Shown here: positions 1-64,000 of the stretch, one piece after another
How positions within the stretch are numbered: position 1 is the first letter of the stretch
How the letters are laid out: every line of letters starts with the position of its first letter
Assembly (NCBI GenBank): GCA_900317055.1
Contig: ONFF01000014.1
Span: 18,605-82,604, forward strand
Source of the DNA: an uncultured Bacteroidales bacterium
GTDB taxonomy: Bacteria > Bacteroidota > Bacteroidia > Bacteroidales > F082
Length of the DNA: 64,000 bases
Reading direction: 5' to 3'
Notes under the pieces: generated by a model
What the model was told of the DNA's origin: nothing
The model's database searches: none
What the model saw: the letters and a program-made list of their open reading frames with translations, nothing else
Position numbers and translations under genes: made by a program

Positions 1-564
1 CGCGATTGGAACCCTGACGAGGCTGCTGTGAAGGCTTTGTTCAACGAGTATTATGGAGGTGGCATGAACACTATCGTGTTCCAAGAGATGCGTGAGGCAC
101 GCGGTCTGGCTTATAACGCTTTTGCCGCATATATGGAGCCCAGCTACAAAGACCAGAAGGAGTTTTTCTTCACTCACATCATCACACAAAACGACAAGAT
201 GATTGACTGCGTGACGCACTTCCTCGAAATCCTCAATGAAATGCCTGAGAGCGAACAGGCCTTTGGCATTGCCAAAGACGCTCTCACCAAGCGTTTGGCC
301 AGCCAGCGCACCACCAAATTTGGTCTCATCAACGCTTGGTTGAGTGCCCAAATGAAGGGTATCGACTATGACATCAACGAGCGCATCTACAATGCTTTGC
401 CCAACATCACCTTGCAAGACATCGTGAAGTTTGAACAAGAGCAGATGGCCAACAAACCTTACCGTTATGTCATCCTTGGCGACGAGAAAGAACTCGACAT
501 GAAGGCCCTCAAGGAGATTGGTCCCATCCGCCGCTTGAGCACTGAAGAGATCTTCGGGTATTAA
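1..564 (+). CDS. M16 family zinc peptidase, C-terminal part (5' end outside window)
   Basis: The reading frame is open from the first base, so the gene begins before the window. The 187 visible residues match the C-terminal half of an M16 (insulinase/processing-peptidase-like) protein: the glycine-rich motif FNEYYGGGMNT followed by FQEMREARGLAY is the substrate-side signature of the inactive M16 C-domain. The HxxEH zinc site would lie upstream and is not visible. The gene ends at TAA and is followed by a strong hairpin terminator. Family assignment is firm; the substrate is unknown. Confidence 0.88.
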   Translation, partial: RDWNPDEAAVKALFNEYYGGGMNTIVFQEMREARGLAYNAFAAYMEPSYKDQKEFFFTHIITQNDKMIDCVTHFLEILNEMPESEQAFGIAKDALTKRLASQRTTKFGLINAWLSAQMKGIDYDINERIYNALPNITLQDIVKFEQEQMANKPYRYVILGDEKELDMKALKEIGPIRRLSTEEIFGY

Positions 565-611
565 TCCGACTACGGCTCATGACTATGGGCTAAGGCCAAT
601 GTCATGAAAAT

Positions 612-647
612 AATGGCCGCTCTCACATAATGTGGGGGCGGCCATTT
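612..647 (+). terminator. Intrinsic terminator of the M16 peptidase gene
   Basis: A 9-bp perfect stem (AATGGCCGC at 612-620 with GCGGCCATT at 638-646) encloses a second short stem (CTCACA with TGTGGG) and ends in a short T run. It starts 48 bases after the peptidase stop codon. Confidence 0.7.
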
Positions 648-654
648 ACTGGGC

Positions 655-696
655 CGTCAGTCGGCCCGACTGACGATAAAGCAAGTTGGGCCGACT
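655..696. repeat. REP hairpin pair downstream of the RAYT gene
   Basis: Bases 655-675 form a palindrome with 10-bp arms (CGTCAGTCGG and CCGACTGACG) around a single C. Nine bases later, 684-696 form a second hairpin (AGTTGG-G-CCGACT, one G:T pair) whose core is in the opposite orientation. Both share the core TCGG/CCGA. They lie just beyond the 3' end of the REP-associated transposase gene, a typical REP/BIME layout. Confidence 0.65.
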
Positions 697-704
697 GATA
701 AGTA

Positions 705-1340
705 CTATTTCTGTTTTTCCTGCATTAGGGCTGATTGCATGCCAAGTCTGCACCAAGGCCACTTGTGTGCCTCATCAACTAAACCTGCTTTGACCGGGTT
801 GTTGTCAATGTAATTGACAACAGTCTCCAAATGTTTTTCATCGCGAATATAACGGTCGAAATACTCATCCATCCAGAAATCACCTGTGCGTCCAAGAATT
901 ATATTGGCTTGATGAGCCGTGTATGAACGCCATCCATGCATGATAGTACTTAAAGTCCAACCTTCCTTGACTTCAATTAAGACATGCACATGGTTAGGCA
1001 TAATGCACCAATTCAAGACATTATACCTAACTCCATTGAAATGGAAAAGGTTTTCTTGAATCATTGATGCTATTCTCGGGTCTTGGAGAAAACACTGACC
1101 ATAACCTGCATCTTCATATTTATCAATGCGTTTACGAAGTATCTCTACTCTAGGATCATTTGACATAGTCATTTCCGTCACCTTCAGTTCTTCTTTCCAT
1201 GCTTCAATAACCTTCTGTGGAACAGAATCATACAAACGATAGGAAATGAATTGCAAAAGTTTGTATTCGCGATGAGGGAACTTACCGCGACAATGCCAAA
1301 TAGGCATTTGACGTTTGTCAGATGGTTCAATTGTTGACAT
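705..1340 (-). CDS. REP-associated tyrosine transposase (RAYT, Y1/IS200-like)
   Basis: 211-residue single-strand transposase of the Y1 HUH superfamily. The HUH motif is HVH in MPNHVHVLIEV (about residue 105), and the catalytic tyrosine is probably in EYFDRYIRDE, followed by the RAYT-typical VNYIDNNPVKAGLV. I chose the ATG at 1340 because the frame upstream runs through a REP hairpin and gives unrelated residues. There are no insertion-sequence ends; instead the gene is bracketed by REP-type palindromes, as expected for a domesticated RAYT that acts on REP sequences. It follows the TonB-type barrel gene on the same strand. Confidence 0.85.
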   Translation of the reverse strand: MSTIEPSDKRQMPIWHCRGKFPHREYKLLQFISYRLYDSVPQKVIEAWKEELKVTEMTMSNDPRVEILRKRIDKYEDAGYGQCFLQDPRIASMIQENLFHFNGVRYNVLNWCIMPNHVHVLIEVKEGWTLSTIMHGWRSYTAHQANIILGRTGDFWMDEYFDRYIRDEKHLETVVNYIDNNPVKAGLVDEAHKWPWCRLGMQSALMQEKQK

Positions 1341-1353
1341 CCTTGTTGTTTTT

Positions 1354-1374
1354 CTGCAATCGGGCCGATTGCAG
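1354..1374. repeat. REP hairpin upstream of the RAYT gene
   Basis: A palindrome with 10-bp arms (CTGCAATCGG and CCGATTGCAG) around a single G. The central TCGGGCCGA is the reverse complement of the core at 661-669, while the outer stem differs at several positions and is still perfectly paired. It lies between the stop of the barrel gene and the RAYT start, and may also end transcription of the barrel gene. Confidence 0.65.
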
Positions 1375-1391
1375 GCCCGGCTATAAAACAA

Positions 1392-4022
1392 TCACTCCAA
1401 GCTGTCGCCCGTCTCGCTGTCGCCTTCCTTCGCCCTTTGTTCAAGTTCAAGCTTACCGAAGCGCAGCGTGAAGCCTGCCGAGATATAGCGACTGTTCAAC
1501 ATCTTGCGGGTGCTGTCGCTGAGATAGTATGGGTTGGTATTGCTTGAACCCGAACCAATCTTGGCTCCCCAGTTGAAGATGTCTTGCACATTGACGAATA
1601 CCGACAAGCGGCGGTTGAAGAAGTCGCTGCGGAGGCCCATGTTGAGGAAATAGCGCGCCTTGCGCTCACTCATCAGGCTGATGGTCGGTGAGTTGTAGTT
1701 GGCCGAAGCCGTGACTTGCAGCTGATTGAAGAGTTTTGCCCAAGCATTGACACGCACACTCCACGACCACTTGTCGCGCTCATCAATCTGATGCACACCA
1801 TTACGGTCATATTCCATGCGATAGCCATAGTCGTAAACATTGGCATACAGACGCACATTGAAGAATCCAGTTGGACGATAGGTCATATTGAGCGAGGTAC
1901 CGTAACGCCACGAGGTACCCATATTATATGGCATCGAATAGCTGACGATACGATCCAGATAATCATCATATTCGGCATCGGTAAGCCTGCTGATTTCGTT
2001 GGTGCTCCAGCGACCGTATGCCTCAAGGCCGATGTTGCCAAAACGCTCGAAGAACTTCTGCCATCCAGCTTCCACATTATGGGTAAACGCATTCTTGAGT
2101 CCAAGGGGATTACCCGTCGAATAGCTGTCATCGCCATACCTGCGGAAGGTGCTGATTTGGTCTTCACCCGGATGCGACATCCGCATCGAATAGTTGAGTT
2201 TCCAATTGTGCATGCTTTCCGTGCGGTAAGTCAAGTGGATGGAAGGACGCACATTGAGGAAATACAAAGTACTGTCGTCAGCAAACGGCATATCGCTCAT
2301 GTAGTTGTAACCTATACGGTCACCGCCAATGCCCAAGCCTGTGCTCAAGGTAAAACCGCCCCAACGGTGTGTCCAGTTGACATCACCGTTGACACCCGTT
2401 TCAACGCCTTTAAACTTATAAGTACGAAGTATATCGATGCTGTCATAAGTAATACCACCATCATTGGAATAGAAACGCTTATAATCACTGTTATTTAGCT
2501 GATTGTCAACACGCAATCCATAACTAAGCTCACCGTCTTCACTATATGGACGGTTGTAGCGTGCATCAAGATTAAAGCCATAACCCATCTGGTTGCTTAG
2601 CAGATAACGGTTTTCATCGAAATCGGTGTAGACATCATAGAAACGGTTGTTATAATAGCCGGAAGCATTCTTGTTGAATCTGCCATTCAAACCGATGCGG
2701 AGATTGTGTCCTTTGTCGTCAAACTTCTTGGTGTAGTCCGCTCCAAAATGGCCGAAGCCGGATTGCGAAAGGGTCGTATCGCCCATACTGTAGGCTAAAA
2801 TACTGTCATCGGGCTGCAAATAGAAGGTCTGCACTTCGCGTCGGCTACCGTAACTGTGGTTATTATTGTAAAAGCCTCCACCATCAAAGGAGATGTCGCT
2901 TGTAGAGTCAATCTCGTAGTCGATGTTCATGAAAAGATTACCACTAATGCTGCGATTATCCTCTTTCTGGGTAGTCGTCTTGTACCACACAGAGTCATAC
3001 AATCCCTCGGTTGCAGCGTCCTCGCGTTTCAGTTCCCAGCTGTCGGTGGTGTTGAGCCTATTGCTATATCGCCCTGAAGCAAACAAATTGATACTCAGCT
3101 TCTCCTTCTTCCACATATAACTTACCCACGGCGAGATAAAAGGCTGGTTGGAGCCGTTCACGCCGAAGCTGATGAACTGATTGCTCTTGATGTGAGCCGA
3201 AGTCACGATATTGATGACCGCTTCTGCATCGGTGGCATATTTGGCCGAAGGATTCGTGATGGTCTCAATACGGGCAATGGCATTGGCGGGCAAGGTCTGA
3301 AGATAGGTCTTCAGGTTCTCCTCAGTGAGTTTCGAGGGTTTGTCGTTGACCCAAATCTCCACGCTCGACACGCCTCGCAAGGTGATGTTGCCTTCCACAT
3401 CGACCTCCACGCCAGGCGCATTCTGCAAGGCATCCTCTGTGGTGCCAGTTTGGATTGACGGGTCTTCGCTCACATTGTAGATGAGTTTTTCACCCTCCAT
3501 GGCATAGAGCGGCCTTTCGGCAGCTACGGTGACTTCACCTAACGAGGTCACACCAGGATTGATGCGTAAAGTGCCCAAATTGGTGTTGTTAGTCACCTTG
3601 AAAGGATGCATATAACTCTCATAACCGATGGCCGAAACGCGCAGCAAAAACGAACCTTGCGGCACGCCAGTAAGCTCGAAAACGCCGTCCATATTGCTGA
3701 TGCCGCCTTTGACCAACTCCGAGTCGATGGAGTCGAGTACAGCCACATTGACATAGGGCATAAACTCTCCCGTCTTGGCATCACGCAACACACCAACCAC
3801 TTGGAAAGTGTCACCCTCGCGCACTTTCTTTTTCTGCTTCACTGTGGGCATATTGCCTTCCGTCTGTCCCCATTGACGGTCACCGCCGAAAGGTGGTCTA
3901 CCCCCAGGAGGTCTGCCGCCCGGAGGGCGACCTCCACCGCCGGGAGGTTGTGCCATACATAAGACTGTCGATAGGACTATTGCCACAAAAAGCAAGGATT
4001 TCAAAAAATCAGATTTCTTCAT
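1392..4022 (-). CDS. TonB-dependent-receptor-like outer-membrane barrel protein
   Basis: 876 residues: Sec signal peptide ending near AQPPG, a Gly/Pro-rich linker (repeated GGRPP), a carboxypeptidase-regulatory-like domain at about 70-150 (VGVLRDAKTGEFMPYVNV...SAIGYES), a plug-like domain at about 165-275 (LQNAPGVEVDVEGNITLRG, then AVINIVT) and a C-terminal beta barrel. It matches the Bacteroidota 'outer membrane protein beta-barrel' family rather than a classic SusC: there is no SusD partner and it is short for SusC. It probably takes up or exports a small ligand across the outer membrane; the substrate cannot be read from the sequence. The next gene upstream on the same strand is a metal ATPase, separated by two hairpins. 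Confidence 0.8.
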   Translation of the reverse strand: MKKSDFLKSLLFVAIVLSTVLCMAQPPGGGGRPPGGRPPGGRPPFGGDRQWGQTEGNMPTVKQKKKVREGDTFQVVGVLRDAKTGEFMPYVNVAVLDSIDSELVKGGISNMDGVFELTGVPQGSFLLRVSAIGYESYMHPFKVTNNTNLGTLRINPGVTSLGEVTVAAERPLYAMEGEKLIYNVSEDPSIQTGTTEDALQNAPGVEVDVEGNITLRGVSSVEIWVNDKPSKLTEENLKTYLQTLPANAIARIETITNPSAKYATDAEAVINIVTSAHIKSNQFISFGVNGSNQPFISPWVSYMWKKEKLSINLFASGRYSNRLNTTDSWELKREDAATEGLYDSVWYKTTTQKEDNRSISGNLFMNIDYEIDSTSDISFDGGGFYNNNHSYGSRREVQTFYLQPDDSILAYSMGDTTLSQSGFGHFGADYTKKFDDKGHNLRIGLNGRFNKNASGYYNNRFYDVYTDFDENRYLLSNQMGYGFNLDARYNRPYSEDGELSYGLRVDNQLNNSDYKRFYSNDGGITYDSIDILRTYKFKGVETGVNGDVNWTHRWGGFTLSTGLGIGGDRIGYNYMSDMPFADDSTLYFLNVRPSIHLTYRTESMHNWKLNYSMRMSHPGEDQISTFRRYGDDSYSTGNPLGLKNAFTHNVEAGWQKFFERFGNIGLEAYGRWSTNEISRLTDAEYDDYLDRIVSYSMPYNMGTSWRYGTSLNMTYRPTGFFNVRLYANVYDYGYRMEYDRNGVHQIDERDKWSWSVRVNAWAKLFNQLQVTASANYNSPTISLMSERKARYFLNMGLRSDFFNRRLSVFVNVQDIFNWGAKIGSGSSNTNPYYLSDSTRKMLNSRYISAGFTLRFGKLELEQRAKEGDSETGDSLE

Positions 4023-4052
4023 GCTAACGAAAATTTAGGACGCAAAAATAGA

Positions 4053-4125
4053 AAAAAAATGCCGCATCTGTATGGACCGATGCGACATTTTTTTGATTAC
4101 TAGAATGTGTTATATGGCACATTCT
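4053..4125 (-). terminator. Two hairpins downstream of the metal ATPase
   Basis: Bases 4102-4125 form a perfect 8-bp stem (AGAATGTG / CACATTCT, 8-base loop). Bases 4053-4094 form an A-rich/T-rich stem (ATG, CGCATC / GATGCG, CAT with one mismatch) flanked by A and T runs, like an intrinsic terminator usable in both directions. They separate the ATPase gene from the barrel gene. Confidence 0.6.
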
Positions 4126-4170
4126 CAGGTTTCCATAGCTTTCTCTATATCACTGCAGAATGCGATAACC

Positions 4171-6186
4171 TTATTCACTTACCTTCAGTGCCCTCATGGC
4201 ATTCAGCACGGCCAACACCGTGACACCCACATCGGCGAAGACGGCCATCCACATCGTGGCGATGCCAAAGGCGGCCAAAACGAGTACCGCAATCTTCACG
4301 CCGATAGCGAACCAGACATTTTGCATGGCTATTCGTAGAGTGCGACGCGCAATGCGGATGGCAAGGGCAATCTTCGATGGTTTGTCATCCATCAATACCA
4401 CATCGGCTGCTTCGATGGCAGCATCACTGCCAAGACCACCCATGGCTATACCCACATCAGCACGAGCCAACACAGGCGCATCGTTGATGCCATCGCCGAC
4501 AAAGGCTAGTTTAGAGTTGAGAGTTGAGAGTTTAGAGTTAAGCAATTCATCCACATAAGCCACTTTGTCGGCAGGTAACAACTCAGCATGGTATTCGCTC
4601 AAACCGAGTTTTTTGGCCACATCCTCCCCTACTTCCTTGCGGTCGCCAGTAAGCATCACTGTGCGGTTCACGCCTAATGATTTCAGGGCTTGAATGGCAG
4701 CTGGACTGTCTTCCTTTAGCTTGTCGTTGATGACAATATGACCCGCATATTCCCCATCAATAGCAACATGGATAATCGTACCAATATGCTTGCAGTCACG
4801 CCAATGGGCACCAATGGCATCCATCATTTTCGTATTGCCCACACAGACCGTCCAGTTTTCCACCTTGGCTTTAATCCCTTGACCCGCAATCTCTTCCACA
4901 TCGCTCAACTTGCAGCCATCGGTAGCTTCGTCTGGGAACGCATCGCGCAGCGCAGCCCCAATGGGATGCGTAGAATAGTGCTCCACATGGGCAGCCAAAT
5001 GCAACAAATGACGCTCATCACATTTCTCAGGATGCACCGCAGTGACGGCAAACTGACCATGGGTCAAAGTGCCTGTCTTATCGAAGACCACCGTGCCGAC
5101 CTTGGCCAGCACATCCATATAATTGGCTCCTTTGATGAGGATGCCCTTTCGTGAAGCTCCACCGATACCGCCAAAGAAGGTCAGCGGCACGCTGATGACC
5201 AAAGCGCATGGGCACGATACCACTAGGAACATCAAGGCACGATAGAGCCAAGTGGCAAAGGTGCCAGTGAAGTCACCCGAAAACAAAGGTGGTAACAAGG
5301 CTAAGGCCAAAGCGGAAAAGACCACAACAGGCGTATAAATGCGGGCAAATCGGGTAATGAAAGTCTCGCTTTTCGACTTGCTTTCGGTGGCATTCTCGAC
5401 CAAATCAATAATCTTGGAGACGGTGCTCTCACCAAAACTCTTAGTCGTGCGTACCTTGACCACACCCGAGATGTTGACACAGCCAGAAATGACCTCATCG
5501 CCTTCGGCAATGTCACGCGGGAGGCTTTCGCCTGTCAAGGCCACCGTGTTCAAAGCGGTTTTTCCTTCGATTACGATGCCATCCAACGGCACCTTTTCGC
5601 CTGGGCGAATGACAATGGTCTCGCTAACTGCCACATTTTCAGGACTAATGTCTTCCAATTTACCGTTACGCTCAACATGTGCCACATCGGGACGAATGTT
5701 CATCAAATGGGCAATGCTTTCACGGCTTTTGCCCTCGGCATAGCCTTCGAAAAGCTCGCCGACTTGGAAAAACAGCATGACGAAGACCGCCTCGGGAAAC
5801 TGCGTCTCGGCACCTGGCAAGAAACCGATGCAGAGTGCCCCAATAGTGGCAATAGACATGAGGAAATGCTCGTTGAACGCCTCGCCGTGTGCCAGCCCCT
5901 CAGCGGCTTCCTTGAGCGTGTCGAAGCCGATGATCAGATAAGGGACCAAATAGATGAGAAGCAGTTGCCAGGTAGGCAAGTCGCAACATTTCTCGATGAT
6001 AACTGCAGCAACCAACAGAACTACCGTGACGGCAATTCTGATGATTTGTTGTTTCAAGCCACCCTCATGATGATGGTGTTCATGTTCACCGCATTCGTGT
6101 TCGTGGTGATGATGATCGTGTTCATGATGATGCTCATGCTCGTGTGAGCAGCATTCGTGTTCGTAATGATGATGTTCGTGTGCCAT
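4171..6186 (-). CDS. zntA: Heavy-metal P1B-type ATPase (Zn/Cd/Pb exporter, ZntA/CadA-like)
   Basis: 671-residue inner-membrane metal pump. The first 45 residues are a dense His/Cys/Glu metal-binding stretch in place of the usual HMA domain. The P1B core is intact: TGES actuator loop, CPC metal-site motif (SCPCAL, about residue 325), phosphorylation site DKTGTLT (Asp369) and hinge motif GDGINDAP. CPC with a His-rich head points to Zn(II)/Cd(II) rather than Cu. Just before the hinge the protein carries NSKLSTLNSKL, encoded by a heptanucleotide-like repeat (4510-4539), in a loop that varies in length in this family. A perfect inverted repeat upstream (6244-6262) may be its operator. Confidence 0.88.
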   Translation of the reverse strand: MAHEHHHYEHECCSHEHEHHHEHDHHHHEHECGEHEHHHHEGGLKQQIIRIAVTVVLLVAAVIIEKCCDLPTWQLLLIYLVPYLIIGFDTLKEAAEGLAHGEAFNEHFLMSIATIGALCIGFLPGAETQFPEAVFVMLFFQVGELFEGYAEGKSRESIAHLMNIRPDVAHVERNGKLEDISPENVAVSETIVIRPGEKVPLDGIVIEGKTALNTVALTGESLPRDIAEGDEVISGCVNISGVVKVRTTKSFGESTVSKIIDLVENATESKSKSETFITRFARIYTPVVVFSALALALLPPLFSGDFTGTFATWLYRALMFLVVSCPCALVISVPLTFFGGIGGASRKGILIKGANYMDVLAKVGTVVFDKTGTLTHGQFAVTAVHPEKCDERHLLHLAAHVEHYSTHPIGAALRDAFPDEATDGCKLSDVEEIAGQGIKAKVENWTVCVGNTKMMDAIGAHWRDCKHIGTIIHVAIDGEYAGHIVINDKLKEDSPAAIQALKSLGVNRTVMLTGDRKEVGEDVAKKLGLSEYHAELLPADKVAYVDELLNSKLSTLNSKLAFVGDGINDAPVLARADVGIAMGGLGSDAAIEAADVVLMDDKPSKIALAIRIARRTLRIAMQNVWFAIGVKIAVLVLAAFGIATMWMAVFADVGVTVLAVLNAMRALKVSE
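4510..4539. repeat. Heptad-like TTTAGAGTTGAGAG repeat inside the metal ATPase gene
   Basis: Alternating TTTAGAGTT and GAGAGTTGA units, the kind of simple repeat usually found between genes in Bacteroidota, lie inside the coding sequence in frame. They encode SKLSTLNSKL just before the GDGINDAP motif. Confidence 0.6.
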
Positions 6187-6243
6187 ATTTTTACAGTTTT
6201 ATTCCTTTCTCGTGAATTTCGGCTGCAAAAATGCGGCAAAAGT

Positions 6244-6262
6244 TTTGCAACTGGGTTGCAAA
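6244..6262. promoter_or_regulatory. Candidate metal-regulator operator upstream of zntA
   Basis: A perfect inverted repeat, TTTGCAAC-TGG-GTTGCAAA, lies 58 bases before the ATPase start, close to a possible -7 box (ACTTTTGC on the minus strand). The size and position fit a dimeric repressor such as ArsR/SmtB or Fur/Zur. No regulator gene is adjacent, so the regulator is unknown. Confidence 0.4.
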
Positions 6263-6295
6263 GATTCGATTACAGTTAATATGACCCTGAATCGG

Positions 6296-7279
6296 TCAGT
6301 CTATGCTAACCAGTTTGTATCTGGTCGTACCCAAGCCAATCGATTCGGCATAAGTAACGGTATGCGTGCCGTGTTTCTTGTTGATGCGGTCCTGTAAAGG
6401 CTTAGCATCGTCGTCCTTGCTGCTGATGTGGTTGAACACGAGATCGAGGCAGGCTTGGTCGAGGGCGACGGGGTCAGTAGAAGCCAAAATGCCGATGTCC
6501 TTGATGCGCGGTGCGGCAGGATGTCCGTCGCAATCGCAATCCACCGACATGTTGTTCATCACATTGATGTAGATGATGTCCTTGCCTTCCTGCTTGAAAT
6601 AGTCATGTACGGCCTGTGCCGCAGCGGCCATCGACTCAAGGAAATTGTCTTGATTGGCAATCGTCCATCTAGTCTTGCTCTTGCCTCCAGAGTGGATGTA
6701 TAGTTTCCCAGAGGTCGAGGCCACACCTATCGACTGGTTCTTCAATACGCCACCGAAACCGCCCATGGCATGTCCCTTGAAATGTGCAAGGTTAATCATG
6801 AAATCATAATTTTGGATGTGAGAGCCAACGATGTCATATTGCAGATGCTTGGTATCTTTGACAGGCAACTGAATTTCGCCCTCCTCATCCATGATGTCAA
6901 CGGTGGCGATGTCGTTGTAGCCGCGCTCTGCGATAGCTTGACGGTGTTTTTCGGTGTTGCCACGGTTGCCGCCGTAAGCCGTGTTGCATTCCACGAGGGT
7001 GCCATTCACCTTTTGCACCAGGTTTTTAATCAGTTCGGGGCGCAGGTGGTTGCTCTTCGATGACTCGCCGGTGGAGATTTTCACCGCTACACGACCATGA
7101 GCCTCTACGCCCAAGGCTTCATAGATACGCACCAGCCCTTCAGGACTGATGTCAGTGGTCATATAAACCGTTGCTGCCTCGCCTTCGGTCGTGGGCGGAG
7201 CAGGTTGATGTGTTTGTGCTTGGCATGAAGCCATTCCTAATGTGCAAATCAGTGCCATAATGATAGTGCTTTTAGTCAT
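6296..7279 (-). CDS. DUF362 domain lipoprotein
   Basis: 327 residues. I chose the ATG at 7279 because it starts a lipoprotein signal peptide with lipobox LGMASC. The body is a DUF362 domain: VAVKISTGES, VECNTAYGGNR, NLAHFKGHAMGGFGGVLKN and VDCDCDGHPAAP with its close cysteines. The biochemical role of DUF362 is not settled; some members carry Fe-S clusters, but no ferredoxin-type cluster motif is visible here. It lies 26 bases downstream of a flavin-reductase-like lipoprotein, so both probably act in an extracytoplasmic redox step. A close paralogue with a different C-terminus is at 45518-46624. Confidence 0.75.
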   Translation of the reverse strand: MTKSTIIMALICTLGMASCQAQTHQPAPPTTEGEAATVYMTTDISPEGLVRIYEALGVEAHGRVAVKISTGESSKSNHLRPELIKNLVQKVNGTLVECNTAYGGNRGNTEKHRQAIAERGYNDIATVDIMDEEGEIQLPVKDTKHLQYDIVGSHIQNYDFMINLAHFKGHAMGGFGGVLKNQSIGVASTSGKLYIHSGGKSKTRWTIANQDNFLESMAAAAQAVHDYFKQEGKDIIYINVMNNMSVDCDCDGHPAAPRIKDIGILASTDPVALDQACLDLVFNHISSKDDDAKPLQDRINKKHGTHTVTYAESIGLGTTRYKLVSID

Positions 7280-7305
7280 TTTATTTGTTGTTTTGTGATG
7301 TAATG

Positions 7306-7914
7306 CTATCTCTTCCAAGCCCCAATTACCTCACCGACATACACCGTGTGGATGCCAGCCTCAAAGCCGTCGTACCATTTCTTAGGCGTGTCGCTGCGGA
7401 AGTCTTGTTCGGTCTGATGCCAAACGGTCATAGTCTCGCATTCGATGACCAGGTTGGCTTCTTCGTAATAGGGTGTACCGTGTTCAGTATAGGCCACATG
7501 AAGGCCGAGGGCTGCGGCCTTGTCACCATCGCGGCCGCTGTTGCTGCCCATGTACTGCCACACCTCCGGGTCGTCGAACTGCATGATGGTGAAGCGTGGG
7601 TGCTTCTCCATAAACTCCCATGTGAAGCGTCCGGGAGCCACATAAACGGTCACTGCAGGACGGTCGTGGCCAAGGTAGTTGCCGATGCCGCCCCAGCCGA
7701 TGGTCATGGCGTTGCTCTCGGTGGTGTCGCCCGAGCATAGGATGAGGTTCTCTGTGAACCATGTGAAGCCGTTTTTTGGGAACTCTTGCTGCACATCGAA
7801 GGCAGTCAGTTCGTTGTTTTCCTTATTCATTGTTTCGTCGTTTTGTTCCTGTTGTTGAGGACTGGCACAGCCGATGAGGGCGATGCATAAAAGGGTGAAA
7901 ATGATATTTTTCAT
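7306..7914 (-). CDS. Flavin-reductase-like (FMN-binding split barrel) lipoprotein
   Basis: 202 residues with lipoprotein signal (MKNIIFTLLCIALIGC). Residues about 45-200 resemble flavin reductase-like/FMN-binding split-barrel proteins: TTESNAMTIGWGGIGNYLG followed by VTVYVAPGRFTWEFM. It is the first gene of a two-gene unit with the DUF362 lipoprotein. A -7 box (TACTTTTG, 7941-7948 on the minus strand) lies 27 bases upstream. Enzymatic activity and flavin type are inferred only from fold similarity. Confidence 0.65.
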   Translation of the reverse strand: MKNIIFTLLCIALIGCASPQQQEQNDETMNKENNELTAFDVQQEFPKNGFTWFTENLILCSGDTTESNAMTIGWGGIGNYLGHDRPAVTVYVAPGRFTWEFMEKHPRFTIMQFDDPEVWQYMGSNSGRDGDKAAALGLHVAYTEHGTPYYEEANLVIECETMTVWHQTEQDFRSDTPKKWYDGFEAGIHTVYVGEVIGAWKR

Positions 7915-7940
7915 CTATATTAATACTTACAATCAAAATG

Positions 7941-7985
7941 CAAAAGTACAAAAAACTTGTTATTTATTGATTTTTACTACTTTTG
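7941..7985. promoter_or_regulatory. Divergent promoter pair
   Basis: Two Bacteroidota -7 boxes face away from each other: TACTTTTG at 7941-7948 (minus strand, for the flavin-reductase-like gene) and TACTTTTG at 7978-7985 (plus strand, for the helicase fusion). Confidence 0.55.
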
Positions 7986-8005
7986 CGCACTGAATAATCA
8001 GGTAG

Positions 8006-11000
8006 ATGTCAGGGATTAGCGATTATATCAGTGCCCTTAAAGCTGGGTTGTTTTCGAGTAAAAAACAATTGTCAGGATTGGTTTTTATTGATGTCGAAGT
8101 CGGCATTGATGATAATAAAGTACATGATTTCGGCGCCGTCAGAGACTCTGGGCAAGAGTTACATACCGCTTCAAAAAACGACTTCTCCAGTTTTATTTCA
8201 GATGCAGAATACCTTTGTGGTCATAACATCATCCATCACGACTTAACCTATTTGACTGACATTGAAGGTGTCAAAGACAAAAAAGCAATCGACACTTTGT
8301 GTCTCTCACCTTTGTTGTTTCCTAAACGCCCTTATCACAGACTTTTAAAAGACGACAAACTACAAAGCGAGGAAAGGAACAATCCTCTTAATGACAGTCT
8401 GAAAGCACGAGACCTTTTTTATGACGAAGTCAATGCATTCAAAGCTTTGCCGAATGAATTGCAACGTGTTTACTATGGTCTGCTTCACCATGTCAAGGAT
8501 TTCGCTGCCTTTTTTGATTATCTGAAGTTCGACGAGGTTGAAGGACAATTGGAATCGTTGATTTATTACACTTTTTACGGAAAGATTTGTTCACATAGCC
8601 CCATCACGATGCTCGTCAAAGAACACCCTGTTGAATTGGCTTATGCTTTGGCTTTGATTTCCACAGGTGACAGTTATTCCATTACTCCTCCTTGGCTTCT
8701 GCATAATTATCCCAATATTGAAAACATCTTGCAGTTTTTGTGCAACACACCATGCCATGACAGCAATTGCGAGTACTGCGAAACAAAACTGAACATTTAT
8801 ACTGGTTTGAAGGATGTATTTGGTTTTGATTCTTTTCGCACTTACGACGGTGAGCCGTTGCAAGAGAAGGCCGTACAGGCGGCTGTAGATGGGAAGTCTC
8901 TTTTGGCCATTTTCCCGACTGGTGGTGGCAAATCGCTCACTTTCCAACTGCCAGCATTGATGTCAGGACGCGCTGTTCATGGACTAACTGTAGTTATTTC
9001 GCCACTGCAGTCGTTGATGAAAGACCAAGTAGACAATCTTGCAGAACAAGGTATTGCAGAAGCTGTCACCGTCAATGGATTACTAGATCCCGTCAATCGT
9101 GCCAATGCCTTTGAAAGGATTGCCGATGGCAGTGCGACACTGCTGTATATTGCTCCAGAAATGCTGCGGTCAAAAACGATGGAAAAGCTTCTGGTTTCGA
9201 GAAATGTGGTTCGTTTTGTCATCGACGAAGCGCATTGCTTCTCTGCTTGGGGTCAGGATTTCCGAGTGGATTACCTTTATATCGGCGATTTCATTCGCAA
9301 ACTTCAAGAGAAAAAAGGCTTGTCGACGCCTATACCCATCTCGTGTTTTACGGCCACAGCCAAACAAAAAGTCATTACTGATATCAGCGATTATTTCAAA
9401 AGGAAACTGGGACAGGATTTGGAACTGTTCGCATCCCCATCTGCCCGAAAAAACCTTCACTATTCTGTCATATATGCAGAATCGGAGCAAGACAAGTACA
9501 ACACTTTGCGGAATCTAGTCATTGGCAATTCATGTCCTACTATCATCTATGTATCACGCACCAGAAAGACAAGGGAGTTGGCTGCTAAACTTAAATCAGA
9601 CGGCATTGATGCTCTCCCTTTCAATGGTAAGATGGATGCCAATGAGAAGATTGCTAACCAAAATGCCTTTATTGCCAACAGAGTGAAGGTAATGGTAGCC
9701 ACTTCAGCTTTTGGCATGGGTGTCGACAAAAAAGATGTCGGCATGGTGATTCATTACGACATTTCCGACTCACTCGAAAACTATGTTCAAGAAGCGGGTC
9801 GTGCTGGTCGTGACCCCAAAACTGCTGCCAAATGCTATGTTTTGTACAACGATAATGACTTGGACAAGCATTTCGTTCTGTTGAACCAAACCAAGATAAG
9901 CATCAGCGAGATCCAACAAGTTTGGTCGGCCATTAAGTATTTTACCAAACAAAGAAAACATTTTTCATGCTCAGCTTTGGAAATCGCACGCCAAGCAGGC
10001 TGGAGCGAAGAGGTTTATGATATTGAAACAAGGGTGCGAACTGCCATTTCGGCACTTGAAGAGGCTGGATATGTTGTCAGAGGGCATAATGTTCCCCATG
10101 TCTTTGCCACAGGCATTATGGTGAAAAACATGGATGAGGCTCACAAACGCATTGAGAAATCTATCTTGTTTGCCAGCAAACAAGAAAAACTGGATGCCAT
10201 ACGAATCATCAAATCGCTCATTTCCAGCAAATACAGAGCTGAAGTTTCTGATGCAGCCGAAGATGCCGAGTCAAGGGTGGATTATTTGGCCGACAGGTTA
10301 GGCATGACTAAAGAGACGGTGATCAATACTGTAAATCTCATGCGGCAGGAGGGTATTTTGGCAGATTCCAATGACATGTCTGCCTATATTGAGTATTCTG
10401 CCAATAAATCCAAACAGGTTTTTGAGCAATATGCCAAACTCGAACAGTTTGTATTGGCAGCAATAGCCAAATCAGAGGCCACTTTGACATACAAAAACCT
10501 CAACGAAAAGGCAATTGAAAACGGACTCTCGTCATCGGTGAAAAACATCAAAACGCTACTCTATTTCCTTTCGGTCAAATCCTTTATCAAGAAAAAAGAA
10601 AACGCTTACAGCGGCGTCGTCAATGCCTTGCTGTGTCAAGACTTTGAGACGACCATTCATAAACAAAACCGCAGGATTGACATTTGCCGTTTCGTCATAG
10701 AAAAATTGTACGAAACTGCTTTGGCAAAGCCTAACGCTGAGAAGCATTCAGGAAGCATTGTCCAATTTTCCGTCATCTCAATGCTGAAAGAACTGGTTGT
10801 ATATCAAAAGAGCAATATGTTTCAATCCCACGAGGAGTATCGCTTAGAGGAGATTGAAGATGCGCTCTTGTTCTTATCCAAAATTGGCGCGTTAAAACTT
10901 GAAGGTGGTTTTTTGGTATTATACAACGCCATGGAGATCCATCGGCTGAAAGAAGCGAAATATCGTTACACCAAAGAGGATTACCGCATGCTGGATGAGT

Positions 11001-12874
11001 TCTATAAACAGAAGCAGCAACAGATCCATATCGTTGGTGAGTACGCCAATATGATGGTGAAAAACTACGATGCCGCTTTGCAATATGTGCAGGACTATTT
11101 CCAAATTGATTACAAGAATTTTATCTCCAAGTATTTCAAAGGAGAGCGTCTCTTGGAAATAGAACGCAATATCACGCCTGAGAAATATCATCAATTATTT
11201 GGTACGCTTTCAGATAAACAGCGCAAAATCATCGACGACAAGCAGTCCAAATACATTGTGGTGGCTGCGGGACCAGGCAGCGGTAAGACCAAGGTCCTGG
11301 TTCATAAATTAGCAGCAATCTTGACAATGGAAGATGTCAAGCATGAGCAATTGCTAATGCTCACATTTTCTCGTGCAGCAGCTACCGAGTTCAAGCAGCG
11401 ACTTATTGGCCTTATCGGCAATGCGGCTCATTTTGTCGAAATCAAAACATTCCATGCATTCAGTTTCGACTTGTTAGGAAAAGTTGGCAATTTGGAAGAT
11501 TCTGAAGATGTTGTTCGTCGTGCCGCAGAAATGATTGAGAGAGGAGATGCTGAGCAAGGCCGTATCAACAGATTGGTTCTGGTCATCGATGAAGCGCAAG
11601 ACATGGACAAAGACGAATATGCTTTGGTGAAAGCTTTGATGAACAACAATGAAGAAATGCGGGTGATTGCCGTTGGTGATGATGATCAGAACATCTATCA
11701 GTTCAGAGGTTCCGATAGTCGATATATGCAATCCTTTATCGACGAAATGCATGCCACCAAATATGAGATGACCGATAATTATCGGAGCAAACAACAAATT
11801 GTCAGCTTTGCAAACTCATTTGCAAAGCGCATCAAACAAAGGATGAAGACTTCGCCTTGTGTTGCTGTGAGTAAAGAACCTGGGCAGGTACAGGTCATCC
11901 AATACGATTCTCCGAATCTGGAAATACCACTCGTCAATCATCTGATGGCAACCTATCACAACGAACGCGCTTGTGTCTTGACCAACAAGAACGATGAGGC
12001 GGCTCGTATCGTAGGATTATTAACCCAACGGGGAATCAACGCGAAACTGATTCAGTCAACCGAAGGTTTCCGTTTTTCCAACTTGGCAGAGGTGCGCTTT
12101 TTCATGAAACAAATCAACAAGGACTCTGATTCTCCTGTGATAAGTGACGACCTTTGGGAACAAGCCAAAAAGAAGGCCTTGGAACAATACGAGACCAGTG
12201 CCTGCTTGGATTATCTTAAAGAGTTTTTCCTTGCTTTTGAAAGGACAAACAACGAAAAATATCTCAGTGATTTGGAAGAATTTGTTTTCGAGTCGAATCT
12301 TGAGGATTTTTGTGGCGAAGGCAACCAAACAGTTTTCGTTTCCACCATTCACAAATCCAAAGGGAGGGAGTTTGATTCCGTTTACATGCTTTTGGACAAC
12401 GAGTTGGCTGATACCGATGAGAAAATCCGAAAACTTTATGTTGGTATGACACGAGCGAAAAAGAATCTTTATATCCATTGCAATACTGTTTTTTTTGCCT
12501 CAATTGCTACAGAAGGTGTAAAATACCAACATGATACAAATCTCTATCCTGTTCCAGATGAAATCACTTTGCAACTGACCTTCCACGATGTATACTTGGA
12601 TTATTTCAAAGACAAGAAAAAACAGATATTACAATTGCGTAGTGGTATGCCGTTAGTTTTTGACAATGGATATTTTAGCATAGAATCTGGTGAAAGGGTT
12701 GCTTGTGTTTCTAAGCAGGTTCGTAAAGAACTATTAGAATGGAGTGAAAAGGGGTATCAAGCGGAATCCGCCAAAGTTAGCTTTATCGTGGCTTGGAAAG
12801 GGAAAGAAGACACAGAAGAAACGGCAGTGCTCCTTCCTGAATTAACACTAAGAAATAGTGATTTAAAGAGTTAG
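8006..12874 (+). CDS. Exonuclease-RecQ-UvrD fusion helicase
   Basis: 1622 residues with three enzymatic parts. (1) About 24-140: a DEDD-type 3'-5' exonuclease-like domain (FIDVEVG with D29/E31; GHNIIHHD). (2) About 285-650: RecQ-type SF2 helicase, Walker A TGGGKS (305-310), DEAH (407-410), FTATAK, then the motif ending QEAGRAGRD; a winged-helix/HRDC-like region follows. (3) About 1070-1530: UvrD/PcrA-type SF1A helicase, Walker A GPGSGKT (1089-1095), DEAQD (1195-1199), GDDDQNIYQFRG, NYRSK, HKSKGREFD and YVGMTRAK. All helicase motifs look intact. The role is presumably processing of branched or damaged DNA, possibly also anti-phage; there are no obvious partner genes. Confidence 0.9.
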   Translation: MSGISDYISALKAGLFSSKKQLSGLVFIDVEVGIDDNKVHDFGAVRDSGQELHTASKNDFSSFISDAEYLCGHNIIHHDLTYLTDIEGVKDKKAIDTLCLSPLLFPKRPYHRLLKDDKLQSEERNNPLNDSLKARDLFYDEVNAFKALPNELQRVYYGLLHHVKDFAAFFDYLKFDEVEGQLESLIYYTFYGKICSHSPITMLVKEHPVELAYALALISTGDSYSITPPWLLHNYPNIENILQFLCNTPCHDSNCEYCETKLNIYTGLKDVFGFDSFRTYDGEPLQEKAVQAAVDGKSLLAIFPTGGGKSLTFQLPALMSGRAVHGLTVVISPLQSLMKDQVDNLAEQGIAEAVTVNGLLDPVNRANAFERIADGSATLLYIAPEMLRSKTMEKLLVSRNVVRFVIDEAHCFSAWGQDFRVDYLYIGDFIRKLQEKKGLSTPIPISCFTATAKQKVITDISDYFKRKLGQDLELFASPSARKNLHYSVIYAESEQDKYNTLRNLVIGNSCPTIIYVSRTRKTRELAAKLKSDGIDALPFNGKMDANEKIANQNAFIANRVKVMVATSAFGMGVDKKDVGMVIHYDISDSLENYVQEAGRAGRDPKTAAKCYVLYNDNDLDKHFVLLNQTKISISEIQQVWSAIKYFTKQRKHFSCSALEIARQAGWSEEVYDIETRVRTAISALEEAGYVVRGHNVPHVFATGIMVKNMDEAHKRIEKSILFASKQEKLDAIRIIKSLISSKYRAEVSDAAEDAESRVDYLADRLGMTKETVINTVNLMRQEGILADSNDMSAYIEYSANKSKQVFEQYAKLEQFVLAAIAKSEATLTYKNLNEKAIENGLSSSVKNIKTLLYFLSVKSFIKKKENAYSGVVNALLCQDFETTIHKQNRRIDICRFVIEKLYETALAKPNAEKHSGSIVQFSVISMLKELVVYQKSNMFQSHEEYRLEEIEDALLFLSKIGALKLEGGFLVLYNAMEIHRLKEAKYRYTKEDYRMLDEFYKQKQQQIHIVGEYANMMVKNYDAALQYVQDYFQIDYKNFISKYFKGERLLEIERNITPEKYHQLFGTLSDKQRKIIDDKQSKYIVVAAGPGSGKTKVLVHKLAAILTMEDVKHEQLLMLTFSRAAATEFKQRLIGLIGNAAHFVEIKTFHAFSFDLLGKVGNLEDSEDVVRRAAEMIERGDAEQGRINRLVLVIDEAQDMDKDEYALVKALMNNNEEMRVIAVGDDDQNIYQFRGSDSRYMQSFIDEMHATKYEMTDNYRSKQQIVSFANSFAKRIKQRMKTSPCVAVSKEPGQVQVIQYDSPNLEIPLVNHLMATYHNERACVLTNKNDEAARIVGLLTQRGINAKLIQSTEGFRFSNLAEVRFFMKQINKDSDSPVISDDLWEQAKKKALEQYETSACLDYLKEFFLAFERTNNEKYLSDLEEFVFESNLEDFCGEGNQTVFVSTIHKSKGREFDSVYMLLDNELADTDEKIRKLYVGMTRAKKNLYIHCNTVFFASIATEGVKYQHDTNLYPVPDEITLQLTFHDVYLDYFKDKKKQILQLRSGMPLVFDNGYFSIESGERVACVSKQVRKELLEWSEKGYQAESAKVSFIVAWKGKEDTEETAVLLPELTLRNSDLKS

Positions 12875-12906
12875 TAGATTGTATTAATGCGTTTTTTGTA
12901 TCAAAC

Positions 12907-13887
12907 ATGTTTATCGGAGAACTAATATCACTAGGCGTTGCCGTTTCGTGGACCGCCACCGCATTGTTTGCGGAGGTGGGCTCGAAGCGCATGGGCTCGC
13001 TGCCGTTCAACACCGTCCGCATGACGATGTCGCTGGTGTTTCTTGCCGTTACATTATGGCTGGTGATGGGCGTGCCATATCCGCGTTATGCCGATGGCAG
13101 CACTTGGATGTGGCTGTTGCTCTCGGGCTTGGTGGGTTATGTCATCGGCGACTACTGCCTGATGCAAGGTTACATTAAGATAGGTTCTCGTTTCGGGCAG
13201 CTTTTCATGACTTTGTCGGCACCTACGGCAGCACTTACCGGGCGGTTGCTCCTTGGCGAGCAGATGCGCCCCATCGCCATCGTAGGCATGGTCGTCACCT
13301 TAAGCGGCATCGCGCTTTCGATATTGTCGAAGAGCGACGATTCCAAGCATCACTCCATACATTTCAAACTGCCTGCGAAAGGCATTTTCTTTGCTGCGAT
13401 GGCTGGCATTTGTCAAGGCTTCGGCTTGGTGCTCAGCAAAGGAGGCTTGACCCATTACGAAGCTGCCCTCACTGCCGCTGGCATCTCAGGCAATTCAGTC
13501 TTCTCTGGTGCTGTGTTGCCGTTGCCCGTTAGTGTTAGCATGTCATTCGCGGCAACCACCATCCGTGCTTACATCGGACTGGTGGGCTTTTTCCTAGCGT
13601 TGGTGTTGTTTAACAAAGACGGACTTGCCCAGTTGCGTCATGCTGTGAGTGACCGCAAGGCGATGTGGTGCGTGCTGGCATCCACTATATTCGGACCTTT
13701 CATCGGAGTCAGCGCGTCGCTATTGGCCACGCAATTCACCTCGGCGGGCATCGCCCAAACGCTCTTTGCACTTACACCTATACTCATCATCGCCCCTGCG
13801 GCCATCCTTTTCCATCAAAAGGTGACCTTGCGCGAAGTCATAGGCGCTGTCATCAGTGTCGTTGGCGTGTGTCTGTTCTTCGTGTAA
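12907..13887 (+). CDS. EamA/DMT-family transporter
   Basis: 326 residues with about ten hydrophobic segments arranged as two EamA repeats (about 5-140 and 160-322), ending in the usual short cytoplasmic tail. The family exports metabolites or amino acids across the inner membrane; the substrate cannot be predicted. It starts 32 bases after the helicase fusion and may be co-transcribed with it, but no functional link is evident. A convergent hairpin terminator follows at 13917-13949. Confidence 0.85.
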   Translation: MFIGELISLGVAVSWTATALFAEVGSKRMGSLPFNTVRMTMSLVFLAVTLWLVMGVPYPRYADGSTWMWLLLSGLVGYVIGDYCLMQGYIKIGSRFGQLFMTLSAPTAALTGRLLLGEQMRPIAIVGMVVTLSGIALSILSKSDDSKHHSIHFKLPAKGIFFAAMAGICQGFGLVLSKGGLTHYEAALTAAGISGNSVFSGAVLPLPVSVSMSFAATTIRAYIGLVGFFLALVLFNKDGLAQLRHAVSDRKAMWCVLASTIFGPFIGVSASLLATQFTSAGIAQTLFALTPILIIAPAAILFHQKVTLREVIGAVISVVGVCLFFV

Positions 13888-13916
13888 CCTCAAAACCACA
13901 TTGCAATAAATGTAAA

Positions 13917-13949
13917 ACCGCCGCAAAGGCATAACACCTTTGCGACGGT
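13917..13949. terminator. Bidirectional hairpin terminator
   Basis: CGCAAAGG (13922-13929) pairs with CCTTTGCG (13937-13944), extended after one mismatch by ACCG/CGGT. It lies between two convergent genes and is bordered by A- and T-rich stretches. Confidence 0.7.
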
Positions 13950-13976
13950 CAAATTTATTAGTGTCAAGGTATCGTT

Positions 13977-14162
13977 TTATTGATACTTGGTGAATTGGTA
14001 TTTTTCTCTCAGTTCGGCCTGCTTTTCAGGCGATACGGAGGTGATGTAGGACTTCCAGCCTGGACAAAAGTTGATGTGCCAGCGCCAAAAGCGTCCCATC
14101 AGTGATTTGGGCTTCGCATCGTAATGCGCGCGAATCTTGCAGTTTTCACAAGGGTGTGCCAT
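13977..14162 (-). CDS. Small CxxC protein of the peroxide-stress operon
   Basis: 61 residues from the ATG at 14162; the longer upstream frame overlaps the peroxidase gene and is not credible. It begins MAHPCENCKIRAHYD with a CxxC pair, has a third cysteine (NFCPGW), and is basic and aromatic. I do not recognise the family. It starts 4 bases after the glutathione peroxidase stop codon as the last gene of the OhrR operon, so a thiol or metal role in peroxide defence is a reasonable guess only. Confidence 0.65.
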   Translation of the reverse strand: MAHPCENCKIRAHYDAKPKSLMGRFWRWHINFCPGWKSYITSVSPEKQAELREKYQFTKYQ

Positions 14163-14166
14163 AGTC

Positions 14167-14790
14167 TTATTTGAGCATGTTTTCAATCTCAGCCTCCATG
14201 TCCTCGGGCTTCGCCACAGGAGCGAAACGCTTGATGACACTGCCGTCTTTCGAGATGAGGAATTTGGTGAAGTTCCAGCGCACGCCACCTTCTTCGCGAC
14301 CCTCAGATTTGCTCAAGCCATCAACTAATTTCATCGTGGCTTTGTCTTTCAGTCCGTGAACTTCTTCGGTCGGTACTTGCTGTGTCAGATACTTGAAAAT
14401 CGGGTGGGCGTTCTCGCCAAAGACATCGATTTTCTTCATCAGCGGGAAGGTCACGCCATGGTTGAGGCGGCAGAATTCAGCGATTTCCTCATCGGTGCCA
14501 GGCTCTTGGTGCTTGAATTGGTCGCAGGGGAAGCCGAGGATGACCAACCCTTGGTCTTGGTATTTCTTGTAGAGGGCTTCCAAGCCGTCGTATTGGGGAG
14601 TGAAACCGCACTTCGAGGCGGTGTTGACAATCATGAGGACTTTGCCCTTATATTGGGCCATATCCACTTCTTCGCCCTTATTATTCAGGGCCTTAAAGTC
14701 ATAAATCGTAGCCATTTCTTTAGTGTTTTGTGCATAGACCGTCATGAACGCAAGCAACATGACGGCCATGCCGATAAACCTTTTTCTCAC
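14167..14790 (-). CDS. Glutathione/thiol peroxidase with signal peptide
   Basis: 207 residues. A Sec signal (ending near VYA-Q) precedes a complete GPx fold: catalytic Cys in NTASKCGFTPQY, conserved Gln/Trp regions GFPCDQF and RWNFTKFL. It uses Cys, not selenocysteine, and in bacteria such enzymes normally take electrons from thioredoxin. The signal peptide implies a periplasmic site. It is the third gene of the ohrR operon (5 bases after the ferritin-like gene). A second, lipoprotein paralogue is at 27823-28497. Confidence 0.88.
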   Translation of the reverse strand: MRKRFIGMAVMLLAFMTVYAQNTKEMATIYDFKALNNKGEEVDMAQYKGKVLMIVNTASKCGFTPQYDGLEALYKKYQDQGLVILGFPCDQFKHQEPGTDEEIAEFCRLNHGVTFPLMKKIDVFGENAHPIFKYLTQQVPTEEVHGLKDKATMKLVDGLSKSEGREEGGVRWNFTKFLISKDGSVIKRFAPVAKPEDMEAEIENMLK

Positions 14791-14795
14791 GACAA

Positions 14796-15257
14796 TTACA
14801 TCATTTCGATGAGGAAATTCTCATAACCGACTTTGTCGATGTAGTTGAGGTATTGTCTTTCCCAATCCATGTGAGCCTTCTCGCCATCGATCCATTTATA
14901 AATCAGTTTCTGAGTGATATAGTCATCGGCGAAAGCTGCGGCCAACTTGCTCATTTCTTCAATAGCCTTGGGTTGATAATCCGACTCAATCTGCTGTTTC
15001 GGGTCGTCATAGAACGGGAATTCCATGGTCTTCATGGCCTCTTGCAGGTCGGCGGGCTTGCAACCGAGTTCCACTAGGCGGTTGAGCACCTCTTCTGCTT
15101 CGTCCCATTCTTCTTCGGCTTCCTCTTTCCATTTGTCGGCGAGTTTATTCCAACCGTTGAAGCGGTCATAAGCCGAGAAGGCGAAATGTTGTTTGCTGTT
15201 TCCAAACCAGGTAGCTCCTAACAGAGCAAATCCTTTTAATGCTTCTTCTTTTGTCAT
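14796..15257 (-). CDS. Ferritin-like (bacterioferritin-like) protein
   Basis: 153 residues, all-helical. Two segments look like ferritin helices: EEEAEEEWDEAEEVLNRL and the C-terminal DGEKAHMDWERQYLNYIDKV, close to the bacterioferritin motif EEEHIDWLE. It may bind iron or scavenge peroxide. It sits between ohrR (19 bases away) and the peroxidase, which fits iron/peroxide management. The di-iron ligands were not verified one by one, so ferroxidase activity is uncertain. Confidence 0.6.
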   Translation of the reverse strand: MTKEEALKGFALLGATWFGNSKQHFAFSAYDRFNGWNKLADKWKEEAEEEWDEAEEVLNRLVELGCKPADLQEAMKTMEFPFYDDPKQQIESDYQPKAIEEMSKLAAAFADDYITQKLIYKWIDGEKAHMDWERQYLNYIDKVGYENFLIEMM

Positions 15258-15276
15258 AGCTTTAAGATTTAAATTG

Positions 15277-15732
15277 TTATTTGTTGTTTGTTGTACATTT
15301 TAGTCCTTCGATGAGTTTGTCGAGTGAGGGAATCATTCTGACAAATTCTTCCTCTTCGCCCGTTATTCGGATGATTTCGTCACTAAGGCAATCGGGAATG
15401 TGTTTGGCCTGTTCGCGCATTTCGATGCTTTTTTTCGTCAACGAGACAATTCGCTGGCGGGTATCTTCCTTGCCTTTGGTGCGTTTGACCAACCCCGATT
15501 TCTCCATACGCTGCAGGAGCGGCGTGACGGTGTTGGTCTCCAAAAACAGCTTGTGCGCGATGTCGTTCACCGGTTGCTTGTCCTGTTCCCACAACACTAA
15601 TAATACAAGGTATTGGGGATAGGTGATGCCAAGCGGGTCAAGATAGGGATGATAGGCCCCTATCGTGAGGCGCGCCGCAGTATAAAGACGGAAGCAAAGT
15701 TGATTGTCCAGTTTGAGTTGTTCGTATTCCAT
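15277..15732 (-). CDS. ohrR: OhrR-type MarR family peroxide-sensing repressor
   Basis: 151 residues, winged-helix MarR fold. The N-terminus LDNQLCFRLYTAARL places a single cysteine (Cys13) exactly where OhrR proteins carry the peroxide-reactive Cys. The following YPQYLVLLVLWEQ, the recognition region NTVTPLLQRMEKSGLV and the wing KGKEDTRQRIVSLT are also OhrR-like. It is the first gene of a four-gene operon with ferritin-like, peroxidase and CxxC genes and is divergent from a nitroreductase. Palindromes at 15744-15757 and 15779-15794 are likely its binding sites. No Ohr peroxiredoxin gene is present here. Confidence 0.85.
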   Translation of the reverse strand: MEYEQLKLDNQLCFRLYTAARLTIGAYHPYLDPLGITYPQYLVLLVLWEQDKQPVNDIAHKLFLETNTVTPLLQRMEKSGLVKRTKGKEDTRQRIVSLTKKSIEMREQAKHIPDCLSDEIIRITGEEEEFVRMIPSLDKLIEGLKCTTNNK

Positions 15733-15743
15733 CTCACTTATTT

Positions 15744-15837
15744 ATATCGTTCACGATGCAAAAGTACACATTATTTTTATATCGCGAGCGATATTTTTTG
15801 ATTTTTTTTCGAAAAAAGAAAAATTTGTATCTTTGCA
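15744..15837. promoter_or_regulatory. Divergent promoter and OhrR operators
   Basis: The minus-strand -7 box TACTTTTG (15759-15766) serves ohrR and the plus-strand TATCTTTG (15828-15835) serves the nitroreductase. Between them lies a perfect palindrome, ATATCGC-GA-GCGATAT (15779-15794). A related half-degenerate site, ATATCGTTCACGAT (15744-15757), lies in the ohrR leader. This fits autoregulation plus control of the divergent gene. Confidence 0.6.
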
Positions 15838-15856
15838 ACCTGTAAATGAATTCATT

Positions 15857-16528
15857 ATGACACTACAAGAAGCTATCGTTGCCCGCCACTCGGTGAGGCA
15901 ATACTTTGAAAAACCTATCGAATCTGATAAGGTCGCGCAGCTGCAGGCCTTGATTAACGAATGTAATAAGGAAGGCCGACTGCACCTCCAGTTGGTCACC
16001 GACGAACCGAAAGCCTTTGCCAGCGGCATGGCGAAATACGGCGGGTTTAAAGGGGTAGGCAACTATATCGCCGTTGTTGGGCCTAAAGGCGAGGATGTGA
16101 AACTCGGCTTTTATGGCGAGAAAGTGGTACTGTTGGCCCAGACCATTGGCCTGAACACTTGTTGGGTGGGCTTGTCTTTCAAGAAGCAGCCCGATCAATA
16201 CCAGGTGCTTGACGGTGAGTCGTTAGTGGCTGTAATCGCTTTGGGTTATGGTGCCACCCAAGGCAATGCCCATCCGCAAAAGAAGGGCATCGAACATTTT
16301 TGCCGTGTTGAAGGTGCCATGCCCGAGTGGTTCCGTCAGGGCATGGAAGCCGCTTTGTTAGCGCCCACTGCCGTCAACCAGCAGAAGTTTGAGTTCATCC
16401 TTCACAAAGGCAACCGCGTGGAAGCCAAGGCAAAGTTCACCTTCATCGGTTACGCCGCCCTTGACCTCGGCATCGTCAAGTGTCATTTCGAGATTGGGGC
16501 TGGAAAGGAGAATTTCAGTTGGGCGTGA
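15857..16528 (+). CDS. Nitroreductase family protein
   Basis: 223 residues from the ATG at 15857, 21 bases after a -7 box; the longer frame runs through the promoter. The N-terminus MTLQEAIVARHSVRQYFEKP is the FMN-binding start of the nitroreductase fold, and TIGLNTCWVGLSFK and LAPTAVNQQKFEF are also typical. It resembles the 'putative TM nitroreductase' subgroup with a longer internal segment. It probably performs NAD(P)H- and FMN-dependent reduction of quinones or nitro compounds. The shared control region suggests it belongs to the OhrR regulon. Confidence 0.8.
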   Translation: MTLQEAIVARHSVRQYFEKPIESDKVAQLQALINECNKEGRLHLQLVTDEPKAFASGMAKYGGFKGVGNYIAVVGPKGEDVKLGFYGEKVVLLAQTIGLNTCWVGLSFKKQPDQYQVLDGESLVAVIALGYGATQGNAHPQKKGIEHFCRVEGAMPEWFRQGMEAALLAPTAVNQQKFEFILHKGNRVEAKAKFTFIGYAALDLGIVKCHFEIGAGKENFSWA

Positions 16529-16546
16529 TAACCATTACATATTTTT

Positions 16547-17371
16547 TCAAAACGCGAACTCATATCCAGCGCCTATCCAACCTCTGAAGCCTTTTTCCTT
16601 GGTATACGACTTCAGTTTGGTGCCTTCGGCGTTGGCGTCCACTTGCTTTTCCATAAGGTAGTCACACAAGAGATAGAAATTCAAGGTGCTGCGCTTGTCT
16701 AATCTAATGTCCGCGCCTAAGGAGCCCCTCAAACGGTTGACATAACCTCCGTTGAAACCTTTTAGGAACCAACCAGGCTCGCCTTCTTCGGAATAGTCAT
16801 CCAATGAGACATAAATATTGCCGTCATAGGCGGCTTCAATGACGGGAGCATTCAAGTAGTTGCGTACCTCGAAATAGGCGTAGGGTTGCACCCTGCCAAT
16901 GCCCTTGTATTGAACCTTCAAACGGCTTTTCAGCGTCAAGGCGTTCTGCGGATTTTGGTACATATTGAAGTCGCCCGTGCAGCGTGTCACCTGAAAGCGT
17001 TCCTTCAGTGAGAAATTCCAGTTGCCGTAATGTATGGTTCCCGTGACATCGGCCAACAGTCTGTGGCGCAGGTTCTTGAACGATTCAGAGCTGCCGCCAT
17101 AGCCATTGATAAGGGCATAGCCCAAGCCGAGTTTGATGTTTGGATGCACCTTGTAACTCAGCGCCAGCGTGGTTTGCAGGCGGTCGAGGCTGCCGAAGTT
17201 GTTGTCGAAACGCACTTCTTCCTCAAGGGAGACATGCAGGCCTCGGGTGATTCTTTTGTCCACAGAAACGGAAACGCGTCCACCCAACTCAGGGTCAAGG
17301 GCAACATCAGTTTGTGCTGCTGCTAAAACAGGGAAAAACAATCCCAATAATATGATTATCTTAATCCTCAT
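16547..17371 (-). CDS. DUF2490 outer-membrane-like protein
   Basis: 274 residues from the ATG at 17371; an upstream TTG is inside a simple repeat. A signal peptide (ending LAAAQ) is followed by alternating beta-strand sequence such as LHVSLEEEVRFDNNFGSLDRLQTTLAL and ends in an aromatic FAF, as in small outer-membrane barrels. It matches DUF2490, of unknown function. It lies directly downstream of the carbohydrate-binding lipoprotein, separated only by a repeat tract, so both are probably surface proteins made together. Confidence 0.65.
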   Translation of the reverse strand: MRIKIIILLGLFFPVLAAAQTDVALDPELGGRVSVSVDKRITRGLHVSLEEEVRFDNNFGSLDRLQTTLALSYKVHPNIKLGLGYALINGYGGSSESFKNLRHRLLADVTGTIHYGNWNFSLKERFQVTRCTGDFNMYQNPQNALTLKSRLKVQYKGIGRVQPYAYFEVRNYLNAPVIEAAYDGNIYVSLDDYSEEGEPGWFLKGFNGGYVNRLRGSLGADIRLDKRSTLNFYLLCDYLMEKQVDANAEGTKLKSYTKEKGFRGWIGAGYEFAF

Positions 17372-17424
17372 AATTCTCAATTTTCAATTCTCAATTGTTA
17401 ATTGTCAATTGTCAATTGTCAATT
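17372..17424. repeat. CAATTGT / TTCAATTCT simple repeat tract
   Basis: Near-tandem seven-base units (AATTGTC, AATTCTC) fill the gap between two genes and run into the stop codon of the upstream gene. The same repeat type occurs at 53919-53955 and, in variant form, near 53160 and 53560. Confidence 0.7.
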
Positions 17425-18982
17425 AAAACGGACCATGTCCTCCACCACCCGGTCCTCCTCCCCCACCATTTCCTCCAGAATAGGAAGAGAGGCTGACGGA
17501 ATTGCCGCCACTGACACTAGCATCGATGTAAAACATACCTTCAAAGCACTCTGTTCCGCTACCGACGCTCACACCAGATTGTAAATCAGGCGTAGAACTA
17601 CCTGAGACTACAAGGGGTGTTCCTCCGCTGCCAGGTGTCTTGAAAGCGTAAGTCGTTGAACCAACAGTCAAGCCATACCAAGTGTTTTGAGACCAAGAAG
17701 ATGCTGAATAACAGCTCTGTGTAAGCGAAGAACCGCTTTCCAGTCCACCAATGGCCACCAAGGTACCGCCTGTGAGGTAAAGTTTGTAGCCACCCTCCGA
17801 GTTAGCGTCAATGGCGACTTCTGGTGAGCGAGCACTGATGGCATAGACCACGCCGCCTTTGATGTAGCAATTACCGTTGGCATCAAGGCCGTCGTTGCCT
17901 TGGCTATAGGCGCAGACCAAACCGCCCGAAACGGTGAGGTTGCCGCCCGAGTTGATGGCGTCGTCAGCACTTGAAGTGCTATAGACTTCTCCGCCCGAAA
18001 TGGTTAATACCCCTTTGGCTTCAATGCCTTCGTGGTTCCTACAGTTCACAAAGACTTGACTGCCAGAGAAATACAAATTGCCATCAAACTTCATGCCTTT
18101 GGCCGACTTGCTGTCAGAGGAAGAGCCACCCCAACCGCCCGACGAGCCATGGTTGCTGCCTGTGACGACCACCTCGACGCTACCACCGCTGAAGTAACCG
18201 TTACCGTCGCTACTGATGCCTTTGCCGCCTGTCCCCGAACTGCTGATGATGAGGCTGCCACCTTTCATTGAGAAATAGTCGTTGGTTTTGATGCCGGCAG
18301 GGCTTTTGTATTCGGCATCTTCTTCGTCGTAATAGGCATTCGCGCTCACTGAAACATTGATGTCGCCTGATTGGATGACAATATAGTCGTCGGAAGCGAT
18401 GCCCGACTTTCCAGAGGCACTCACTGAAAGTGTTCCTTCACCGCTGAAAATCAACTGCCCCTCACTGAAAAGAGTGGCTTTTTCATCCTCCCCTGAAGGC
18501 GTGTGGCTATAGGTCTCGCAGTCATAGAGAACGTTGTCGCCATTGACCACTACAAAAGTGCGTTTGCCTTTGTTTGGTTCCGATACTGTCCCTTGCACAT
18601 TGATGGCGGAACCATTGGGATTGGTGATGCTCACCCCATTCAGCGTAACGCCTTGTTTCGTGGCGCTATACAACTTAAAAAAGCCGTCATTAGTGGAACC
18701 AGAGAGTTCGTACATCACATATTCATCACCTGAATAAACGATAGTCACATCGTTGCCGCTGACCGTGACCTCAAAGTCTTCGTTCGTTCCAGTTACCGAA
18801 GCATCCTCACTCAAGGAATACATCACATAAACCGTTTTTGTAAACTCAATGTTTGCGATATCGTCTTCTTCAGTGTTAATCGGGTCGATCTGAACGATGT
18901 TGTCCTTTTGGCAGCCCCCAACCGACACCGCCAGCATGACACATAACCAATAATTCAAGAATTGTTTCATCTTTGTATTCAT
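17423..18982 (-). CDS. Carbohydrate-binding domain lipoprotein (Cthe_2159-like)
   Basis: 519 residues from the ATG at 18982; a start at 18970 is also possible. The lipoprotein signal ends at SVGGC. The body is a repetitive Ser/Gly-rich right-handed beta-helix with units such as GGSVEVVVTGSNHGS, GNLTVSGGLV and GNCYIKGGVVYAIS, as in the Cthe_2159 pectin-binding family. The C-terminus is a flexible Gly-rich tail (GGGGGPGGGGHGPF). It is surface-exposed and probably binds polysaccharide. A -7 box (TACTTTTG, 18986-18993 minus) lies right at the start region. It is divergent from an AraC regulator. Confidence 0.75.
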   Translation of the reverse strand: MNTKMKQFLNYWLCVMLAVSVGGCQKDNIVQIDPINTEEDDIANIEFTKTVYVMYSLSEDASVTGTNEDFEVTVSGNDVTIVYSGDEYVMYELSGSTNDGFFKLYSATKQGVTLNGVSITNPNGSAINVQGTVSEPNKGKRTFVVVNGDNVLYDCETYSHTPSGEDEKATLFSEGQLIFSGEGTLSVSASGKSGIASDDYIVIQSGDINVSVSANAYYDEEDAEYKSPAGIKTNDYFSMKGGSLIISSSGTGGKGISSDGNGYFSGGSVEVVVTGSNHGSSGGWGGSSSDSKSAKGMKFDGNLYFSGSQVFVNCRNHEGIEAKGVLTISGGEVYSTSSADDAINSGGNLTVSGGLVCAYSQGNDGLDANGNCYIKGGVVYAISARSPEVAIDANSEGGYKLYLTGGTLVAIGGLESGSSLTQSCYSASSWSQNTWYGLTVGSTTYAFKTPGSGGTPLVVSGSSTPDLQSGVSVGSGTECFEGMFYIDASVSGGNSVSLSSYSGGNGGGGGPGGGGHGPF

Positions 18983-19057
18983 GTTACAAAAGTATATACC
19001 TTTAACAACGCAAAAGATAACATATTGTGTGCAATATTTGGCAAAAAGTCGGATTAA

Positions 19058-19089
19058 TTTGTTAACTTTGAGAAAAACAAGTATTTTTG
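19058..19089 (+). promoter_or_regulatory. Promoter of AraC gene, 4 bases before its start codon
   Basis: TTTG at 19058-19061, a 20-base spacer and TATTTTTG at 19082-19089 match the full Bacteroidota promoter. The ATG at 19094 is only 4 bases further, so the transcript is probably leaderless. Confidence 0.6.
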
Positions 19090-19093
19090 CCAC

Positions 19094-19945
19094 ATGAAAA
19101 AACAACAATCAGCACTTCATCCATTGTTATCCAATCTTCAAAAGATTAAGGATGAAGGCATCGTGGTTCTTGATGATATCAGGGGATTACCCGCTGGCGA
19201 CAAACCGTTTGTATCGGCCGATTATGTCATCTGCATTGGCCACAGGGGGCACATTCAACTGATGTACGACGACCAATCCGACTATTCAGAAAGGCACACT
19301 GTGGGTGTGATTTTCCCCAGCCATCGTCTTTGCATGGTGAATAAAACCGACGACTACCTTGCCACTCTGATTGTTGTTGATGCTTCGGTGCTGGACGACC
19401 CCATGCTGCAAATCATCAACCAGATGCGCTACCGCTATGAGTCGAATCCTTGCGTGAAACTCGACGGGCATGAATACAAGATGATAACGAATGTGGTAGA
19501 AGGGATGCGCGAAATCAAGCGTCTCGAACTCCCTGATAGTCGAATGCTGATGACACGCTTGTTGGAATTCTTCCTACGGCTACTCAGCCATTACCGCAAA
19601 TGCAAACTGAATGAGACCACTGCCAATAAGCGCGTCAGTATGCAGTTTCACTCCGATTTGGCTCAACATTTCCGCAAACACCATGATGTAGGTTTTTATG
19701 CCGAGAGAGCTTTTATAACACCTAAGTACTTCAGTGCGCTTGTCAAGCAGGAAACAGGCTACAATGCCAACTATTGGATTCGCGTCAAGATAATCACCGA
19801 AGCCAAAATGTTGCTACATATTCGTCGCGACCTTTCCGTACAAGCCATCGCCGATATGCTAGGCTTTGGCGAACAAGCCAGTTTTAGCCGTTATTTTAAG
19901 CGCGAAACAGGCTTATCCCCTACCGAATTCCGAGAGTTGGATTGA
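19094..19945 (+). CDS. AraC family transcriptional regulator
   Basis: 283 residues. About 1-170 is an effector-binding domain of cupin-like type; about 185-283 holds two AraC helix-turn-helix motifs (FYAERAFITPKYFSALVKQETG and LSVQAIADMLGFGEQASFSRYFKRETG). The start is fixed by a promoter that ends 4 bases upstream. It is divergent from the carbohydrate-binding lipoprotein and DUF2490 genes, which are its most likely targets. Confidence 0.88.
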   Translation: MKKQQSALHPLLSNLQKIKDEGIVVLDDIRGLPAGDKPFVSADYVICIGHRGHIQLMYDDQSDYSERHTVGVIFPSHRLCMVNKTDDYLATLIVVDASVLDDPMLQIINQMRYRYESNPCVKLDGHEYKMITNVVEGMREIKRLELPDSRMLMTRLLEFFLRLLSHYRKCKLNETTANKRVSMQFHSDLAQHFRKHHDVGFYAERAFITPKYFSALVKQETGYNANYWIRVKIITEAKMLLHIRRDLSVQAIADMLGFGEQASFSRYFKRETGLSPTEFRELD

Positions 19946-19988
19946 ACATCGGGGCATTGTAGCACGAATTATTGAAGGTGTTTTTTGA

Positions 19989-21056
19989 TTAGAACTTACG
20001 GCCTGTTTTTTTGAGCAACCGTTTTACTTGGCGGTATCGTTTATTCAACCAATTGTCAATCAAGAGATCTTCCATTTCTGGTGCATTCAAGTCCACTTTC
20101 TTGCGTCTCTTTGCGAGAGAGAACCGAAGATAGGCTCCAATATGGCGCCGTTTCTTTTCATGATAGATATGGTCGAACGGAATAAGCACCGCAGAGTCCT
20201 CGATATTGTCCATCAAAGTGTTAACTGCCGTCCCAAACATAAGCATATGGGAAGTGACGGAGATATACGCAGTAAAATTTGGAGGAATATGCACATTCCT
20301 CATTTTTGCTGCAGCCTTCAGCAGTTTGTAGTCATCCATCGGGTCATCTTTGTTTACGACCAAATCCATCAACTCGGGATCGGAATTAGGCATGAGTGCC
20401 TGGTCATCCCATGGACGGACAAGTTCGTCTTTGTCGCCAAAATGCTTCCATAGAAAATGATAGAGCAGGTCTCTAGTGATATGGTCGTAGGAAGGATAAA
20501 CGGTTATCTTTCCGAAGTAATAGAGCAGATTAGGGTTCTTCATGATAATGGCCACAAGACCATCCCACAAATTGTCCATGGCAAAAATGGACTTTGCACC
20601 ATGCTTCGAACTTTGGTATTCAGGAGCCACGAAATTGCGGCCAAGCTCTATGACATGTGGCAGATATTCATCGATAAACCTCTGGGAAAAACGGAACTGA
20701 TGGGAACTCGCCAGGATGGGTTGGCCATTCTCATCGATAACGGCATCTGAGCCAAAGATGAAACGATATCCACCAATGATAGCCTCGTTGTCGGGATCCC
20801 ACACAATCAGTTGCTTGTATGAATTCTCCATCTTGTCGTACTCGTCAAGGTCTAGAGCGTTGCCCGTAGCGCCTCCTGCATCACGGAAGGTCAATTCGCG
20901 CAGCCTGCCGATTTCCGTAACCACATTGGGAGAATCTTGCCAGGTAACGATATATAACTCGTTGTGCCCTTTGTTTGTATCTTCCAGCTTTTTGGATTTG
21001 GTAAGTTCCGCTTTAAGTAGCTCGACAGGTACAGGATCGATGATTTTCGTACTCAT
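19989..21056 (-). CDS. glsB: GlsB-like N-acyltransferase (glycine/ornithine lipid synthesis)
   Basis: 355 residues from the ATG at 21056; a TTG at 21077 would overlap the upstream gene. It is a GNAT-fold acyltransferase of the OlsB/hemolysin-like group: ELYIVTWQDSPNVVTEIGRLRE, then RDAGGATGNALDLDEYD and IIGGYRFIFG. In Bacteroides the GlsB enzyme N-acylates glycine with a 3-hydroxy acyl chain, and GlsA adds the second chain. Here the PlsC-type partner ends 13 bases upstream on the same strand, which supports that pathway. Assignment is by family and neighbour, not by alignment. Confidence 0.65.
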   Translation of the reverse strand: MSTKIIDPVPVELLKAELTKSKKLEDTNKGHNELYIVTWQDSPNVVTEIGRLRELTFRDAGGATGNALDLDEYDKMENSYKQLIVWDPDNEAIIGGYRFIFGSDAVIDENGQPILASSHQFRFSQRFIDEYLPHVIELGRNFVAPEYQSSKHGAKSIFAMDNLWDGLVAIIMKNPNLLYYFGKITVYPSYDHITRDLLYHFLWKHFGDKDELVRPWDDQALMPNSDPELMDLVVNKDDPMDDYKLLKAAAKMRNVHIPPNFTAYISVTSHMLMFGTAVNTLMDNIEDSAVLIPFDHIYHEKKRRHIGAYLRFSLAKRRKKVDLNAPEMEDLLIDNWLNKRYRQVKRLLKKTGRKF

Positions 21057-21069
21057 AATGATAAGGTTT

Positions 21070-21927
21070 TCAATCAATGGAAGAAGGCCAGGTGTTGGAA
21101 ACTATACCGGCCATATCAAGCATGGTTTTGTGTGCAAGATCGCGCATCCGCGCCGTCTCTTCTTTTCGAGGTGTGTTCATGTTGGGTATGATAGGGTCGC
21201 CCACATGGATGGTGATCAAGGGCTCGTCTTTACTGAACAGCTTTCGCCAACCTGTGCGTGGCCTGAATGAAATCACCAGGGGAATCACTGGGAGCGAATG
21301 CCGATAAGCCATATTGAAAGCACCTATTTTGAAAGGACGCAACGGAGCATAGAATTTCCAACTGCAGCTTTCAGGAAAAATGTGAATCCACTGGTGGTTG
21401 GCGCACAATTCAGCCATGGCCTCATCGAACGCTTTCAGCCCGCTGCGCTCTTCGGGGATGGCTATGCCTCCCACGGCTTTCATGACAAAACCATCTTTGC
21501 CTCTGAAGGGCTGGGCGTACATGGGGATCCATGCCTTCCTGAAACGCATCGCCTGCATGACACTAATCATATCCCAACGGTAGACATGGTTGCAAACCGT
21601 CATCACGCCATGGTCGAAAAGCTTTCGGTTTTGGCGTATTTTCTCACGACCTTCGATTTTGAGGCCATATCGGATGCGGTTCAAAAGGAAGGCAAGCGTC
21701 CATGCTACAAAATACATGAACGAATTCACTATTTTGAACCTCAAAGATTTGTCAAGATAGGTATAAGTTCCGTCAAAACGAATGTCCTTGAGCTCTCCTC
21801 GTATAGGAGCCATCTTCGTGAAGGGATTGTCGGCCGAAAACTCCTCAACGGGTTCAGGTACATAAACATCCTCCCTCACCTTGAAGTTTCGGTATGCCGG
21901 ACCGTATGATGAATAGTCTTTTGTCAT
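21070..21927 (-). CDS. glsA: GlsA-like O-acyltransferase (PlsC family)
   Basis: 285 residues. About 60-110 carries a hydrophobic anchor (FMYFVAWTLAFLLNRI) and the NHxxxxD acyltransferase motif (CNHVYRWDMISV). The FPE(S) motif and a PVIPLVISF strand follow, as in PlsC-type O-acyltransferases. With the GlsB-like gene downstream it would complete synthesis of glycine lipids in the inner membrane. A -7 box (TATTTTTG, minus strand, 21977-21984) lies upstream, back to back with that of the C_GCAxxG gene. Confidence 0.65.
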   Translation of the reverse strand: MTKDYSSYGPAYRNFKVREDVYVPEPVEEFSADNPFTKMAPIRGELKDIRFDGTYTYLDKSLRFKIVNSFMYFVAWTLAFLLNRIRYGLKIEGREKIRQNRKLFDHGVMTVCNHVYRWDMISVMQAMRFRKAWIPMYAQPFRGKDGFVMKAVGGIAIPEERSGLKAFDEAMAELCANHQWIHIFPESCSWKFYAPLRPFKIGAFNMAYRHSLPVIPLVISFRPRTGWRKLFSKDEPLITIHVGDPIIPNMNTPRKEETARMRDLAHKTMLDMAGIVSNTWPSSID

Positions 21928-21976
21928 GACAATAATCTATTTTTCGCGCACTCGTTTGCCATTAGTGTACATTTTG

Positions 21977-22006
21977 CAAAAATACACAGAATAAAGTGTA
22001 TCTTTG
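21977..22006. promoter_or_regulatory. Back-to-back -7 boxes
   Basis: TATTTTTG on the minus strand (21977-21984) faces the acyltransferase pair, and TATCTTTG on the plus strand (21999-22006) faces the C_GCAxxG_C_C gene. Confidence 0.5.
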
Positions 22007-22027
22007 CAAAAAAATACTAAATATTTC

Positions 22028-22408
22028 ATGGAAACACGAAAACACATCGCTGCGGAGAAGCTAGAAAACGGCACTCACAACTGCGCCCAAGCCATCATTT
22101 GCACTTATGCCGACTTGATTGGAATCGATGAAGAAACAGGCCGTAACTTAGGCAACGCCTTCGGCTCGGGCATGGGCAATATGGAAGGCACTTGTGGTGC
22201 CCTAGTCGGGGCAGGCGTCGTATTAGGGCTTGCTACCAAGGACAAGGCAAACTCAAGAAAAGCCATGAGGCAAATCATGACCCAATTCCAGCAACGCAAT
22301 GGAACCACCCAATGTAAGATGCTCAAAGGTGTCGGTACGGGTGTTGTCCTTCGCCAATGCTCCGGCTGTGTAGCTGATGCTGCGGAGTTTTTGGAAGAAA
22401 AGTTGTAG
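22028..22408 (+). CDS. C_GCAxxG_C_C family redox protein
   Basis: 126 residues from the ATG at 22028. It contains the family cysteines in order: NCAQAI, GTCGALVGAG, QCKML and QCSGCVADAAEF. The family is common in anaerobes and is thought to be redox-active or cofactor-binding; the true function is unknown. A NifX-like metal-cofactor protein follows 77 bases downstream with its own -7 box (TATCTTTG at 22430-22437). Confidence 0.8.
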   Translation: METRKHIAAEKLENGTHNCAQAIICTYADLIGIDEETGRNLGNAFGSGMGNMEGTCGALVGAGVVLGLATKDKANSRKAMRQIMTQFQQRNGTTQCKMLKGVGTGVVLRQCSGCVADAAEFLEEKL

Positions 22409-22485
22409 TTGAATTTGCCGCAAAAGTACTATCTTTGCCGAAAATTTAACTATGTTGAATCTAACGATTTCAAAACCATTCGATT

Positions 22486-22845
22486 ATGAATCAAAGAATA
22501 GCTATACCCACCAATGAGGGCAAACTGTGGCAGCACTTCGGAAAGGCTCCACAAGTCACCATTTTCGATGTCGAAGACGGAAAGATCGTCGATTCAAAGG
22601 TGCTGCAAGCACCTGAGCATGAGCACGGCGCGATGCCGAAGTTTTTGGCCGAACAAGGCTGCTCCGATGTGCTTTGTGGCGGATTGGGCCAAGGTGCCGT
22701 TAACATGCTGAACCAGTTAGGCATCCGCATCCATGCTGGCGCTCCCGAACTTCCCGTGGAGCAGGTGCTGGCCATGTTCCTCGACGGCACCATCGTTTAT
22801 GGTGACCCCAGCTGCCACCATCATTGCGAGGGGCATCACCATTAA
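22486..22845 (+). CDS. NifX/NifB-domain protein with His-rich tail
   Basis: 119 residues: one dinitrogenase iron-molybdenum cofactor-binding domain (RIAIPTNEGKLWQHFGKAP, then DVLCGGLGQGAVNML and GIRIHAGA). It ends in a metal-binding tail, CHHHCEGHHH. There are no nitrogenase genes here; stand-alone proteins of this family in anaerobes are thought to carry Fe-S or other metal clusters. The His/Cys tail suggests nickel, zinc or iron binding. Confidence 0.8.
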   Translation: MNQRIAIPTNEGKLWQHFGKAPQVTIFDVEDGKIVDSKVLQAPEHEHGAMPKFLAEQGCSDVLCGGLGQGAVNMLNQLGIRIHAGAPELPVEQVLAMFLDGTIVYGDPSCHHHCEGHHH

Positions 22846-22847
22846 AA

Positions 22848-22873
22848 AAGCCGCAGCTCAATAGCCACGGCTT
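22848..22873. terminator. Hairpin between convergent genes
   Basis: AAGCCG pairs with CGGCTT around a 14-base loop, flanked by A-rich runs on both sides. It sits between the NifX-like gene and the convergent M13 peptidase gene. The stem is short. Confidence 0.45.
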
Positions 22874-22905
22874 GATGGTAAAAAAATAGCTTGTTTTTCT
22901 CTTCT

Positions 22906-24954
22906 CTACCAAATGGCAGCTCTTTCATCAGGAGCGATATACATCTTGCTTCCTTCTGGGATGTCGAAGGCCTCGTAAAAGTGCGACATCGAGCGGAGGG
23001 CGCAGTTCACACGGGCTTCGGCAGGAGAATGCACATCCTCCTTCAACTTGCGTTCAAGGGCTTTGTCACGGATATTGGTGCGCCATACGGTGCCGTAACT
23101 GATAAAGAAGCGCTGGGCAGGCGTGAAGCCGTCAATGGGTTTGTTGGCTTTGGCCTCGTCAGTCATCTGGTAGGCATCCCAAGCCACATTCAGCCCTCCC
23201 AGGTCGGCGATGTTTTCGCCCAAGGTCAGTTCGCCGTTGATGTGGTGCCCCCTCAGCTCGAATTCGTCGAACAGCTTCACCAGTTGCTTGGTGCATTCGG
23301 TGAACTTGGCATCGTCTTCTTCGGTCCACCAGTTATTGAGGTTGCCTTTTTCGTCGAACATACGCCCCATGTTGTCGAAGCCGTGAGTCATCTCGTGGCC
23401 AATGATCGCGCCGATGGCTCCGTAGTTGACGGCATCGTCGGCATCCATGTTAAAGAACGGAGGCTGAAGGATGGCTGCCGGGAACACGATCTCATTCAAT
23501 TCAGGGTTGTAGTAAGCGTTGACTTCCTGCGGAGTCATATTCCATTTTTCCTTGTCAACAGGCTTGCCTATTTTGTCCATGTCTCTCTCATGAATGAAAC
23601 GCTCAGCGCGGCGTACGTTTTGGAAGTAGGACTCGGGCGTGACTTCATACTTGCTGTAGTCCAACCACTTGTCGGGATAGCCTATCTTCACACTGTAGCA
23701 GTCGAGCTTGTGAATGGCTCGGGCTTTGGTCTCATCGCTCATCCAATCGACGTTCTTGATGCGTTCCCGCAATGCCAAGCGCAGGTTGCCGACAAGGTTA
23801 ATCATGCGTTCCTTGGCTTCGGCAGGGAAGTACCTTTCCACATAGAGTTGGCCGATGGCTTCGCCCAAATAGTCCGAAGTCTTGTCAAGCACACGACGCC
23901 AGCGGGGGTTCTGCTCTTCTACGTCATAGAGGTATTTTTTATAGAAGTTGAAGTCTTCGGTGACGAGGTCATCGCTAAGCCGAGGGGCACTCTCTGTGAT
24001 GACCACCCATCGCATGTAGTCCTTGATGGTGCCGAGGTCGGTGTTGAGGAGGAGGCCATTGAGGGCGGTGAAGAAGTCGGGAGAGGCCATGTTGAGGCTG
24101 TCGAAGGCCGGTGCTCCGATGGCATGGAAGTAGTTGTCCCAGCTGAAGTCGGGCATGGAGGCCTGAAGTTCCTGGCGACTTTTCAGGTGATAGAGGTTGT
24201 TGGGGTCGAGGCATTCCTCGATGGGCATGGAGTTTTTGGCGAGTTCGGTCTCAAAATCAAAGACATGCTGAGCTTTTTCCGATGCTAGAGCAGCCTCGGT
24301 GCCGGTAAGCTGGAACATATTGGCGATGTGTTCGACATACTTGTCACGCATTTCCTGTAGTTCTTCAACAAGATACAAATCGCGGTCGGGGAGTCCGAGG
24401 TCGGCTTGGAAGACCAGCATGATGACCCTGTCGGCGTTTTTCCAATCGGTGTAGCTGCCCGCTTGAAAGAAAGGCCAGCCAAATCCTTCATAGTGGAGCA
24501 TCCCAATCAGTTCAGGAAGTTGCGACTTGTCACTCATTTGGTCAATTTGGTCGAAATAGGGCAACAACTCGCTGTAGCCGCGTTGGTTGATAGCTACGGT
24601 GTCCATGCCCGCATTGTAAAAGTCGCGGATCTTCTGGGTCACGCTGCCTTGCTCGGCATTTTTATCATGCGTAACCTCATCGATGATGGCTTTGATCTGC
24701 AACTCAGTGCGTTCGTCAACCTCGTAGGAGGCACTGTAGGCGGAATACGTCTCGGGAATCGGGTTGTTTTTCAGCCAGTTGTTGTTGCAATAGCGATAGA
24801 AGTCGTCCGCGGGATTGATGGTGGTGTCCATGTTGCTCAACTCAATAGCTGGAACAACTTCTCTCTCGGGTTGAGGCGTTTCTACTGTCTTCTGTGCGCA
24901 GCCTGCTGCCATGATGCATGATACCAGAATGGCGATTGCGTTTGCTTTTTTCAT
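22906..24954 (-). CDS. pepO: M13 family (neprilysin/PepO-like) metallopeptidase lipoprotein
   Basis: 682 residues from the ATG at 24954 (an upstream TTG is unlikely). Lipobox CIMAAGC. M13 N-terminal domain with YRYCNNNWLKNNPIP; zinc site HEMTH at about residue 520, then the second motif GENIADLGGL and a C-terminal CALRSMSHFYEAF. It is an extracytoplasmic zinc endopeptidase that cuts short peptides. A -7 box (TACTTTTG, minus strand, 25040-25047) lies upstream. A long open frame on the opposite strand is a codon-bias shadow. Confidence 0.92.
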   Translation of the reverse strand: MKKANAIAILVSCIMAAGCAQKTVETPQPEREVVPAIELSNMDTTINPADDFYRYCNNNWLKNNPIPETYSAYSASYEVDERTELQIKAIIDEVTHDKNAEQGSVTQKIRDFYNAGMDTVAINQRGYSELLPYFDQIDQMSDKSQLPELIGMLHYEGFGWPFFQAGSYTDWKNADRVIMLVFQADLGLPDRDLYLVEELQEMRDKYVEHIANMFQLTGTEAALASEKAQHVFDFETELAKNSMPIEECLDPNNLYHLKSRQELQASMPDFSWDNYFHAIGAPAFDSLNMASPDFFTALNGLLLNTDLGTIKDYMRWVVITESAPRLSDDLVTEDFNFYKKYLYDVEEQNPRWRRVLDKTSDYLGEAIGQLYVERYFPAEAKERMINLVGNLRLALRERIKNVDWMSDETKARAIHKLDCYSVKIGYPDKWLDYSKYEVTPESYFQNVRRAERFIHERDMDKIGKPVDKEKWNMTPQEVNAYYNPELNEIVFPAAILQPPFFNMDADDAVNYGAIGAIIGHEMTHGFDNMGRMFDEKGNLNNWWTEEDDAKFTECTKQLVKLFDEFELRGHHINGELTLGENIADLGGLNVAWDAYQMTDEAKANKPIDGFTPAQRFFISYGTVWRTNIRDKALERKLKEDVHSPAEARVNCALRSMSHFYEAFDIPEGSKMYIAPDERAAIW

Positions 24955-25053
24955 ATTGATAGAGGTTTTGTTTTTCAATACTATTAATACGGAATTGATT
25001 CGAAAAAGTTACAGTTTTTATAAAACATCTTTTCGGCTACAAAAGTACAAAAA

Positions 25054-25090
25054 ATTCCGCAACCCAAGCTTTTCGCCCGAATTGCGGATT
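25054..25090. repeat. Dispersed hairpin repeat, copy A
   Basis: TCCGCAA (25056-25062) pairs with TTGCGGA (25082-25088) around a loop containing GCTTTTCGCCC. It belongs to a family with a conserved stem and loop (see 44323, 51990, 57631). Here it follows the FMN-reductase stop and probably ends that operon. Confidence 0.6.
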
Positions 25091-25109
25091 ATTGCTAACC
25101 GGCACGTTT

Positions 25110-25646
25110 TTACGCGTTTTTACCCATTTCGTATGCCTCCTGCAACTTGGCACTGCCTTCAATCTCTTTCGGACCGCCCACGCCACCGCAGAAGATATGG
25201 CCTTTAAGACTTGACTTGCCGTAGCAGTCGATCCAGCCCTGCAGACCGCTTTCGGCGCGCTTCGGCACGAACTCCTCGTTCTCGGCAGCCGTGGTCAGCA
25301 GATAGATGTCGCGGAATTTGTAATCCTTGGGGTACATGGCGTTCATGCGGTCGATGAGGGTCTTCATCTGGCCGCTCATCTCGTAGTAGTAGATGGGCGT
25401 GGCCCAGCAGACCACATCGGCGTTCAATACGCTTGCCATGATGGCGGGCACATCGTCCTTGATGACGCACGCGCCCGTCTTTTGGCACGATAGGCAGCCG
25501 ATGCAAAACTTGATTTCCTTGCCTCTCAACGAGACGAGTTCCACTTGATGCCCAGCAGCTTCTGCGCCCTTGGCAAATTGCTCCGCTAAAGCGTAACTGT
25601 TCGAGCCGGGGCGGAGACTGGTTGAAATAACGATTACTTTTTTCAT
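25110..25646 (-). CDS. Flavodoxin-fold NAD(P)H-dependent FMN reductase with Cys cluster
   Basis: 178 residues. An FMN-binding start (VIVISTSLRPGSNSYALA) is followed by FCIGCLSCQKTGACVIKDD, the cysteine spacing of Fe-S flavoproteins, then WATPIYYYEMSGQMKTLIDR. It is probably a cytoplasmic electron carrier or reductase. Its start overlaps the stop of the upstream acetyltransferase gene (ATGA), so the two are translationally coupled. It is the last gene of the redox cluster. Confidence 0.78.
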   Translation of the reverse strand: MKKVIVISTSLRPGSNSYALAEQFAKGAEAAGHQVELVSLRGKEIKFCIGCLSCQKTGACVIKDDVPAIMASVLNADVVCWATPIYYYEMSGQMKTLIDRMNAMYPKDYKFRDIYLLTTAAENEEFVPKRAESGLQGWIDCYGKSSLKGHIFCGGVGGPKEIEGSAKLQEAYEMGKNA

Positions 25647-26287
25647 ATATTTATCTTTCTGATTAACGATAGATTACCACTTGACAAGGCCTCGAAATTG
25701 GCCTCAATCCTCTCAATGTTCCAATCCCACCATTTCAGTTCCAGCAGATAAGCGATGAATTCGTCGTCGAAGCGCTTCCTGACCACACGGCAAGGGTTAC
25801 CCACGGCGACAGCGTATGGAGGAATGTCCGAGGCCACCACCGAGTTGGCTCCGATAATGGCTCCGTCGCCAATATGGACACCTGGCATGATAGTGACATG
25901 CTGACCAATCCAAACGTCGTTGCCCACAATGGTATCGCCTTTCAGAGGCAATTCATCTTTCACTGGAGCAATTGCGCTGCCCCAGTCACCGCCTATGACA
26001 TAAAACGGATAAGTCGTCACGCCGTCCATCCTGTGGTTGGCACCATTCATCACAAACTCCACCCCTTTGGCGATGGCGCAGAACTTGCCGATAATCAGCC
26101 GGTCGCCAATGAAGTCGTAGAAATGGGTGACATGCTTCTCGAATTGGTCGGCACCATCCACGTCATCGTAATAGGTATAGTCGCCGATGATGATACGCGG
26201 ATTCTTTACCACATTCTTGATGAAGCAGAGGCTTGGAATGTTGGGGTTTGGGAAAACCTCGTTGGGGTTAGGCCTGCCTTGTCCCAT
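25643..26287 (-). CDS. Vat/CatB-like xenobiotic O-acetyltransferase
   Basis: 214 residues from the ATG at 26287; a longer start would overlap the upstream gene by 50 bases. It is a left-handed beta-helix hexapeptide protein: IIGKFCAIAKGVEFVMNGAN, HRMDG (catalytic His), then the hexapeptide run GNDVWIGQHVTIMPGVHIG and KWWDWN near the end. The motif order follows streptogramin (VatA-type) and CatB-type acetyltransferases closely. Whether it confers drug resistance is unknown; many chromosomal members do not. It is embedded among flavodoxin-type genes. Confidence 0.78.
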   Translation of the reverse strand: MGQGRPNPNEVFPNPNIPSLCFIKNVVKNPRIIIGDYTYYDDVDGADQFEKHVTHFYDFIGDRLIIGKFCAIAKGVEFVMNGANHRMDGVTTYPFYVIGGDWGSAIAPVKDELPLKGDTIVGNDVWIGQHVTIMPGVHIGDGAIIGANSVVASDIPPYAVAVGNPCRVVRKRFDDEFIAYLLELKWWDWNIERIEANFEALSSGNLSLIRKINI

Positions 26288-26297
26288 ATTGAATTGT

Positions 26298-26915
26298 TTA
26301 TCGTATGAAATTGGTGTATTTCGTCTCTTCCTTTTCAGGTAGTCCATTGCGCTCGCGCTCGGCGGAGATGGCGCGCATGATGAAGGCCATGTTGCGGCCC
26401 AAAATGCGCATGATTTGCACGCCTTCTTCGTCTTGCATCACGTCTTCAGCGGAGTGGCCATGCACCATGTTCCAATAGCGACTGCTCACGACAGGCATCT
26501 CGCTGATGGTGAAATACTTGTTGAGCCGGTCGAAAGCGGCTGTGGTGCCGCCACGTCGTGCCGAGACTACGGCCGCGCCCACTTTCATCCGTTTGTCAAA
26601 AGGCGTGCTGAAAAACAGTCGGTCGAGCAGGTTGGTAAGCGTTCCATTGGGACCGGCGTAATACACCGGCGAGCCGACCACAAGGCCGTCGGCTTGTTCA
26701 AACTTGGGTGCCACTTCATTCACCATATCGTTGAACACGCAATGCCCCAATTCGGCGCATTTGCCGCAGGCGATGCAGCCTCGGATGTCTTTGTTTCCGA
26801 CATGGACAATTTCAGTTTCTATGCCATTCTTCTGTAATTCTTCCGCCACAATGTTCAAGGCGGTGAAGGTGCAGCTGTTGGCGTGTGGGCTGCCGTTGAT
26901 GAGGAGTGCTTTCAT
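26298..26915 (-). CDS. Fe-S flavoprotein-like NADPH-dependent FMN reductase
   Basis: 205 residues. Flavodoxin-like start LLINGSPHANSCTF, cysteine cluster GCIACGKCAELGHCVFND, then GSPVYYAGPNGTLTNLLDR (FMN site). A C-terminal extension of about 50 residues includes RAISAERERNGLPEKEE. It is likely a cytoplasmic electron-transfer flavoprotein. It has its own -7 box (TACCTTTG, minus strand, about 26933-26940) and is 10 bases from the acetyltransferase gene. Confidence 0.78.
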   Translation of the reverse strand: MKALLINGSPHANSCTFTALNIVAEELQKNGIETEIVHVGNKDIRGCIACGKCAELGHCVFNDMVNEVAPKFEQADGLVVGSPVYYAGPNGTLTNLLDRLFFSTPFDKRMKVGAAVVSARRGGTTAAFDRLNKYFTISEMPVVSSRYWNMVHGHSAEDVMQDEEGVQIMRILGRNMAFIMRAISAERERNGLPEKEETKYTNFIR

Positions 26916-26960
26916 TTGTGATTATTTTGCTGCAAAGGTATGAAATACTGGAATCTTCAT

Positions 26961-27809
26961 TTACCTGACCACTCGCGTAAACACAGGATTTTCGCCGTCT
27001 GCGACGGTCACATAAACCTTTAACTCTCCCGTAGGCATCCCAGGATTGTCCTCGCGTGGAAGATCCTCGGCTGTGAACAGGTATTCCGTGCCTCCCGGAA
27101 TAGTACGTGAAGCCACAGTCTTGGCTTGAGCATGTAGCATCTGATAACCATCAACAGCGGCGTTGAAAATGGCCGCTTCTTCTTCGTTTACTGGATGTTG
27201 CTCTGGGAAGTCCTCCAACTTTACAAATTCTCCTTCAAGGAAGCCGCTTGCCTTCAGGAATTGGTCGATTTCTTTGGGTGCGGCATCGAGTCGGGCGGCA
27301 CGCACACCATAACCGGGAAGGATTTCCGCTTTAGGCTGTGCCTCGGCCAAATCCTTCATGCTTGACTCCAGTCCGCCACTGCCGAAGGTGCAGAATGGGA
27401 CAACTTTCTTGCCGCTCAAGTCCACTTGACTCAAGAAGGTAATCACGGGCGGTGCGTATGTGCCGAACCACACGGGATAGCCGAGGAACACCACATCGTA
27501 TTTGGCGATGTCGGCTGCCAACGGCTGAATCTCGGGAGAAATGCCTTGTTCGCGATCTTGCTTGCAACGTTCGATGGTGGCTTGGAAATCCTCATCGTAG
27601 GGTTTCGTGGGGACAATCTCCTCAATGTCGGCACCGAGCCGTGTGGCGATTTCGGTCGCTACGGCTTTCGTGTTCGACGTTTGGGAGTAGTAGAGCACCA
27701 GCACTTTAGGGGGTTCTGCCTTTGGGACTTCTTCCTTTTGGTTTTCCTTTTTCGGACCGCAGGAAACGGCGGCCATCGCTACGATGGCGAGAATGAGTAA
27801 TCTTTTCAT
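26961..27809 (-). CDS. Flavodoxin lipoprotein with C-terminal extra domain
   Basis: 282 residues from the ATG at 27809, which gives a clean lipoprotein signal (MKRLLILAIVAMAAVSC). Residues about 35-190 are flavodoxin (VLVLYYSQTSNTKAVA; LGYPVWFGTYAPPVITFL; FCTFGSGGLESS). About 90 further residues resemble an uncharacterised extension found in Bacteroidota flavodoxins. It is anchored outside the cytoplasm. A shorter paralogue is at 46669-47256. Confidence 0.8.
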   Translation of the reverse strand: MKRLLILAIVAMAAVSCGPKKENQKEEVPKAEPPKVLVLYYSQTSNTKAVATEIATRLGADIEEIVPTKPYDEDFQATIERCKQDREQGISPEIQPLAADIAKYDVVFLGYPVWFGTYAPPVITFLSQVDLSGKKVVPFCTFGSGGLESSMKDLAEAQPKAEILPGYGVRAARLDAAPKEIDQFLKASGFLEGEFVKLEDFPEQHPVNEEEAAIFNAAVDGYQMLHAQAKTVASRTIPGGTEYLFTAEDLPREDNPGMPTGELKVYVTVADGENPVFTRVVR

Positions 27810-27822
27810 TTTGAATTGAGTT

Positions 27823-28497
27823 TTATTCATTGACTTTCAAAAGCTCTTGTATGGCTTCTTCCATCATGTCGGGCGTCACCATAGGCTCGAAGCGGAGGAT
27901 GGTCTTGCCGTCTTTGGAGACCAGGAACTTGCCAAAGTTCCAGCGGATGGCGTCACCTTGGTCGAAGCCCGTGCCGGTCTTTTGGTGAATCTCGTCGAGC
28001 ATTGTCGCAAACTCCTCGGTGCCCTCGGGATAGCCCTTGAAAGGCGCTTGTTTCTTGAGGTAGGTGTAAAGCGGACTCTCCGCCTCGCCGTTGACGTCAA
28101 TCTTGTCGAACAATGGGAAGGTGACTTTGTAGTTCAGTGAGCAGAAGCTTTGAATCTCCTCATTGGTGCCAGGCTCTTGGCCCAAGAATTGGTTGCATGG
28201 GAAACCAAGAATCTCCAGACCTTGGTCTTTGTACTTCTGATAAAGAGCTTCAAGGCCTTCGTACTGCGGGGTCAGTCCGCATTTGCTGGCCACATTGACG
28301 ATGAGCAGCACCTTGCCCTTGTAGTTGGCTAGCGACACATCGCTTCCGTCCATGTCTTTGACTGTGATGTCGTAGATGCCACTGGTCTGCTCGACCACGG
28401 GCTCTGGTTCGGGCGTCACTTGTGTGGTCTTGTTGTTCGGGTTGTTGCAGCTAGCCATCATCAAGGCCACTGCTGCGAGAAAGAATAGTTTTTTCAT
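27823..28497 (-). CDS. Glutathione/thiol peroxidase lipoprotein
   Basis: 224 residues. Lipobox LMMASC, short linker, then a full GPx domain: catalytic Cys in [29 protein letters not shown] and RWNFGKFLV. It is a Cys-type enzyme, likely reducing peroxides at the cell envelope. It is a paralogue of the OhrR-operon enzyme at 14167-14790 but lies in the redox cluster, 18 bases after the alcohol dehydrogenase. Confidence 0.88.
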
Positions 28498-28515
28498 ATT
28501 GAATAGGATTTAAGT

Positions 28516-29694
28516 TCATTTCATACACATCTCAAAGATCTTCTCCACGTCGGCCTGCTGCAAGGGCTTGAAGCCGGGCATGGTACCACCACCGACGGTT
28601 TTCTTGGCCATCACGGCGAAGTGGGTGCGGTCGATGCCTACCTCGGGGAAGGTGCGTTTCAGCTGCAAGGTGTTGAAGAGGAAGTCGCTCAACTTGTCAA
28701 TGGCTTGATGGGCGATGTCCATCGGAGGCAGGGTCGGGTCGATGCCGAAGACGTTGGTGCCAAACTGGACATATTTCGAGACGGTGGTTTCGTCGAGGCA
28801 ATACTCCATCCAGCGTGGAGTGAGGATGGCGAGGCCGAGGCCGTGTGTGATGTCGTAGAAGGCCGACAGTTCGTGTTCCATTGGATGGCAACTCCAGGCT
28901 TTGCGTTTACCGCCGTTCACGAAGCCGTTGATGGCCCATGAGGAGGCCCACATCAGGTTGGCGCGCGCCTCATAATTGTCGGGTTCTCGCATGGCGATGG
29001 GGGCGAAGCGGATGACGGTCTTCATCAAGCCCTCCATGAAGCAGTCAAGCATGTAGAGGTCCTGGTCCATGGTGAAATAGACCTCGAAGAGGTGCGAAAG
29101 GATGTCGGCTGAGCCACAAGCGGTCTGATAGGGGCTGACGCTGAAGGTGATGCTCGGGTCGAGGAAGGAGGCCTTGGGCAACATGTTGGGGTCCAGACGA
29201 CCGATCTTGTCGTTGGTCTCGGGGTTGCTGATGACGGCAGCCGTGTCCATCTCTGAGCCTGTGGCAGCGAGTGTCAGGATGCTGACGATGGGCAGGGCGC
29301 GCTCGATGGGGGCACGCTTGCTGAGGTCGAGGAAGTCCCAGGGGTCGTGGTCGACACAGGCACCGGCGGCCATGATCTTGGTGGCATCGATGGTGGAGCC
29401 ACCGCCCACAGCTAACAACACATCAATGTTGTGCTCTTTGCACATCTGCACGCCTTTGCGCACGGAGCCGATGCGTGGGTTAGGTTCGATGCCCGAGAGT
29501 TCGAACAGTTCGAGTCCGGCTTCTTTTATTTCTTTTACCACACGGTCATACAACCCCATCTTCTTGATGGAGCCGCCGCCGTAGGTCATCAGCACGCGTG
29601 TGCCATATTTTTTGAGTTCTGCGCCAAGGTGTTTCAGTTGGTCGCGTCCGAAGTAAATCCTTACGGGAATGTCATAAATGAAATCGTTGATCAT
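28516..29694 (-). CDS. Iron-containing alcohol dehydrogenase (BDH/YqhD-like)
   Basis: 392 residues from the ATG at 29694; the open frame upstream lies over the AlkZ-like gene and is not coding. Group III alcohol dehydrogenase: YGGGSIKKMGLYD and LAVGGGSTIDATK (dinucleotide site), LAATGSEMD, and metal-site histidines in ADILSHLFE and MEHELSAFYDITHGLGLA. It probably reduces aldehydes with NADPH, as YqhD and butanol dehydrogenases do, which fits detoxification. A decayed paralogue is at 61308-62349. Confidence 0.88.
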   Translation of the reverse strand: MINDFIYDIPVRIYFGRDQLKHLGAELKKYGTRVLMTYGGGSIKKMGLYDRVVKEIKEAGLELFELSGIEPNPRIGSVRKGVQMCKEHNIDVLLAVGGGSTIDATKIMAAGACVDHDPWDFLDLSKRAPIERALPIVSILTLAATGSEMDTAAVISNPETNDKIGRLDPNMLPKASFLDPSITFSVSPYQTACGSADILSHLFEVYFTMDQDLYMLDCFMEGLMKTVIRFAPIAMREPDNYEARANLMWASSWAINGFVNGGKRKAWSCHPMEHELSAFYDITHGLGLAILTPRWMEYCLDETTVSKYVQFGTNVFGIDPTLPPMDIAHQAIDKLSDFLFNTLQLKRTFPEVGIDRTHFAVMAKKTVGGGTMPGFKPLQQADVEKIFEMCMK

Positions 29695-29726
29695 TGTGTT
29701 TATATTTTGAGATGAATAATCATAGT

Positions 29727-30380
29727 TTATTTCAGCACCTTCAGAACCTGCTTCCGTGAGGCTGTTCCATCCGTCAGTTTCGTGATGTGGTCGACTAAGA
29801 ACTCCAGCGACTCCTCGGGGGTGCGGTCGGTGTGGAGCGTGGTGAAGTCTTCGAACAGCGACTCGGGTGTGCAGAAATACGACACTTGCCAGCCGTTGTA
29901 AACCTGCTCGGGTCCACGATACACCCGCTCGATGGCTCCCGTGACGACGCGACATTGCTGCATCAGCTTGCCTATGGCTGCGTCGGCTTGGCCTTTCTTC
30001 ACGCCAAGTAAGTTGCGTACCTCTTTGATGGTGATGCTGCCTTGCTTTTCGAGATAATCCATGATGCGCTCGCCGTTCTTGTCGGGCGTTGTCGTGGCGC
30101 GACGGACATTCATCAGTTCGCGGTAGAATGGAACCGTCGCGAAGGCGGCTTTTCCTCCACAGAGGAACTTTCCGTAGGCGATGCCGCCGTTTTGGAGGCA
30201 GTCGATCTTCCAGTCCCACGGCCCGAGCGAGTCCTCCTCGCCGTCAAACCAAAACCCAGGCTGTGTGAGTTCCTTGATGGAATAGCCCGGGATGGCGCTG
30301 GTGAAAAACGGCACAATGCCCAGCTCGCAAATGGCTCGCTCCATTGTTTCTGGACTGGATATTTGGTAGTTTAAGACCAT
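29727..30380 (-). CDS. AlkZ-related winged-helix protein
   Basis: 217 residues with no signal peptide. The middle (NGERIMDYLEKQGSITIKEVRNLLGVKKGQADAAIGKLMQQCRVV) looks like a winged helix-turn-helix, preceded by an aromatic-rich section (GFWFDGEEDSLGPWDWK). This resembles AlkZ-like proteins related to DNA glycosylases, but the AlkZ catalytic QxQ motif is not seen. It could be a DNA-binding or repair accessory. It sits in the redox cluster between MBL-rubredoxin and alcohol dehydrogenase. Confidence 0.5.
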   Translation of the reverse strand: MVLNYQISSPETMERAICELGIVPFFTSAIPGYSIKELTQPGFWFDGEEDSLGPWDWKIDCLQNGGIAYGKFLCGGKAAFATVPFYRELMNVRRATTTPDKNGERIMDYLEKQGSITIKEVRNLLGVKKGQADAAIGKLMQQCRVVTGAIERVYRGPEQVYNGWQVSYFCTPESLFEDFTTLHTDRTPEESLEFLVDHITKLTDGTASRKQVLKVLK

Positions 30381-30422
30381 GAGCAGAATTGTTTAGATGC
30401 GATTTTTTAGCTGTCAGCAGTC

Positions 30423-30470
30423 AGCTATCAGCTTTCAGCCTCGTTGCTACCAAGCTGATAGCTGATAGCT
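30423..30470. repeat. AGCTATCAGC inverted repeat
   Basis: AGCTATCAGCTTTCAGC (30423-30439) pairs, with one mismatch, with GCTGATAGCTGATAGCT (30454-30470) around a 14-base loop. A third partial unit, AGCTGTCAGCAGTC, precedes it at about 30409. It could fold into a stable hairpin in the gap between two operon genes. Confidence 0.65.
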
Positions 30471-30472
30471 GT

Positions 30473-31414
30473 TCACGCCTTATTAAACTTCTCCTTGCCT
30501 TGCTTGCAGCGCGGGCATTTCCAGTCGTCGGGAAGGTCTTCGAAAGCCACGCCATCGTGCTCAGCGGGGTCATAGACATAACCGCAGATGGAGCAGATGT
30601 ACTTACCAGAGGCCTCTTTTTTTGTGAAGTTCACTTCGGCAAGGACGGTCGGCACGGGGTGGTCGAGGTCTATCACGCGTTTGGTTTCCAAGTTTTCATA
30701 GCCTTGTGGCGAGTGGGTGGAGAGATAGACCGTGGGGTTGTTGCGCACGAACTCGCGCACACGATTCAAGGTCTCGCGGGCGGCTGACAGGTCGTCGTAC
30801 ACCACAGAAAGTTTGTTCTCATACAAAGCCTCGTCCACGTAGGTGATGTCGCCTTGGAACATATAGAACAAGCCTTCGTTCTCGGCAATCACGAGGCTGT
30901 TGCCGTTAGTGTGTCCTTTGGCCTTGATGAACCACACGCCGTCACAGATCTTCTGGCTGTCGGGAAAGTTGTGATATGCCCCGTCGGTAAAGCTCACTGG
31001 CACCAGGTTGGGTAAACCCTGCAACTCGGCAGCCTGCATTTCGTCGGCATTCACATAGATTTTCGCATTCGGGAACGAACGGAGCTCGCCACTATGGTCG
31101 GCATGCTTGTGCGTGAGCAGGATTTTGGTCACTTGTTCTGGCTTGTAGCCCAATGCGGCCAAAGCATCCATATAGTTGCAGATGTCCTTGCCGGTGAAAG
31201 CAAGTGAGTTCTCATCGGGGTTTTCCTCCGGTGTGCCAGCAGGAAGCCCCGTATCCACCAAAATCACCTCCGAGCCCATGTCAATCACATAGTTCTGCAA
31301 GCTGCCGCGATAGCGGATGTTGCGGTCGAACTTATCGGGGCCTTCTTCGCCGCCAAAGGCAAAGGGCTGGGTATAGAACCCCTCTTTTCTGAATTTTACT
31401 GCTTTGATGTCCAT
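30473..31414 (-). CDS. Metallo-beta-lactamase hydrolase fused to rubredoxin
   Basis: 313 residues. About 1-265 is an MBL-fold domain with HKHADH and a later [12 protein letters not shown]; it resembles lactonase-like hydrolases. About 272-313 is a rubredoxin ([11 protein letters not shown] ... [13 protein letters not shown]) with both CxxC knuckles. The C-terminal rubredoxin suggests the enzyme is a redox protein rather than a simple hydrolase. It is the first gene of the cluster, with a -7 box (TATCTTTG, minus strand, 31446-31453) 31 bases upstream. Confidence 0.85.
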
Positions 31415-31456
31415 ATTCGATTAAGTTTAGTTTCATTTTAGGTGACAAAGATACAA

Positions 31457-31494
31457 AAAACCGCAATTCGGGCTATGTCTCAATTGCAGATTAT
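31457..31494. repeat. Dispersed hairpin repeat, degenerate copy B
   Basis: CGCAATT and AATTGCAGATT retain the stem of the repeat family seen at 44323 and 57631 but with a changed loop. It lies between the MBL-rubredoxin and DUF4143 genes, which diverge, so it is not simply a terminator here. Confidence 0.4.
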
Positions 31495-31609
31495 TGCGAT
31501 GAAAAACAATTCAACTTTTTCATTTTTATCGGAAATTTCCCCGAATAACTAGGAAACAAATTTGTTATTGAAAATTATTGCGTATTTTTGCAAAAATTTT
31601 CAGTAGCAA

Positions 31610-32866
31610 ATGAAGGAAGTACAGAGAACAGATTATATTCAATGGCTTGATCGGAAAAAAGGCAATGGGCTGGTAAAAATCATTACTGGTGTGCGTCGAT
31701 GCGGCAAGTCGTATCTTTTGTTCACACTTTTCAAAAGGCATTTGGTTGAACAAGGAATAGGCGAAGATCATATCGTAGCCTTGGCTTTAGATGATTTTGC
31801 AAACAGACAATACCAAGATGCTGACACTTTGTACAACTATGTTAAGTCGAGAATCACGGACGATGACCAATATTATGTCTTGTTGGATGAGATTCAACTT
31901 GTGACCGGTTTTGAGGCCGTGTTGAATGGCTTTTTGCATATCCCCAATATTGATATTTATGTAACGGGTAGTAACTCCAAGTTTCTTTCATCGGATATTG
32001 TGACCGAGTTTCGCGGGCGCGGTGACGAGATTAGGGTTTATCCGTTCAGTTTTGCCGAAGTGCATGAGATTTTTGAAGGAGACAAACATCGAGCATGGTC
32101 TGCTTACTGCCGTTATGGAGGGATGCCCCTCGTATGGGCAGCCCAAACCAGCCAAGACAGAGAACAGTATCTAAAAAACCTATTTGAGCAAGTTTACATT
32201 TCGGACATCATCAATCGTCATGACTTGCGCGGAAAATCCGAAATTGGTTACATTGTCAATATTCTTGCCTCATCAGTCGGTTCTCTGACAAACCCATTGC
32301 GCTTGACCAATACATTCAAATCCGAATTGGGACTCAGCATTTCGCAAAACACTGTGAATTCGTACATCGAGTATCTTGTGGATTCGTTTCTAATCGGGAA
32401 AGTCAATCGATACGATGTCAAAGGACTGCGGTATATCTCTTCTCCTTTGAAATATTATTTTACCGATGTGGGCATGCGCAATGCAAGGCTGAATTTCCGC
32501 CAACAAGACGACTCTCATATCATGGAGAACATAATATACAATGAGTTGCTTCGCCGAAGATTCAGTGTCGATGTAGGTTGTGTTACAGTCAATGTAAAGG
32601 CAGAGAATGGAAAAATGGTGAGAAAACAGTTGGAGGTGGATTTTATTGCTAACAGCGGAGACAAACGATACTACATCCAGTCGGCATTCGATGTGCCTAC
32701 TACAGAGAAGCGTGAACAAGAAGAACGCTCCCTTCTCAACATCAATGACTCTTTCAAGAAAATCATCGTTCAGCAGTCCATAGTCGAACCATGGCATAGT
32801 CAACAGGGGGTGCTTTACATTGGAATTGAGGATTTTCTACTAAATGCCGAAAGTATGGATTTGTAA
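31610..32866 (+). CDS. AAA ATPase with DUF4143 domain
   Basis: 418 residues. AAA domain: Walker A GVRRCGKSYLL (about 27-37), Walker B VLLDEIQ (about 101), sensor VTGSNSKFLSS. C-terminal DUF4143: VYISDIINRHDLR, LVDSFLIGKVNRYD, KYYFTDVGMRNA, and LEVDFIA near a PD-(D/E)xK-like core. The family is abundant in gut Bacteroidota and of unknown function. The -7 box is TATTTTTG at about 31581. It marks the left edge of the accessory island; a deleted paralogue marks the right. Confidence 0.85.
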   Translation: MKEVQRTDYIQWLDRKKGNGLVKIITGVRRCGKSYLLFTLFKRHLVEQGIGEDHIVALALDDFANRQYQDADTLYNYVKSRITDDDQYYVLLDEIQLVTGFEAVLNGFLHIPNIDIYVTGSNSKFLSSDIVTEFRGRGDEIRVYPFSFAEVHEIFEGDKHRAWSAYCRYGGMPLVWAAQTSQDREQYLKNLFEQVYISDIINRHDLRGKSEIGYIVNILASSVGSLTNPLRLTNTFKSELGLSISQNTVNSYIEYLVDSFLIGKVNRYDVKGLRYISSPLKYYFTDVGMRNARLNFRQQDDSHIMENIIYNELLRRRFSVDVGCVTVNVKAENGKMVRKQLEVDFIANSGDKRYYIQSAFDVPTTEKREQEERSLLNINDSFKKIIVQQSIVEPWHSQQGVLYIGIEDFLLNAESMDL

Positions 32867-32923
32867 AAGCCATTGCGCCGTCACCGAAATGACCATTACG
32901 CGGAGGTGATTTTGGGGATGGTG

Positions 32924-32938
32924 AGGTGAAAAAGGATT
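32924..32938. repeat. 15-bp inverted repeat, left copy
   Basis: AGGTGAAAAAGGATT, exact reverse complement of 42848-42862. The two copies enclose the methyltransferase-to-HNH island. It is purine-rich and short, so chance identity is possible. Confidence 0.35.
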
Positions 32939-33040
32939 ATTGTTTTGATGTTATCTTTTTCATACTTTTTTCCATTTTTTTCCGCAAAAACAGTCACCCC
33001 GAACCGCTCAATGCCAATTGTCTATAAGGTTTTGAACTTT

Positions 33041-33075
33041 TTTGTTCAACATTTTCCAAAGTTTGCCTATCTTTG
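33041..33075 (+). promoter_or_regulatory. Promoter of the methyltransferase operon
   Basis: TTTG at 33041-33044 and TATCTTTG at 33068-33075 form a Bacteroidota-type promoter with a slightly long spacer (23 bases). It lies about 270 bases before the first start codon, leaving a long leader that is highly structured. Confidence 0.55.
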
Positions 33076-33160
33076 CCCTCATCAACCCAAAAAGAACATA
33101 CCAACACAGAAGATAACTGATTATATAACATATTGATATAAAGCGTTTTTGCTTTTCAAG

Positions 33161-33293
33161 TATTTCCGAAATCTGGACAATTTCGAATAGTACCACAGAA
33201 AGTAAAAACGTCCGCGGTGTAGCCGTGGACGTTCTGTTGGTACTATAGGCAGTCCAGAGCCTCGGAAATAGACAGAAGTCCGCGGCTCTTTTT
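33161..33293 (+). ncRNA. Structured leader: long hairpin versus competing terminator
   Basis: One fold is a continuous hairpin of about 110 bases: TATTTCCGA/TCGGAAATA (33161-33169 with 33262-33270), TCTGGAC/GTCCAGA (33172-33178 with 33252-33258), TAGTACC/GGTACTA (33188-33194 with 33239-33245), CAGAA/TTCTG, CGTCC/GGACG and an inner GCGG/CCGT. The alternative is an intrinsic terminator: AGAGCC-T-CGGA (33256-33266) with TCCG-C-GGCTCT (33279-33289), then a T run to 33293. The two share bases 33256-33270, so they exclude each other. It is either an attenuator of the downstream operon or a discrete ncRNA ending near 33293. Confidence 0.6.
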
Positions 33294-33304
33294 AATGTGT
33301 TCTT

Positions 33305-33338
33305 CTCAAATGAATTGCGAAAATGCAATTTGAGGAGG
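33305..33338 (+). promoter_or_regulatory. Strong Shine-Dalgarno next to a small hairpin
   Basis: AGGAGG at 33333-33338 lies 6 bases before the methyltransferase ATG, an unusually strong site for this phylum and window. Just upstream AATTGC (33313-33318) pairs with GCAATT (33325-33330); an alternative CTCAAA/TTTGAG pairing would run into the Shine-Dalgarno. This could gate translation. Confidence 0.5.
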
Positions 33339-33344
33339 TACACA

Positions 33345-36029
33345 ATGGCCAAGAAACAAAACTTTTCTCATATAACCGCCCAAGAAGCACTTGAAACAAT
33401 TGCCGACCAACTGAATGCCGACAGTCTTCCTTACGAGCTTCTGCGAATCTTTTGCGGATATGGCGATGCATCGCTCCAGCGTGTGCGTGATGGACGCGAC
33501 AACAAGTCCCGTGACCCCAAAACCATCCTCATTAAGGACAAGTTTGTTTATTGCCCTTTTAGCAAAGGCACCGAACCTTTGGCAACCATCCAAGCACTCA
33601 GAAATATCGCTTCCATCACCCGTCACAATCCTCGTCTTTACATTACCTGCGACGGAACATCGCTTATTGCTTACGACCCAAAAGATGAGGATTTTTACGA
33701 GGGCGCATTAGAGACCCTTTGGCGCGATTTTGAGTTTTTCAAGCCCCTTGCAGGCATCGAGAAATTCCGCAACTATGAAGAGGCCGAGGCTGATGTCAAA
33801 ACCGCTGAACTCATGGCAAAGCTTTACGACGACATTTGCCGCTACAACGACTTTCGCGACCCAGGGGTTTCCCATTGCATCAACGTCTTCATGTCACGAC
33901 TTCTTTTTTGTTTTTTCGCCGAGGATACAGGCCTTTTCAAACAAGACCAGTTTACCAAAGCCATTGAAGACAACACCTCCATCGACGGCTCCGACCTCGC
34001 CGATTTTATTGACAGAATCTTTGTTATCCTTTCCACCAATGACAAGAATCTGCGCGATCAACAAACCAATAAAATCATCTCTGATTTCCCATATGTCAAT
34101 GGTGGTTTGTTTAGTGAGCGTTATACCATTCCCCATCTTAGCCGTCGTGCTCGATTGCTGATGATTCAGTGCGGCAAATTCCAGTGGAGCGAAATCAACC
34201 CCGACATTTTCGGCTCAATGACACAAGCCATTGTATCACCCGAAGACCGTGCCGAGCTGGGCATCCACTACACTTCCGTGCCCAATATCATGAAGGTTAT
34301 CCAACCTCTTTTCTTGGACGACCTCGCCGCCGAATACCTCCGCTGTCGCAACGATGCAAAAGCCCTCAACGCGTTACTGGTCAGAATGGGCAAGATAAAG
34401 TTTTTCGATCCCGCTTGCGGCTCGGGCAACTTCCTCATCATTTCCTACAAGCGAGTGCGTGAGTTGGAGATTGAGATTTGGAAGCGCCTATTTGAGCTTC
34501 AAGCAACGGCCATCCCGTTCACCAACATTCAACTCACCCAGTTTTATGGCATCGAGATTGACGAATATGCTTGCAATACTGCAACGCTCTCTCTATGGCT
34601 GGCAGAGCACCAGATGAACAACAAGTTCCGTGAGGAGTTGGGCACAGCCCCCAACCCGCTGCCCCTGCGTCCCAGCGGTCACATTGTCTGCGGAAACGCC
34701 TGTACTATCGATTGGAACACCGTTTGTCCGCACACAAAGGATGAAGAAGTGTATGTGATGGGGAATCCACCGTATGTTGGAAGTAGAAATCAAAATGATG
34801 TCCAGAAATCAGAAATGGACTTGGTCTTGAAGTACGTTCCATCATATCGCAGATTTGACTATATTGCAATCTGGTTCTACAAAGCGGCTCATTATATTGA
34901 AAGCAATAATGCCCGTTCAGCTTTTGTCAGCACTAACTCGTTGTGTCAAGGTGAACAGTTATTATTTTGGAATAGCATATTAACGAATGGCATCGAAATG
35001 GGCTTTGCATACAAGACCTTTAAGTGGTCAAATAATGCCAAAAACAATGCAGGAGTATCGGTCATTATTATTTGCCTCCAAAACGCTGGAAAGAATTCTC
35101 CCAAGCCTCGTATTTTCGATAATGGAACTTCTATCGTTGTTGACAAAATAGCACCAGATTTATCTGAAGGTGGTACTTATGTAACGGTTAATAAAGCTAC
35201 AACTTCTTTATGTGGGTATCCTGAAATACGTCGAGGCAATATGCCAAATGACCAAGAGATTCTACGGCTTAGCCCTGACGAGAAAGAACAAATGATTAAG
35301 TTGTATCCATCATCGGAAAAGTTTATTCGTATTCAAGTGGGTGCTGAAGAATTCTTGAAATCCATTGAACGTTATTGTCTATGGATTTCAAATGACGATT
35401 ATGATGAAGCGTATGCTATAGAGCCTATTCGAAAACGCATCGATGCAGTAAGAGAATATCGAATCAACAGTAAGGATAAGACACTTCATGAGCAGGCTAA
35501 ACGCCCTCATCAGTTCAGAGAGTTCTTTGAATGCTCCGATAATAGCATCATCATTCCTATTGTTTCATCCGAACAACGCGAATATATCCCGATGGGATTC
35601 GCTAAAAAAGGAGTAATTTTGAATAATTCTGTTCAAGTAGTATACGATGGAAACATTCTTGTGTTTGGTCTCCTTATGTCAAAGATGCATAATATTTGGG
35701 TGCGACAGACAGCAGGGAGATTAGAGTCCCGATTCCGCTATTCGGCATTTTTATGTTACAATGCATTTCCCTTCCCTCGATTAAATGAACAGCAAAAACA
35801 GAATGTTATTGAACTTGCAAAAGAGATTCTTCTCATTCGTGCCGAGCATACCGAAATGACTTTAGGAGAAATGTATAACCCAGATTCTTTCCCGCAAGAT
35901 TTATATATCGCCCACCATGCCCTTGACTTGGCTGTGGAACGTTGCTACCGCGAGAAGCCCTTTGAATCCGACGAGGAACGCTTGGAATTCCTCTTCAAGC
36001 AGTACGTAAAACTAACAACCAATCATTGA
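33345..36029 (+). CDS. MmeI-like class I DNA adenine methyltransferase (apparently nuclease-less)
   Basis: 894 residues from the ATG at 33345, set by the Shine-Dalgarno. The order follows MmeI/type IIL enzymes: N-terminal region (1-150), spacer (EADVKTAELMAKLYDD, FCFFAEDTGLF, FPYVNGGLF, LGIHYTSVPNIMKVI), methyltransferase motif I DPACGSGNF (355-363) and motif IV NPPY (474-477, adenine-N6 type), target-recognition region, and a C-terminal part (RFRYSAFLCYNAFPFP). MmeI proteins normally carry D-ExK endonuclease residues in the N-terminus; I find no ExK in the first 150 residues. Cleavage may therefore be done by the GIY-YIG protein of the same operon. Confidence 0.82.
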   Translation: MAKKQNFSHITAQEALETIADQLNADSLPYELLRIFCGYGDASLQRVRDGRDNKSRDPKTILIKDKFVYCPFSKGTEPLATIQALRNIASITRHNPRLYITCDGTSLIAYDPKDEDFYEGALETLWRDFEFFKPLAGIEKFRNYEEAEADVKTAELMAKLYDDICRYNDFRDPGVSHCINVFMSRLLFCFFAEDTGLFKQDQFTKAIEDNTSIDGSDLADFIDRIFVILSTNDKNLRDQQTNKIISDFPYVNGGLFSERYTIPHLSRRARLLMIQCGKFQWSEINPDIFGSMTQAIVSPEDRAELGIHYTSVPNIMKVIQPLFLDDLAAEYLRCRNDAKALNALLVRMGKIKFFDPACGSGNFLIISYKRVRELEIEIWKRLFELQATAIPFTNIQLTQFYGIEIDEYACNTATLSLWLAEHQMNNKFREELGTAPNPLPLRPSGHIVCGNACTIDWNTVCPHTKDEEVYVMGNPPYVGSRNQNDVQKSEMDLVLKYVPSYRRFDYIAIWFYKAAHYIESNNARSAFVSTNSLCQGEQLLFWNSILTNGIEMGFAYKTFKWSNNAKNNAGVSVIIICLQNAGKNSPKPRIFDNGTSIVVDKIAPDLSEGGTYVTVNKATTSLCGYPEIRRGNMPNDQEILRLSPDEKEQMIKLYPSSEKFIRIQVGAEEFLKSIERYCLWISNDDYDEAYAIEPIRKRIDAVREYRINSKDKTLHEQAKRPHQFREFFECSDNSIIIPIVSSEQREYIPMGFAKKGVILNNSVQVVYDGNILVFGLLMSKMHNIWVRQTAGRLESRFRYSAFLCYNAFPFPRLNEQQKQNVIELAKEILLIRAEHTEMTLGEMYNPDSFPQDLYIAHHALDLAVERCYREKPFESDEERLEFLFKQYVKLTTNH

Positions 36030-36032
36030 CCT

Positions 36033-37973
36033 ATGAAGAATTTAGTCCAGATACAATACGGCCAAACAGGGGCGTCGTCAACCACCGATGCTCTCGGAAT
36101 GCGCGAAATGCAGCGCATTGTCTATCAAGCGCGCAACCGCCAATATCTGCTTGTTAAGGCTCCGCCAGCGTCCGGCAAAAGCCGAGCTTTGATGTTTGTC
36201 GCCCTCGATAAGCTAAAGCATCAGGGCATCAAGCGTGTCATTGTGGCCGTTCCCGAAAAGACCATCGCTCGTTCCTTCAACGATACGGAACTCAAACCAT
36301 TCGGTTTCTTTGCAGACTGGAAAGTCAGCGATGGATACAATCTTTGCACTCCAGGTCTTAAGGAAAGTGGGCTGCGCCAAAAGTTCATCGACTTTCTCAC
36401 AAGCAGCGCCACAGTCCTGGTCTGCACCCATTCCACGTTTCGCAATGCGCTGAAGGATTTGGACATCACGCTGCTGAATGACACGTTTATCGGCATCGAT
36501 GAATTTCATCACACTTCAGCCGATGAAATGAACAACTTAGGCACAGCCATCCGCACCATTATGGCGGGCAGCAACGCTCATATCATGGCAATGACTGGTT
36601 CTTATTTCCGTGGCGATGCCATTCCTGTGATGCGCCCCGAAGACGAAGCCAAGTTCCAGCCAACCATCACCTACAACTATTACCAGCAACTCAATGGCTA
36701 CAAGCACTTGAAGAGCTTGGGTATAGGATACCAATTCTACCAAGGCAAATACATTTCCGCCTTGCCTGAAACGCTTGATACTACCAAAAAGACACTCATC
36801 CATATTCCCACACCCCAATCGCGTTCTGCCTACACCCGCAAATATGACCAAGTGGCCGACATCATTTCCTGCATCGGCACCATTGTAGGCGAAGATGCAG
36901 AGCACTACATCAAAATGGTCAAAACGCCTGATGGCCGCATTCTCAAAGTAGGCGACCTTGTGGAAGACGAACCTCGTCAGCGCGATGCCTTGCAAGCTTA
37001 TCTCAATAGAATGGATAGTGCCGATGCCCTTGATATTCTCATTGCTCTTGGCACTGCCAAAGAAGGTTTCGATTGGCAGTGGTGCGAGTGTTGCCTGACC
37101 ATCGGCATCCGTGCATCCCTCACCGAAGTGGTTCAGATTATCGGACGTTGCACACGAGATTGTGAAGGCAAGACCCATGCCCAATTCACCAACCTCATCC
37201 CTTGTCCCACAGCCGCTGAAGACGATGTAAAGACCGCAGTCAACGATATGCTAAAGGCAATCACCGCTTCACTCTTGATGGAGCAGGTAATGCAGCCCGA
37301 ATGGAATTTCCGAACGGCACCTGAAAAAGATGACGAGGATGACCGTGATGATGGTGACAAGACTATCCGAGTGAAAGGTCTCAAAAAGACTACTGACAGA
37401 GTGCAGTCCATCATCGAAAACGACCTCACCGAACTCAAAGCCACCCTCTATTCCAGCGACATCATCAAGCAAGCCCTTGCGGGAAGCCAAATTGGAGAAG
37501 TCATCACCCAGTCGCTCATTCCCAAGATTATTGAGGAACGCTATCCAGACCTAACCCCCGATGAGCAGGAACAACTGCGCCAACATGTGGTGCTGTCCAC
37601 CACATTGCAAGGCGCAGAGGTTGTGACAAGGGATGATGGCAGCAAATTCCTGAAGGTTGCCAATCAATTCATTGACCTTGACAAACTCAGCATCAACCTC
37701 ATTGATAGCATCAACCCCTTCCAACGTGCATACGAGATTCTTTCCAAGTCACTTACTCCAGAAGTCCTTCGCACCATTCAAGATACCATCGATGCCCAGC
37801 GTGAGGATATGACTAAGGAGGAGGCTGTCATTCTTTACAAGAAATACTTGCCCAAATACAGGGAAGAACACGGTGGGGCATTGCCCACCGTACACGACCC
37901 CGACCCAACAGCAAAGCGAATTGCTGTTGCTATCGCCTTCTTGCGTAAACTGAAACAGCAATCTTTATCATAG
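36033..37973 (+). CDS. DEAD/DEAH-like SF2 helicase of the methyltransferase operon
   Basis: 646 residues, starting 3 bases after the methyltransferase stop. Helicase core in about 1-400: Walker A APPASGKS (43-50), IDEFHH as a DEFH box, MTGS (motif III), TAKEGFDW (motif V) and QIIGRCTRD (motif VI). The C-terminal 250 residues are charged (EKDDEDDRDDGDK) and helical, with no domain I can name. It probably translocates on or remodels DNA for the partner methyltransferase and nuclease, like the motor subunits of type I/III restriction systems. Confidence 0.82.
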   Translation: MKNLVQIQYGQTGASSTTDALGMREMQRIVYQARNRQYLLVKAPPASGKSRALMFVALDKLKHQGIKRVIVAVPEKTIARSFNDTELKPFGFFADWKVSDGYNLCTPGLKESGLRQKFIDFLTSSATVLVCTHSTFRNALKDLDITLLNDTFIGIDEFHHTSADEMNNLGTAIRTIMAGSNAHIMAMTGSYFRGDAIPVMRPEDEAKFQPTITYNYYQQLNGYKHLKSLGIGYQFYQGKYISALPETLDTTKKTLIHIPTPQSRSAYTRKYDQVADIISCIGTIVGEDAEHYIKMVKTPDGRILKVGDLVEDEPRQRDALQAYLNRMDSADALDILIALGTAKEGFDWQWCECCLTIGIRASLTEVVQIIGRCTRDCEGKTHAQFTNLIPCPTAAEDDVKTAVNDMLKAITASLLMEQVMQPEWNFRTAPEKDDEDDRDDGDKTIRVKGLKKTTDRVQSIIENDLTELKATLYSSDIIKQALAGSQIGEVITQSLIPKIIEERYPDLTPDEQEQLRQHVVLSTTLQGAEVVTRDDGSKFLKVANQFIDLDKLSINLIDSINPFQRAYEILSKSLTPEVLRTIQDTIDAQREDMTKEEAVILYKKYLPKYREEHGGALPTVHDPDPTAKRIAVAIAFLRKLKQQSLS

Positions 37974-37982
37974 AAATAACCC

Positions 37983-39218
37983 ATGAGAGACTGGGACGCA
38001 GAATTGCACGACATATTATCCGAACCATTTTTTGATGATGTAAAGCCCATCAAACGGCAATCTACATCATCAGACCGTCTCATAAACTCCTTCATTGAAG
38101 TGCTGGATTTCGTGGAGGCCGAAGGAAGGGAGCCGTCGGAAAATGCGGAAACACTCGAAGAGCTGAAGCTCTTCCGCACACTTCGTAGTATCCGTTCAGA
38201 TGCGACCAAACGTCGAATTTGTCAGGGCGCTGACACAATCGGCCTTCTTTCCGAAGCCAACTTGCCCCAAGTCATAGAAGAGAGTTCTATCATTGAGTCC
38301 GTTCCTGTTGAATCCGTTGCCCCAGCGGAAGAAACGGAACTGCATGATGAGTTAGAGGATATTCTTAATGACCCCCTGTTCGATGATGTCACATCCGAAA
38401 GTAGTGGTTTGTTCGACGTTCCCGACTACATGCAAAAGAAGATGCAAGAACGGGCAGAAGCCGAGTCTATTGCAAAGCGTACTGAGTGTAAGGATTTTGC
38501 TGATTTTGAGGAAGGGTTTCAAGTCATCCACAAGAAACTGGATGATGGCCGATGCCGTCTTGTTCGCTTCAAGGAAGCTCACCTCGTTGAAGGCCGATAC
38601 TTTGTTGTAGGCAACATGCTGTTGTATCTTGTGCACCTTAACAAACACGCCAAGCGTCGCGATTCCCGCGGACGTGCCGACGACCGAACCCGATGCATCT
38701 TTGAGAACGGCACCGAAAACAATGTCTATCAACAAACACTTGTCAAATCTCTCTACACAGAAGGTTATACAGTGGTTGACTATAGCGATGTCGAGCCTGA
38801 TTATCTCGTTAAGCACTTCACGCCTGGCGAAAGCGATGTCGTCAGCGGATGGATATACATTCTCCGCTCACTTTCCACAGACCCTGAAATTGCTGGCATT
38901 AAAGACCTCTACAAGATAGGTTTTACTTGCCAGACCGTTGAGCAGCGCATAGCCAATGCCGAGAATGAATCCACCTATCTCTTTGCAAAAGTCCAGATAA
39001 TAAAGACCTACCAAGTGGCCAACATCAAAGCCTCCACATTTGAGAATCTGATACACAAATTGTTCGATTCGGTACAGCTTCAAGTGAATGCAGGTATTGC
39101 CAAGCCTAAAGAGTGGTACATCGTACCATTCCCCATCATCGACCAAGCCATTCATTACATAATTGAGGGCAAACAAGTGGCATACGACCATAACATACAA
39201 GAACTAATCCTATTATAA
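37983..39218 (+). CDS. GIY-YIG nuclease domain protein of the methyltransferase operon
   Basis: 411 residues. The N-terminal half has two similar acidic segments (ELHDILSEPFFDDV and ELHDELEDILNDPLFDDV), suggesting a duplicated interaction motif. The middle has GRADDRTRCIFENGTENNVYQQTL. From residue 289 is a GIY-YIG nuclease of the T5orf172/MUG113 type: GWIYIL, DLYKIGFT, EQRIANAE (Arg) and FENLIHKLF (Glu). It starts 9 bases after the helicase. It is the only candidate nuclease in the operon. Confidence 0.8.
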   Translation: MRDWDAELHDILSEPFFDDVKPIKRQSTSSDRLINSFIEVLDFVEAEGREPSENAETLEELKLFRTLRSIRSDATKRRICQGADTIGLLSEANLPQVIEESSIIESVPVESVAPAEETELHDELEDILNDPLFDDVTSESSGLFDVPDYMQKKMQERAEAESIAKRTECKDFADFEEGFQVIHKKLDDGRCRLVRFKEAHLVEGRYFVVGNMLLYLVHLNKHAKRRDSRGRADDRTRCIFENGTENNVYQQTLVKSLYTEGYTVVDYSDVEPDYLVKHFTPGESDVVSGWIYILRSLSTDPEIAGIKDLYKIGFTCQTVEQRIANAENESTYLFAKVQIIKTYQVANIKASTFENLIHKLFDSVQLQVNAGIAKPKEWYIVPFPIIDQAIHYIIEGKQVAYDHNIQELILL

Positions 39219-39223
39219 AGACC

Positions 39224-40045
39224 ATGACTGCAAACACCACCATACATCCAGATAGTCCTTTCCGTATTGGCACCTCGGGCAAATTCAAGTTGCTGATAAA
39301 AAAAACAGAGAAATACTTTGATTACTTTGGATATGAGTTGTTAGATGCAGAAGGAAAGGAGTATAAGGCAACTGCAAAGACCTTGTATTTAGAAGGTCAA
39401 TTGCTTCGTTGCATGGTGAATTTTAAAGTGGAGAAAGCAAAACTGGTAGTTGAAAGTGTTGCAGTTTGTAGTAAGCAGGATTTGGCAACGCCAGTTCCTG
39501 TTGAGAAGAAACCAAAGGCCGAGCCTAAACCTAATTCTTCACCAAAACATAAAGCAGTATCTGAACCAAAGAAAAAAGAAAAAACAAAACCTACATCTCA
39601 GCCTAAAGGAAACGATATTGTTATTGAATTGGGTAATCCTCGAAAAAGGCGGTTGTCAGGGAATTATATTCTTTGTGTTAGAAGGGCTGAACAACATAAC
39701 GTTGATTATTCTTATCAGTTAGAAGATGCGAACGGGAAAAAATACCCATTTCGATCAACACGTTTATTGAAAACCGGTTATGCTTATTTCTTTTATGTTG
39801 ATGTCTCCGTGACGGCAGTAAGCGGTTTGAAAATTGAAGTAATAAAAGTAGTAAGCAGTTATAAGAAAAAAGCAACCAAAAGCGAAAAGCAAGAAAAACA
39901 AAAGCGAACTAAAAGAAAACGCCACTCAAGAAGAGGTGGAGCAACAGGAAAGGTTTTCTATAGGGAAGCTACCAATTATAGACAACAAAATTGGGAGCCC
40001 ACCATATATAAAGGTGGTGGTCATATAATATACACTCGTATGTAA
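39224..40045 (+). CDS. Unrecognised basic protein with internal duplication
   Basis: 273 residues, 5 bases after the GIY-YIG gene. Two related domains of about 70 residues occur at 13-81 and 141-211. Each has a hydrophobic strand plus basic pair, then DY.GYELLDAEGKEY / DYSYQLEDANGKKY, then a strand ending in VVESVAV / IEVIKVV. They are joined by a Lys/Pro-rich linker and followed by a very basic stretch (KRTKRKRHSRRGG) and an aromatic tail. There is no signal peptide. The shape suggests nucleic-acid binding. I do not recognise the family. It is visibly more AT-rich than the first three operon genes. Confidence 0.7.
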   Translation: MTANTTIHPDSPFRIGTSGKFKLLIKKTEKYFDYFGYELLDAEGKEYKATAKTLYLEGQLLRCMVNFKVEKAKLVVESVAVCSKQDLATPVPVEKKPKAEPKPNSSPKHKAVSEPKKKEKTKPTSQPKGNDIVIELGNPRKRRLSGNYILCVRRAEQHNVDYSYQLEDANGKKYPFRSTRLLKTGYAYFFYVDVSVTAVSGLKIEVIKVVSSYKKKATKSEKQEKQKRTKRKRHSRRGGATGKVFYREATNYRQQNWEPTIYKGGGHIIYTRM

Positions 40046-40081
40046 CAATTAGAATTCAATTATTTATCAAAACTCATAATC

Positions 40082-40306
40082 ATGAACGCACAAGGAAGAA
40101 AAGAGATTGTGAAGTACATCGCTTCGCTTGAAGAAATCAAAAGCAAACTCGAATCCATGAAGGATGAAGAGGAAGACAAATTCGACAACATGCCCGAAGG
40201 CTTGCAGGAAAGCGAACGCGGCGAAGCCATGCAGGAAGCCATCGAGCAACTGGAAACGGCTTGCGACAATCTGGATGAAGCAATCAGCGCGTTACAGGAA
40301 ATCTAA
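40082..40306 (+). CDS. Small acidic coiled-coil protein
   Basis: 74 residues, almost wholly helical: KYIASLEEIKSKLESMKDEEED, then NMPEGLQESERGEAMQEA and AIEQLETACDNLDEAISALQEI. The NMPEGLQ-SERGE segment recurs in small proteins of phages and Gram-positive and Bacteroidota genomes that I cannot assign a function. It starts 36 bases after the basic protein gene, so it may be the last gene of the operon. Confidence 0.6.
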   Translation: MNAQGRKEIVKYIASLEEIKSKLESMKDEEEDKFDNMPEGLQESERGEAMQEAIEQLETACDNLDEAISALQEI

Positions 40307-40335
40307 TCTATGGTTTGACAGAAACACGATATATC

Positions 40336-40428
40336 ATGGGATTCATTGCAATCGTCATCTTGCTCACCTTGCTTGCCGATGGAGGCAAGTACTTTTTTGG
40401 TGATGGCAAAGGCGGACTCTTCAAATAA
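40336..40428 (+). CDS. Possible 30-residue membrane peptide
   Basis: ATG at 40336, 29 bases after the coiled-coil gene. The peptide has one hydrophobic segment (MGFIAIVILLTLLADGGKY) followed by a glycine/lysine tail. The compact membrane-spanning design is suggestive, but it is too short for confidence. Confidence 0.3.
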   Translation: MGFIAIVILLTLLADGGKYFFGDGKGGLFK

Positions 40429-40531
40429 GAGGGTTCTTGTTGATTCTTTTAAAGTGTACAAGTTAGTGCGCTCCAAATCAATCATTGATGAAATCGATGA
40501 TTACATCACCTATTTATTTGGGCTGAAATAG
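40403..40531 (+). CDS. Possible 42-residue overlapping small ORF
   Basis: ATG at 40403 overlaps the end of the 30-residue frame by 26 bases in another frame. The product (MAKADSSNKRVLVDSF, then VRSKSIIDEIDDYITYLF) is amphipathic. The overlap could mean coupling or a decayed gene. Weak support. Confidence 0.2.
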   Translation: MAKADSSNKRVLVDSFKVYKLVRSKSIIDEIDDYITYLFGLK

Positions 40532-40563
40532 GGTGAAATAAAAATATGAGTTGGAGTTTTGGA

Positions 40564-40651
40564 TGACAAGAGAATGAATGTCATTTTTATGTCAATATGT
40601 CAGATCGACAATAGCAAGTTCGAGAAAGGCCAATTGGCACAAATATTGACA
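40564..40651. promoter_or_regulatory. Repeated ATGTCA motifs upstream of winged-helix gene
   Basis: Three ATGTCA direct repeats (40578, 40589, 40597) and TGACA at 40564-40568 and 40647-40651 precede the winged-helix gene at 40695. They could be an operator array; none matches the usual -7 element. Confidence 0.3.
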
Positions 40652-40694
40652 TTTACGATTTAAATTATTAACAAGAACAAACACCTAAAAACAC

Positions 40695-40958
40695 ATGGAA
40701 AGAATTAACAAATTGAAAGATATTCTTCAAAGGAAAACCAAATTGAATAATAGCCGATATCTCGAAGTAAATATCAATGAGATTTCAAATGAAATAGGGT
40801 GTAGTATGAAAGAAGTGTTGTATATGCTTAATGAACTATGTTTACAAAAAGACATCAAAGCGGTCAAACAAGTCGGTTTAGGTAACGATTATATGCTTAC
40901 TGTTTTGGAAAAGTCTACTATATGGAGTGATTGGCATAAAAAAATAGAAGAAATGTAA
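40695..40958 (+). CDS. Small winged-helix-like protein
   Basis: 87 residues. The segment EISNEIGCSMKEVLYMLNELCLQKDIKAVKQVG followed by DYMLTVLE looks like a helix-turn-helix plus wing. It is a likely transcriptional regulator or DNA-binding adaptor, 19 bases ahead of the TIR gene. The DNA here is AT-rich. The family is not recognised. Confidence 0.55.
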   Translation: MERINKLKDILQRKTKLNNSRYLEVNINEISNEIGCSMKEVLYMLNELCLQKDIKAVKQVGLGNDYMLTVLEKSTIWSDWHKKIEEM

Positions 40959-40977
40959 TAACCAATAATGTATTTGA

Positions 40978-42000
40978 ATGTTTCCTATGACTAAAATCTT
41001 TACATCATACACTAATACTGTTCGCAGAATGCTAAAAGGATATAATACCGATTTGTATAACATATTTTGCGATCAGAACATCGAAGAAACCTGGGTTAAC
41101 CATGATAATTGGAATGGGGGCATTGACTTCTATAATATTGTCATTAGGGTTCCTGTTGATTTTTTTGAAACCCTTCGTAAAAGAAATGCTGTTGAAGAAA
41201 CTGAGAAGGTGTTAAAGGAATATTATGATGATGCGATGCGCGGCGAAGGAGAATCGATTCAAATTAGTAATGTAATACTGAAACCTACGGCTGAAGACAT
41301 TTCTACTTTTGGGGATAATTTGGATGACTCTATGTGGAAACACGGACAATTCCGTTTATTCATAAGTCATCTTAGTTCAAATAAGCAATCCGCATCATAT
41401 CTTAAGTCTTGCTTGTCTAATTACGGAATAGATTGTTTTGTCGCGCATGAAGATATTACTCCATCAAAGGAATGGGAGATAGAGATAGAAAAAGCATTGT
41501 TTACGATGGATGCTTTGTGTGCAATATTGACTCGCGATTTTATCAATAGCGAATGGTGTGACCAAGAGGTCGGAATCGCTTTAGGTCAAAAAAAATTGGT
41601 GATTTCTGTAAACAAAGGAGCGGTGCCCTATGGGTTTATTGGAAAATATCAAGCATTAAAAAGTGCAAGCACAGCAAATGGTATGGCTTTAGAAATCTGG
41701 AAAACCATATCTACAAACGACAGGACAAAAGCTGTTTATTGGAAAAAGTTAGTCTCTCTGGTTTTGGATGCATCGGATTCATCTGAAGCAATGCAATTTA
41801 TAGAAATCCTTAAGAAATGTGAGAATGTTGATAAGTATTTCATAGAATACTTGCATGAGAACATAGGTTCAAATAAGGTTTTGAATTCTCAAGATGTGAT
41901 AGAATCTGTAAATCTTGTTTTTCAGAAATACGGATTGATGCCTATAGTGCTTTCTTCTCACTTAACCATTCAAAATAATGAAGATGAGTTGCCATTTTAA
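40978..42000 (+). CDS. TIR-domain protein with unknown N-terminal domain
   Basis: 340 residues; an ATG at 40987 is an alternative start. About 1-120 is a domain I cannot name (VNHDNWNGGIDFYNIVIRVP). About 124-235 is a TIR domain: FRLFISHLSSNKQSASYL, NYGIDCFVAHEDITPSKEW, LTRDFINSEWCDQEVGIALG. The conserved WCxxE glutamate (Glu197), catalytic for NAD+ cleavage in bacterial TIRs, is present. About 100 C-terminal helical residues follow. It is probably an abortive-infection effector, triggered through the N-terminal domain or partner genes. Strongly AT-rich compared with flanking chromosome. Confidence 0.8.
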   Translation: MFPMTKIFTSYTNTVRRMLKGYNTDLYNIFCDQNIEETWVNHDNWNGGIDFYNIVIRVPVDFFETLRKRNAVEETEKVLKEYYDDAMRGEGESIQISNVILKPTAEDISTFGDNLDDSMWKHGQFRLFISHLSSNKQSASYLKSCLSNYGIDCFVAHEDITPSKEWEIEIEKALFTMDALCAILTRDFINSEWCDQEVGIALGQKKLVISVNKGAVPYGFIGKYQALKSASTANGMALEIWKTISTNDRTKAVYWKKLVSLVLDASDSSEAMQFIEILKKCENVDKYFIEYLHENIGSNKVLNSQDVIESVNLVFQKYGLMPIVLSSHLTIQNNEDELPF

Positions 42001-42017
42001 AATTGCGCTTCAACAAC

Positions 42018-42779
42018 ATGTATATTCATGATGGTCAATGCATTTGGTGTGGAAGGAAAGCCCCAACAGCAACATTTAGTACGATTCCACATATTCTCCC
42101 CAAATCATTGGGTGGAACCGAAACATGTGTTGATGTTTGCGATGATTGTAACCATTATTTCGGGACTCCAGCGAAAGGACTTCCTTCTATTGATGTTGTA
42201 TTAAGAGAGATTTTTGAATCTTACCGTCTCTTTGGTACAAATTATTATGAAGAACACAATCCACCAAAAAAGTTCACTTTCTTTCACTATAATCACGAAA
42301 AGAAAAGACTTAAATTGAAAGACCCGTTTAGGGAGGCCACTATCACATCTCAATTCAAAAGAGGACTATTCGAACTCTTTCTTCAAAAATATCATGCGGC
42401 AACATTTGATGGTAATGATCAAAGATGGGATTGGGTTCGGTCTTATGCTCGATATGGTACGGAAATAATTCCTATAGAGCCTCACGTTTACTATGCTTTC
42501 AACAATATTGTTTTTCACCCTAGTGATGAAAATATGAATATTGTTCCCATGTCGGATAAGTTAATTGAAGACGCTTTGAAATATGGCGTTTTTCATTTTT
42601 TTTTAATGGGTCAGAACTTCTATCTAGAGGTGTTGCCGCATTTATTTCAGCAATATGGCAAAGAGTATTTGCAAAACGAAGCAAAAACAATGCTTTTACA
42701 TGCTAAAGGCGATGAGTGTATTTTCGAATTCACTAGAATAAGACAAATTGACCCATTTATGACAAGATTTAGAGAGTGA
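42018..42779 (+). CDS. HNH endonuclease-like protein
   Basis: 253 residues from the ATG at 42018; an upstream TTG is less likely. The N-terminus is a zinc-bound HNH module: CIWCGRKAP, then PHILPKSLGGTE and VCDDCNHYFG, with both CxxC pairs and the HILPxSLGG motif. The remaining 190 residues are not recognised. It starts 17 bases after the TIR gene on the same strand, so the two probably form one unit (NADase plus DNA nuclease). Confidence 0.75.
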   Translation: MYIHDGQCIWCGRKAPTATFSTIPHILPKSLGGTETCVDVCDDCNHYFGTPAKGLPSIDVVLREIFESYRLFGTNYYEEHNPPKKFTFFHYNHEKKRLKLKDPFREATITSQFKRGLFELFLQKYHAATFDGNDQRWDWVRSYARYGTEIIPIEPHVYYAFNNIVFHPSDENMNIVPMSDKLIEDALKYGVFHFFLMGQNFYLEVLPHLFQQYGKEYLQNEAKTMLLHAKGDECIFEFTRIRQIDPFMTRFRE

Positions 42780-42847
42780 AAAACCTTTTACGTTTTAAAC
42801 AATACCGCTCAGCTACCACTTCCTCCATCTCCACTTTCATCTTTCCC

Positions 42848-42862
42848 AATCCTTTTTCACCT
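42848..42862. repeat. 15-bp inverted repeat, right copy
   Basis: AATCCTTTTTCACCT, exact reverse complement of 32924-32938, 69 bases after the HNH gene. The spacing between the copies matches the defence island. Confidence 0.35.
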
Positions 42863-42914
42863 TTAAATTGGGGTCGTTGTCGTAACCTGGTTTTAGGTTT
42901 TTGAACTAAAAATC

Positions 42915-43002
42915 GCCATTATTGGCACTTTTTAGTCGTAAGCAGTTGGTCGATTGAAAGTATTTATTACTTTTGCATTACCAATAATTGCCAATAATGG
43001 CA
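42915..43002. promoter_or_regulatory. Two GCCA-N4-TGGC sites and promoter of the decayed ATPase gene
   Basis: GCCATTATTGGCA (42915-42927) and TGCCAATAATGGC (42989-43001) are exact reverse complements, and each is a near-palindrome. A -7 box TACTTTTG lies at about 42968-42975 between them, so they may be operator sites for the ATPase gene. Confidence 0.4.
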
Positions 43003-43017
43003 TAATTTAGGAATGAG

Positions 43018-43625
43018 ATGGTGGAAATTAAAAGAGACAGATATCTTCAACAGCTGATAGAAAGCCGTCAGAACGGCCTCGTCAAAGTGGTTACGGGAAT
43101 CCGCAGGTGTGGCAAATCGTATCTCTTGGCTATCTGTTGGAATCATTCCTTGTAAACAAGGCCATTCGCTATGATATCAAAGGCAAAAAGTATATCAACA
43201 CGCTTTCAAAGTATTATTTTTCTGACATAGGTTTGAGAAATGCCATTCTCAATATGCGCCAACAAGAGGAATCGCATATCATGGAGAATATCATCTACAA
43301 CGAACTGATTACCCGGGGTTACAACGTGGATGTCGGGATGGTAGAGATAAAAAAGCAGGACAAGGATGGGAAATGGATTCGTGTCCAGCTTGAAGTCGAT
43401 TTTATTGCCAACCTCGGAAGCAAAAAGTATTATGTGCAATCGGCTTTGTCAATCCCTGATAGAGAAAAGGAAATACAAGAATCCCGTTCGCTAACAAACA
43501 TCAATGATTCATTCAAGAAGGTTATTGTTGTCAAAGAGCACATCATGCCGCGCAGAAACGAAGATGGGATACTCACTATTGGGCTGTTCGATTTTCTCCT
43601 CAAGGAGGATAGTTTAGACATGTAA
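43018..43625 (+). pseudogene. DUF4143 AAA ATPase with large internal deletion
   Basis: The first 36 codons (ATG at 43018) match the start of the ATPase family up to Walker A, VTGIRRCGKSYLL. At about 43130 the sequence jumps, in another frame, to YLLESFLVNKAIRYDIKG and then runs to the normal C-terminus (HIMENIIYNELITRG, LEVDFIANLG, INDSFKKVIVV). By comparison with the intact gene at 31610-32866 about 240 residues are missing, including Walker B and the sensor region. The N-terminal frame stops at 43153. It cannot make a working ATPase. Confidence 0.85.
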
Positions 43626-43672
43626 CGGACCTACCGACCCTCTCCTCAATACAACAGCAGTAAAACTCTCAT

Positions 43673-44296
43673 TCAAGAAAGTTTGTCGATCACCTCCTGA
43701 AGGCCATTGAGGAAACGGGCGGCTTCGAAGCCGTCCATCTGGGCATGATGAAACTGGAACGAAATGGGCAAGGTCGTTTTGAACAGCCCTTGATGGTATT
43801 TGCCCCAAGCCAAGAAGGGATTGGTGAATAGCTCGGAATAGACACTCACCACACCGTCAATCTCGCATTCCGCCAAGGCCGAGGTGTCGATAGCCATATA
43901 TTCATCGCCATGAAGGTGGTCTTCGTTTGTTTCGTGAACCTGGCGCGTCAGGCGCAAATAATCTTCATTGAACTGGCGAAGATCCGCTGAAAACGGGATA
44001 TCACAAAGGTGGGCGTCACCGTTCATGGTCTTCACAACAGTCATCACTGCCAGACGGTCGTACAGCCATAAGTGCTCTCCGACAGGTAGTGTATAGAATT
44101 CCTGGATGCCGCTGGCCGCTTGACCGATACACCAGCACATCAGCATGTTCGTCTTCATCCCACTTCGTTTGGTAACCCTGATCAGTCTGCCGACATTAAA
44201 GGTTTTGACTATCGTCACTTTCGGCATGCCAGCCGTTTTCCACAGCTCAAACGCCCGTCCGCGCGGTGACTCTTTAGGGTCAATCTCTTTCTTCAT
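43673..44296 (-). CDS. CatA-like chloramphenicol O-acetyltransferase family protein
   Basis: 207 residues. The catalytic motif is present near the C-terminus: FQFHHAQMDGFEAARFL (HHxxxDG). Other CAT features are SGIQEFYTL and SVYSELFTNPF. Full-length compared with type A CATs (about 215). Many chromosomal relatives in Bacteroidota do not confer resistance, so the substrate is uncertain. -7 box TAGTTTTG on the minus strand at about 44311-44318. Confidence 0.8.
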   Translation of the reverse strand: MKKEIDPKESPRGRAFELWKTAGMPKVTIVKTFNVGRLIRVTKRSGMKTNMLMCWCIGQAASGIQEFYTLPVGEHLWLYDRLAVMTVVKTMNGDAHLCDIPFSADLRQFNEDYLRLTRQVHETNEDHLHGDEYMAIDTSALAECEIDGVVSVYSELFTNPFLAWGKYHQGLFKTTLPISFQFHHAQMDGFEAARFLNGLQEVIDKLS

Positions 44297-44322
44297 TGCT
44301 GTTGTTTTGCCGCAAAACTACA

Positions 44323-44365
44323 AAAAAATCCGCAACCCAAGGCTTCGCCCAGATTGCGGATTTTT
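44323..44365. repeat. Dispersed hairpin repeat, copy C
   Basis: AAAAAATCCGCAA (44323-44335) pairs with TTGCGGATTTTT (44354-44365); the loop is CCCAAGGCTTCGCCCAGA. It follows the stop of the CMD-cupin gene, so it also serves as its terminator. Stem and loop match copies A and E. Confidence 0.7.
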
Positions 44366-44382
44366 CGTTGAACCTTGTCCGA

Positions 44383-45507
44383 TTATTTCAATGTGTCATA
44401 CTGTTCGTCGGTGACAGGCTCCAGCCACTCGTTGCTGTTGCCAGGTTGGGCATTAGCATGGTAGGTGAGGTGCTGCATCCAGCTGTCTTTGGCGGCGCCG
44501 TGCCAGTGCTTCACACCCTCGGGAACGGCGATGACGGTGCCAGGGACCAACGGAACGGCTTCCCTACCCCACTCCTGATACCAACCGCGACCGCTCACGC
44601 AGATCAACATCTGAACTGCACCGTGGTGAACGTGCCAGTTGTTGCGACAGCCAGGCTCGAAGCTGACGTTGCAGAGCCCGCTTGCTGGGTCGAGGACGGC
44701 GAGATAGCTGTTGCCAATGAAATATTGGGCGTATGCTGTGTTGGGTTGTCCAGTGGGCCAGGGCGACTGGGCACACACCACATCATTCTTGCCGTCAACA
44801 GCAACTGCGATGGCTGCCTCACAACGCAAAGCCTCGGCTTGCAATCCTGTAGCTTTCAAAGCCACAGGAATACTACGCAACTGCTCCTCTGTGACACCCA
44901 TGTTCAAGGCACCACGCACATGGGCCTGCAACTGTGGCATAACATTCTCCAAGCCGCTCAACGCACTCACGGTGATGAGCTCGCGGTCGGCGTGAGTGAG
45001 GTTGTCGCGGGCGAAGATGTCGCCGAAGAGATGGGCTTTCAGATAGTAGTCCTCGGCAGGGCAGAAGTCATAGTTGAAAGGGCGACCGCTGAGTTGGGTC
45101 TGCACCTCGGTGCCTTGTTTCAAGGCATCGTAGCTAGCAGGCAGAGGAGAGGCGTCCATACCTTCTTCAGTGGTTTTGCCTTCGGTTTTGCGTTGCTCCA
45201 ATACTTTTTGCAAAGTGCCAAGGGCATTCAAAGAACGTGGGAATCCCGTGTAGGCATAGAGTTGCGATAGGGCTTCCTTGATTTGGCTGACCGTCAAGCC
45301 GGCATCCAAGCCGCCGTTGATGGCCTCGGCCAAGGCGGTATAGTCGGCTTTGGCCTCGTTGCAGGCGATGGTCGACATGAAGGCCACCTGCTCGGTAGTA
45401 AAAGTGAGTGTGTTCATTTCTTTTGCGTTTTCTTTAGTGGATTGCGTTCCACAGGCGGCCATTGTCAATGCGATGGCGAATATCATTATTGTCTTCTTTT
45501 TCATCAT
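44383..45507 (-). CDS. Carboxymuconolactone decarboxylase-like / cupin fusion lipoprotein
   Basis: 374 residues from the ATG at 45507. Lipobox LTMAAC. Two AhpD/CMD-like helical repeats (about 35-105: LAEAINGGLDAGLTVSQIKEAL; about 145-215: ELITVSALSGLENVMPQLQAH) are followed by a cupin (about 255-345: WHVHHGAVQMLICVSGRGWYQEWG ... VPEGVKHWHGA) with the metal-binding His pattern. CMD-cupin fusions are common but little studied. Extracytoplasmic location is indicated by the lipobox. Last gene of the aldo-keto reductase operon, 10 bases after the DUF362 gene. Confidence 0.78.
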   Translation of the reverse strand: MMKKKTIMIFAIALTMAACGTQSTKENAKEMNTLTFTTEQVAFMSTIACNEAKADYTALAEAINGGLDAGLTVSQIKEALSQLYAYTGFPRSLNALGTLQKVLEQRKTEGKTTEEGMDASPLPASYDALKQGTEVQTQLSGRPFNYDFCPAEDYYLKAHLFGDIFARDNLTHADRELITVSALSGLENVMPQLQAHVRGALNMGVTEEQLRSIPVALKATGLQAEALRCEAAIAVAVDGKNDVVCAQSPWPTGQPNTAYAQYFIGNSYLAVLDPASGLCNVSFEPGCRNNWHVHHGAVQMLICVSGRGWYQEWGREAVPLVPGTVIAVPEGVKHWHGAAKDSWMQHLTYHANAQPGNSNEWLEPVTDEQYDTLK

Positions 45508-45517
45508 AATTTGTTGG

Positions 45518-46624
45518 TTATTTTGTGATGACTTGTTTTTTTCCGTTGACAATGTAAATCCCTACCGGCAAAGACTCAAGACTTGTAGCGTTGTTCAGCA
45601 CCTTTTTGCCGTCGATGCTGAAGACGTTGTAGCGCAGACTCTCGGGAGCGGGATGCTGTGAATCAAACTCCTGAAGACCCGTGGTGTTGATGTCGATGAG
45701 GTTATAGGCTTGTGTGCCTAAGCCGATTTCCTCGGCATATTCCACTGTGTGGGTACCGTGGCGTTGTGTGATCCGATTTTGGAGCGGAACGGCATTGTCG
45801 CCGGGAGTGGACTCATAGTTGAAAATCAGGTCGAGGCAGGCCTTGTCCAAAGCCACAGGGTCGGTGGAGGCAAGGATTCCGATGTCGTTCATCTGCGGGG
45901 CGGCAGGATGCCCGTCACAGTCACAGTCCACTGAGAGGTTGTTCATCACGTTGATGTAAACGATGTCTTTGCCTTCCTGCTTGAAATAGTTGTGGACAGC
46001 TTGCGCGGCAGCGGCCATCGATTCGAGAAACGAGTCTTGGTTGTTGTTACCCCAAGGGTTTGTGGTGCTTGTTCCTGCCGAGTGGATATAGCATTTTCCG
46101 CTCTTTGAAGCCACGCCGATGCTCTGGTTTTTCAGCACGCCACCAAATCCGCCCATGGCGTGACCCTTGAAGTGGGCCAGGTTGATCATGAAGTCGTAGT
46201 TGGTTAAATGCGAGCCAACGATGTCGTGTTGTAGCCATTTTGTGTCGGTGACAGGAATGTTGGTTTCGCCTTCCGCGTCCATGATGTCAACATTGGCGAT
46301 TTCGTTGAAACCACGTTCGGCGATGGCTTGCAGGTGTGATGCCGTCGTGCTGCGATTGCCGCCGTAGGCTGTGTTGCACTCCACTATGGTGGCATTGGTC
46401 AGGTTGACCAAATCAACGATGAACTCGGGACGGAGATAGTTGCTTTGCGCCGATTCTCCCGTGGAGATTTTCAAGGCGACATTGCCTGTGGCATTAACGC
46501 CCAAGGCCTGATAGATTTTCACCAGCGATTCGGGCGTGATTTCATTGGTGAAATAGACATTGCTCTGTGCCGATGCCGAGAGGCCCAGGGCAACCATTGC
46601 GATCATGACGAGTGTTTTTTTCAT
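45518..46624 (-). CDS. DUF362 protein with type 9 secretion-like C-terminal tail
   Basis: 368 residues from the ATG at 46624 with a Sec signal ending ALGLSASAQ. The DUF362 body is a close paralogue of 6296-7279 (shared: NLAHFKGHAMGGFGGVLKNQ, VDCDCDGHPAAP). Instead of a lipobox it has an added C-terminal segment (RYNVFSIDGKKVL ... LPVGIYIVNGKKQVITK) of the kind used as sorting signal by the Por/type 9 system. So one paralogue is lipid-anchored and the other may be released or surface-attached. Own -7 box TATATTTG at 46650-46657 (minus). Confidence 0.75.
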   Translation of the reverse strand: MKKTLVMIAMVALGLSASAQSNVYFTNEITPESLVKIYQALGVNATGNVALKISTGESAQSNYLRPEFIVDLVNLTNATIVECNTAYGGNRSTTASHLQAIAERGFNEIANVDIMDAEGETNIPVTDTKWLQHDIVGSHLTNYDFMINLAHFKGHAMGGFGGVLKNQSIGVASKSGKCYIHSAGTSTTNPWGNNNQDSFLESMAAAAQAVHNYFKQEGKDIVYINVMNNLSVDCDCDGHPAAPQMNDIGILASTDPVALDKACLDLIFNYESTPGDNAVPLQNRITQRHGTHTVEYAEEIGLGTQAYNLIDINTTGLQEFDSQHPAPESLRYNVFSIDGKKVLNNATSLESLPVGIYIVNGKKQVITK

Positions 46625-46668
46625 AGATCCAATGTTTTGATTTTTGCTGCAAATATACAAAGTTAGCG

Positions 46669-47256
46669 TTAGAAACCGATTTCTTTTAGCCACTTGTCGA
46701 TTTGTCCGAACTTCTTGTCCATGCCGACACCGTTCATCTCTTTGGTGACGACACAGATGCCGTCGCGGTGGTCGCTCTTGGGCGTGGCCTTGACGATGTC
46801 TTTGAGGGTCTCATATTCGGCGGTGTAGGCTGTGCAGAACGGGATGACGGTCTTGCCGCTGAAGTCGTATTGTTCCAGGAAGGTGAAGACGGGCATCGGG
46901 GCAGTGTACCACCAGCAGGGGACGCAGACAAGCACCACGTCATATTGTGCCATGTCGCTCACAGTGCCTTTGATGGCGGGATGTGTGTTGGCATCTTTCT
47001 CGGCCTTGGCTTCGTTGGCGCACTCGTCGTAGTCGGTGGGGTAGTCGGCCTCACGGACGATTTCAAACTGGTCGGCGTTGAGTTTCTGCGCGATGTAGTC
47101 GGCAGCCGCCTTGGTGTTGCCGCTCCACGAGAAGTAGGCCACCAGCACTTTCTTGTTGTTCAAACTGTTCATGTTTTCTCCTTTCTTTTGTGCGCAGGCC
47201 GTGGTGCCGAAAAGGCTCATGATGGCCAATGTCGCGATGATAAGTGTTCTTTTCAT
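46669..47256 (-). CDS. Flavodoxin lipoprotein
   Basis: 195 residues. Signal MKRTLIIATLAIMSLFGTTAC; flavodoxin domain with VLVAYFSWSGNTKAAADYIA, CVPCWWYTAPMPVFTFLEQYDFSGK and FCTAYTAEYETL. The protein sits outside the cytoplasm and should bind FMN. Its ATG overlaps the stop of the frameshifted hydrolase gene (ATGA), showing the operon was built for coupled translation. Paralogue of 26961-27809 without the extra domain. Confidence 0.82.
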   Translation of the reverse strand: MKRTLIIATLAIMSLFGTTACAQKKGENMNSLNNKKVLVAYFSWSGNTKAAADYIAQKLNADQFEIVREADYPTDYDECANEAKAEKDANTHPAIKGTVSDMAQYDVVLVCVPCWWYTAPMPVFTFLEQYDFSGKTVIPFCTAYTAEYETLKDIVKATPKSDHRDGICVVTKEMNGVGMDKKFGQIDKWLKEIGF

Positions 47257-48322
47257 TGTTTGTCAAGTTTATCTGTGTAGAATTTCTGGATTTTTTCGGT
47301 AATCTGCTCAACATACTCCTTGACGAAGTAGGTGCGGATATGGGTGGCGCCGGGGACGATGAAGAGTTCCTTGTCGGCGGTGCGGTTTGCCTTTGCGAAA
47401 GCCTCTTCCGACATATAGCGGCTGTCGGCTATCTCGCCCGCGATGATGAGCAGGGGCTGGTCGATGAGGTCGGCGTGGTCGGTGGCATCCAGGCCATCAT
47501 GTCCATCAACGAACTCTTAAGATAAGTGCCTGGTGCATTAGGGGTTTTGTGGGTCACGCCGTAGTAGAAATAGCCGTCGCGGTAGAGGTCGACTTTTATT
47601 TTTCGGGCTTCTTTTGGAGTCCAATTCATAAAACCGGCAAGCTCCGGTTCACCACCTGCCACCTCTTTCTGGCGGGCCAGTGACGCCTCTTTTTGCCGCT
47701 CCATAATATCGCTCGTTTGTGTGCGCATATAGCCGTTTCGCCTGACATCGCCGGTATTGAAAAGGCTCAACGTTCCAACTGCCTTGATACGCTTGTCGGT
47801 TTGGGCAGCCGCGAAAGTGTAGCCGCCACCGCCACAGATGCCGAAGGCCCCGATACGGTCGGGGTCAACACCTGGGTACTGCTGGATATAGTCAATAGCG
47901 CCCATAATGTCGCCTATGCGGTTGGCTGGCTTGTCGGTACGGCGCGGCATACCGCCGCTCTCGCCCTGATATCGGGCATCGAAGGCGATGGTGATGAATC
48001 CTGCCTCGGCGAGTTTCTGCGCATAAAGGCCCGCCACCTGGTCTTTGCTGCCCCCGTTGGGGTGGGCGACGATGATAGCCGCATAACTGCCTTGGGCATC
48101 GTAGCCAGCAGGGGTATAGACATTGGCCACCACTTCAATGCCGTCGATTTTGTAGTTGACGCGTTGGATGTTCACCTTGCCCGGCAGGTTTTCATTGATG
48201 GCATCCTCATAAACGAGACCCATCGTGTTGGGGGTCAAAGTAGGGCCTTCATCGCCGTAGGTTTGAGCTTGTGCTGTCATAAGTGATAGGAATAGGAACA
48301 ATAGCAAACTAGTCTTTTTCAT
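47253..48322 (-). pseudogene. Cys-nucleophile alpha/beta hydrolase, single frameshift
   Basis: ATG at 48322 overlaps the stop of the upstream hydrolase gene (ATGA). The signal peptide (MTAQAQ) and hydrolase domain (APGYDAQG-type strand, GAFGICGGGGYTFAA nucleophile elbow) read in one frame to about 47490. The rest of the fold (ATDHADLIDQPLLIIAGE ... ELFIVPGATHIRTYF, with the catalytic His) continues in another frame to the TGA at 47253. One missing base near 47490 explains it, perhaps a lost G in a GG(G) run. Intact continuation and conserved ATGA junctions mean the break is recent or an assembly error. Confidence 0.8.
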
Positions 48323-49305
48323 CTCCAAAGATTCTTTTCGAAGAAAGGCACAATGTGTTCCATGGCTTGCGACACGTAGGGTTCGAGGTCGTAGAGGTCG
48401 AAGTGGGAGGCTTCGGGGAGCACCACCATCTGCTTGTTAGTGTGCGGTACAGCCTCGAAAATCTCGGTCGACGAGGGGCGGCTCCATGCTTTCTCGGCGC
48501 TGATGACCAGATAGGGCTTCTGCATACCTTTCATAATCTCGGTAACGTTGTACTTGATGAGTTCCAACTGCGACCAGGCCACTACCTGGTTGCTCCACCC
48601 TTTGCGGTTGCCACGCGCGGAGTAATAGTAGGCTGCGCCCTCTTCGAAGGCACGCGGCATGAAGTTGAGATGCATCAACTCGCCCTCGCCTTTGTCGTAG
48701 GCTTCCTTGGCTTTCACCACCTCGTCCTCCGGCTTGAAGAAGCCCATCATCGGCGATGTGGCGATGTTGGAAATGGCTGGCACAATGGCAGTGACCGCCT
48801 TCAGGCGAGGCTCTTTCACTCCGGCGACCGACATGTAGGAGCCGCTTCCGCAGATGCCCAAGCCACCGATATGGTCAGCGTCCACGTAAGGAAGGCTGCT
48901 GAGATAATCCACTGCCGCTTCGATGTCGCTCTCTTTCACATCCGGCAGTTCCTGAAAGCGGGGCATTCCTTCGCTCTCTCCAAAGTAGGAGCCGTCGAAA
49001 ACGAGGGTGACGTAGCCAGCCTCGGTGAGGCGTGTCGCATAAACCGACTGAGCCTGCTCCTTGATGGAGAGCATAGGACCTGTGATAACCACGGCAGGGT
49101 ATTTTTTGCCAAGGTCGAATTCGGCAGGAAGACGCAGGATGCCTGCGAGATTCAGATTCAGTTCCTTGTTGAGGAACACCATTTTTTGTTCTGTCATAGT
49201 ATTGCTTGTTTGATTGGATTCAATTTCTTTTTCTGTGTTTTGTGTGCACGCCGTCAGCAGTACAAATGCCAAGGCGGCAAGGGTGATTGTTCTTCTCATG
49301 GTCAT
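48319..49305 (-). CDS. Cys-nucleophile alpha/beta hydrolase lipoprotein
   Basis: 328 residues; lipobox LLTAC. Dienelactone-hydrolase-like fold: YPAVVITGPMLSIKEQAQ, LVFDGSYFGESEG, nucleophile elbow GLGICGSGSYMS (Cys, not Ser), and catalytic His in PEASHFDLYD. It is a close paralogue of 62354-63295. The substrate is unknown. It lies 5 bases after the aldo-keto reductase gene and is ATGA-coupled to the next hydrolase. Confidence 0.8.
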   Translation of the reverse strand: MTMRRTITLAALAFVLLTACTQNTEKEIESNQTSNTMTEQKMVFLNKELNLNLAGILRLPAEFDLGKKYPAVVITGPMLSIKEQAQSVYATRLTEAGYVTLVFDGSYFGESEGMPRFQELPDVKESDIEAAVDYLSSLPYVDADHIGGLGICGSGSYMSVAGVKEPRLKAVTAIVPAISNIATSPMMGFFKPEDEVVKAKEAYDKGEGELMHLNFMPRAFEEGAAYYYSARGNRKGWSNQVVAWSQLELIKYNVTEIMKGMQKPYLVISAEKAWSRPSSTEIFEAVPHTNKQMVVLPEASHFDLYDLEPYVSQAMEHIVPFFEKNLWR

Positions 49306-49310
49306 CTTTT

Positions 49311-50156
49311 TTATCCATAATTTTCGATTAGATACTTCACAAAGTTCATATCGTTGAAGTTGACGGTTCCGGTGTCGTGCTGGTTCATCGTGGCGATTTG
49401 GGCCATGTCATCGTTGGTGAGGGTGAAGTCGAAGATGTCGAGGTTTTGCTGCATACGCTCCTTGTGGGTGGATTTCGGGATGGCCACGATGCCGCGTTGC
49501 GTGAGCCAGCGGAGAGCCACCTGCGAGGCGGTCTTGCCGTACTTGGCACCAATGCCGGCCAGCAGGTCATTCTTGATGATGCCGTCTACGCCTTCTCCGC
49601 CGAGTGGTCCCCATGCCATCATCTTGGTGTCGAACTCGTTGAGCGTAGGCTCGATTTCGCGTTGCTGGATCATCGCGTTGCACTGCAGCTGGTTCACCAT
49701 CGGCTTCATATCCACATAGTGGGCGAAGTCGAAGAAACGGGCTTGTTGGAAGTTGCTCACGCCGATGGCGCGCACTTTGCCGTCGCGGTAGGCGTCCTCC
49801 ATTGCACGCCAGGTGCCGAACACGTCGCCGTATGCCTGGTGGATGAGTAGCAAGTCGATGTAGTCCGTTTTCAGCTTGCGCAGGCTCTCGTCGATGCTGC
49901 GGGCGGCCTTCTCTTCGCCGTTGTTGCTGATCCATACCTTGGTGACGAGGAACAGGTCCTCGCGCTTGATGCCCGACTTGGCGACGGCCTCGCCCACGCC
50001 TTCCTCGTTGAAATAGGCTTGTGCGGTATCAATTAAGCGATAGCCTACACTCAATGCATCGCTCACGCAACGCTCCGCCTCTTGTGGAGGCACTTGGAAC
50101 ACGCCGTAGCCCAAAATCGGCATCTCAACGCCGTTGTATAGTCTGATGTTTTGCAT
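49311..50156 (-). CDS. Aldo/keto reductase
   Basis: 281 residues, AKR (beta/alpha)8 barrel: GVEMPILGYGVFQVP, RLIDTAQAYFNEEGVGEAV (Asp/Tyr of the tetrad), LFLVTKVWI (Lys), YIDLLLIHQAYGD (His), and NADPH site GIVAIPKSTHKERMQQN. Cytoplasmic reduction of aldehydes or ketones. First gene of the operon running to 44383; -7 box TAGTTTTG (minus strand, 50195-50202) about 38 bases upstream. Confidence 0.9.
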   Translation of the reverse strand: MQNIRLYNGVEMPILGYGVFQVPPQEAERCVSDALSVGYRLIDTAQAYFNEEGVGEAVAKSGIKREDLFLVTKVWISNNGEEKAARSIDESLRKLKTDYIDLLLIHQAYGDVFGTWRAMEDAYRDGKVRAIGVSNFQQARFFDFAHYVDMKPMVNQLQCNAMIQQREIEPTLNEFDTKMMAWGPLGGEGVDGIIKNDLLAGIGAKYGKTASQVALRWLTQRGIVAIPKSTHKERMQQNLDIFDFTLTNDDMAQIATMNQHDTGTVNFNDMNFVKYLIENYG

Positions 50157-50270
50157 AGTTTTGATGTTTTATGATTTCTAACTGTTTGACAATGCAAAAC
50201 TACAACCATCATTCATCATGGTTGTTATGGATTTTTCGGGAAAAATTTCAAATTTTGCGGTTTTGCTTCG

Positions 50271-51089
50271 TTACTGCTTGGCCTCTACTTCAGTAGTCAA
50301 ACTACGTACCCCTCCACAACGAAGGTTTGGTGTATTGATTCGTATATCGCAATCCACCACGAAAATGTTTCCTTCTTTTGAGCGTATCACATTCTCGTCG
50401 TGCAGGTCGCTCAAATAGATTTCAGGAGTGGCGAAAGTCCAATTTCTCGGATTGATGAGCTTGAATCCAATGCGTTCAGCAAACAAGGCGATTTCTTCAT
50501 CCGACATGTGTGTCCCTTCAATGAATGGCTGCTCTGCTACAATCTTGAAATCACCGTCTGCCGTGCGTCCAAACCCCAACACTTTTAGTGCGGTTTCTGG
50601 GAAATAAGTGTTATGCAGCGAGATACGGTCAAGTGCCAGAATGGGTTGGATAAAATAGTCAAGCCCAATGGCTTTTACCAATGTGGCACCATGGTCGTAA
50701 ACTATAGCTTCTCCGCCTTCTGCAATTTGCTCACCTAACATGCGCGGCAGGGCATCTTCGACACGTTCTGTCCAGCAACCGACTTTCTTTGCCCATTGCT
50801 CTATGCATTCAGCCTGCTTCGCTCCGCGTTGGACTTCTCTTTTGAAGTCGCCGACATCTGGTGCAGCATTTCTATCTGCCGCAGTTTCTGCTCCCGCGAG
50901 TAGGGATGCAATGACATGCGTAGTACCTCCCATTGAGCAGCCATACTGTTCTGCCGATGAAAATCGCTTATATACAAGCCGTTGTGTGATGAATTGTTCT
51001 GCATACGACTCCAGTTTTGAAAGACCGTTGGCAGTGAAGCCCTCGTCGATAATCGAATGGATGCTATGCCAAAAGTCTTGGTTGTTCAT
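50271..51089 (-). CDS. Protein-kinase-like (polyvalent-protein kinase type) protein
   Basis: 272 residues from the ATG at 51089, with a -7 box (TATTTTTG, minus strand, about 51124-51131) upstream. The second half has kinase-like features: GGEAIVYDHGATLVKAI (lysine strand), IYLSDLHDENVI (DxHxxN catalytic-loop-like) and IFVVDCDIRIN (metal-binding Asp). This resembles the putative kinase domain found in polyvalent proteins of mobile elements. The first 100 residues are helical and unassigned. Stand-alone and monocistronic. Function unknown. Confidence 0.55.
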   Translation of the reverse strand: MNNQDFWHSIHSIIDEGFTANGLSKLESYAEQFITQRLVYKRFSSAEQYGCSMGGTTHVIASLLAGAETAADRNAAPDVGDFKREVQRGAKQAECIEQWAKKVGCWTERVEDALPRMLGEQIAEGGEAIVYDHGATLVKAIGLDYFIQPILALDRISLHNTYFPETALKVLGFGRTADGDFKIVAEQPFIEGTHMSDEEIALFAERIGFKLINPRNWTFATPEIYLSDLHDENVIRSKEGNIFVVDCDIRINTPNLRCGGVRSLTTEVEAKQ

Positions 51090-51163
51090 TTTTGATATGT
51101 TTGAATCATTATCCAATGATGCGCAAAAATACAACTTTTTTCAAATCGTCGCCATCGGTTTGT

Positions 51164-51973
51164 TCACTCCCTAAATGAACTCGGCGAAGCCCCGAGATTG
51201 TTTTGGACGTAGCGCGAGAAGTGGCTGAGGGAGGCGAAGTTGAAGCGGTCGGCGATGTCGGTGAGTGTGAGGCTACGGTCTTTGAGCAGGTGCGAAAGTT
51301 CCATAGCGGCATAGCGGTTGATCCAGTAGTTGGCCGACTGGCCGCTGACGCGCTTACAGATTTCTGAGAGGTATTTGGGCGTGACGCACAACTCGCTGGC
51401 GTACCATGCCACATCGCGGTGCTCGCGGTAATCGCTGCGCTCCAGCATCGCCACGAAGCGGTCCATCACCGAGGCAGTCTGCGCCGACAGATCCGCCTCG
51501 CCGTAGATGCGCGAGTGGAACTCGAAGAAGTCGATAAAGAGCATCTGAAGCACGGCAATCATCTCGTCGCCGTGAAAATACTGGTGCGGATGCCTCATGC
51601 GACGGAACACCTCATCGAAGTCGCGTTCGCATAGCTGTTGCTCCTCCTCGTTGAGATGCATGATGGGGTCGATGTAGAGCGACATGCCGCCACGTGTGCC
51701 GTAGTTGGAATGTGTGGCGCAGACGTTGATGAAGTCAAAATCCACATAGACGACATTCACACGAAAGTCCACTGATGGCTTCATTCGTGTCACCTGCCGA
51801 TTGGCTACCACAATCATGCAGTCGCCCTTCCGGAAGTGCAGCTGGCTACCGCCATACCACACCTCGCACTCGCCCGCCGAGCAGTAGGCATGGGTGATAT
51901 AGCTTTCCATACCCGCCTCCGCGATGCGATTGAGACTATTGTCGATGATGATATTTCGTTCGTTGAGTTCCAC
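51164..51973 (-). CDS. AraC family transcriptional regulator (GTG start)
   Basis: 269 residues. About 1-150 is a cupin-like sensor domain; about 165-269 holds two AraC helix-turn-helix motifs (WYASELCVTPKYLSEICKRVSG; LTLTDIADRFNFASLSHFSRYVQ). The only upstream start is a GTG lying 4 bases from the -7 box TAACTTTG (51978-51985, minus), so the message is probably leaderless. If not, the next Met is about 20 codons in. Nearby candidate target: the aldo-keto reductase operon. Confidence 0.82.
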   Translation of the reverse strand: MELNERNIIIDNSLNRIAEAGMESYITHAYCSAGECEVWYGGSQLHFRKGDCMIVVANRQVTRMKPSVDFRVNVVYVDFDFINVCATHSNYGTRGGMSLYIDPIMHLNEEEQQLCERDFDEVFRRMRHPHQYFHGDEMIAVLQMLFIDFFEFHSRIYGEADLSAQTASVMDRFVAMLERSDYREHRDVAWYASELCVTPKYLSEICKRVSGQSANYWINRYAAMELSHLLKDRSLTLTDIADRFNFASLSHFSRYVQNNLGASPSSFRE

Positions 51974-51989
51974 GATGCAAAGTTATAAA

Positions 51990-52027
51990 AAATCCGCAAT
52001 CCAAGACTGTGGCTGGATTGCGGATTT
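51990..52027. repeat. Dispersed hairpin repeat, copy D
   Basis: AAATCCGCAATCC (51990-52002) pairs perfectly over 13 bp with GGATTGCGGATTT (52015-52027) around the loop AAGACTGTGGCT. It ends the operon of the DUF5692-like protein and sits just upstream of the AraC promoter. Confidence 0.7.
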
Positions 52028-52045
52028 GTTCAATAAGACCAATGC

Positions 52046-53149
52046 TTAATCTACATCGGCACGGGCCATGGCATCCTTATAGTATTTCTGGTTGACAAAC
52101 ACGTCTTCCTTGTAAGGATTGATGTGACGTTTCTTGGAAACCGAGATGATGTAGCCAAGAGCAACGATGTTCACAATCAGTGCGAGTGCGCTGATCACCA
52201 TCATCATGGTAGGATTGGCCGCCACGACGGAAGGATCTACTGTAGTGCCCACAACACCGTCAACGGCAGCTTGTCCACCCGCAGCGTACAACTTCTCAAT
52301 GGTGGTGACACCTTCAGGATAGAGAACGGGAAGCGTAGCCCAGCTGAACCACTGACGACCGTCTTTGAAGGTCTCCTGGAAGAGCGGGAACACCTGTGCG
52401 AACATGCACCAGATGGCCAAGGTATTGGCGCGGTTCTGGATCCAACCACCACGGTTCCACAGCAAAGCGGCCACCGTAGGAGCCAGCAGCAGAGCAACGC
52501 CACAGTACCAGCTGTGCGTCGGCAGGCAGTTGTAGGTGTAGGCAAAGTTCCAGATGTCGTAGATCACAATATACACCCAGGTCATGTCGGCCCAGATCAT
52601 GTCTTTCTTGTCCTTGGAGGCGTACACATTCCACCAAGCAGTCATACAAAAGATGTTGAACAAACCGGCAACACCATTAAAGACATTGTGCCAGCCACCG
52701 TATTGCCAAACGCCTTCGGAGGTAAGCCACCACTTGTTCCATCCCATCACAGCGCTCTCGAAGTCGGAGACGCATGCAATCAAGATGTTGATGGCCACGA
52801 TGATGAACGGGAACGGCTTGAACCAATGCTTGGCACCGATACCCCATTTGTACTTGATCATCATAAAGCCGATACATCCGGCTGTGGCTGCATAAAGCTT
52901 GGCGTAGTGGAACCATCCCTGCATGTAGACATGGGTCTGGTTTTCCAACGCCCACTGTGCACCGCTGCGGACGCCAAGCCAGATGGCGAGGAAGTAGGCT
53001 GTCAAAGCAACGGGAACAACCAAAAATGTAAAGATGCCGCCGAATTTGGTGCGACGGGCGAACTCGTTAAGTAAGATAAGGCCTGCGAGGACAACGAGCA
53101 TCATTCCCCACTGAGGCAGCGCATTAGCGCCATAAACTTGGAAAAACAT
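52046..53149 (-). CDS. DUF5692-like multi-pass membrane protein
   Basis: 367 residues with about nine hydrophobic segments and many tryptophans (WWLTSEGVWQYGGWHNVFNG; VYIVIYDIWNFAYTYNCLPTHSW). It matches the uncharacterised DUF5692 family. It is the last gene of the hypB / flavoprotein / hypA cluster, which suggests a membrane partner or transporter linked to nickel or to the Fe-S flavoprotein. No catalytic motif is recognised. Confidence 0.65.
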   Translation of the reverse strand: MFFQVYGANALPQWGMMLVVLAGLILLNEFARRTKFGGIFTFLVVPVALTAYFLAIWLGVRSGAQWALENQTHVYMQGWFHYAKLYAATAGCIGFMMIKYKWGIGAKHWFKPFPFIIVAINILIACVSDFESAVMGWNKWWLTSEGVWQYGGWHNVFNGVAGLFNIFCMTAWWNVYASKDKKDMIWADMTWVYIVIYDIWNFAYTYNCLPTHSWYCGVALLLAPTVAALLWNRGGWIQNRANTLAIWCMFAQVFPLFQETFKDGRQWFSWATLPVLYPEGVTTIEKLYAAGGQAAVDGVVGTTVDPSVVAANPTMMMVISALALIVNIVALGYIISVSKKRHINPYKEDVFVNQKYYKDAMARADVD

Positions 53150-53178
53150 GATTGTTGATTGTTTATTTGTTTAATTGT

Positions 53179-53538
53179 TTAATTGTTGAGTTGACTCGAG
53201 ACACGGGACTTCGGGACGCGAGACTTTAAAATGGCATAAACCGCCCATACTGCTGTGATTACTATCGACATAGGGACGCCTACGGTAAGCATCTCGCGAA
53301 GCATGACGGCACCGCCTCCCGCATTCTCAAGTGCGGTGAAGAACGGGAAACGCCAAGTGAGTTCGCCGTTGATGATATGGTCCACGACCAACATCACCGA
53401 ACCACCCCAAAGCATCTTCTCCAAAGCTGGCAGATGACGCGCAAAGGCAGAATGATCGCTTCGGTTGTTTTTTTCATTGGATTTGCGAATGGCACTCGTG
53501 ACCACCGCTTGTGCTAAAGGTACTACAAAACAAGACAT
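53179..53538 (-). CDS. Small membrane protein of the hyp cluster
   Basis: 119 residues with about two membrane segments (MLWGGSVMLVVDHIINGEL; VGVPMSIVITAVWAVYAIL). The C-terminal LKSRVPKSRVSSQLNN is encoded by a simple repeat that spills over from the intergenic gap, so the tail is probably not functional. Unknown family; located between hypA and the DUF5692-like gene. Confidence 0.55.
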   Translation of the reverse strand: MSCFVVPLAQAVVTSAIRKSNEKNNRSDHSAFARHLPALEKMLWGGSVMLVVDHIINGELTWRFPFFTALENAGGGAVMLREMLTVGVPMSIVITAVWAVYAILKSRVPKSRVSSQLNN

Positions 53539-53576
53539 ATACTTGATTATTTGAATTTTAAAATTTGAATTTTGAA

Positions 53577-53918
53577 TTACACAACTATGCTGTTGATTTC
53601 CACTTCATTGCCTCGAAGTAGCCAGGTGTTGTTGCTGTTGCAATGCGGACAAGTCTTGCCGAACTTAACGGTCTCGTATTCTTTCTTGCAGTTGTCACAA
53701 TAAGTCACCGCTGGGATGGTGTTAATCTTCAACTCACATCCTTTTAGCATCTCTTCCTTGTCAGCCGCCCAACGCCAACAGTCGGTGAGTAGATGGGGCA
53801 CCACGGTCGACACCTCGCCGATGTCCATCACCACGCTGGAGACATGATCCACATGATTCTCCTCCGCCACTGCTTTGACGTCCTTGATAATATAAAATAC
53901 GACTCCGAGTTCGTGCAC
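53577..53918 (-). CDS. hypA: HypA-like nickel metallochaperone
   Basis: 113 residues with GTG start at 53918: MHELGVVFYII, so the nickel-binding His2 follows the start Met as in HypA. The zinc site is CDNCKKEY ... CPHC. The bases directly before the GTG are a CAATT-type repeat, so the longer frame is not real. HypA delivers Ni(II) to hydrogenase (or urease) with HypB, which lies in the same cluster; no hydrogenase subunit is in the window. Confidence 0.82.
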   Translation of the reverse strand: MHELGVVFYIIKDVKAVAEENHVDHVSSVVMDIGEVSTVVPHLLTDCWRWAADKEEMLKGCELKINTIPAVTYCDNCKKEYETVKFGKTCPHCNSNNTWLLRGNEVEINSIVV

Positions 53919-53955
53919 GGTTGATAATTGAAAATTGAGAATTGATAATTGATAA
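53919..53955. repeat. TTGATAATTGA repeat tract between flavoprotein and hypA genes
   Basis: Near-tandem AATTGATAATTGA / AATTGAGA units fill the whole gap from the flavoprotein stop to the hypA start, of the same type as 17372-17424. Confidence 0.65.
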
Positions 53956-56781
53956 TTATTTCTTGCCGAAGATGATTTTTCCGGTGCGTTTGAGCATATA
54001 AGGCAGGATGCCACCGAACTTGTCCTCTGAGGTGCGCATGATGCTGGCATCGGGATTGTCGCGGAAGAGGTGGATGGCGTCGAAGCCGCACTTGGTGGTA
54101 CAGATGCCGCAGCCGATGCAGCGGTTCTCATCGACCACCGATGCGCCGCACGAGAGGCAGCGGGCTGTCTCTTTCCGTACTTGCTCTTCGGTGAGGGTGA
54201 CCATATATTCGCTGAAAGGATTCTCGTTGGCTTTATGGCCTTCCACTTGACGCGAACTGTTGTCGTATGATTCCACGAGGATGTCGTCCTTGTTCAGTTC
54301 AATGAAGTCGCGGCGGTTGCGACCGATGGTCATGTGTCCGTGTTGCACAAAGCGGTGCAGACTCTCTGCGGCCTCCTTGCCAGCGGCAATGGCATCGATA
54401 GCGAACTTGGGACCCGTGAAGACGTCGCCGCCCACGAAGATGTCTTCCTCTGCAGTCTGATAGGTCAGCTTGTCGGCAACGGGATACACACCTCTGAAGA
54501 ACTCTACCTTGGTGTCCTTGAGCAGGTCTTTCAGAATGACGGTCTGTCCAATGGCGAAGATAACCATGTCAGCATCCAATGTAATCAGTTCATTCTCGTC
54601 GTATTGTGGATTGAAACGGTGTTCGGCGTCATAGACCGAGGTGCATTTCTTGAAGACAATGCCACTGACTTTGCCATCGCCAAGCACTTCCTTCGGTCCC
54701 CAACCTGGGTTGATGACCACGCCGTCTTCGCGAGCTTCTTTGCGCTCTTCAAGCGATGCCGGCATGATGTCTTCGGTCTCCAATGACAGCATTGTTACCG
54801 ATGTCGCACCACTGCGTTTGGCCACACGGGCAGCATCGATGGCCACATTGCCGCCGCCAACGACTACTATGTTGCCCGAGACCTTCACCTTGCCGCAGTT
54901 GGCGTCGTGCAGGAAGTCGATGGCAGTGATGGTACCGGGAAGTGTTTCACCCGAAATGCCGGGCAGTTTTCCTCCTTGGCAGCCGATAGCAATATAGAAG
55001 CCCTTGTAGCCTTGTTCGCGGAGTTGTTCTATGGTGATGTCCTTGCCGACCTCCACGCTCGTACGAATCTCCACGCCAATCTCGCGCATGATGTCGATTT
55101 CAGCCTTGATGACGTCTTTGTCCAGTTTGTAGGAAGGAATGCCATAGCGTAACATGCCGCCAGGCTCCTCGCTCTTCTCAAACACAGTGGGCTTGTAGCC
55201 CATAGTGGCAAGATAATAGGCGCAGCTCAATCCTGCGGGACCGCCGCCGATGATGGCAATCTTCTCCTCCCATTGTTCCTGAACGTTCGAGCAGATATTC
55301 ACCTCTGGCACAAAGCGTGTCTCGGCGTTGAGGTCTTGCTCGGCGATGAATTTCTTCACGGCATCGATGGCGATGGGCTGGTCAATGGTGCCACGGGTAC
55401 AAGCGTCCTCGCAACGGCGGTTGCACACGCGACCGCAGACTGCCGGGAATGGGTTCTCGCGTTTGATGAGCTCCAAAGCCTCGGTATATTTGCCTTCAGC
55501 GGCTTTCTTGAGATATCCTTGTACGGCGATGTGGGCAGGACAAGCGGTCTTGCACGGTGCTGTACCCGTTGGGTAGCAGTTGATTCGGTTCTTGTCGCGG
55601 TAGTCTTCCGTCCACTTTTGCGGACCCCATTTCTTGGCATCGGGAAGTTCCTGTTTGGGATAGGTCTGCTCGCCATGTTTGGTGCAGAGCTTCTGTCCCA
55701 AACGGACAGCACCTGCAGGGCAGTATTCCACGCAGCGACCACAAGCCACACAATTCTTTGGGTCAACATGAGCCACATATGCACTACGCGACATGTTCGG
55801 GGTGTTGAAAAGCTGTGATGTACGCAAAGCATTGCATATCTTTACGTTACAATTACAGATGGCGAAAATCTTTCCTTCACCGTCAATGTTAGTGACTTGA
55901 TGCACGAAGCCGTGGTCTTCGGCCTTCTTCAGAATGGCAATCGCCTCGTCGTAGGTGATAAAGTGGCCTCGATTGGTCTCCACCAAATACTCGGCCATGT
56001 CGCCTACGCCGATGCACCAGTCGCGGTAGTCGTCGGCACAGCCTTCATCGAGTTTTTTGCGTCCGTAGCGACAGCTGCAGATACCTACTGCCAGGTGGCC
56101 TTCATAACGCTTGAGCCAATAGGAGATATGCTCGATGTCGGCTGTCTCGTTCTCCATCGAGATGGCTTTTTCGACGGGGATCACATGCATTCCGATACCG
56201 CTACCGCCCATAGGTACCATTGGGGTAACCTTTTCCAGAGGCAAGAAGGTCATGCGTTCGAAAAACATGGCCAGTTCGGGGTGTTTGTCCATCAGATCCA
56301 CGTTCATGTTGGTATATTCTGCTGAACCTGGGACAAACATCGGCACCCAGTAGATGCGGGCGTCGCGTTCAAACGAAGTGCCGGCCACCGGTCCTTCCTT
56401 GGTGTATTTGTCGCCGTAGTCGTACTCCAACATGCCGAGATAGGCCAGCTTGTCCAGAAGTTCATCAAATGACTTGTCGTCGGGGGTATAGTGTTTCTTG
56501 GCATTCAACTCATGCAATTCGGCATAGCTGTGATGCTCTCTCACTTTGAAGAAGTTGCCAGGAAGCATGTCCAAGAGCAAATCCAACGAGGCCTCGCGGG
56601 TAGCAGCATCCATCTCGTCCTCGAAGATGCAGGCAAGCCCCCAATACTCTGGGGCATCGGTGTCCATCTTGATTTTTCCTGGGATACGGTCCGTGACGTG
56701 ACGGACGAATTTCAACAGTTTCGGGTTCGGGTTTTTGTCGCCTTTGTGTTTGGGGACAAACTTGGTTGACATTTCGGGCAT
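53956..56781 (-). CDS. Large Fe-S/FAD oxidoreductase (GltD-like) of the hyp cluster
   Basis: 941 residues. About 1-320 is an unfamiliar N-terminal part with cysteine motifs (GICSCRYGRKKLDEGC; AICNCNVKICNAL). About 340-370 is a 4Fe-4S motif (NCVACGRCVEYCPAG). About 405-860 is the glutamate-synthase small-subunit-like core: CKTACPAHIAVQGYL, CGRVCNRRCEDACTRG, FAD site IIGGGPAGLSCAYYLA, NAD(P) site VVVGGGNVAIDAARVA and VGGDVFTGP. The C-terminus adds CLSCGA and CIGCGICTTKCGFDAI. It probably moves electrons between NAD(P)H and an iron-sulfur or nickel partner. It lies between hypB and hypA. Confidence 0.82.
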   Translation of the reverse strand: MPEMSTKFVPKHKGDKNPNPKLLKFVRHVTDRIPGKIKMDTDAPEYWGLACIFEDEMDAATREASLDLLLDMLPGNFFKVREHHSYAELHELNAKKHYTPDDKSFDELLDKLAYLGMLEYDYGDKYTKEGPVAGTSFERDARIYWVPMFVPGSAEYTNMNVDLMDKHPELAMFFERMTFLPLEKVTPMVPMGGSGIGMHVIPVEKAISMENETADIEHISYWLKRYEGHLAVGICSCRYGRKKLDEGCADDYRDWCIGVGDMAEYLVETNRGHFITYDEAIAILKKAEDHGFVHQVTNIDGEGKIFAICNCNVKICNALRTSQLFNTPNMSRSAYVAHVDPKNCVACGRCVEYCPAGAVRLGQKLCTKHGEQTYPKQELPDAKKWGPQKWTEDYRDKNRINCYPTGTAPCKTACPAHIAVQGYLKKAAEGKYTEALELIKRENPFPAVCGRVCNRRCEDACTRGTIDQPIAIDAVKKFIAEQDLNAETRFVPEVNICSNVQEQWEEKIAIIGGGPAGLSCAYYLATMGYKPTVFEKSEEPGGMLRYGIPSYKLDKDVIKAEIDIMREIGVEIRTSVEVGKDITIEQLREQGYKGFYIAIGCQGGKLPGISGETLPGTITAIDFLHDANCGKVKVSGNIVVVGGGNVAIDAARVAKRSGATSVTMLSLETEDIMPASLEERKEAREDGVVINPGWGPKEVLGDGKVSGIVFKKCTSVYDAEHRFNPQYDENELITLDADMVIFAIGQTVILKDLLKDTKVEFFRGVYPVADKLTYQTAEEDIFVGGDVFTGPKFAIDAIAAGKEAAESLHRFVQHGHMTIGRNRRDFIELNKDDILVESYDNSSRQVEGHKANENPFSEYMVTLTEEQVRKETARCLSCGASVVDENRCIGCGICTTKCGFDAIHLFRDNPDASIMRTSEDKFGGILPYMLKRTGKIIFGKK

Positions 56782-56871
56782 AATATAATTAGTTTGGAGT
56801 TATCGGTTTGCAGTTGTTCAGTTGTCGCTTCGCGTCATTGCGAGGAACGAAGCAATCCAGTAAGACAATTA

Positions 56872-57546
56872 TCAGTTAGTTTTCCAGGCGTTGACTTCGG
56901 TGAGGAGCCATTGGACGAAGGCCTCCACGCCTTCACCGGTTTTTGCGCAAATGGGGATAACTTGTGCTTTGGGGTTACGTTGGTGGATGTAAGATTTGCA
57001 GCGTTCAAGGTCGAAGTCAAAATAGGGCATGACATCGATCTTATTGATAAGCACCAAATCGCAAACCGAGAACATCAGCGGATACTTCAGCGGCTTGTCG
57101 TCGCCCTCAGGTACAGAGAGGATCATGGCGTTGCGCACAGCACCTGTGTCGAACTCAGCGGGACAGACCAGGTTGCCTACATTCTCAAGAACGACCAAGT
57201 CGGCATCTTCCAATGCCACATTGTCCAAGCCCTGTCGGGTCATCTCCGCGTCAAGGTGGCACATCCCTCCCGTATGCAGCTGGATGGACGGAATTCCTGT
57301 CGCTTCCTTGATCTTGATAGCATCCACATCGCTATCGATATCTGCCTCCATCACGGCTACACGAATCTTATCCTTGAGACGGTTGATGGTCTGGATGAGA
57401 GTGGTGGTCTTCCCACTTCCTGGCGATGACATCAGGTTAAGAAGATACACACCTTTGGTTTTCAGTTCTTTGCGCAAATTATCCGCATCTTTGTCGTTTT
57501 CGGCAAAGACGCTTTTCTTGATTTCAATAACTTTGACTTTCTCCAT
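56872..57546 (-). CDS. hypB: HypB nickel-insertion GTPase
   Basis: 224 residues from the ATG at 57546. SIMIBI GTPase: P-loop LMSSPGSGKTTTL, EADIDSDVDA, metal site HTGGMCHLDAEM, ENVGNLVCPAEFD, LINKIDVMPYF. There is no His-rich N-terminal stretch. It works with HypA in Ni delivery. The -7 box TATCTTTG (57553-57560, minus) ends 6 bases before the ATG, so the transcript is probably leaderless. First gene of the cluster. Confidence 0.9.
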   Translation of the reverse strand: MEKVKVIEIKKSVFAENDKDADNLRKELKTKGVYLLNLMSSPGSGKTTTLIQTINRLKDKIRVAVMEADIDSDVDAIKIKEATGIPSIQLHTGGMCHLDAEMTRQGLDNVALEDADLVVLENVGNLVCPAEFDTGAVRNAMILSVPEGDDKPLKYPLMFSVCDLVLINKIDVMPYFDFDLERCKSYIHQRNPKAQVIPICAKTGEGVEAFVQWLLTEVNAWKTN

Positions 57547-57630
57547 AGGCTGCAAAGATAGGGGTTTTTTGGACTGTTACGACACTCAATGATAGATTTT
57601 CTTGGCAATTCATGGGTGCAAACGCACAAA

Positions 57631-57669
57631 AAATCCGCAATCCACGCCTTTCGCCTAGATTGCGGATTT
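57631..57669. repeat. Dispersed hairpin repeat, copy E
   Basis: AAATCCGCAATC (57631-57642) pairs with GATTGCGGATTT (57658-57669) around CACGCCTTTCGCCTA. It follows the acetyltransferase gene as its terminator, upstream of hypB. Confidence 0.7.
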
Positions 57670-57688
57670 CATTGTTTCATTCCATCTC

Positions 57689-58225
57689 TTATTTGATCAT
57701 TCTAATCACCTTGGCAGGGACACCGCCCACGATGGTATTGTCAGGCACATCCTTTCCCACCACGGCTCCGGCGGCCACGATGGCGTTCTCTCCGATGGTG
57801 ACTCCCGCCAATATCGTGGCGTTGGCACCAATCCAGGCGTTTTTCTTGATGACGATGGGCTTGGTGAGCAAGGAATGTCTTGTCCCTGGGTCTTCGGGAT
57901 GGTATTCTGTGGCCAAAACCACATGAGGCGCAATGAAGACGCTCTCTTCAATCGTGATGCCACCAAGTGCCAGGAAGGTGCAGCCGAAGTTGACGAAACT
58001 GCCCTTGCCGAAGGTGGTCTTCTTGCCATAGTTGATGTTGAACGGTGGAAACACCCGCACGGTGTCATCAATCACGGAGCCTGTTATTTGTCGCAGGAAC
58101 GCGCGCACCTCGGCCTCAGTGTGGTAGCCGGTGTTCATCTCGGCAACCAGTTTCATGCAACGCTGCACATCGGCATAAAGCTCATCGCTGCCGACATATG
58201 TTTTCCCTGTAGGTTGTTCGTTCAT
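57689..58225 (-). CDS. Maltose/galactoside-type O-acetyltransferase
   Basis: 178 residues, left-handed beta-helix: helical cap (DELYADVQRCMKLVAEMNTG), NINYGKKTTFGKGSFVNFGC, catalytic region APHVVLATEYHPED, and hexapeptide repeats AWIGANATILAGVTIGENAIVAAGAVV. It transfers acetyl groups to a sugar or similar hydroxyl compound. It starts 6 bases after the hydrolase gene; last of a three-gene unit. Confidence 0.82.
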   Translation of the reverse strand: MNEQPTGKTYVGSDELYADVQRCMKLVAEMNTGYHTEAEVRAFLRQITGSVIDDTVRVFPPFNINYGKKTTFGKGSFVNFGCTFLALGGITIEESVFIAPHVVLATEYHPEDPGTRHSLLTKPIVIKKNAWIGANATILAGVTIGENAIVAAGAVVGKDVPDNTIVGGVPAKVIRMIK

Positions 58226-58231
58226 TTTGTA

Positions 58232-59347
58232 TTATTTCAGGTTTTCAGTGAAATACTCCGCCAACTTATCCCACGGAATGTAATTGCCCTCGCCACCGTC
58301 GTAAAGGTCGCAGTGGGTGGCACCGGGGATGATGAGCAGTTGCTTGTTTTCAGGGTTGGGATTGGGTTTGCCAATGAAGTTGTAGCCTTCTGCCTTGCCT
58401 TCCACCATGTATTTGTAAGCGGCCTCACCGAAGTAGCGGCTGTGGGCTTCCGAGCCATGCATCACGAGGACGGCAGAGCGGATTTCGTTGATGTAGTAGA
58501 GGAAACGGCTGTTGGCGTAAGCCTGCGTGCCGATGACGCGCCATCCGTCGTTCGAGTTGCCAGAGCGAGCATGATAACCGCGTGGGGTCTTGTAATAAGC
58601 ATGGTAATCTTTCACAAACTGCGGGACCTCATCGGGCAGCGGGTCGATGACACCGCCAGCCATTGCCATTGGGTCGGAGAGGCGTTGCTTGCCCATGGCC
58701 TCGCGGGCAGCGTGGCGCGACTCTTCTTTGTCTTCGCTATCGAAGTAGCCATTGCCGTTGACACGGGTCATGTCGTACATCGTCGAGGCAACGGTGGCTT
58801 TGATGCGGGTGTCGGCAGCGGCAGCGTTGAGGGCGATGCCACCCCAGCCACAGATACCGATGATGCCAATCCTTTCAGCATCGACATTGTCTTGTTTTGC
58901 GAGGAAATCAACGGCGGCCATGAAGTCTTCCGTGTTGATGTCGGGCGAGGCCGTGCGGCGAGGCTCTCCCCCACTCTCTCCAGTATACGATGGGTCGAAA
59001 GCCAGTGCCACGAAGCCGCGCTCTGCCATCCGCATGGCATAGAGGCCGCTTGATTGCTCCTTGACGGCACCAAAGGGACCACTCACGGCAATAGCCGCCA
59101 ATTTGCCTTCGGCATCCTTTGGTGTATAGAGGTCTGCTGCCAAAGTCAGACCGTATTGGGTTTCGAATGTCACCTTACGGTGATTCACTTTGTCGCTCAG
59201 CGGGAACACCTTGTCCCACTCCTGCGTGAGGTTCAGTTCTTGTTTCATTTCTTCTTTTTTAGTTTCTGTTGCTTCTGTTGTTTGCGTTTGGTTGTTGCAG
59301 GCGGTCATAAGTGCTACCACTGCTGCCAGGATGATTGTTTTTTTCAT
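58232..59347 (-). CDS. Cys-nucleophile alpha/beta hydrolase lipoprotein
   Basis: 371 residues; lipobox LMTAC. Dienelactone-hydrolase-like: AAIAVSGPFGAVKEQSS, LAFDPSYTGESGGEPR, nucleophile elbow GIIGICGWGGIALN (Cys), VLVMHGSEAHSRYF and catalytic His in PGATHCDLYDGG. Likely an esterase or lactonase outside the cytoplasm; substrate unknown. It is related to but distinct from the pair at 48319 and 62354. Confidence 0.8.
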   Translation of the reverse strand: MKKTIILAAVVALMTACNNQTQTTEATETKKEEMKQELNLTQEWDKVFPLSDKVNHRKVTFETQYGLTLAADLYTPKDAEGKLAAIAVSGPFGAVKEQSSGLYAMRMAERGFVALAFDPSYTGESGGEPRRTASPDINTEDFMAAVDFLAKQDNVDAERIGIIGICGWGGIALNAAAADTRIKATVASTMYDMTRVNGNGYFDSEDKEESRHAAREAMGKQRLSDPMAMAGGVIDPLPDEVPQFVKDYHAYYKTPRGYHARSGNSNDGWRVIGTQAYANSRFLYYINEIRSAVLVMHGSEAHSRYFGEAAYKYMVEGKAEGYNFIGKPNPNPENKQLLIIPGATHCDLYDGGEGNYIPWDKLAEYFTENLK

Positions 59348-59351
59348 GGTA

Positions 59352-59930
59352 TCAATAGTTTATTCTTTTTTTCCCGTTTTGAATCACAATGCCTTTATAG
59401 CCTTTGGGTGCAATCTGCCCAGTAATGGTGTAGGTTGTTCCTTCGCTGTTTTTTTTAGGTGATAGTTCTTGGATCCCTGTATAGATGGGCTGCAATGAAA
59501 GCGTAATGGTCACTTCGCCTTCACCTGCCTTGACGAAACGGCGCACCTCGTCAGCCGACAAGTTGTCGAGTTTGCCAATGCGCGTATACGACCAAGAGTT
59601 GCTACCATAGAAGATGCAGATGTTGTCGCCGTTGTATAAGACAAGATCGCCCGCAGAAGTGGTGGTTTGGTGGTCTGCTGTGGGGAATGACTGCCCGACA
59701 TAGCCCACCTTCTCAAAGTTGCCGTAGTCATGCGCCACGTATGTGATGTTATCCGTTTGCAATGCAGCGACCAAGGCCCGTGTGCCAACATTGTCTTCCA
59801 TCGTGACGGTATGTGTCTCCTCGCCGATAGTGATATACATGGTCTCTTCCATTGTCTGTGCAAAAGTCTCGTTGTTTTTAGAGCAACCCGTAATCAGTAG
59901 TGTTACCAATAACCAAAGCATCTTTTTCAT
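59352..59930 (-). CDS. Cyclophilin-like fold lipoprotein with sorting-like tail
   Basis: 192 residues from the ATG at 59930. Lipobox LLITGC. The middle (MYITIGEETHTVTMEDNVGTRALVAAL ... DYGNFEKVGYVGQSFP ... GDLVLYNGDNICIFYG) matches the bacterial cyclophilin-like family. The C-terminal tail (YTITGQIAPKGYKGIVIQNGKKRIN) resembles Bacteroidota sorting segments. First gene of the unit 59930-57689; -7 box TACTTTTG (minus strand, 59955-59962). Divergent from an AraC regulator. Confidence 0.7.
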   Translation of the reverse strand: MKKMLWLLVTLLITGCSKNNETFAQTMEETMYITIGEETHTVTMEDNVGTRALVAALQTDNITYVAHDYGNFEKVGYVGQSFPTADHQTTTSAGDLVLYNGDNICIFYGSNSWSYTRIGKLDNLSADEVRRFVKAGEGEVTITLSLQPIYTGIQELSPKKNSEGTTYTITGQIAPKGYKGIVIQNGKKRINY

Positions 59931-60079
59931 TTGGCCTAATTCTAATTTCGCTTGCAAAAGTACACTCGTTACTTGAAAGAGGCATTACACAAATTGGCTG
60001 TATAAATACCAATTTCGCAGAAAATGTATAATTATCATGTAAAAAAGTACCATTTTTATCTCATTATTCATATTCTTTG

Positions 60080-60087
60080 TACCTTTG
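60080..60087 (+). promoter_or_regulatory. -7 box of AraC gene, 7 bases before its start
   Basis: TACCTTTG at 60080-60087 with the ATG at 60095: the leader would be a few bases at most. The divergent -7 box of the hydrolase operon is about 120 bases away, leaving room for a shared operator. Confidence 0.5.
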
Positions 60088-60094
60088 CCTCGCG

Positions 60095-60988
60095 ATGAAG
60101 AAGATTCTGAAAATAGATAACCCCAACGATTTTGCCCGATTTGTGGATGCTCCCGAGCTGCACCCATTGGTCAGCATTATTCATTACGATGAACTACCTC
60201 CTTTCCGCCATAGCCTGAACAACTACGGTGTCTATGGACTCTTTATCCAACGCCAGTTTCCCAAAGATCTCTCGTATGGCATGAAAACTTTGCAGGTGAG
60301 CGATGCCTCGATTATTGCCGTTGAGCCAGGACAGATTGGCGGCTTGGAGGACAATGGGGAGCGCATTTCGCTGAGCGGATGGGTGCTCTTGTGGTCGCCC
60401 GAACTGCTGCACGGCTCTGAACTGGAACACCAAATAGAACGCTACCAGTATTTCTCTTATTTCTTCACTGGCTCGCTGCGGATGGAGCCTGATGAATGGC
60501 TCAGCATCACACAACTGCTTACCCAGATGCGACAAGAGTTGATAACTCACGATGACTCGCCCTCGCTCAGAAGCATCTTGCTGGGCTATCTACACTTGAT
60601 ACTGGAATACTGCAACCGAATCTACCAGCGGCAACTCTCTGAAGAAAATAATGGCAGCAGCGACCTCTTGAAACGCTTTCATGACCTGCTGCAACAGTAT
60701 TTCCGCGAGAATCGGCAACTATCACAAGGCCTGCCCACCGTCGCCTATTGCGCCTCAGAGCTGGCCTATTCGCCTCGTTATTTCGGCGACATTGTCCATA
60801 AGGCGACAGGAGGAACGGCAATCGGCTACATCCACAACTACGTCATCAACCAGGCCAAGAGTCTGCTGATGAACGGTCACAACATCAGCGAGACCTCGCG
60901 CCTCTTGGGTTTCGATTTTCCCCACCATTTCACCCGTCTCTTCAAGAAGATGACAGGGCTCACGCCTAGCGAGTATTTGGGGAAATAG
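60095..60988 (+). CDS. AraC family transcriptional regulator
   Basis: 297 residues from the ATG at 60095. N-terminal sensor domain (about 1-160); C-terminal AraC DNA-binding domain (about 195-295): VAYCASELAYSPRYFGDIVHKATG and NISETSRLLGFDFPHHFTRLFKKMTG. The likely target is the divergent cyclophilin-like/hydrolase/acetyltransferase operon. Confidence 0.88.
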   Translation: MKKILKIDNPNDFARFVDAPELHPLVSIIHYDELPPFRHSLNNYGVYGLFIQRQFPKDLSYGMKTLQVSDASIIAVEPGQIGGLEDNGERISLSGWVLLWSPELLHGSELEHQIERYQYFSYFFTGSLRMEPDEWLSITQLLTQMRQELITHDDSPSLRSILLGYLHLILEYCNRIYQRQLSEENNGSSDLLKRFHDLLQQYFRENRQLSQGLPTVAYCASELAYSPRYFGDIVHKATGGTAIGYIHNYVINQAKSLLMNGHNISETSRLLGFDFPHHFTRLFKKMTGLTPSEYLGK

Positions 60989-61037
60989 CTAGACCGAAAA
61001 TCTCGCCCAAGCCTGCTGTGATGTTTCTTTTGATTTA

Positions 61038-61070
61038 TTGATCTAAATCACGGAAGATTGTGTATCTTTG
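61038..61070 (+). promoter_or_regulatory. FNR/CRP-like site and promoter
   Basis: TTGATCTAAATCAC (61038-61051) matches the FNR-type palindrome TTGAT-N4-ATCAA except for the last base. It sits in the -33 region of the promoter TATCTTTG (61063-61070), which ends 4 bases before the ATG at 61075. Confidence 0.4.
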
Positions 61071-61074
61071 CCCC

Positions 61075-61236
61075 ATGAAACTTATCGACTTTCTCACTCA
61101 GGAACTACAGCAAAACCGCTCATTGGCCGAAAAGGCTGACCAGTTGTTTGTGTCTCGCGAGGTAAAGAAAGGAACGCATTTGGTCACCGATGGTTTCAAC
61201 ACCGACCGCGTGTATTTCTTCGAACAAGGGTTTTAA
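61075..61236 (+). pseudogene. Truncated Crp/Fnr-type regulator, N-terminal fragment
   Basis: 53 residues (MKLIDFLTQELQQN ... KKGTHLVTDGFNTDRVYFFEQGF) look like the first quarter of a Bacteroidota Crp/Fnr cyclic-nucleotide-binding domain, which normally runs to about 190-220 residues with a C-terminal helix-turn-helix. It stops at TAA just before a degenerate hairpin repeat. The promoter is intact. The remainder is not found downstream. Confidence 0.6.
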
Positions 61237-61238
61237 TA

Positions 61239-61264
61239 CGCAATTCGGATAAAACCTAATTGCG
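61239..61264. repeat. Dispersed hairpin repeat, degenerate copy F
   Basis: CGCAATT (61239-61245) pairs with AATTGCG (61258-61264). It lies 2 bases after the stop of the truncated Crp/Fnr frame, at the point where homology ends. Confidence 0.4.
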
Positions 61265-61307
61265 GTTATCACTGATAAACGCTCGGGTTAACCATTATAT
61301 TTGATTC

Positions 61308-62349
61308 TTACTTACACTTGTTCAGGATTTCCACAATCTCGTCAGCGGTGAGCTGCTTGCAGCAGCCTGGGGTGATGATGGTGCTGTCGGCAATGGCACG
61401 GATGATGTCATCATCAAGGGTTATACCCATTTCGGTAAAGGTGGTGGGCAGACCTACCTCACGGATGAAGTCGGCAAGGAAGTCAATGCCCTCGTCGGCA
61501 TCCTGTACCAACCAGACTTCCTGCGCCCAACGACGGAACTTTTCTTCTGCGCTCTTGTTGATGTGTCGATAGAGGACAGGGTGTAGTACAGCCAATCCCT
61601 GACCATGATTACAGTCGGTATAGGCTCCTAGCTGGTGCTCTATCATGTGGCACTGAAAGTCAGTCACCTTGCCAAGTTTCAGAATGCCATTTTCACCCAT
61701 CGCCGATGCCCACATCAGTTCAGAGCGGGCAAAGTCATCATCAGGATTGGCGATGATGGCTCAGCGTATCGAAGGCTCCACTGATGACCTGCTTCATCGG
61801 CACCGTCTTCGTCAGGTCAGGGTCGAGGATGGCGAAGTCGGCGAAGCAGCCCCAGAGCGGACTCTTTAGTTTCTTTTCCTCATTCGTAATCACAGCACCA
61901 TTGTTCTGTTCCGAACCCGTGCCGCTGGCAGTCACGATGACACCGAGCGGGATAAAATCGGTTGGAACCTTGTGCTCCACATACTCATAGTCCCAGATAT
62001 CGCTGTCGAGCCGCGCCTGTGCCGAGACTATCTTGCAGCAGTCGCTCACCGAGCCACCACCCACAGCAAGGATGAAATCGACCCTCTGCTCACGAGCCAA
62101 CTTTGCGCCCTCCTGCACCTTCGCATAAGTGGGATTAGGCATGATGCCACCAAAGTCCGTCACTGTCTTCCCAGCCTCACCCAGCATATCCACAATGCGA
62201 TCATACAGTCCCGTGCGCTTCAGCGAACCGCCACCGTATGCCAGCATCACACGCTTTCCATATTTCTGTAACTCCTTCTTCAGCGAGTCTTCAAAACATC
62301 CCTGTCCGAAATGGATTCGAACAGGAAATTCATAGTCAAATCTTTTCAT
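61308..62349 (-). pseudogene. Iron-containing alcohol dehydrogenase with internal deletion
   Basis: ATG at 62349. The N-terminal half (MKRFDYEFPVRIHFGQGCF, YGGGSLKRTGLYDRI, LAVGGGSVSDCCK, VTASGTGSEQNN) reads to FDTLSH at about 61757 and then stops after a few residues. Another frame continues with NPDDDFARSELMWASAMGEN and the metal-site HMIEHQLGAYTDCNHGQGLA to the end at 61308. Compared with the intact enzyme at 28516-29694 a few dozen residues around the deletion are missing and the frame is shifted. Inactive. Confidence 0.82.
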
Positions 62350-62353
62350 CTGT

Positions 62354-63295
62354 TCAGAGATTCTTATTGAAGAACGGAATAATAAACTCGAATGCTTCAC
62401 TGACGAACGGTGCGAGGTCGTACATATCGAAGTGGCTGGCCTCTGGGATTACGTGCATCTGCTTCTGGGTATGGGGCACGGCATTGAAAACCTCAGTCGA
62501 TGCCTCGCGGCTCCATGCATTCTCGCCCGTGATAACGAGGTAGGGCTTGTTCATGTCCTTCATGATGCTGACTACGTTGTACTTCACCAGTTCCAGCTGG
62601 CTCCACGCCACCACCTGATTGGACCAGCGGGGATGTGTGCCGCGCGAACTATAATAATAGGCGGAGCCCTCGTCGAAGGCTCGCGGCATGAAGTTAAGAT
62701 GCATCAGTCCGCCCTTGCCCTGCTCGTAAGCCTCCTTAGCAGCCTTCACCTCGTCTTCGGGACGGAAGAATCCAGCCATAGCCGATTTCGAGATGTCGGC
62801 GATGGCGGGCACAATGGCCGTAATGGCCTTCAGCCGAGGCTCCTTCACACCGGCCACCGACATATACGAGCCACTCCCGCAGATTCCCAAGCCGCCAATA
62901 CGGTCGTTATCGACATAAGGAAGACTCACAAGAAAGTCCACGGCCCCCTCAATGTCGCTCTGTTTCACGTCGGGTAGTTCCTGCTGACGAGGCTCGCCCT
63001 CACTTTCCCCGAAGTATGTGCCGTCGAACACCAGCGTCACGTAGCCTGCTGCCGTCAGCCGCTCGGCATATACCGACTGTGCCTGCTCCTTCACCGACAG
63101 CATCGGTCCTGTTACCACCACTGCGGGGTAGTTCTGACTGAGATTAAAACCTGCGGGCAGGCGAAGCAGTCCTGCCATCCGCGTACCTAACTGTTTGTTG
63201 ACGAATACTACCTTTTGAGTTTCCATATTTGTTTCTGCTTTTGTTGCGCCACCCACCGTCAGGAGGAAGCACAGGGTTAATACTAATTTCTTCAT
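62354..63295 (-). CDS. Cys-nucleophile alpha/beta hydrolase, secreted
   Basis: 313 residues with a Sec signal (LTVGGATKAE). Close paralogue of 48319-49305: YPAVVVTGPMLSVKEQAQS, LVFDGTYFGESEGE, GLGICGSGSYMS (Cys nucleophile), FMPRAFDEGSAYYY, PEASHFDMYD (His). The paralogue is a lipoprotein, this copy is not. It lies 4 bases upstream of the decayed alcohol dehydrogenase gene and 14 bases downstream of another hydrolase. Confidence 0.82.
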   Translation of the reverse strand: MKKLVLTLCFLLTVGGATKAETNMETQKVVFVNKQLGTRMAGLLRLPAGFNLSQNYPAVVVTGPMLSVKEQAQSVYAERLTAAGYVTLVFDGTYFGESEGEPRQQELPDVKQSDIEGAVDFLVSLPYVDNDRIGGLGICGSGSYMSVAGVKEPRLKAITAIVPAIADISKSAMAGFFRPEDEVKAAKEAYEQGKGGLMHLNFMPRAFDEGSAYYYSSRGTHPRWSNQVVAWSQLELVKYNVVSIMKDMNKPYLVITGENAWSREASTEVFNAVPHTQKQMHVIPEASHFDMYDLAPFVSEAFEFIIPFFNKNL

Positions 63296-63309
63296 TGCCT
63301 TCTTTCCGT

Positions 63310-64000
63310 TTAAAAATTATGCTCTTTCAACCATTCATCTACGAAGTCGGCAATCTCAGCATTATTCTTCTCCTGGAACATGAAGTGGCTGTTGCCGAAG
63401 ATCTGCTTTTCGGGCAGATAGATGACCGTGGCATCGCCTCCGTCGGCATTATACTGCTTGGCGAAGTCGCGGCACTGCTGGAGCACCATCTTCCAGAAAC
63501 CTGTCGAATGGATATCCTCGGGGCCATTCTCAATGTAGTCACCAAAGAGGAACAGCATCGGAATCTTCGCAGCCACGAATCTCTTGTAGGTGTCGCTGCC
63601 TACTTCGGGAGCAAAGCCCGGTTCTACGGCGATGATGGCAGCCATGTTGTCCGTGTCTGTCGCCCAACCCACGCGACCGCCTTGCGAGTGGGTTACGTAG
63701 ATGCTCTTCTTACCCGTCATCGTCAGCACATCCTTCAGCACCGCGCTGAGTGCCTTGCCGAACAAAGGTTCGTCATAGTTGCCCGTGTTCGGAGTCATCT
63801 GGCAGAAGAACTCCTCTAAAGCCTCGTCGCCCTCGGGGAACTGAGAGCCTTCGTAACGCTCAGGAGCCACACGACCTATGCGGAAGTGGGTGTACCAAGC
63901 TTGTTCGCCCACCTTGAATTTACCATTAGCTACATCGCCCGGGTCGTTGACAATCTGCTCCGTAGCCCCCGCAGCACCACGTCGTGGCTGGTCAACGAGG
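63310..64000 (-). CDS. Alpha/beta hydrolase, partial (5' end outside window)
   Basis: The frame is open to the window edge; about 230 C-terminal residues are visible. Features: VDQPRRGAAGAT, the Ser-type nucleophile elbow YVTHSQGGRVGW, and a late His in FGNSHFMFQEKN. Unlike the three hydrolases with GICG elbows, this one uses Ser. It is probably an esterase. It is the first visible gene of the unit running to 61308. Confidence 0.78.
   Translation of the reverse strand, partial: LVDQPRRGAAGATEQIVNDPGDVANGKFKVGEQAWYTHFRIGRVAPERYEGSQFPEGDEALEEFFCQMTPNTGNYDEPLFGKALSAVLKDVLTMTGKKSIYVTHSQGGRVGWATDTDNMAAIIAVEPGFAPEVGSDTYKRFVAAKIPMLFLFGDYIENGPEDIHSTGFWKMVLQQCRDFAKQYNADGGDATVIYLPEKQIFGNSHFMFQEKNNAEIADFVDEWLKEHNF

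Follow-up and report, generated by a model that had tools for sequence, protein, structure and literature searches.

A dnmA-yeeB-yeeC-like locus of an uncultured Bacteroidales bacterium, a candidate ATP-dependent restriction-modification system with a nuclease-dead MmeI-type methyltransferase

Introduction

In Type I restriction-modification systems, specificity and methylation reside on separate proteins, HsdS and HsdM, and HsdR combines nuclease and motor in one chain. Nuclease-less homologues of MmeI were described by Morgan in 2009 beside the yeeB and yeeC genes, and a Type I-like system was suggested (via PMC7261158 and PMC9973331; articles cited by PMC accession are represented here by excerpts, to which our statements refer). 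The dnmA-yeeB-yeeC family occurs on the chromosomes and plasmids of many groups. As far as those excerpts go, published experiments were performed mostly on B. subtilis, in which the system looked dead; adenine marking has been demonstrated for B. subtilis DnmA, and its YeeB and YeeC are reported to be without stretches found in the V. crassostreae homologues (PMC7261158, PMC9973331). In MmeI itself, mutation of D70, E80 or K82 abolishes cutting (PMC4833311). Here we describe a locus of this kind in a 64,000-nt stretch of DNA from an uncultured Bacteroidales bacterium ("the window"), to which all coordinates refer.

Results

The locus (L001 in our survey) consists of four genes on the + strand, separated by 3, 9 and 5 bases according to the ORF calls, and the positions and gaps given in a preliminary description of the sequence were thus confirmed. 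The first gene (33345..36029) encodes an MmeI-type gamma N6-adenine DNA methyltransferase of 894 residues, similar to DnmA/YeeA; an alternative GTG start at 33297 would add 16 codons. It is followed by genes for a YeeB-like SF2 helicase/translocase of 646 residues (P0002; 36033..37973), a YeeC-like GIY-YIG (T5orf172) nuclease of 411 residues (P0003; 37983..39218) and a basic protein of 273 residues in which Pfam finds no family above cut-off (P0004; 39224..40045). The first three reading frames are all open in the window, and the unit lies within a block that is absent from genome G037.

Pfam orders the methyltransferase as MmeI_N, MmeI_hel, MmeI_Mtase, MmeI_TRD and MmeI_C, the MmeI-like arrangement originally proposed for it, and the sole match among PDB sequences is MmeI itself (5hr4; E 1.4e-165, 555.8 bits). 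The DPACGSGNF and GNPPY motifs are intact, again as first reported, and the target recognition domain occupies residues 611-813 (35175..35783, +; MmeI_TRD). The N-terminal region, residues 1-164 (33345..33836, +), is recognizable as a degenerate nuclease domain (MmeI_N at residues 23-164, E 2.1e-14); the ExK motif is missing, as the preliminary description had it, and threonine, cysteine and phenylalanine stand at the columns aligned with the catalytic D, E and K of MmeI. PADLOC assigns the protein to the class 'REase_MTase_IIG', a name implying a nuclease which the protein lacks.

Relatives of the methyltransferase were collected with MmeI_TRD, which yielded 57 places above 200 bits besides the window, in 56 stretches, with 17 weaker rows left out; among 14 control genomes the domain was matched in two, B. 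subtilis being one of them. In the 31 helicase-linked methyltransferases, neither Glu80 (counted as kept if Glu or Asp) nor Lys82 of MmeI was retained in a single case, L114 being blank at both columns, and 37 of 39 solitary relatives retained Asp70, Glu80 and Lys82 together. All 39 solitary relatives carry GNPPF, as opposed to GNPPY in the window. S2_L117 and S2_L131, whose contigs equal those of L011 and L007 in length, were dropped from these counts as repeats of them; U_L103, whose contig ends with no partner seen, and U_L132, a repeat of L079, were counted apart, and both are without the E and K; L082 was counted twice for its two near-identical tandem genes. Shorter or broken ORFs were excluded from the 31 and the 39 and their sites checked separately, L037 not included: the helicase-linked L009, L033, L036 and L038 have no E at the E column (L009 does have the K-column lysine), D, E and K are all in place in the solitary L088, L102 and L124, and L003, L006, L018, L077, L108, L110 and L112 end short of the nuclease site. 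Forty-six stretches, L103 among them, had no helicase match; 29 of these extend at least 3 kb downstream of the methyltransferase, and the other 17, with less than 3 kb, may end before a partner is reached. Absence of the nuclease site goes with the presence of the helicase-nuclease pair, which supports a split system, and the degenerate domain probably serves as a scaffold.

The helicase is matched by Pfam DEAD/ResIII, and its Walker A motif PPASGKS, together with DEFHH, AKEGFDW and QIIGRxTRD, is near-invariant across 31 aligned sequences. Its predicted fold (pTM 0.56) returned general SF2 matches, and the 50 that were listed include EcoR124I and LlaBIII. In the nuclease, Pfam places T5orf172/MUG113 (GIY-YIG) at the C-terminus, and G289, Y292, K311, G313, R322, E354, H358, P375, E377 and W378 are invariant in 28 aligned sequences. 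P0003 gave no match to PDB sequences up to E 0.1, and a fold search with its model (pTM 0.35) gave none at E <= 0.001. For helicase and nuclease PADLOC produced only weak matches (best E 5.6e-8, to PbeA, and 0.0025).

The N-terminus of the nuclease carries an acidic motif in two copies, at residues 5-18 (37995..38036, +) and 121-134 (38343..38384, +), both evident in the alignment. Copy 1 also fits a profile built from the copy-2 sites of other sequences, and 0 of 200 shuffles fitted equally well; the duplication that the preliminary description had pointed out is therefore upheld. Of 31 fused nucleases 29 show it, and some loci have the copies distributed over two proteins. Neither the duplication nor this distribution is mentioned in the excerpts cited here. 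On this conservation, the duplicated motif could be a docking site of the nuclease.

The unit of methyltransferase, helicase and nuclease recurs across phyla and also on plasmids; phage records gave two partial helicase matches. A nuclease gene adjoins the helicase in 34 of 35 helicase loci, the exception (L029) stopping at a contig edge, and a methyltransferase relative lies nearby in 26 of the 35, although in L018 and L037 it is just a fragment. Six of the nine helicase loci without a methyltransferase have less than 1 kb of contig upstream; in the remaining three, L012, L031 and L032, upwards of 2 kb are available upstream of helicase and nuclease and contain no methyltransferase match, and L012 has SIR2, HerA-like and Schlafen-type genes in its place. 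In other loci RhuM, Schlafen AlbA, YhcG with HipA, or PemK lie between methyltransferase and helicase, or Fic directly ahead of the helicase, all of them kinds of gene known from Type I operons.

The fourth gene does not share the conservation of the first three, and the four do not co-occur as four, contrary to the initial view of them as a unit. Across L001-L041, P0004 matched only L001, the window itself; it was found in one of 295 genomes of the order (its own) and two of 99 genomes of the genus (its own and G036), and had no match in any plasmid record searched. Given this near-absence, P0004 was rejected as a core subunit. Its relative in G036 comes immediately after a nuclease fragment that is 98% identical to P0003, so that P0004 can travel with the unit; it is an optional local passenger, outside the core.

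Comparison of close relatives revealed turnover of the recognition domain. In ten close pairs the recognition domains are 32-47% identical and the helicases 80-97%; nine of these pairs have helicases 86-97% identical with recognition domains again at 32-47%. Between the window and L007, residues 1-335 of the methyltransferase are 94% identical and the recognition domain 46%, whereas helicase and nuclease are 95% and 93% identical (83% and 87% in their worst 60-residue windows). Because the recognition domains have diverged with so little change in the partners, it is probably the methyltransferase that directs the cutter to its target, in the manner of Type I systems, to judge from these alignments. 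The nuclease has also diverged in less close pairs (59-79% identity in five of the eight compared), which counts against such an arrangement.

Discussion

We regard the locus as likely to be an ATP-dependent restriction-modification system that has several subunits and belongs to the dnmA-yeeB-yeeC family, with the methyltransferase as its specificity subunit. The split of an MmeI-type system into separate methyltransferase, motor and nuclease proteins, as the preliminary description interpreted it, is supported by the Pfam assignments, the survey of loci and the loss of the nuclease site; that interpretation stands for the split and the conserved duplicated motif, and is unsupported as to the role of the fourth gene and as to novelty. 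We infer complex formation, docking, translocation and restriction as follows. The recognition domain would bring the methyltransferase to an asymmetric site, where the enzyme would mark an adenine, as expected from the family. At an unmarked site it would act as specificity subunit and recruit the SF2 motor and GIY-YIG nuclease; the two acidic motifs would tether the nuclease, with the helicase as the most likely partner. Movement powered by ATP would then set off cutting, perhaps upon an encounter of two complexes, and this would account for the protection of the host by a mark on one strand of an asymmetric site.

Other readings must be weighed against this one. The methyltransferase may effectively be an orphan regulator and helicase and nuclease relics, as proposed for B. 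subtilis, where no restriction phenotype was seen under the conditions tested, according to the excerpts (PMC9973331, PMC7261158). We consider this unlikely for the window, since all three frames are open and motor and nuclease retain their catalytic residues in different phyla; moreover, deletion of the dnmA and yeeB homologues of Vibrio crassostreae is reported to have increased sensitivity to some phage subclades, although not to others (PMC9973331). Helicase and nuclease might instead recognize a sequence of their own, the methyltransferase merely protecting it, as in CglI/NgoAVII, and in CglI too the methyltransferase, the helicase-like ATPase and the nuclease are separate (PMC4267653, PMC5737866). 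A recognition part belonging to the cutter itself would be expected to have changed as well, and the comparison with L007 and six further pairs (helicases 88-97% identical, recognition domains 32-47%) therefore makes this quite improbable; nor does Pfam find a B3-type recognition domain in P0002 or P0003, parts of both being unmatched by Pfam.

The three loci in which helicase and nuclease stand with no methyltransferase detected count against a three-part system, and would suit a modification-dependent or damage-sensing nuclease-helicase pair (cf. Hachiman) with the methyltransferase as a chance companion. This we hold to be very improbable indeed, because 26 of the 35 loci include a methyltransferase relative, six of the nine misses are contig edges, and nuclease-site loss in the methyltransferase tracks the presence of the pair. 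For the restriction-modification reading, the sequence data suggest that the system is alive and that a single modular recognition domain would set marking and cutting alike. It would then be a motor-driven restriction enzyme that can be re-targeted and that cuts by means of a GIY-YIG protein, which would explain why yeeB and yeeC are retained beside dnmA.

The three-gene set fits the published dnmA(yeeA)-yeeB-yeeC cluster in composition and gene order as described. Shared with it, in the available text of PMC7261158 and PMC9973331, are an MmeI-like methyltransferase without an N-terminal endonuclease motif, an SF2 helicase gene first downstream and, second downstream, a protein with a C-terminal T5orf172/GIY-YIG domain; the window differs in its extra, optional fourth gene. 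As this composition is already in print, the set is not new, contrary to what was first supposed. It goes by gene names there; no defence-system name for it was found in the open-licence literature, as far as the text available to us extends, and the excerpts of PMC12707154, PMC9519451 and PMC10853773 do not describe it.

Type IIL MmeI (PDB 5hr4; PMC4833311) shares the nuclease fold, helical spacer, methyltransferase, recognition domain and C-terminal bundle, but unites cleavage with methylation in a single chain that has a PD-(D/E)xK site; since the catalytic D-E-K is missing in the window, cutting must rely on other proteins. The Type ISP enzymes LlaGI and LlaBIII likewise couple motor, methyltransferase and recognition domain to a nuclease, and follow a collision logic for one-strand marking that is only proposed for the window; they are, however, single polypeptides, whereas the window has three ORFs and a GIY-YIG cutter (PMC5737866). 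CglI/NgoAVII also comprise three genes, for a methyltransferase, a helicase-like ATPase and a nuclease (PMC4267653, PMC5737866), but that nuclease is of the PLD family and has its own B3-like domain, neither of which Pfam finds in the window. With Type I systems (EcoR124I; PMC3874165) the locus shares specificity in the modifying part, a separate motor and, in some loci, accessory genes between subunits. By ORFs and Pfam, however, it does not show the Type I subunit make-up: methylation and specificity lie in one chain, and the nuclease is on a separate GIY-YIG protein. We give roughly even chances that this represents a distinct ATP-dependent restriction architecture. An MmeI-type enzyme with a dead nuclease would there supply both modification and specificity, freely exchange its recognition domain, and drive a shared SF2 motor and a GIY-YIG cutter held by the duplicated acidic motif, in one chain or two.

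Composition of the unit and its relation to a described family

The four genes of the preliminary description were recovered in the window with the same coordinates and spacing: an MmeI-type methyltransferase (33345-36029), an SF2 helicase (36033-37973), a GIY-YIG nuclease (P0003; 37983-39218) and a basic protein (P0004; 39224-40045), separated by 3, 9 and 5 bases, respectively. Domain searches identified the full MmeI domain set, in order, in the first gene (residues 83-892 matched MmeI, 5hr4, at 555.8 bits), a DEAD/ResIII helicase in the second and a C-terminal T5orf172/MUG113 (GIY-YIG) domain in the third; no family scored above cut-off for the fourth.

The B. subtilis cluster dnmA(yeeA)-yeeB-yeeC is described as an MmeI-like methyltransferase without a nuclease motif, an SF2 helicase and a T5orf172 protein, the product of DnmA being m6A at GACGAG, and a survey reported there places yeeB-like and yeeC-like families at downstream positions 1 and 2 (PMC9973331, PMC7261158). 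Morgan 2009, as cited there, noted motif-less MmeI homologues flanked by yeeB and yeeC relatives, sets which may form a Type I-like system (PMC9973331, PMC7261158). As the published cluster shares its composition, order, domain content and missing motif, the window unit is best filed as a member of this family. These accounts give no phage phenotype in B. subtilis with three phages and transformation unaffected by dnmA (PMC9973331, PMC7261158); the homologues in V. crassostreae are reported, in PMC9973331, to give protection from some phages.

Distribution and genomic setting

A single search of genome contigs, with the window helicase as query, yielded 35 loci, whose record titles, in part by our interpretation, point to these groups: Bacteroidota, Bacilli, Anaerovirgula, Chlamydiae, Verrucomicrobia, Akkermansiaceae, Phycisphaerae, Sulfurimonas, Helicobacteraceae, Enterovibrio, Ignatzschineria and Acetobacter. 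A GIY-YIG gene directly followed the helicase in 34 of the 35, and a methyltransferase relative lay nearby in 26 (in L018 and L037, just fragments); six of the nine lacking one had less than 1 kb of contig upstream, the remainder being L012, L031 and L032. Within the window's order, 58 of 295 genomes gave an MmeI_TRD match, and the helicase was present in 6 of the 199 relatives, a count that includes the window's own genome. On plasmids, helicase matches were found in 263 records (153 at >=80% of its length) and nuclease matches in 225 (156 at >=80%), and the three genes are annotated as adjacent on one E. coli and one Providencia plasmid. When the E. coli plasmid copy was used as a DNA query, 4 of 5426 E. 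coli genomes matched, three at >=80% of the query: the query plasmid itself and two others, both of strain AW1.7.

In genome G037, window positions 29722-30432 are followed after 80 bases by 42821-42962, so that approximately 30433-42820, unit included, is missing at that place. This variable block also holds genes for a TIR-domain protein and, 2 bases after it, an HNH_5 protein (40978-42779), possibly a separate defence pair. To the left of the unit is an intact AAA/DUF4143 ATPase gene (31610-32866; in PADLOC, a PDC-S01 candidate), and to the right a relative with an internal deletion (43107-43625), matching residues 1-45 and 255-418; G030 carries a full-length relative at the place of the deleted copy. 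Elsewhere, RhuM, Schlafen AlbA_2, DUF1016/YhcG with HipA, PemK, DUF2971, DUF3800 or a helicase of 1602 aa lies between methyltransferase and helicase, and in L032, which lacks a methyltransferase match, a Fic gene immediately precedes the helicase. At L012:3050-9956, SIR2, HerA-like and Schlafen AlbA_2 genes precede helicase and nuclease in place of the methyltransferase.

The fourth gene

The fourth gene had been counted as part of the system, a claim that did not hold: among loci L001-L041, P0004 matched only the window's own stretch, and it had no match in G078, a genome with helicase and nuclease 95% and 93% identical to the window's. A genus search found a relative in G036 only, with residues 1-125 in common; there it comes right after a contig-end nuclease fragment (98% identity to P0003) and is followed by a 74-aa gene of the kind present in the window (40082-40306; phrog_4068, E 3.2e-22). 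The window's own genome also has a ZorA-ZorB-ZorC set (PADLOC E 8e-30, 3.6e-63 and 2e-14), followed by a protein with similarity to the G036 protein's tail (33% across 218 columns; E 6e-36) and then by the 74-aa gene. P0004-type and 74-aa genes are thus passengers trailing different defence operons in this genus. The 74-aa protein recurs at 93% identity behind the Zorya-like set and at 92% in G036. Eleven bases before that set (L151:3436-8346; G000 contig C18) stands a 1636-aa single-chain restriction enzyme-methyltransferase, covered over its whole length by PADLOC REase_MTase_IIG/REase_MTase_I, which we read as Type ISP-like.

Loss of the nuclease site from helicase-linked methyltransferases

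Stretches were fetched around strong MmeI_TRD matches of the order, and methyltransferases were sorted by the presence or absence of the helicase and GIY-YIG pair, with MmeI nuclease residues D70, E80 and K82 (PMC4833311) as reference columns. Of the solitary enzymes, 37 of 39 kept D, E and K, and only L094 and L101, whose N-terminal region is missing, did not. Among 31 non-redundant helicase-linked enzymes, the window's included, none carried an acidic residue (E or D) at the E column or K at the K column (L114 is blank at both, its N-terminus being cut off). Because E and K are gone from the linked enzymes and D, E and K stand in 37 of 39 solitary ones, the earlier reading of the methyltransferase as nuclease-less is correct and extends to the group as sampled. 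The linked enzymes carried GNPPY (26), GNPPF (2) or neither (3); all 39 solitary enzymes carried GNPPF. L094 (786 aa) and L101 (777 aa) align with nothing in the PADLOC IIG model before position 144-146, and their fetched stretches contain no helicase/GIY-YIG pair.

The acidic motif of the nuclease

Ten residues were invariant in 28 nucleases (G289, Y292, K311, G313, R322, E354, H358, P375, E377 and W378). The acidic motif, noted as duplicated in the window nuclease (residues 5-18 and 121-134), proved family-wide: with a leave-one-out profile built from copy 2 and shuffles as control, the best other site began no later than residue 28 in 29 of the 31 fused nucleases (misses, L030 and L033); for four of the 29 (L027, L019, L013 and L008), >=16% of shuffles scored as well. 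Sites reaching the lower quartile of first-copy scores were rare in helicases (3/45) and in methyltransferases (1/33 linked, 2/39 solitary). At L014, L015, L016, L018, L036, L037, L038, L041 and plasmid L150 the nuclease is split: a small reading frame of its own holds the first part, and the nuclease starts near copy 2; by eye, the motif is in both proteins except at L036 and L038. That the two copies can occur in two proteins suggests that each may dock independently on a single partner, the likeliest being the helicase.

Turnover of the recognition domain

In close pairs the recognition domain had turned over, with other parts little altered. Identities over methyltransferase residues 1-335, recognition domain, helicase and nuclease were 94%, 46%, 95% and 93% for window/L007, 93%, 47%, 96% and 90% for L008/L013, and 88%, 36%, 88% and 87% for L126/L130; for L014/L015, in which three parts were compared, they were 92%, 40% and 97% (helicase). 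Compared in 60-residue windows, helicase and nuclease had minima of 82-92% identity in window/L007, L008/L013 and L014/L015. In looser pairs the nuclease diverged too (window/L011, 77%, worst window 52%; L028/L030, 59%, worst window 35%). Read most simply, the methyltransferase would be the specificity subunit for cutting as well as for marking; relaxed selection on the recognition domain is a possible alternative cause of the turnover. With such a specificity subunit the set would be like systems of Types I and ISP, and would differ from CglI, described as having a nuclease with its own recognition domain (PMC5737866).
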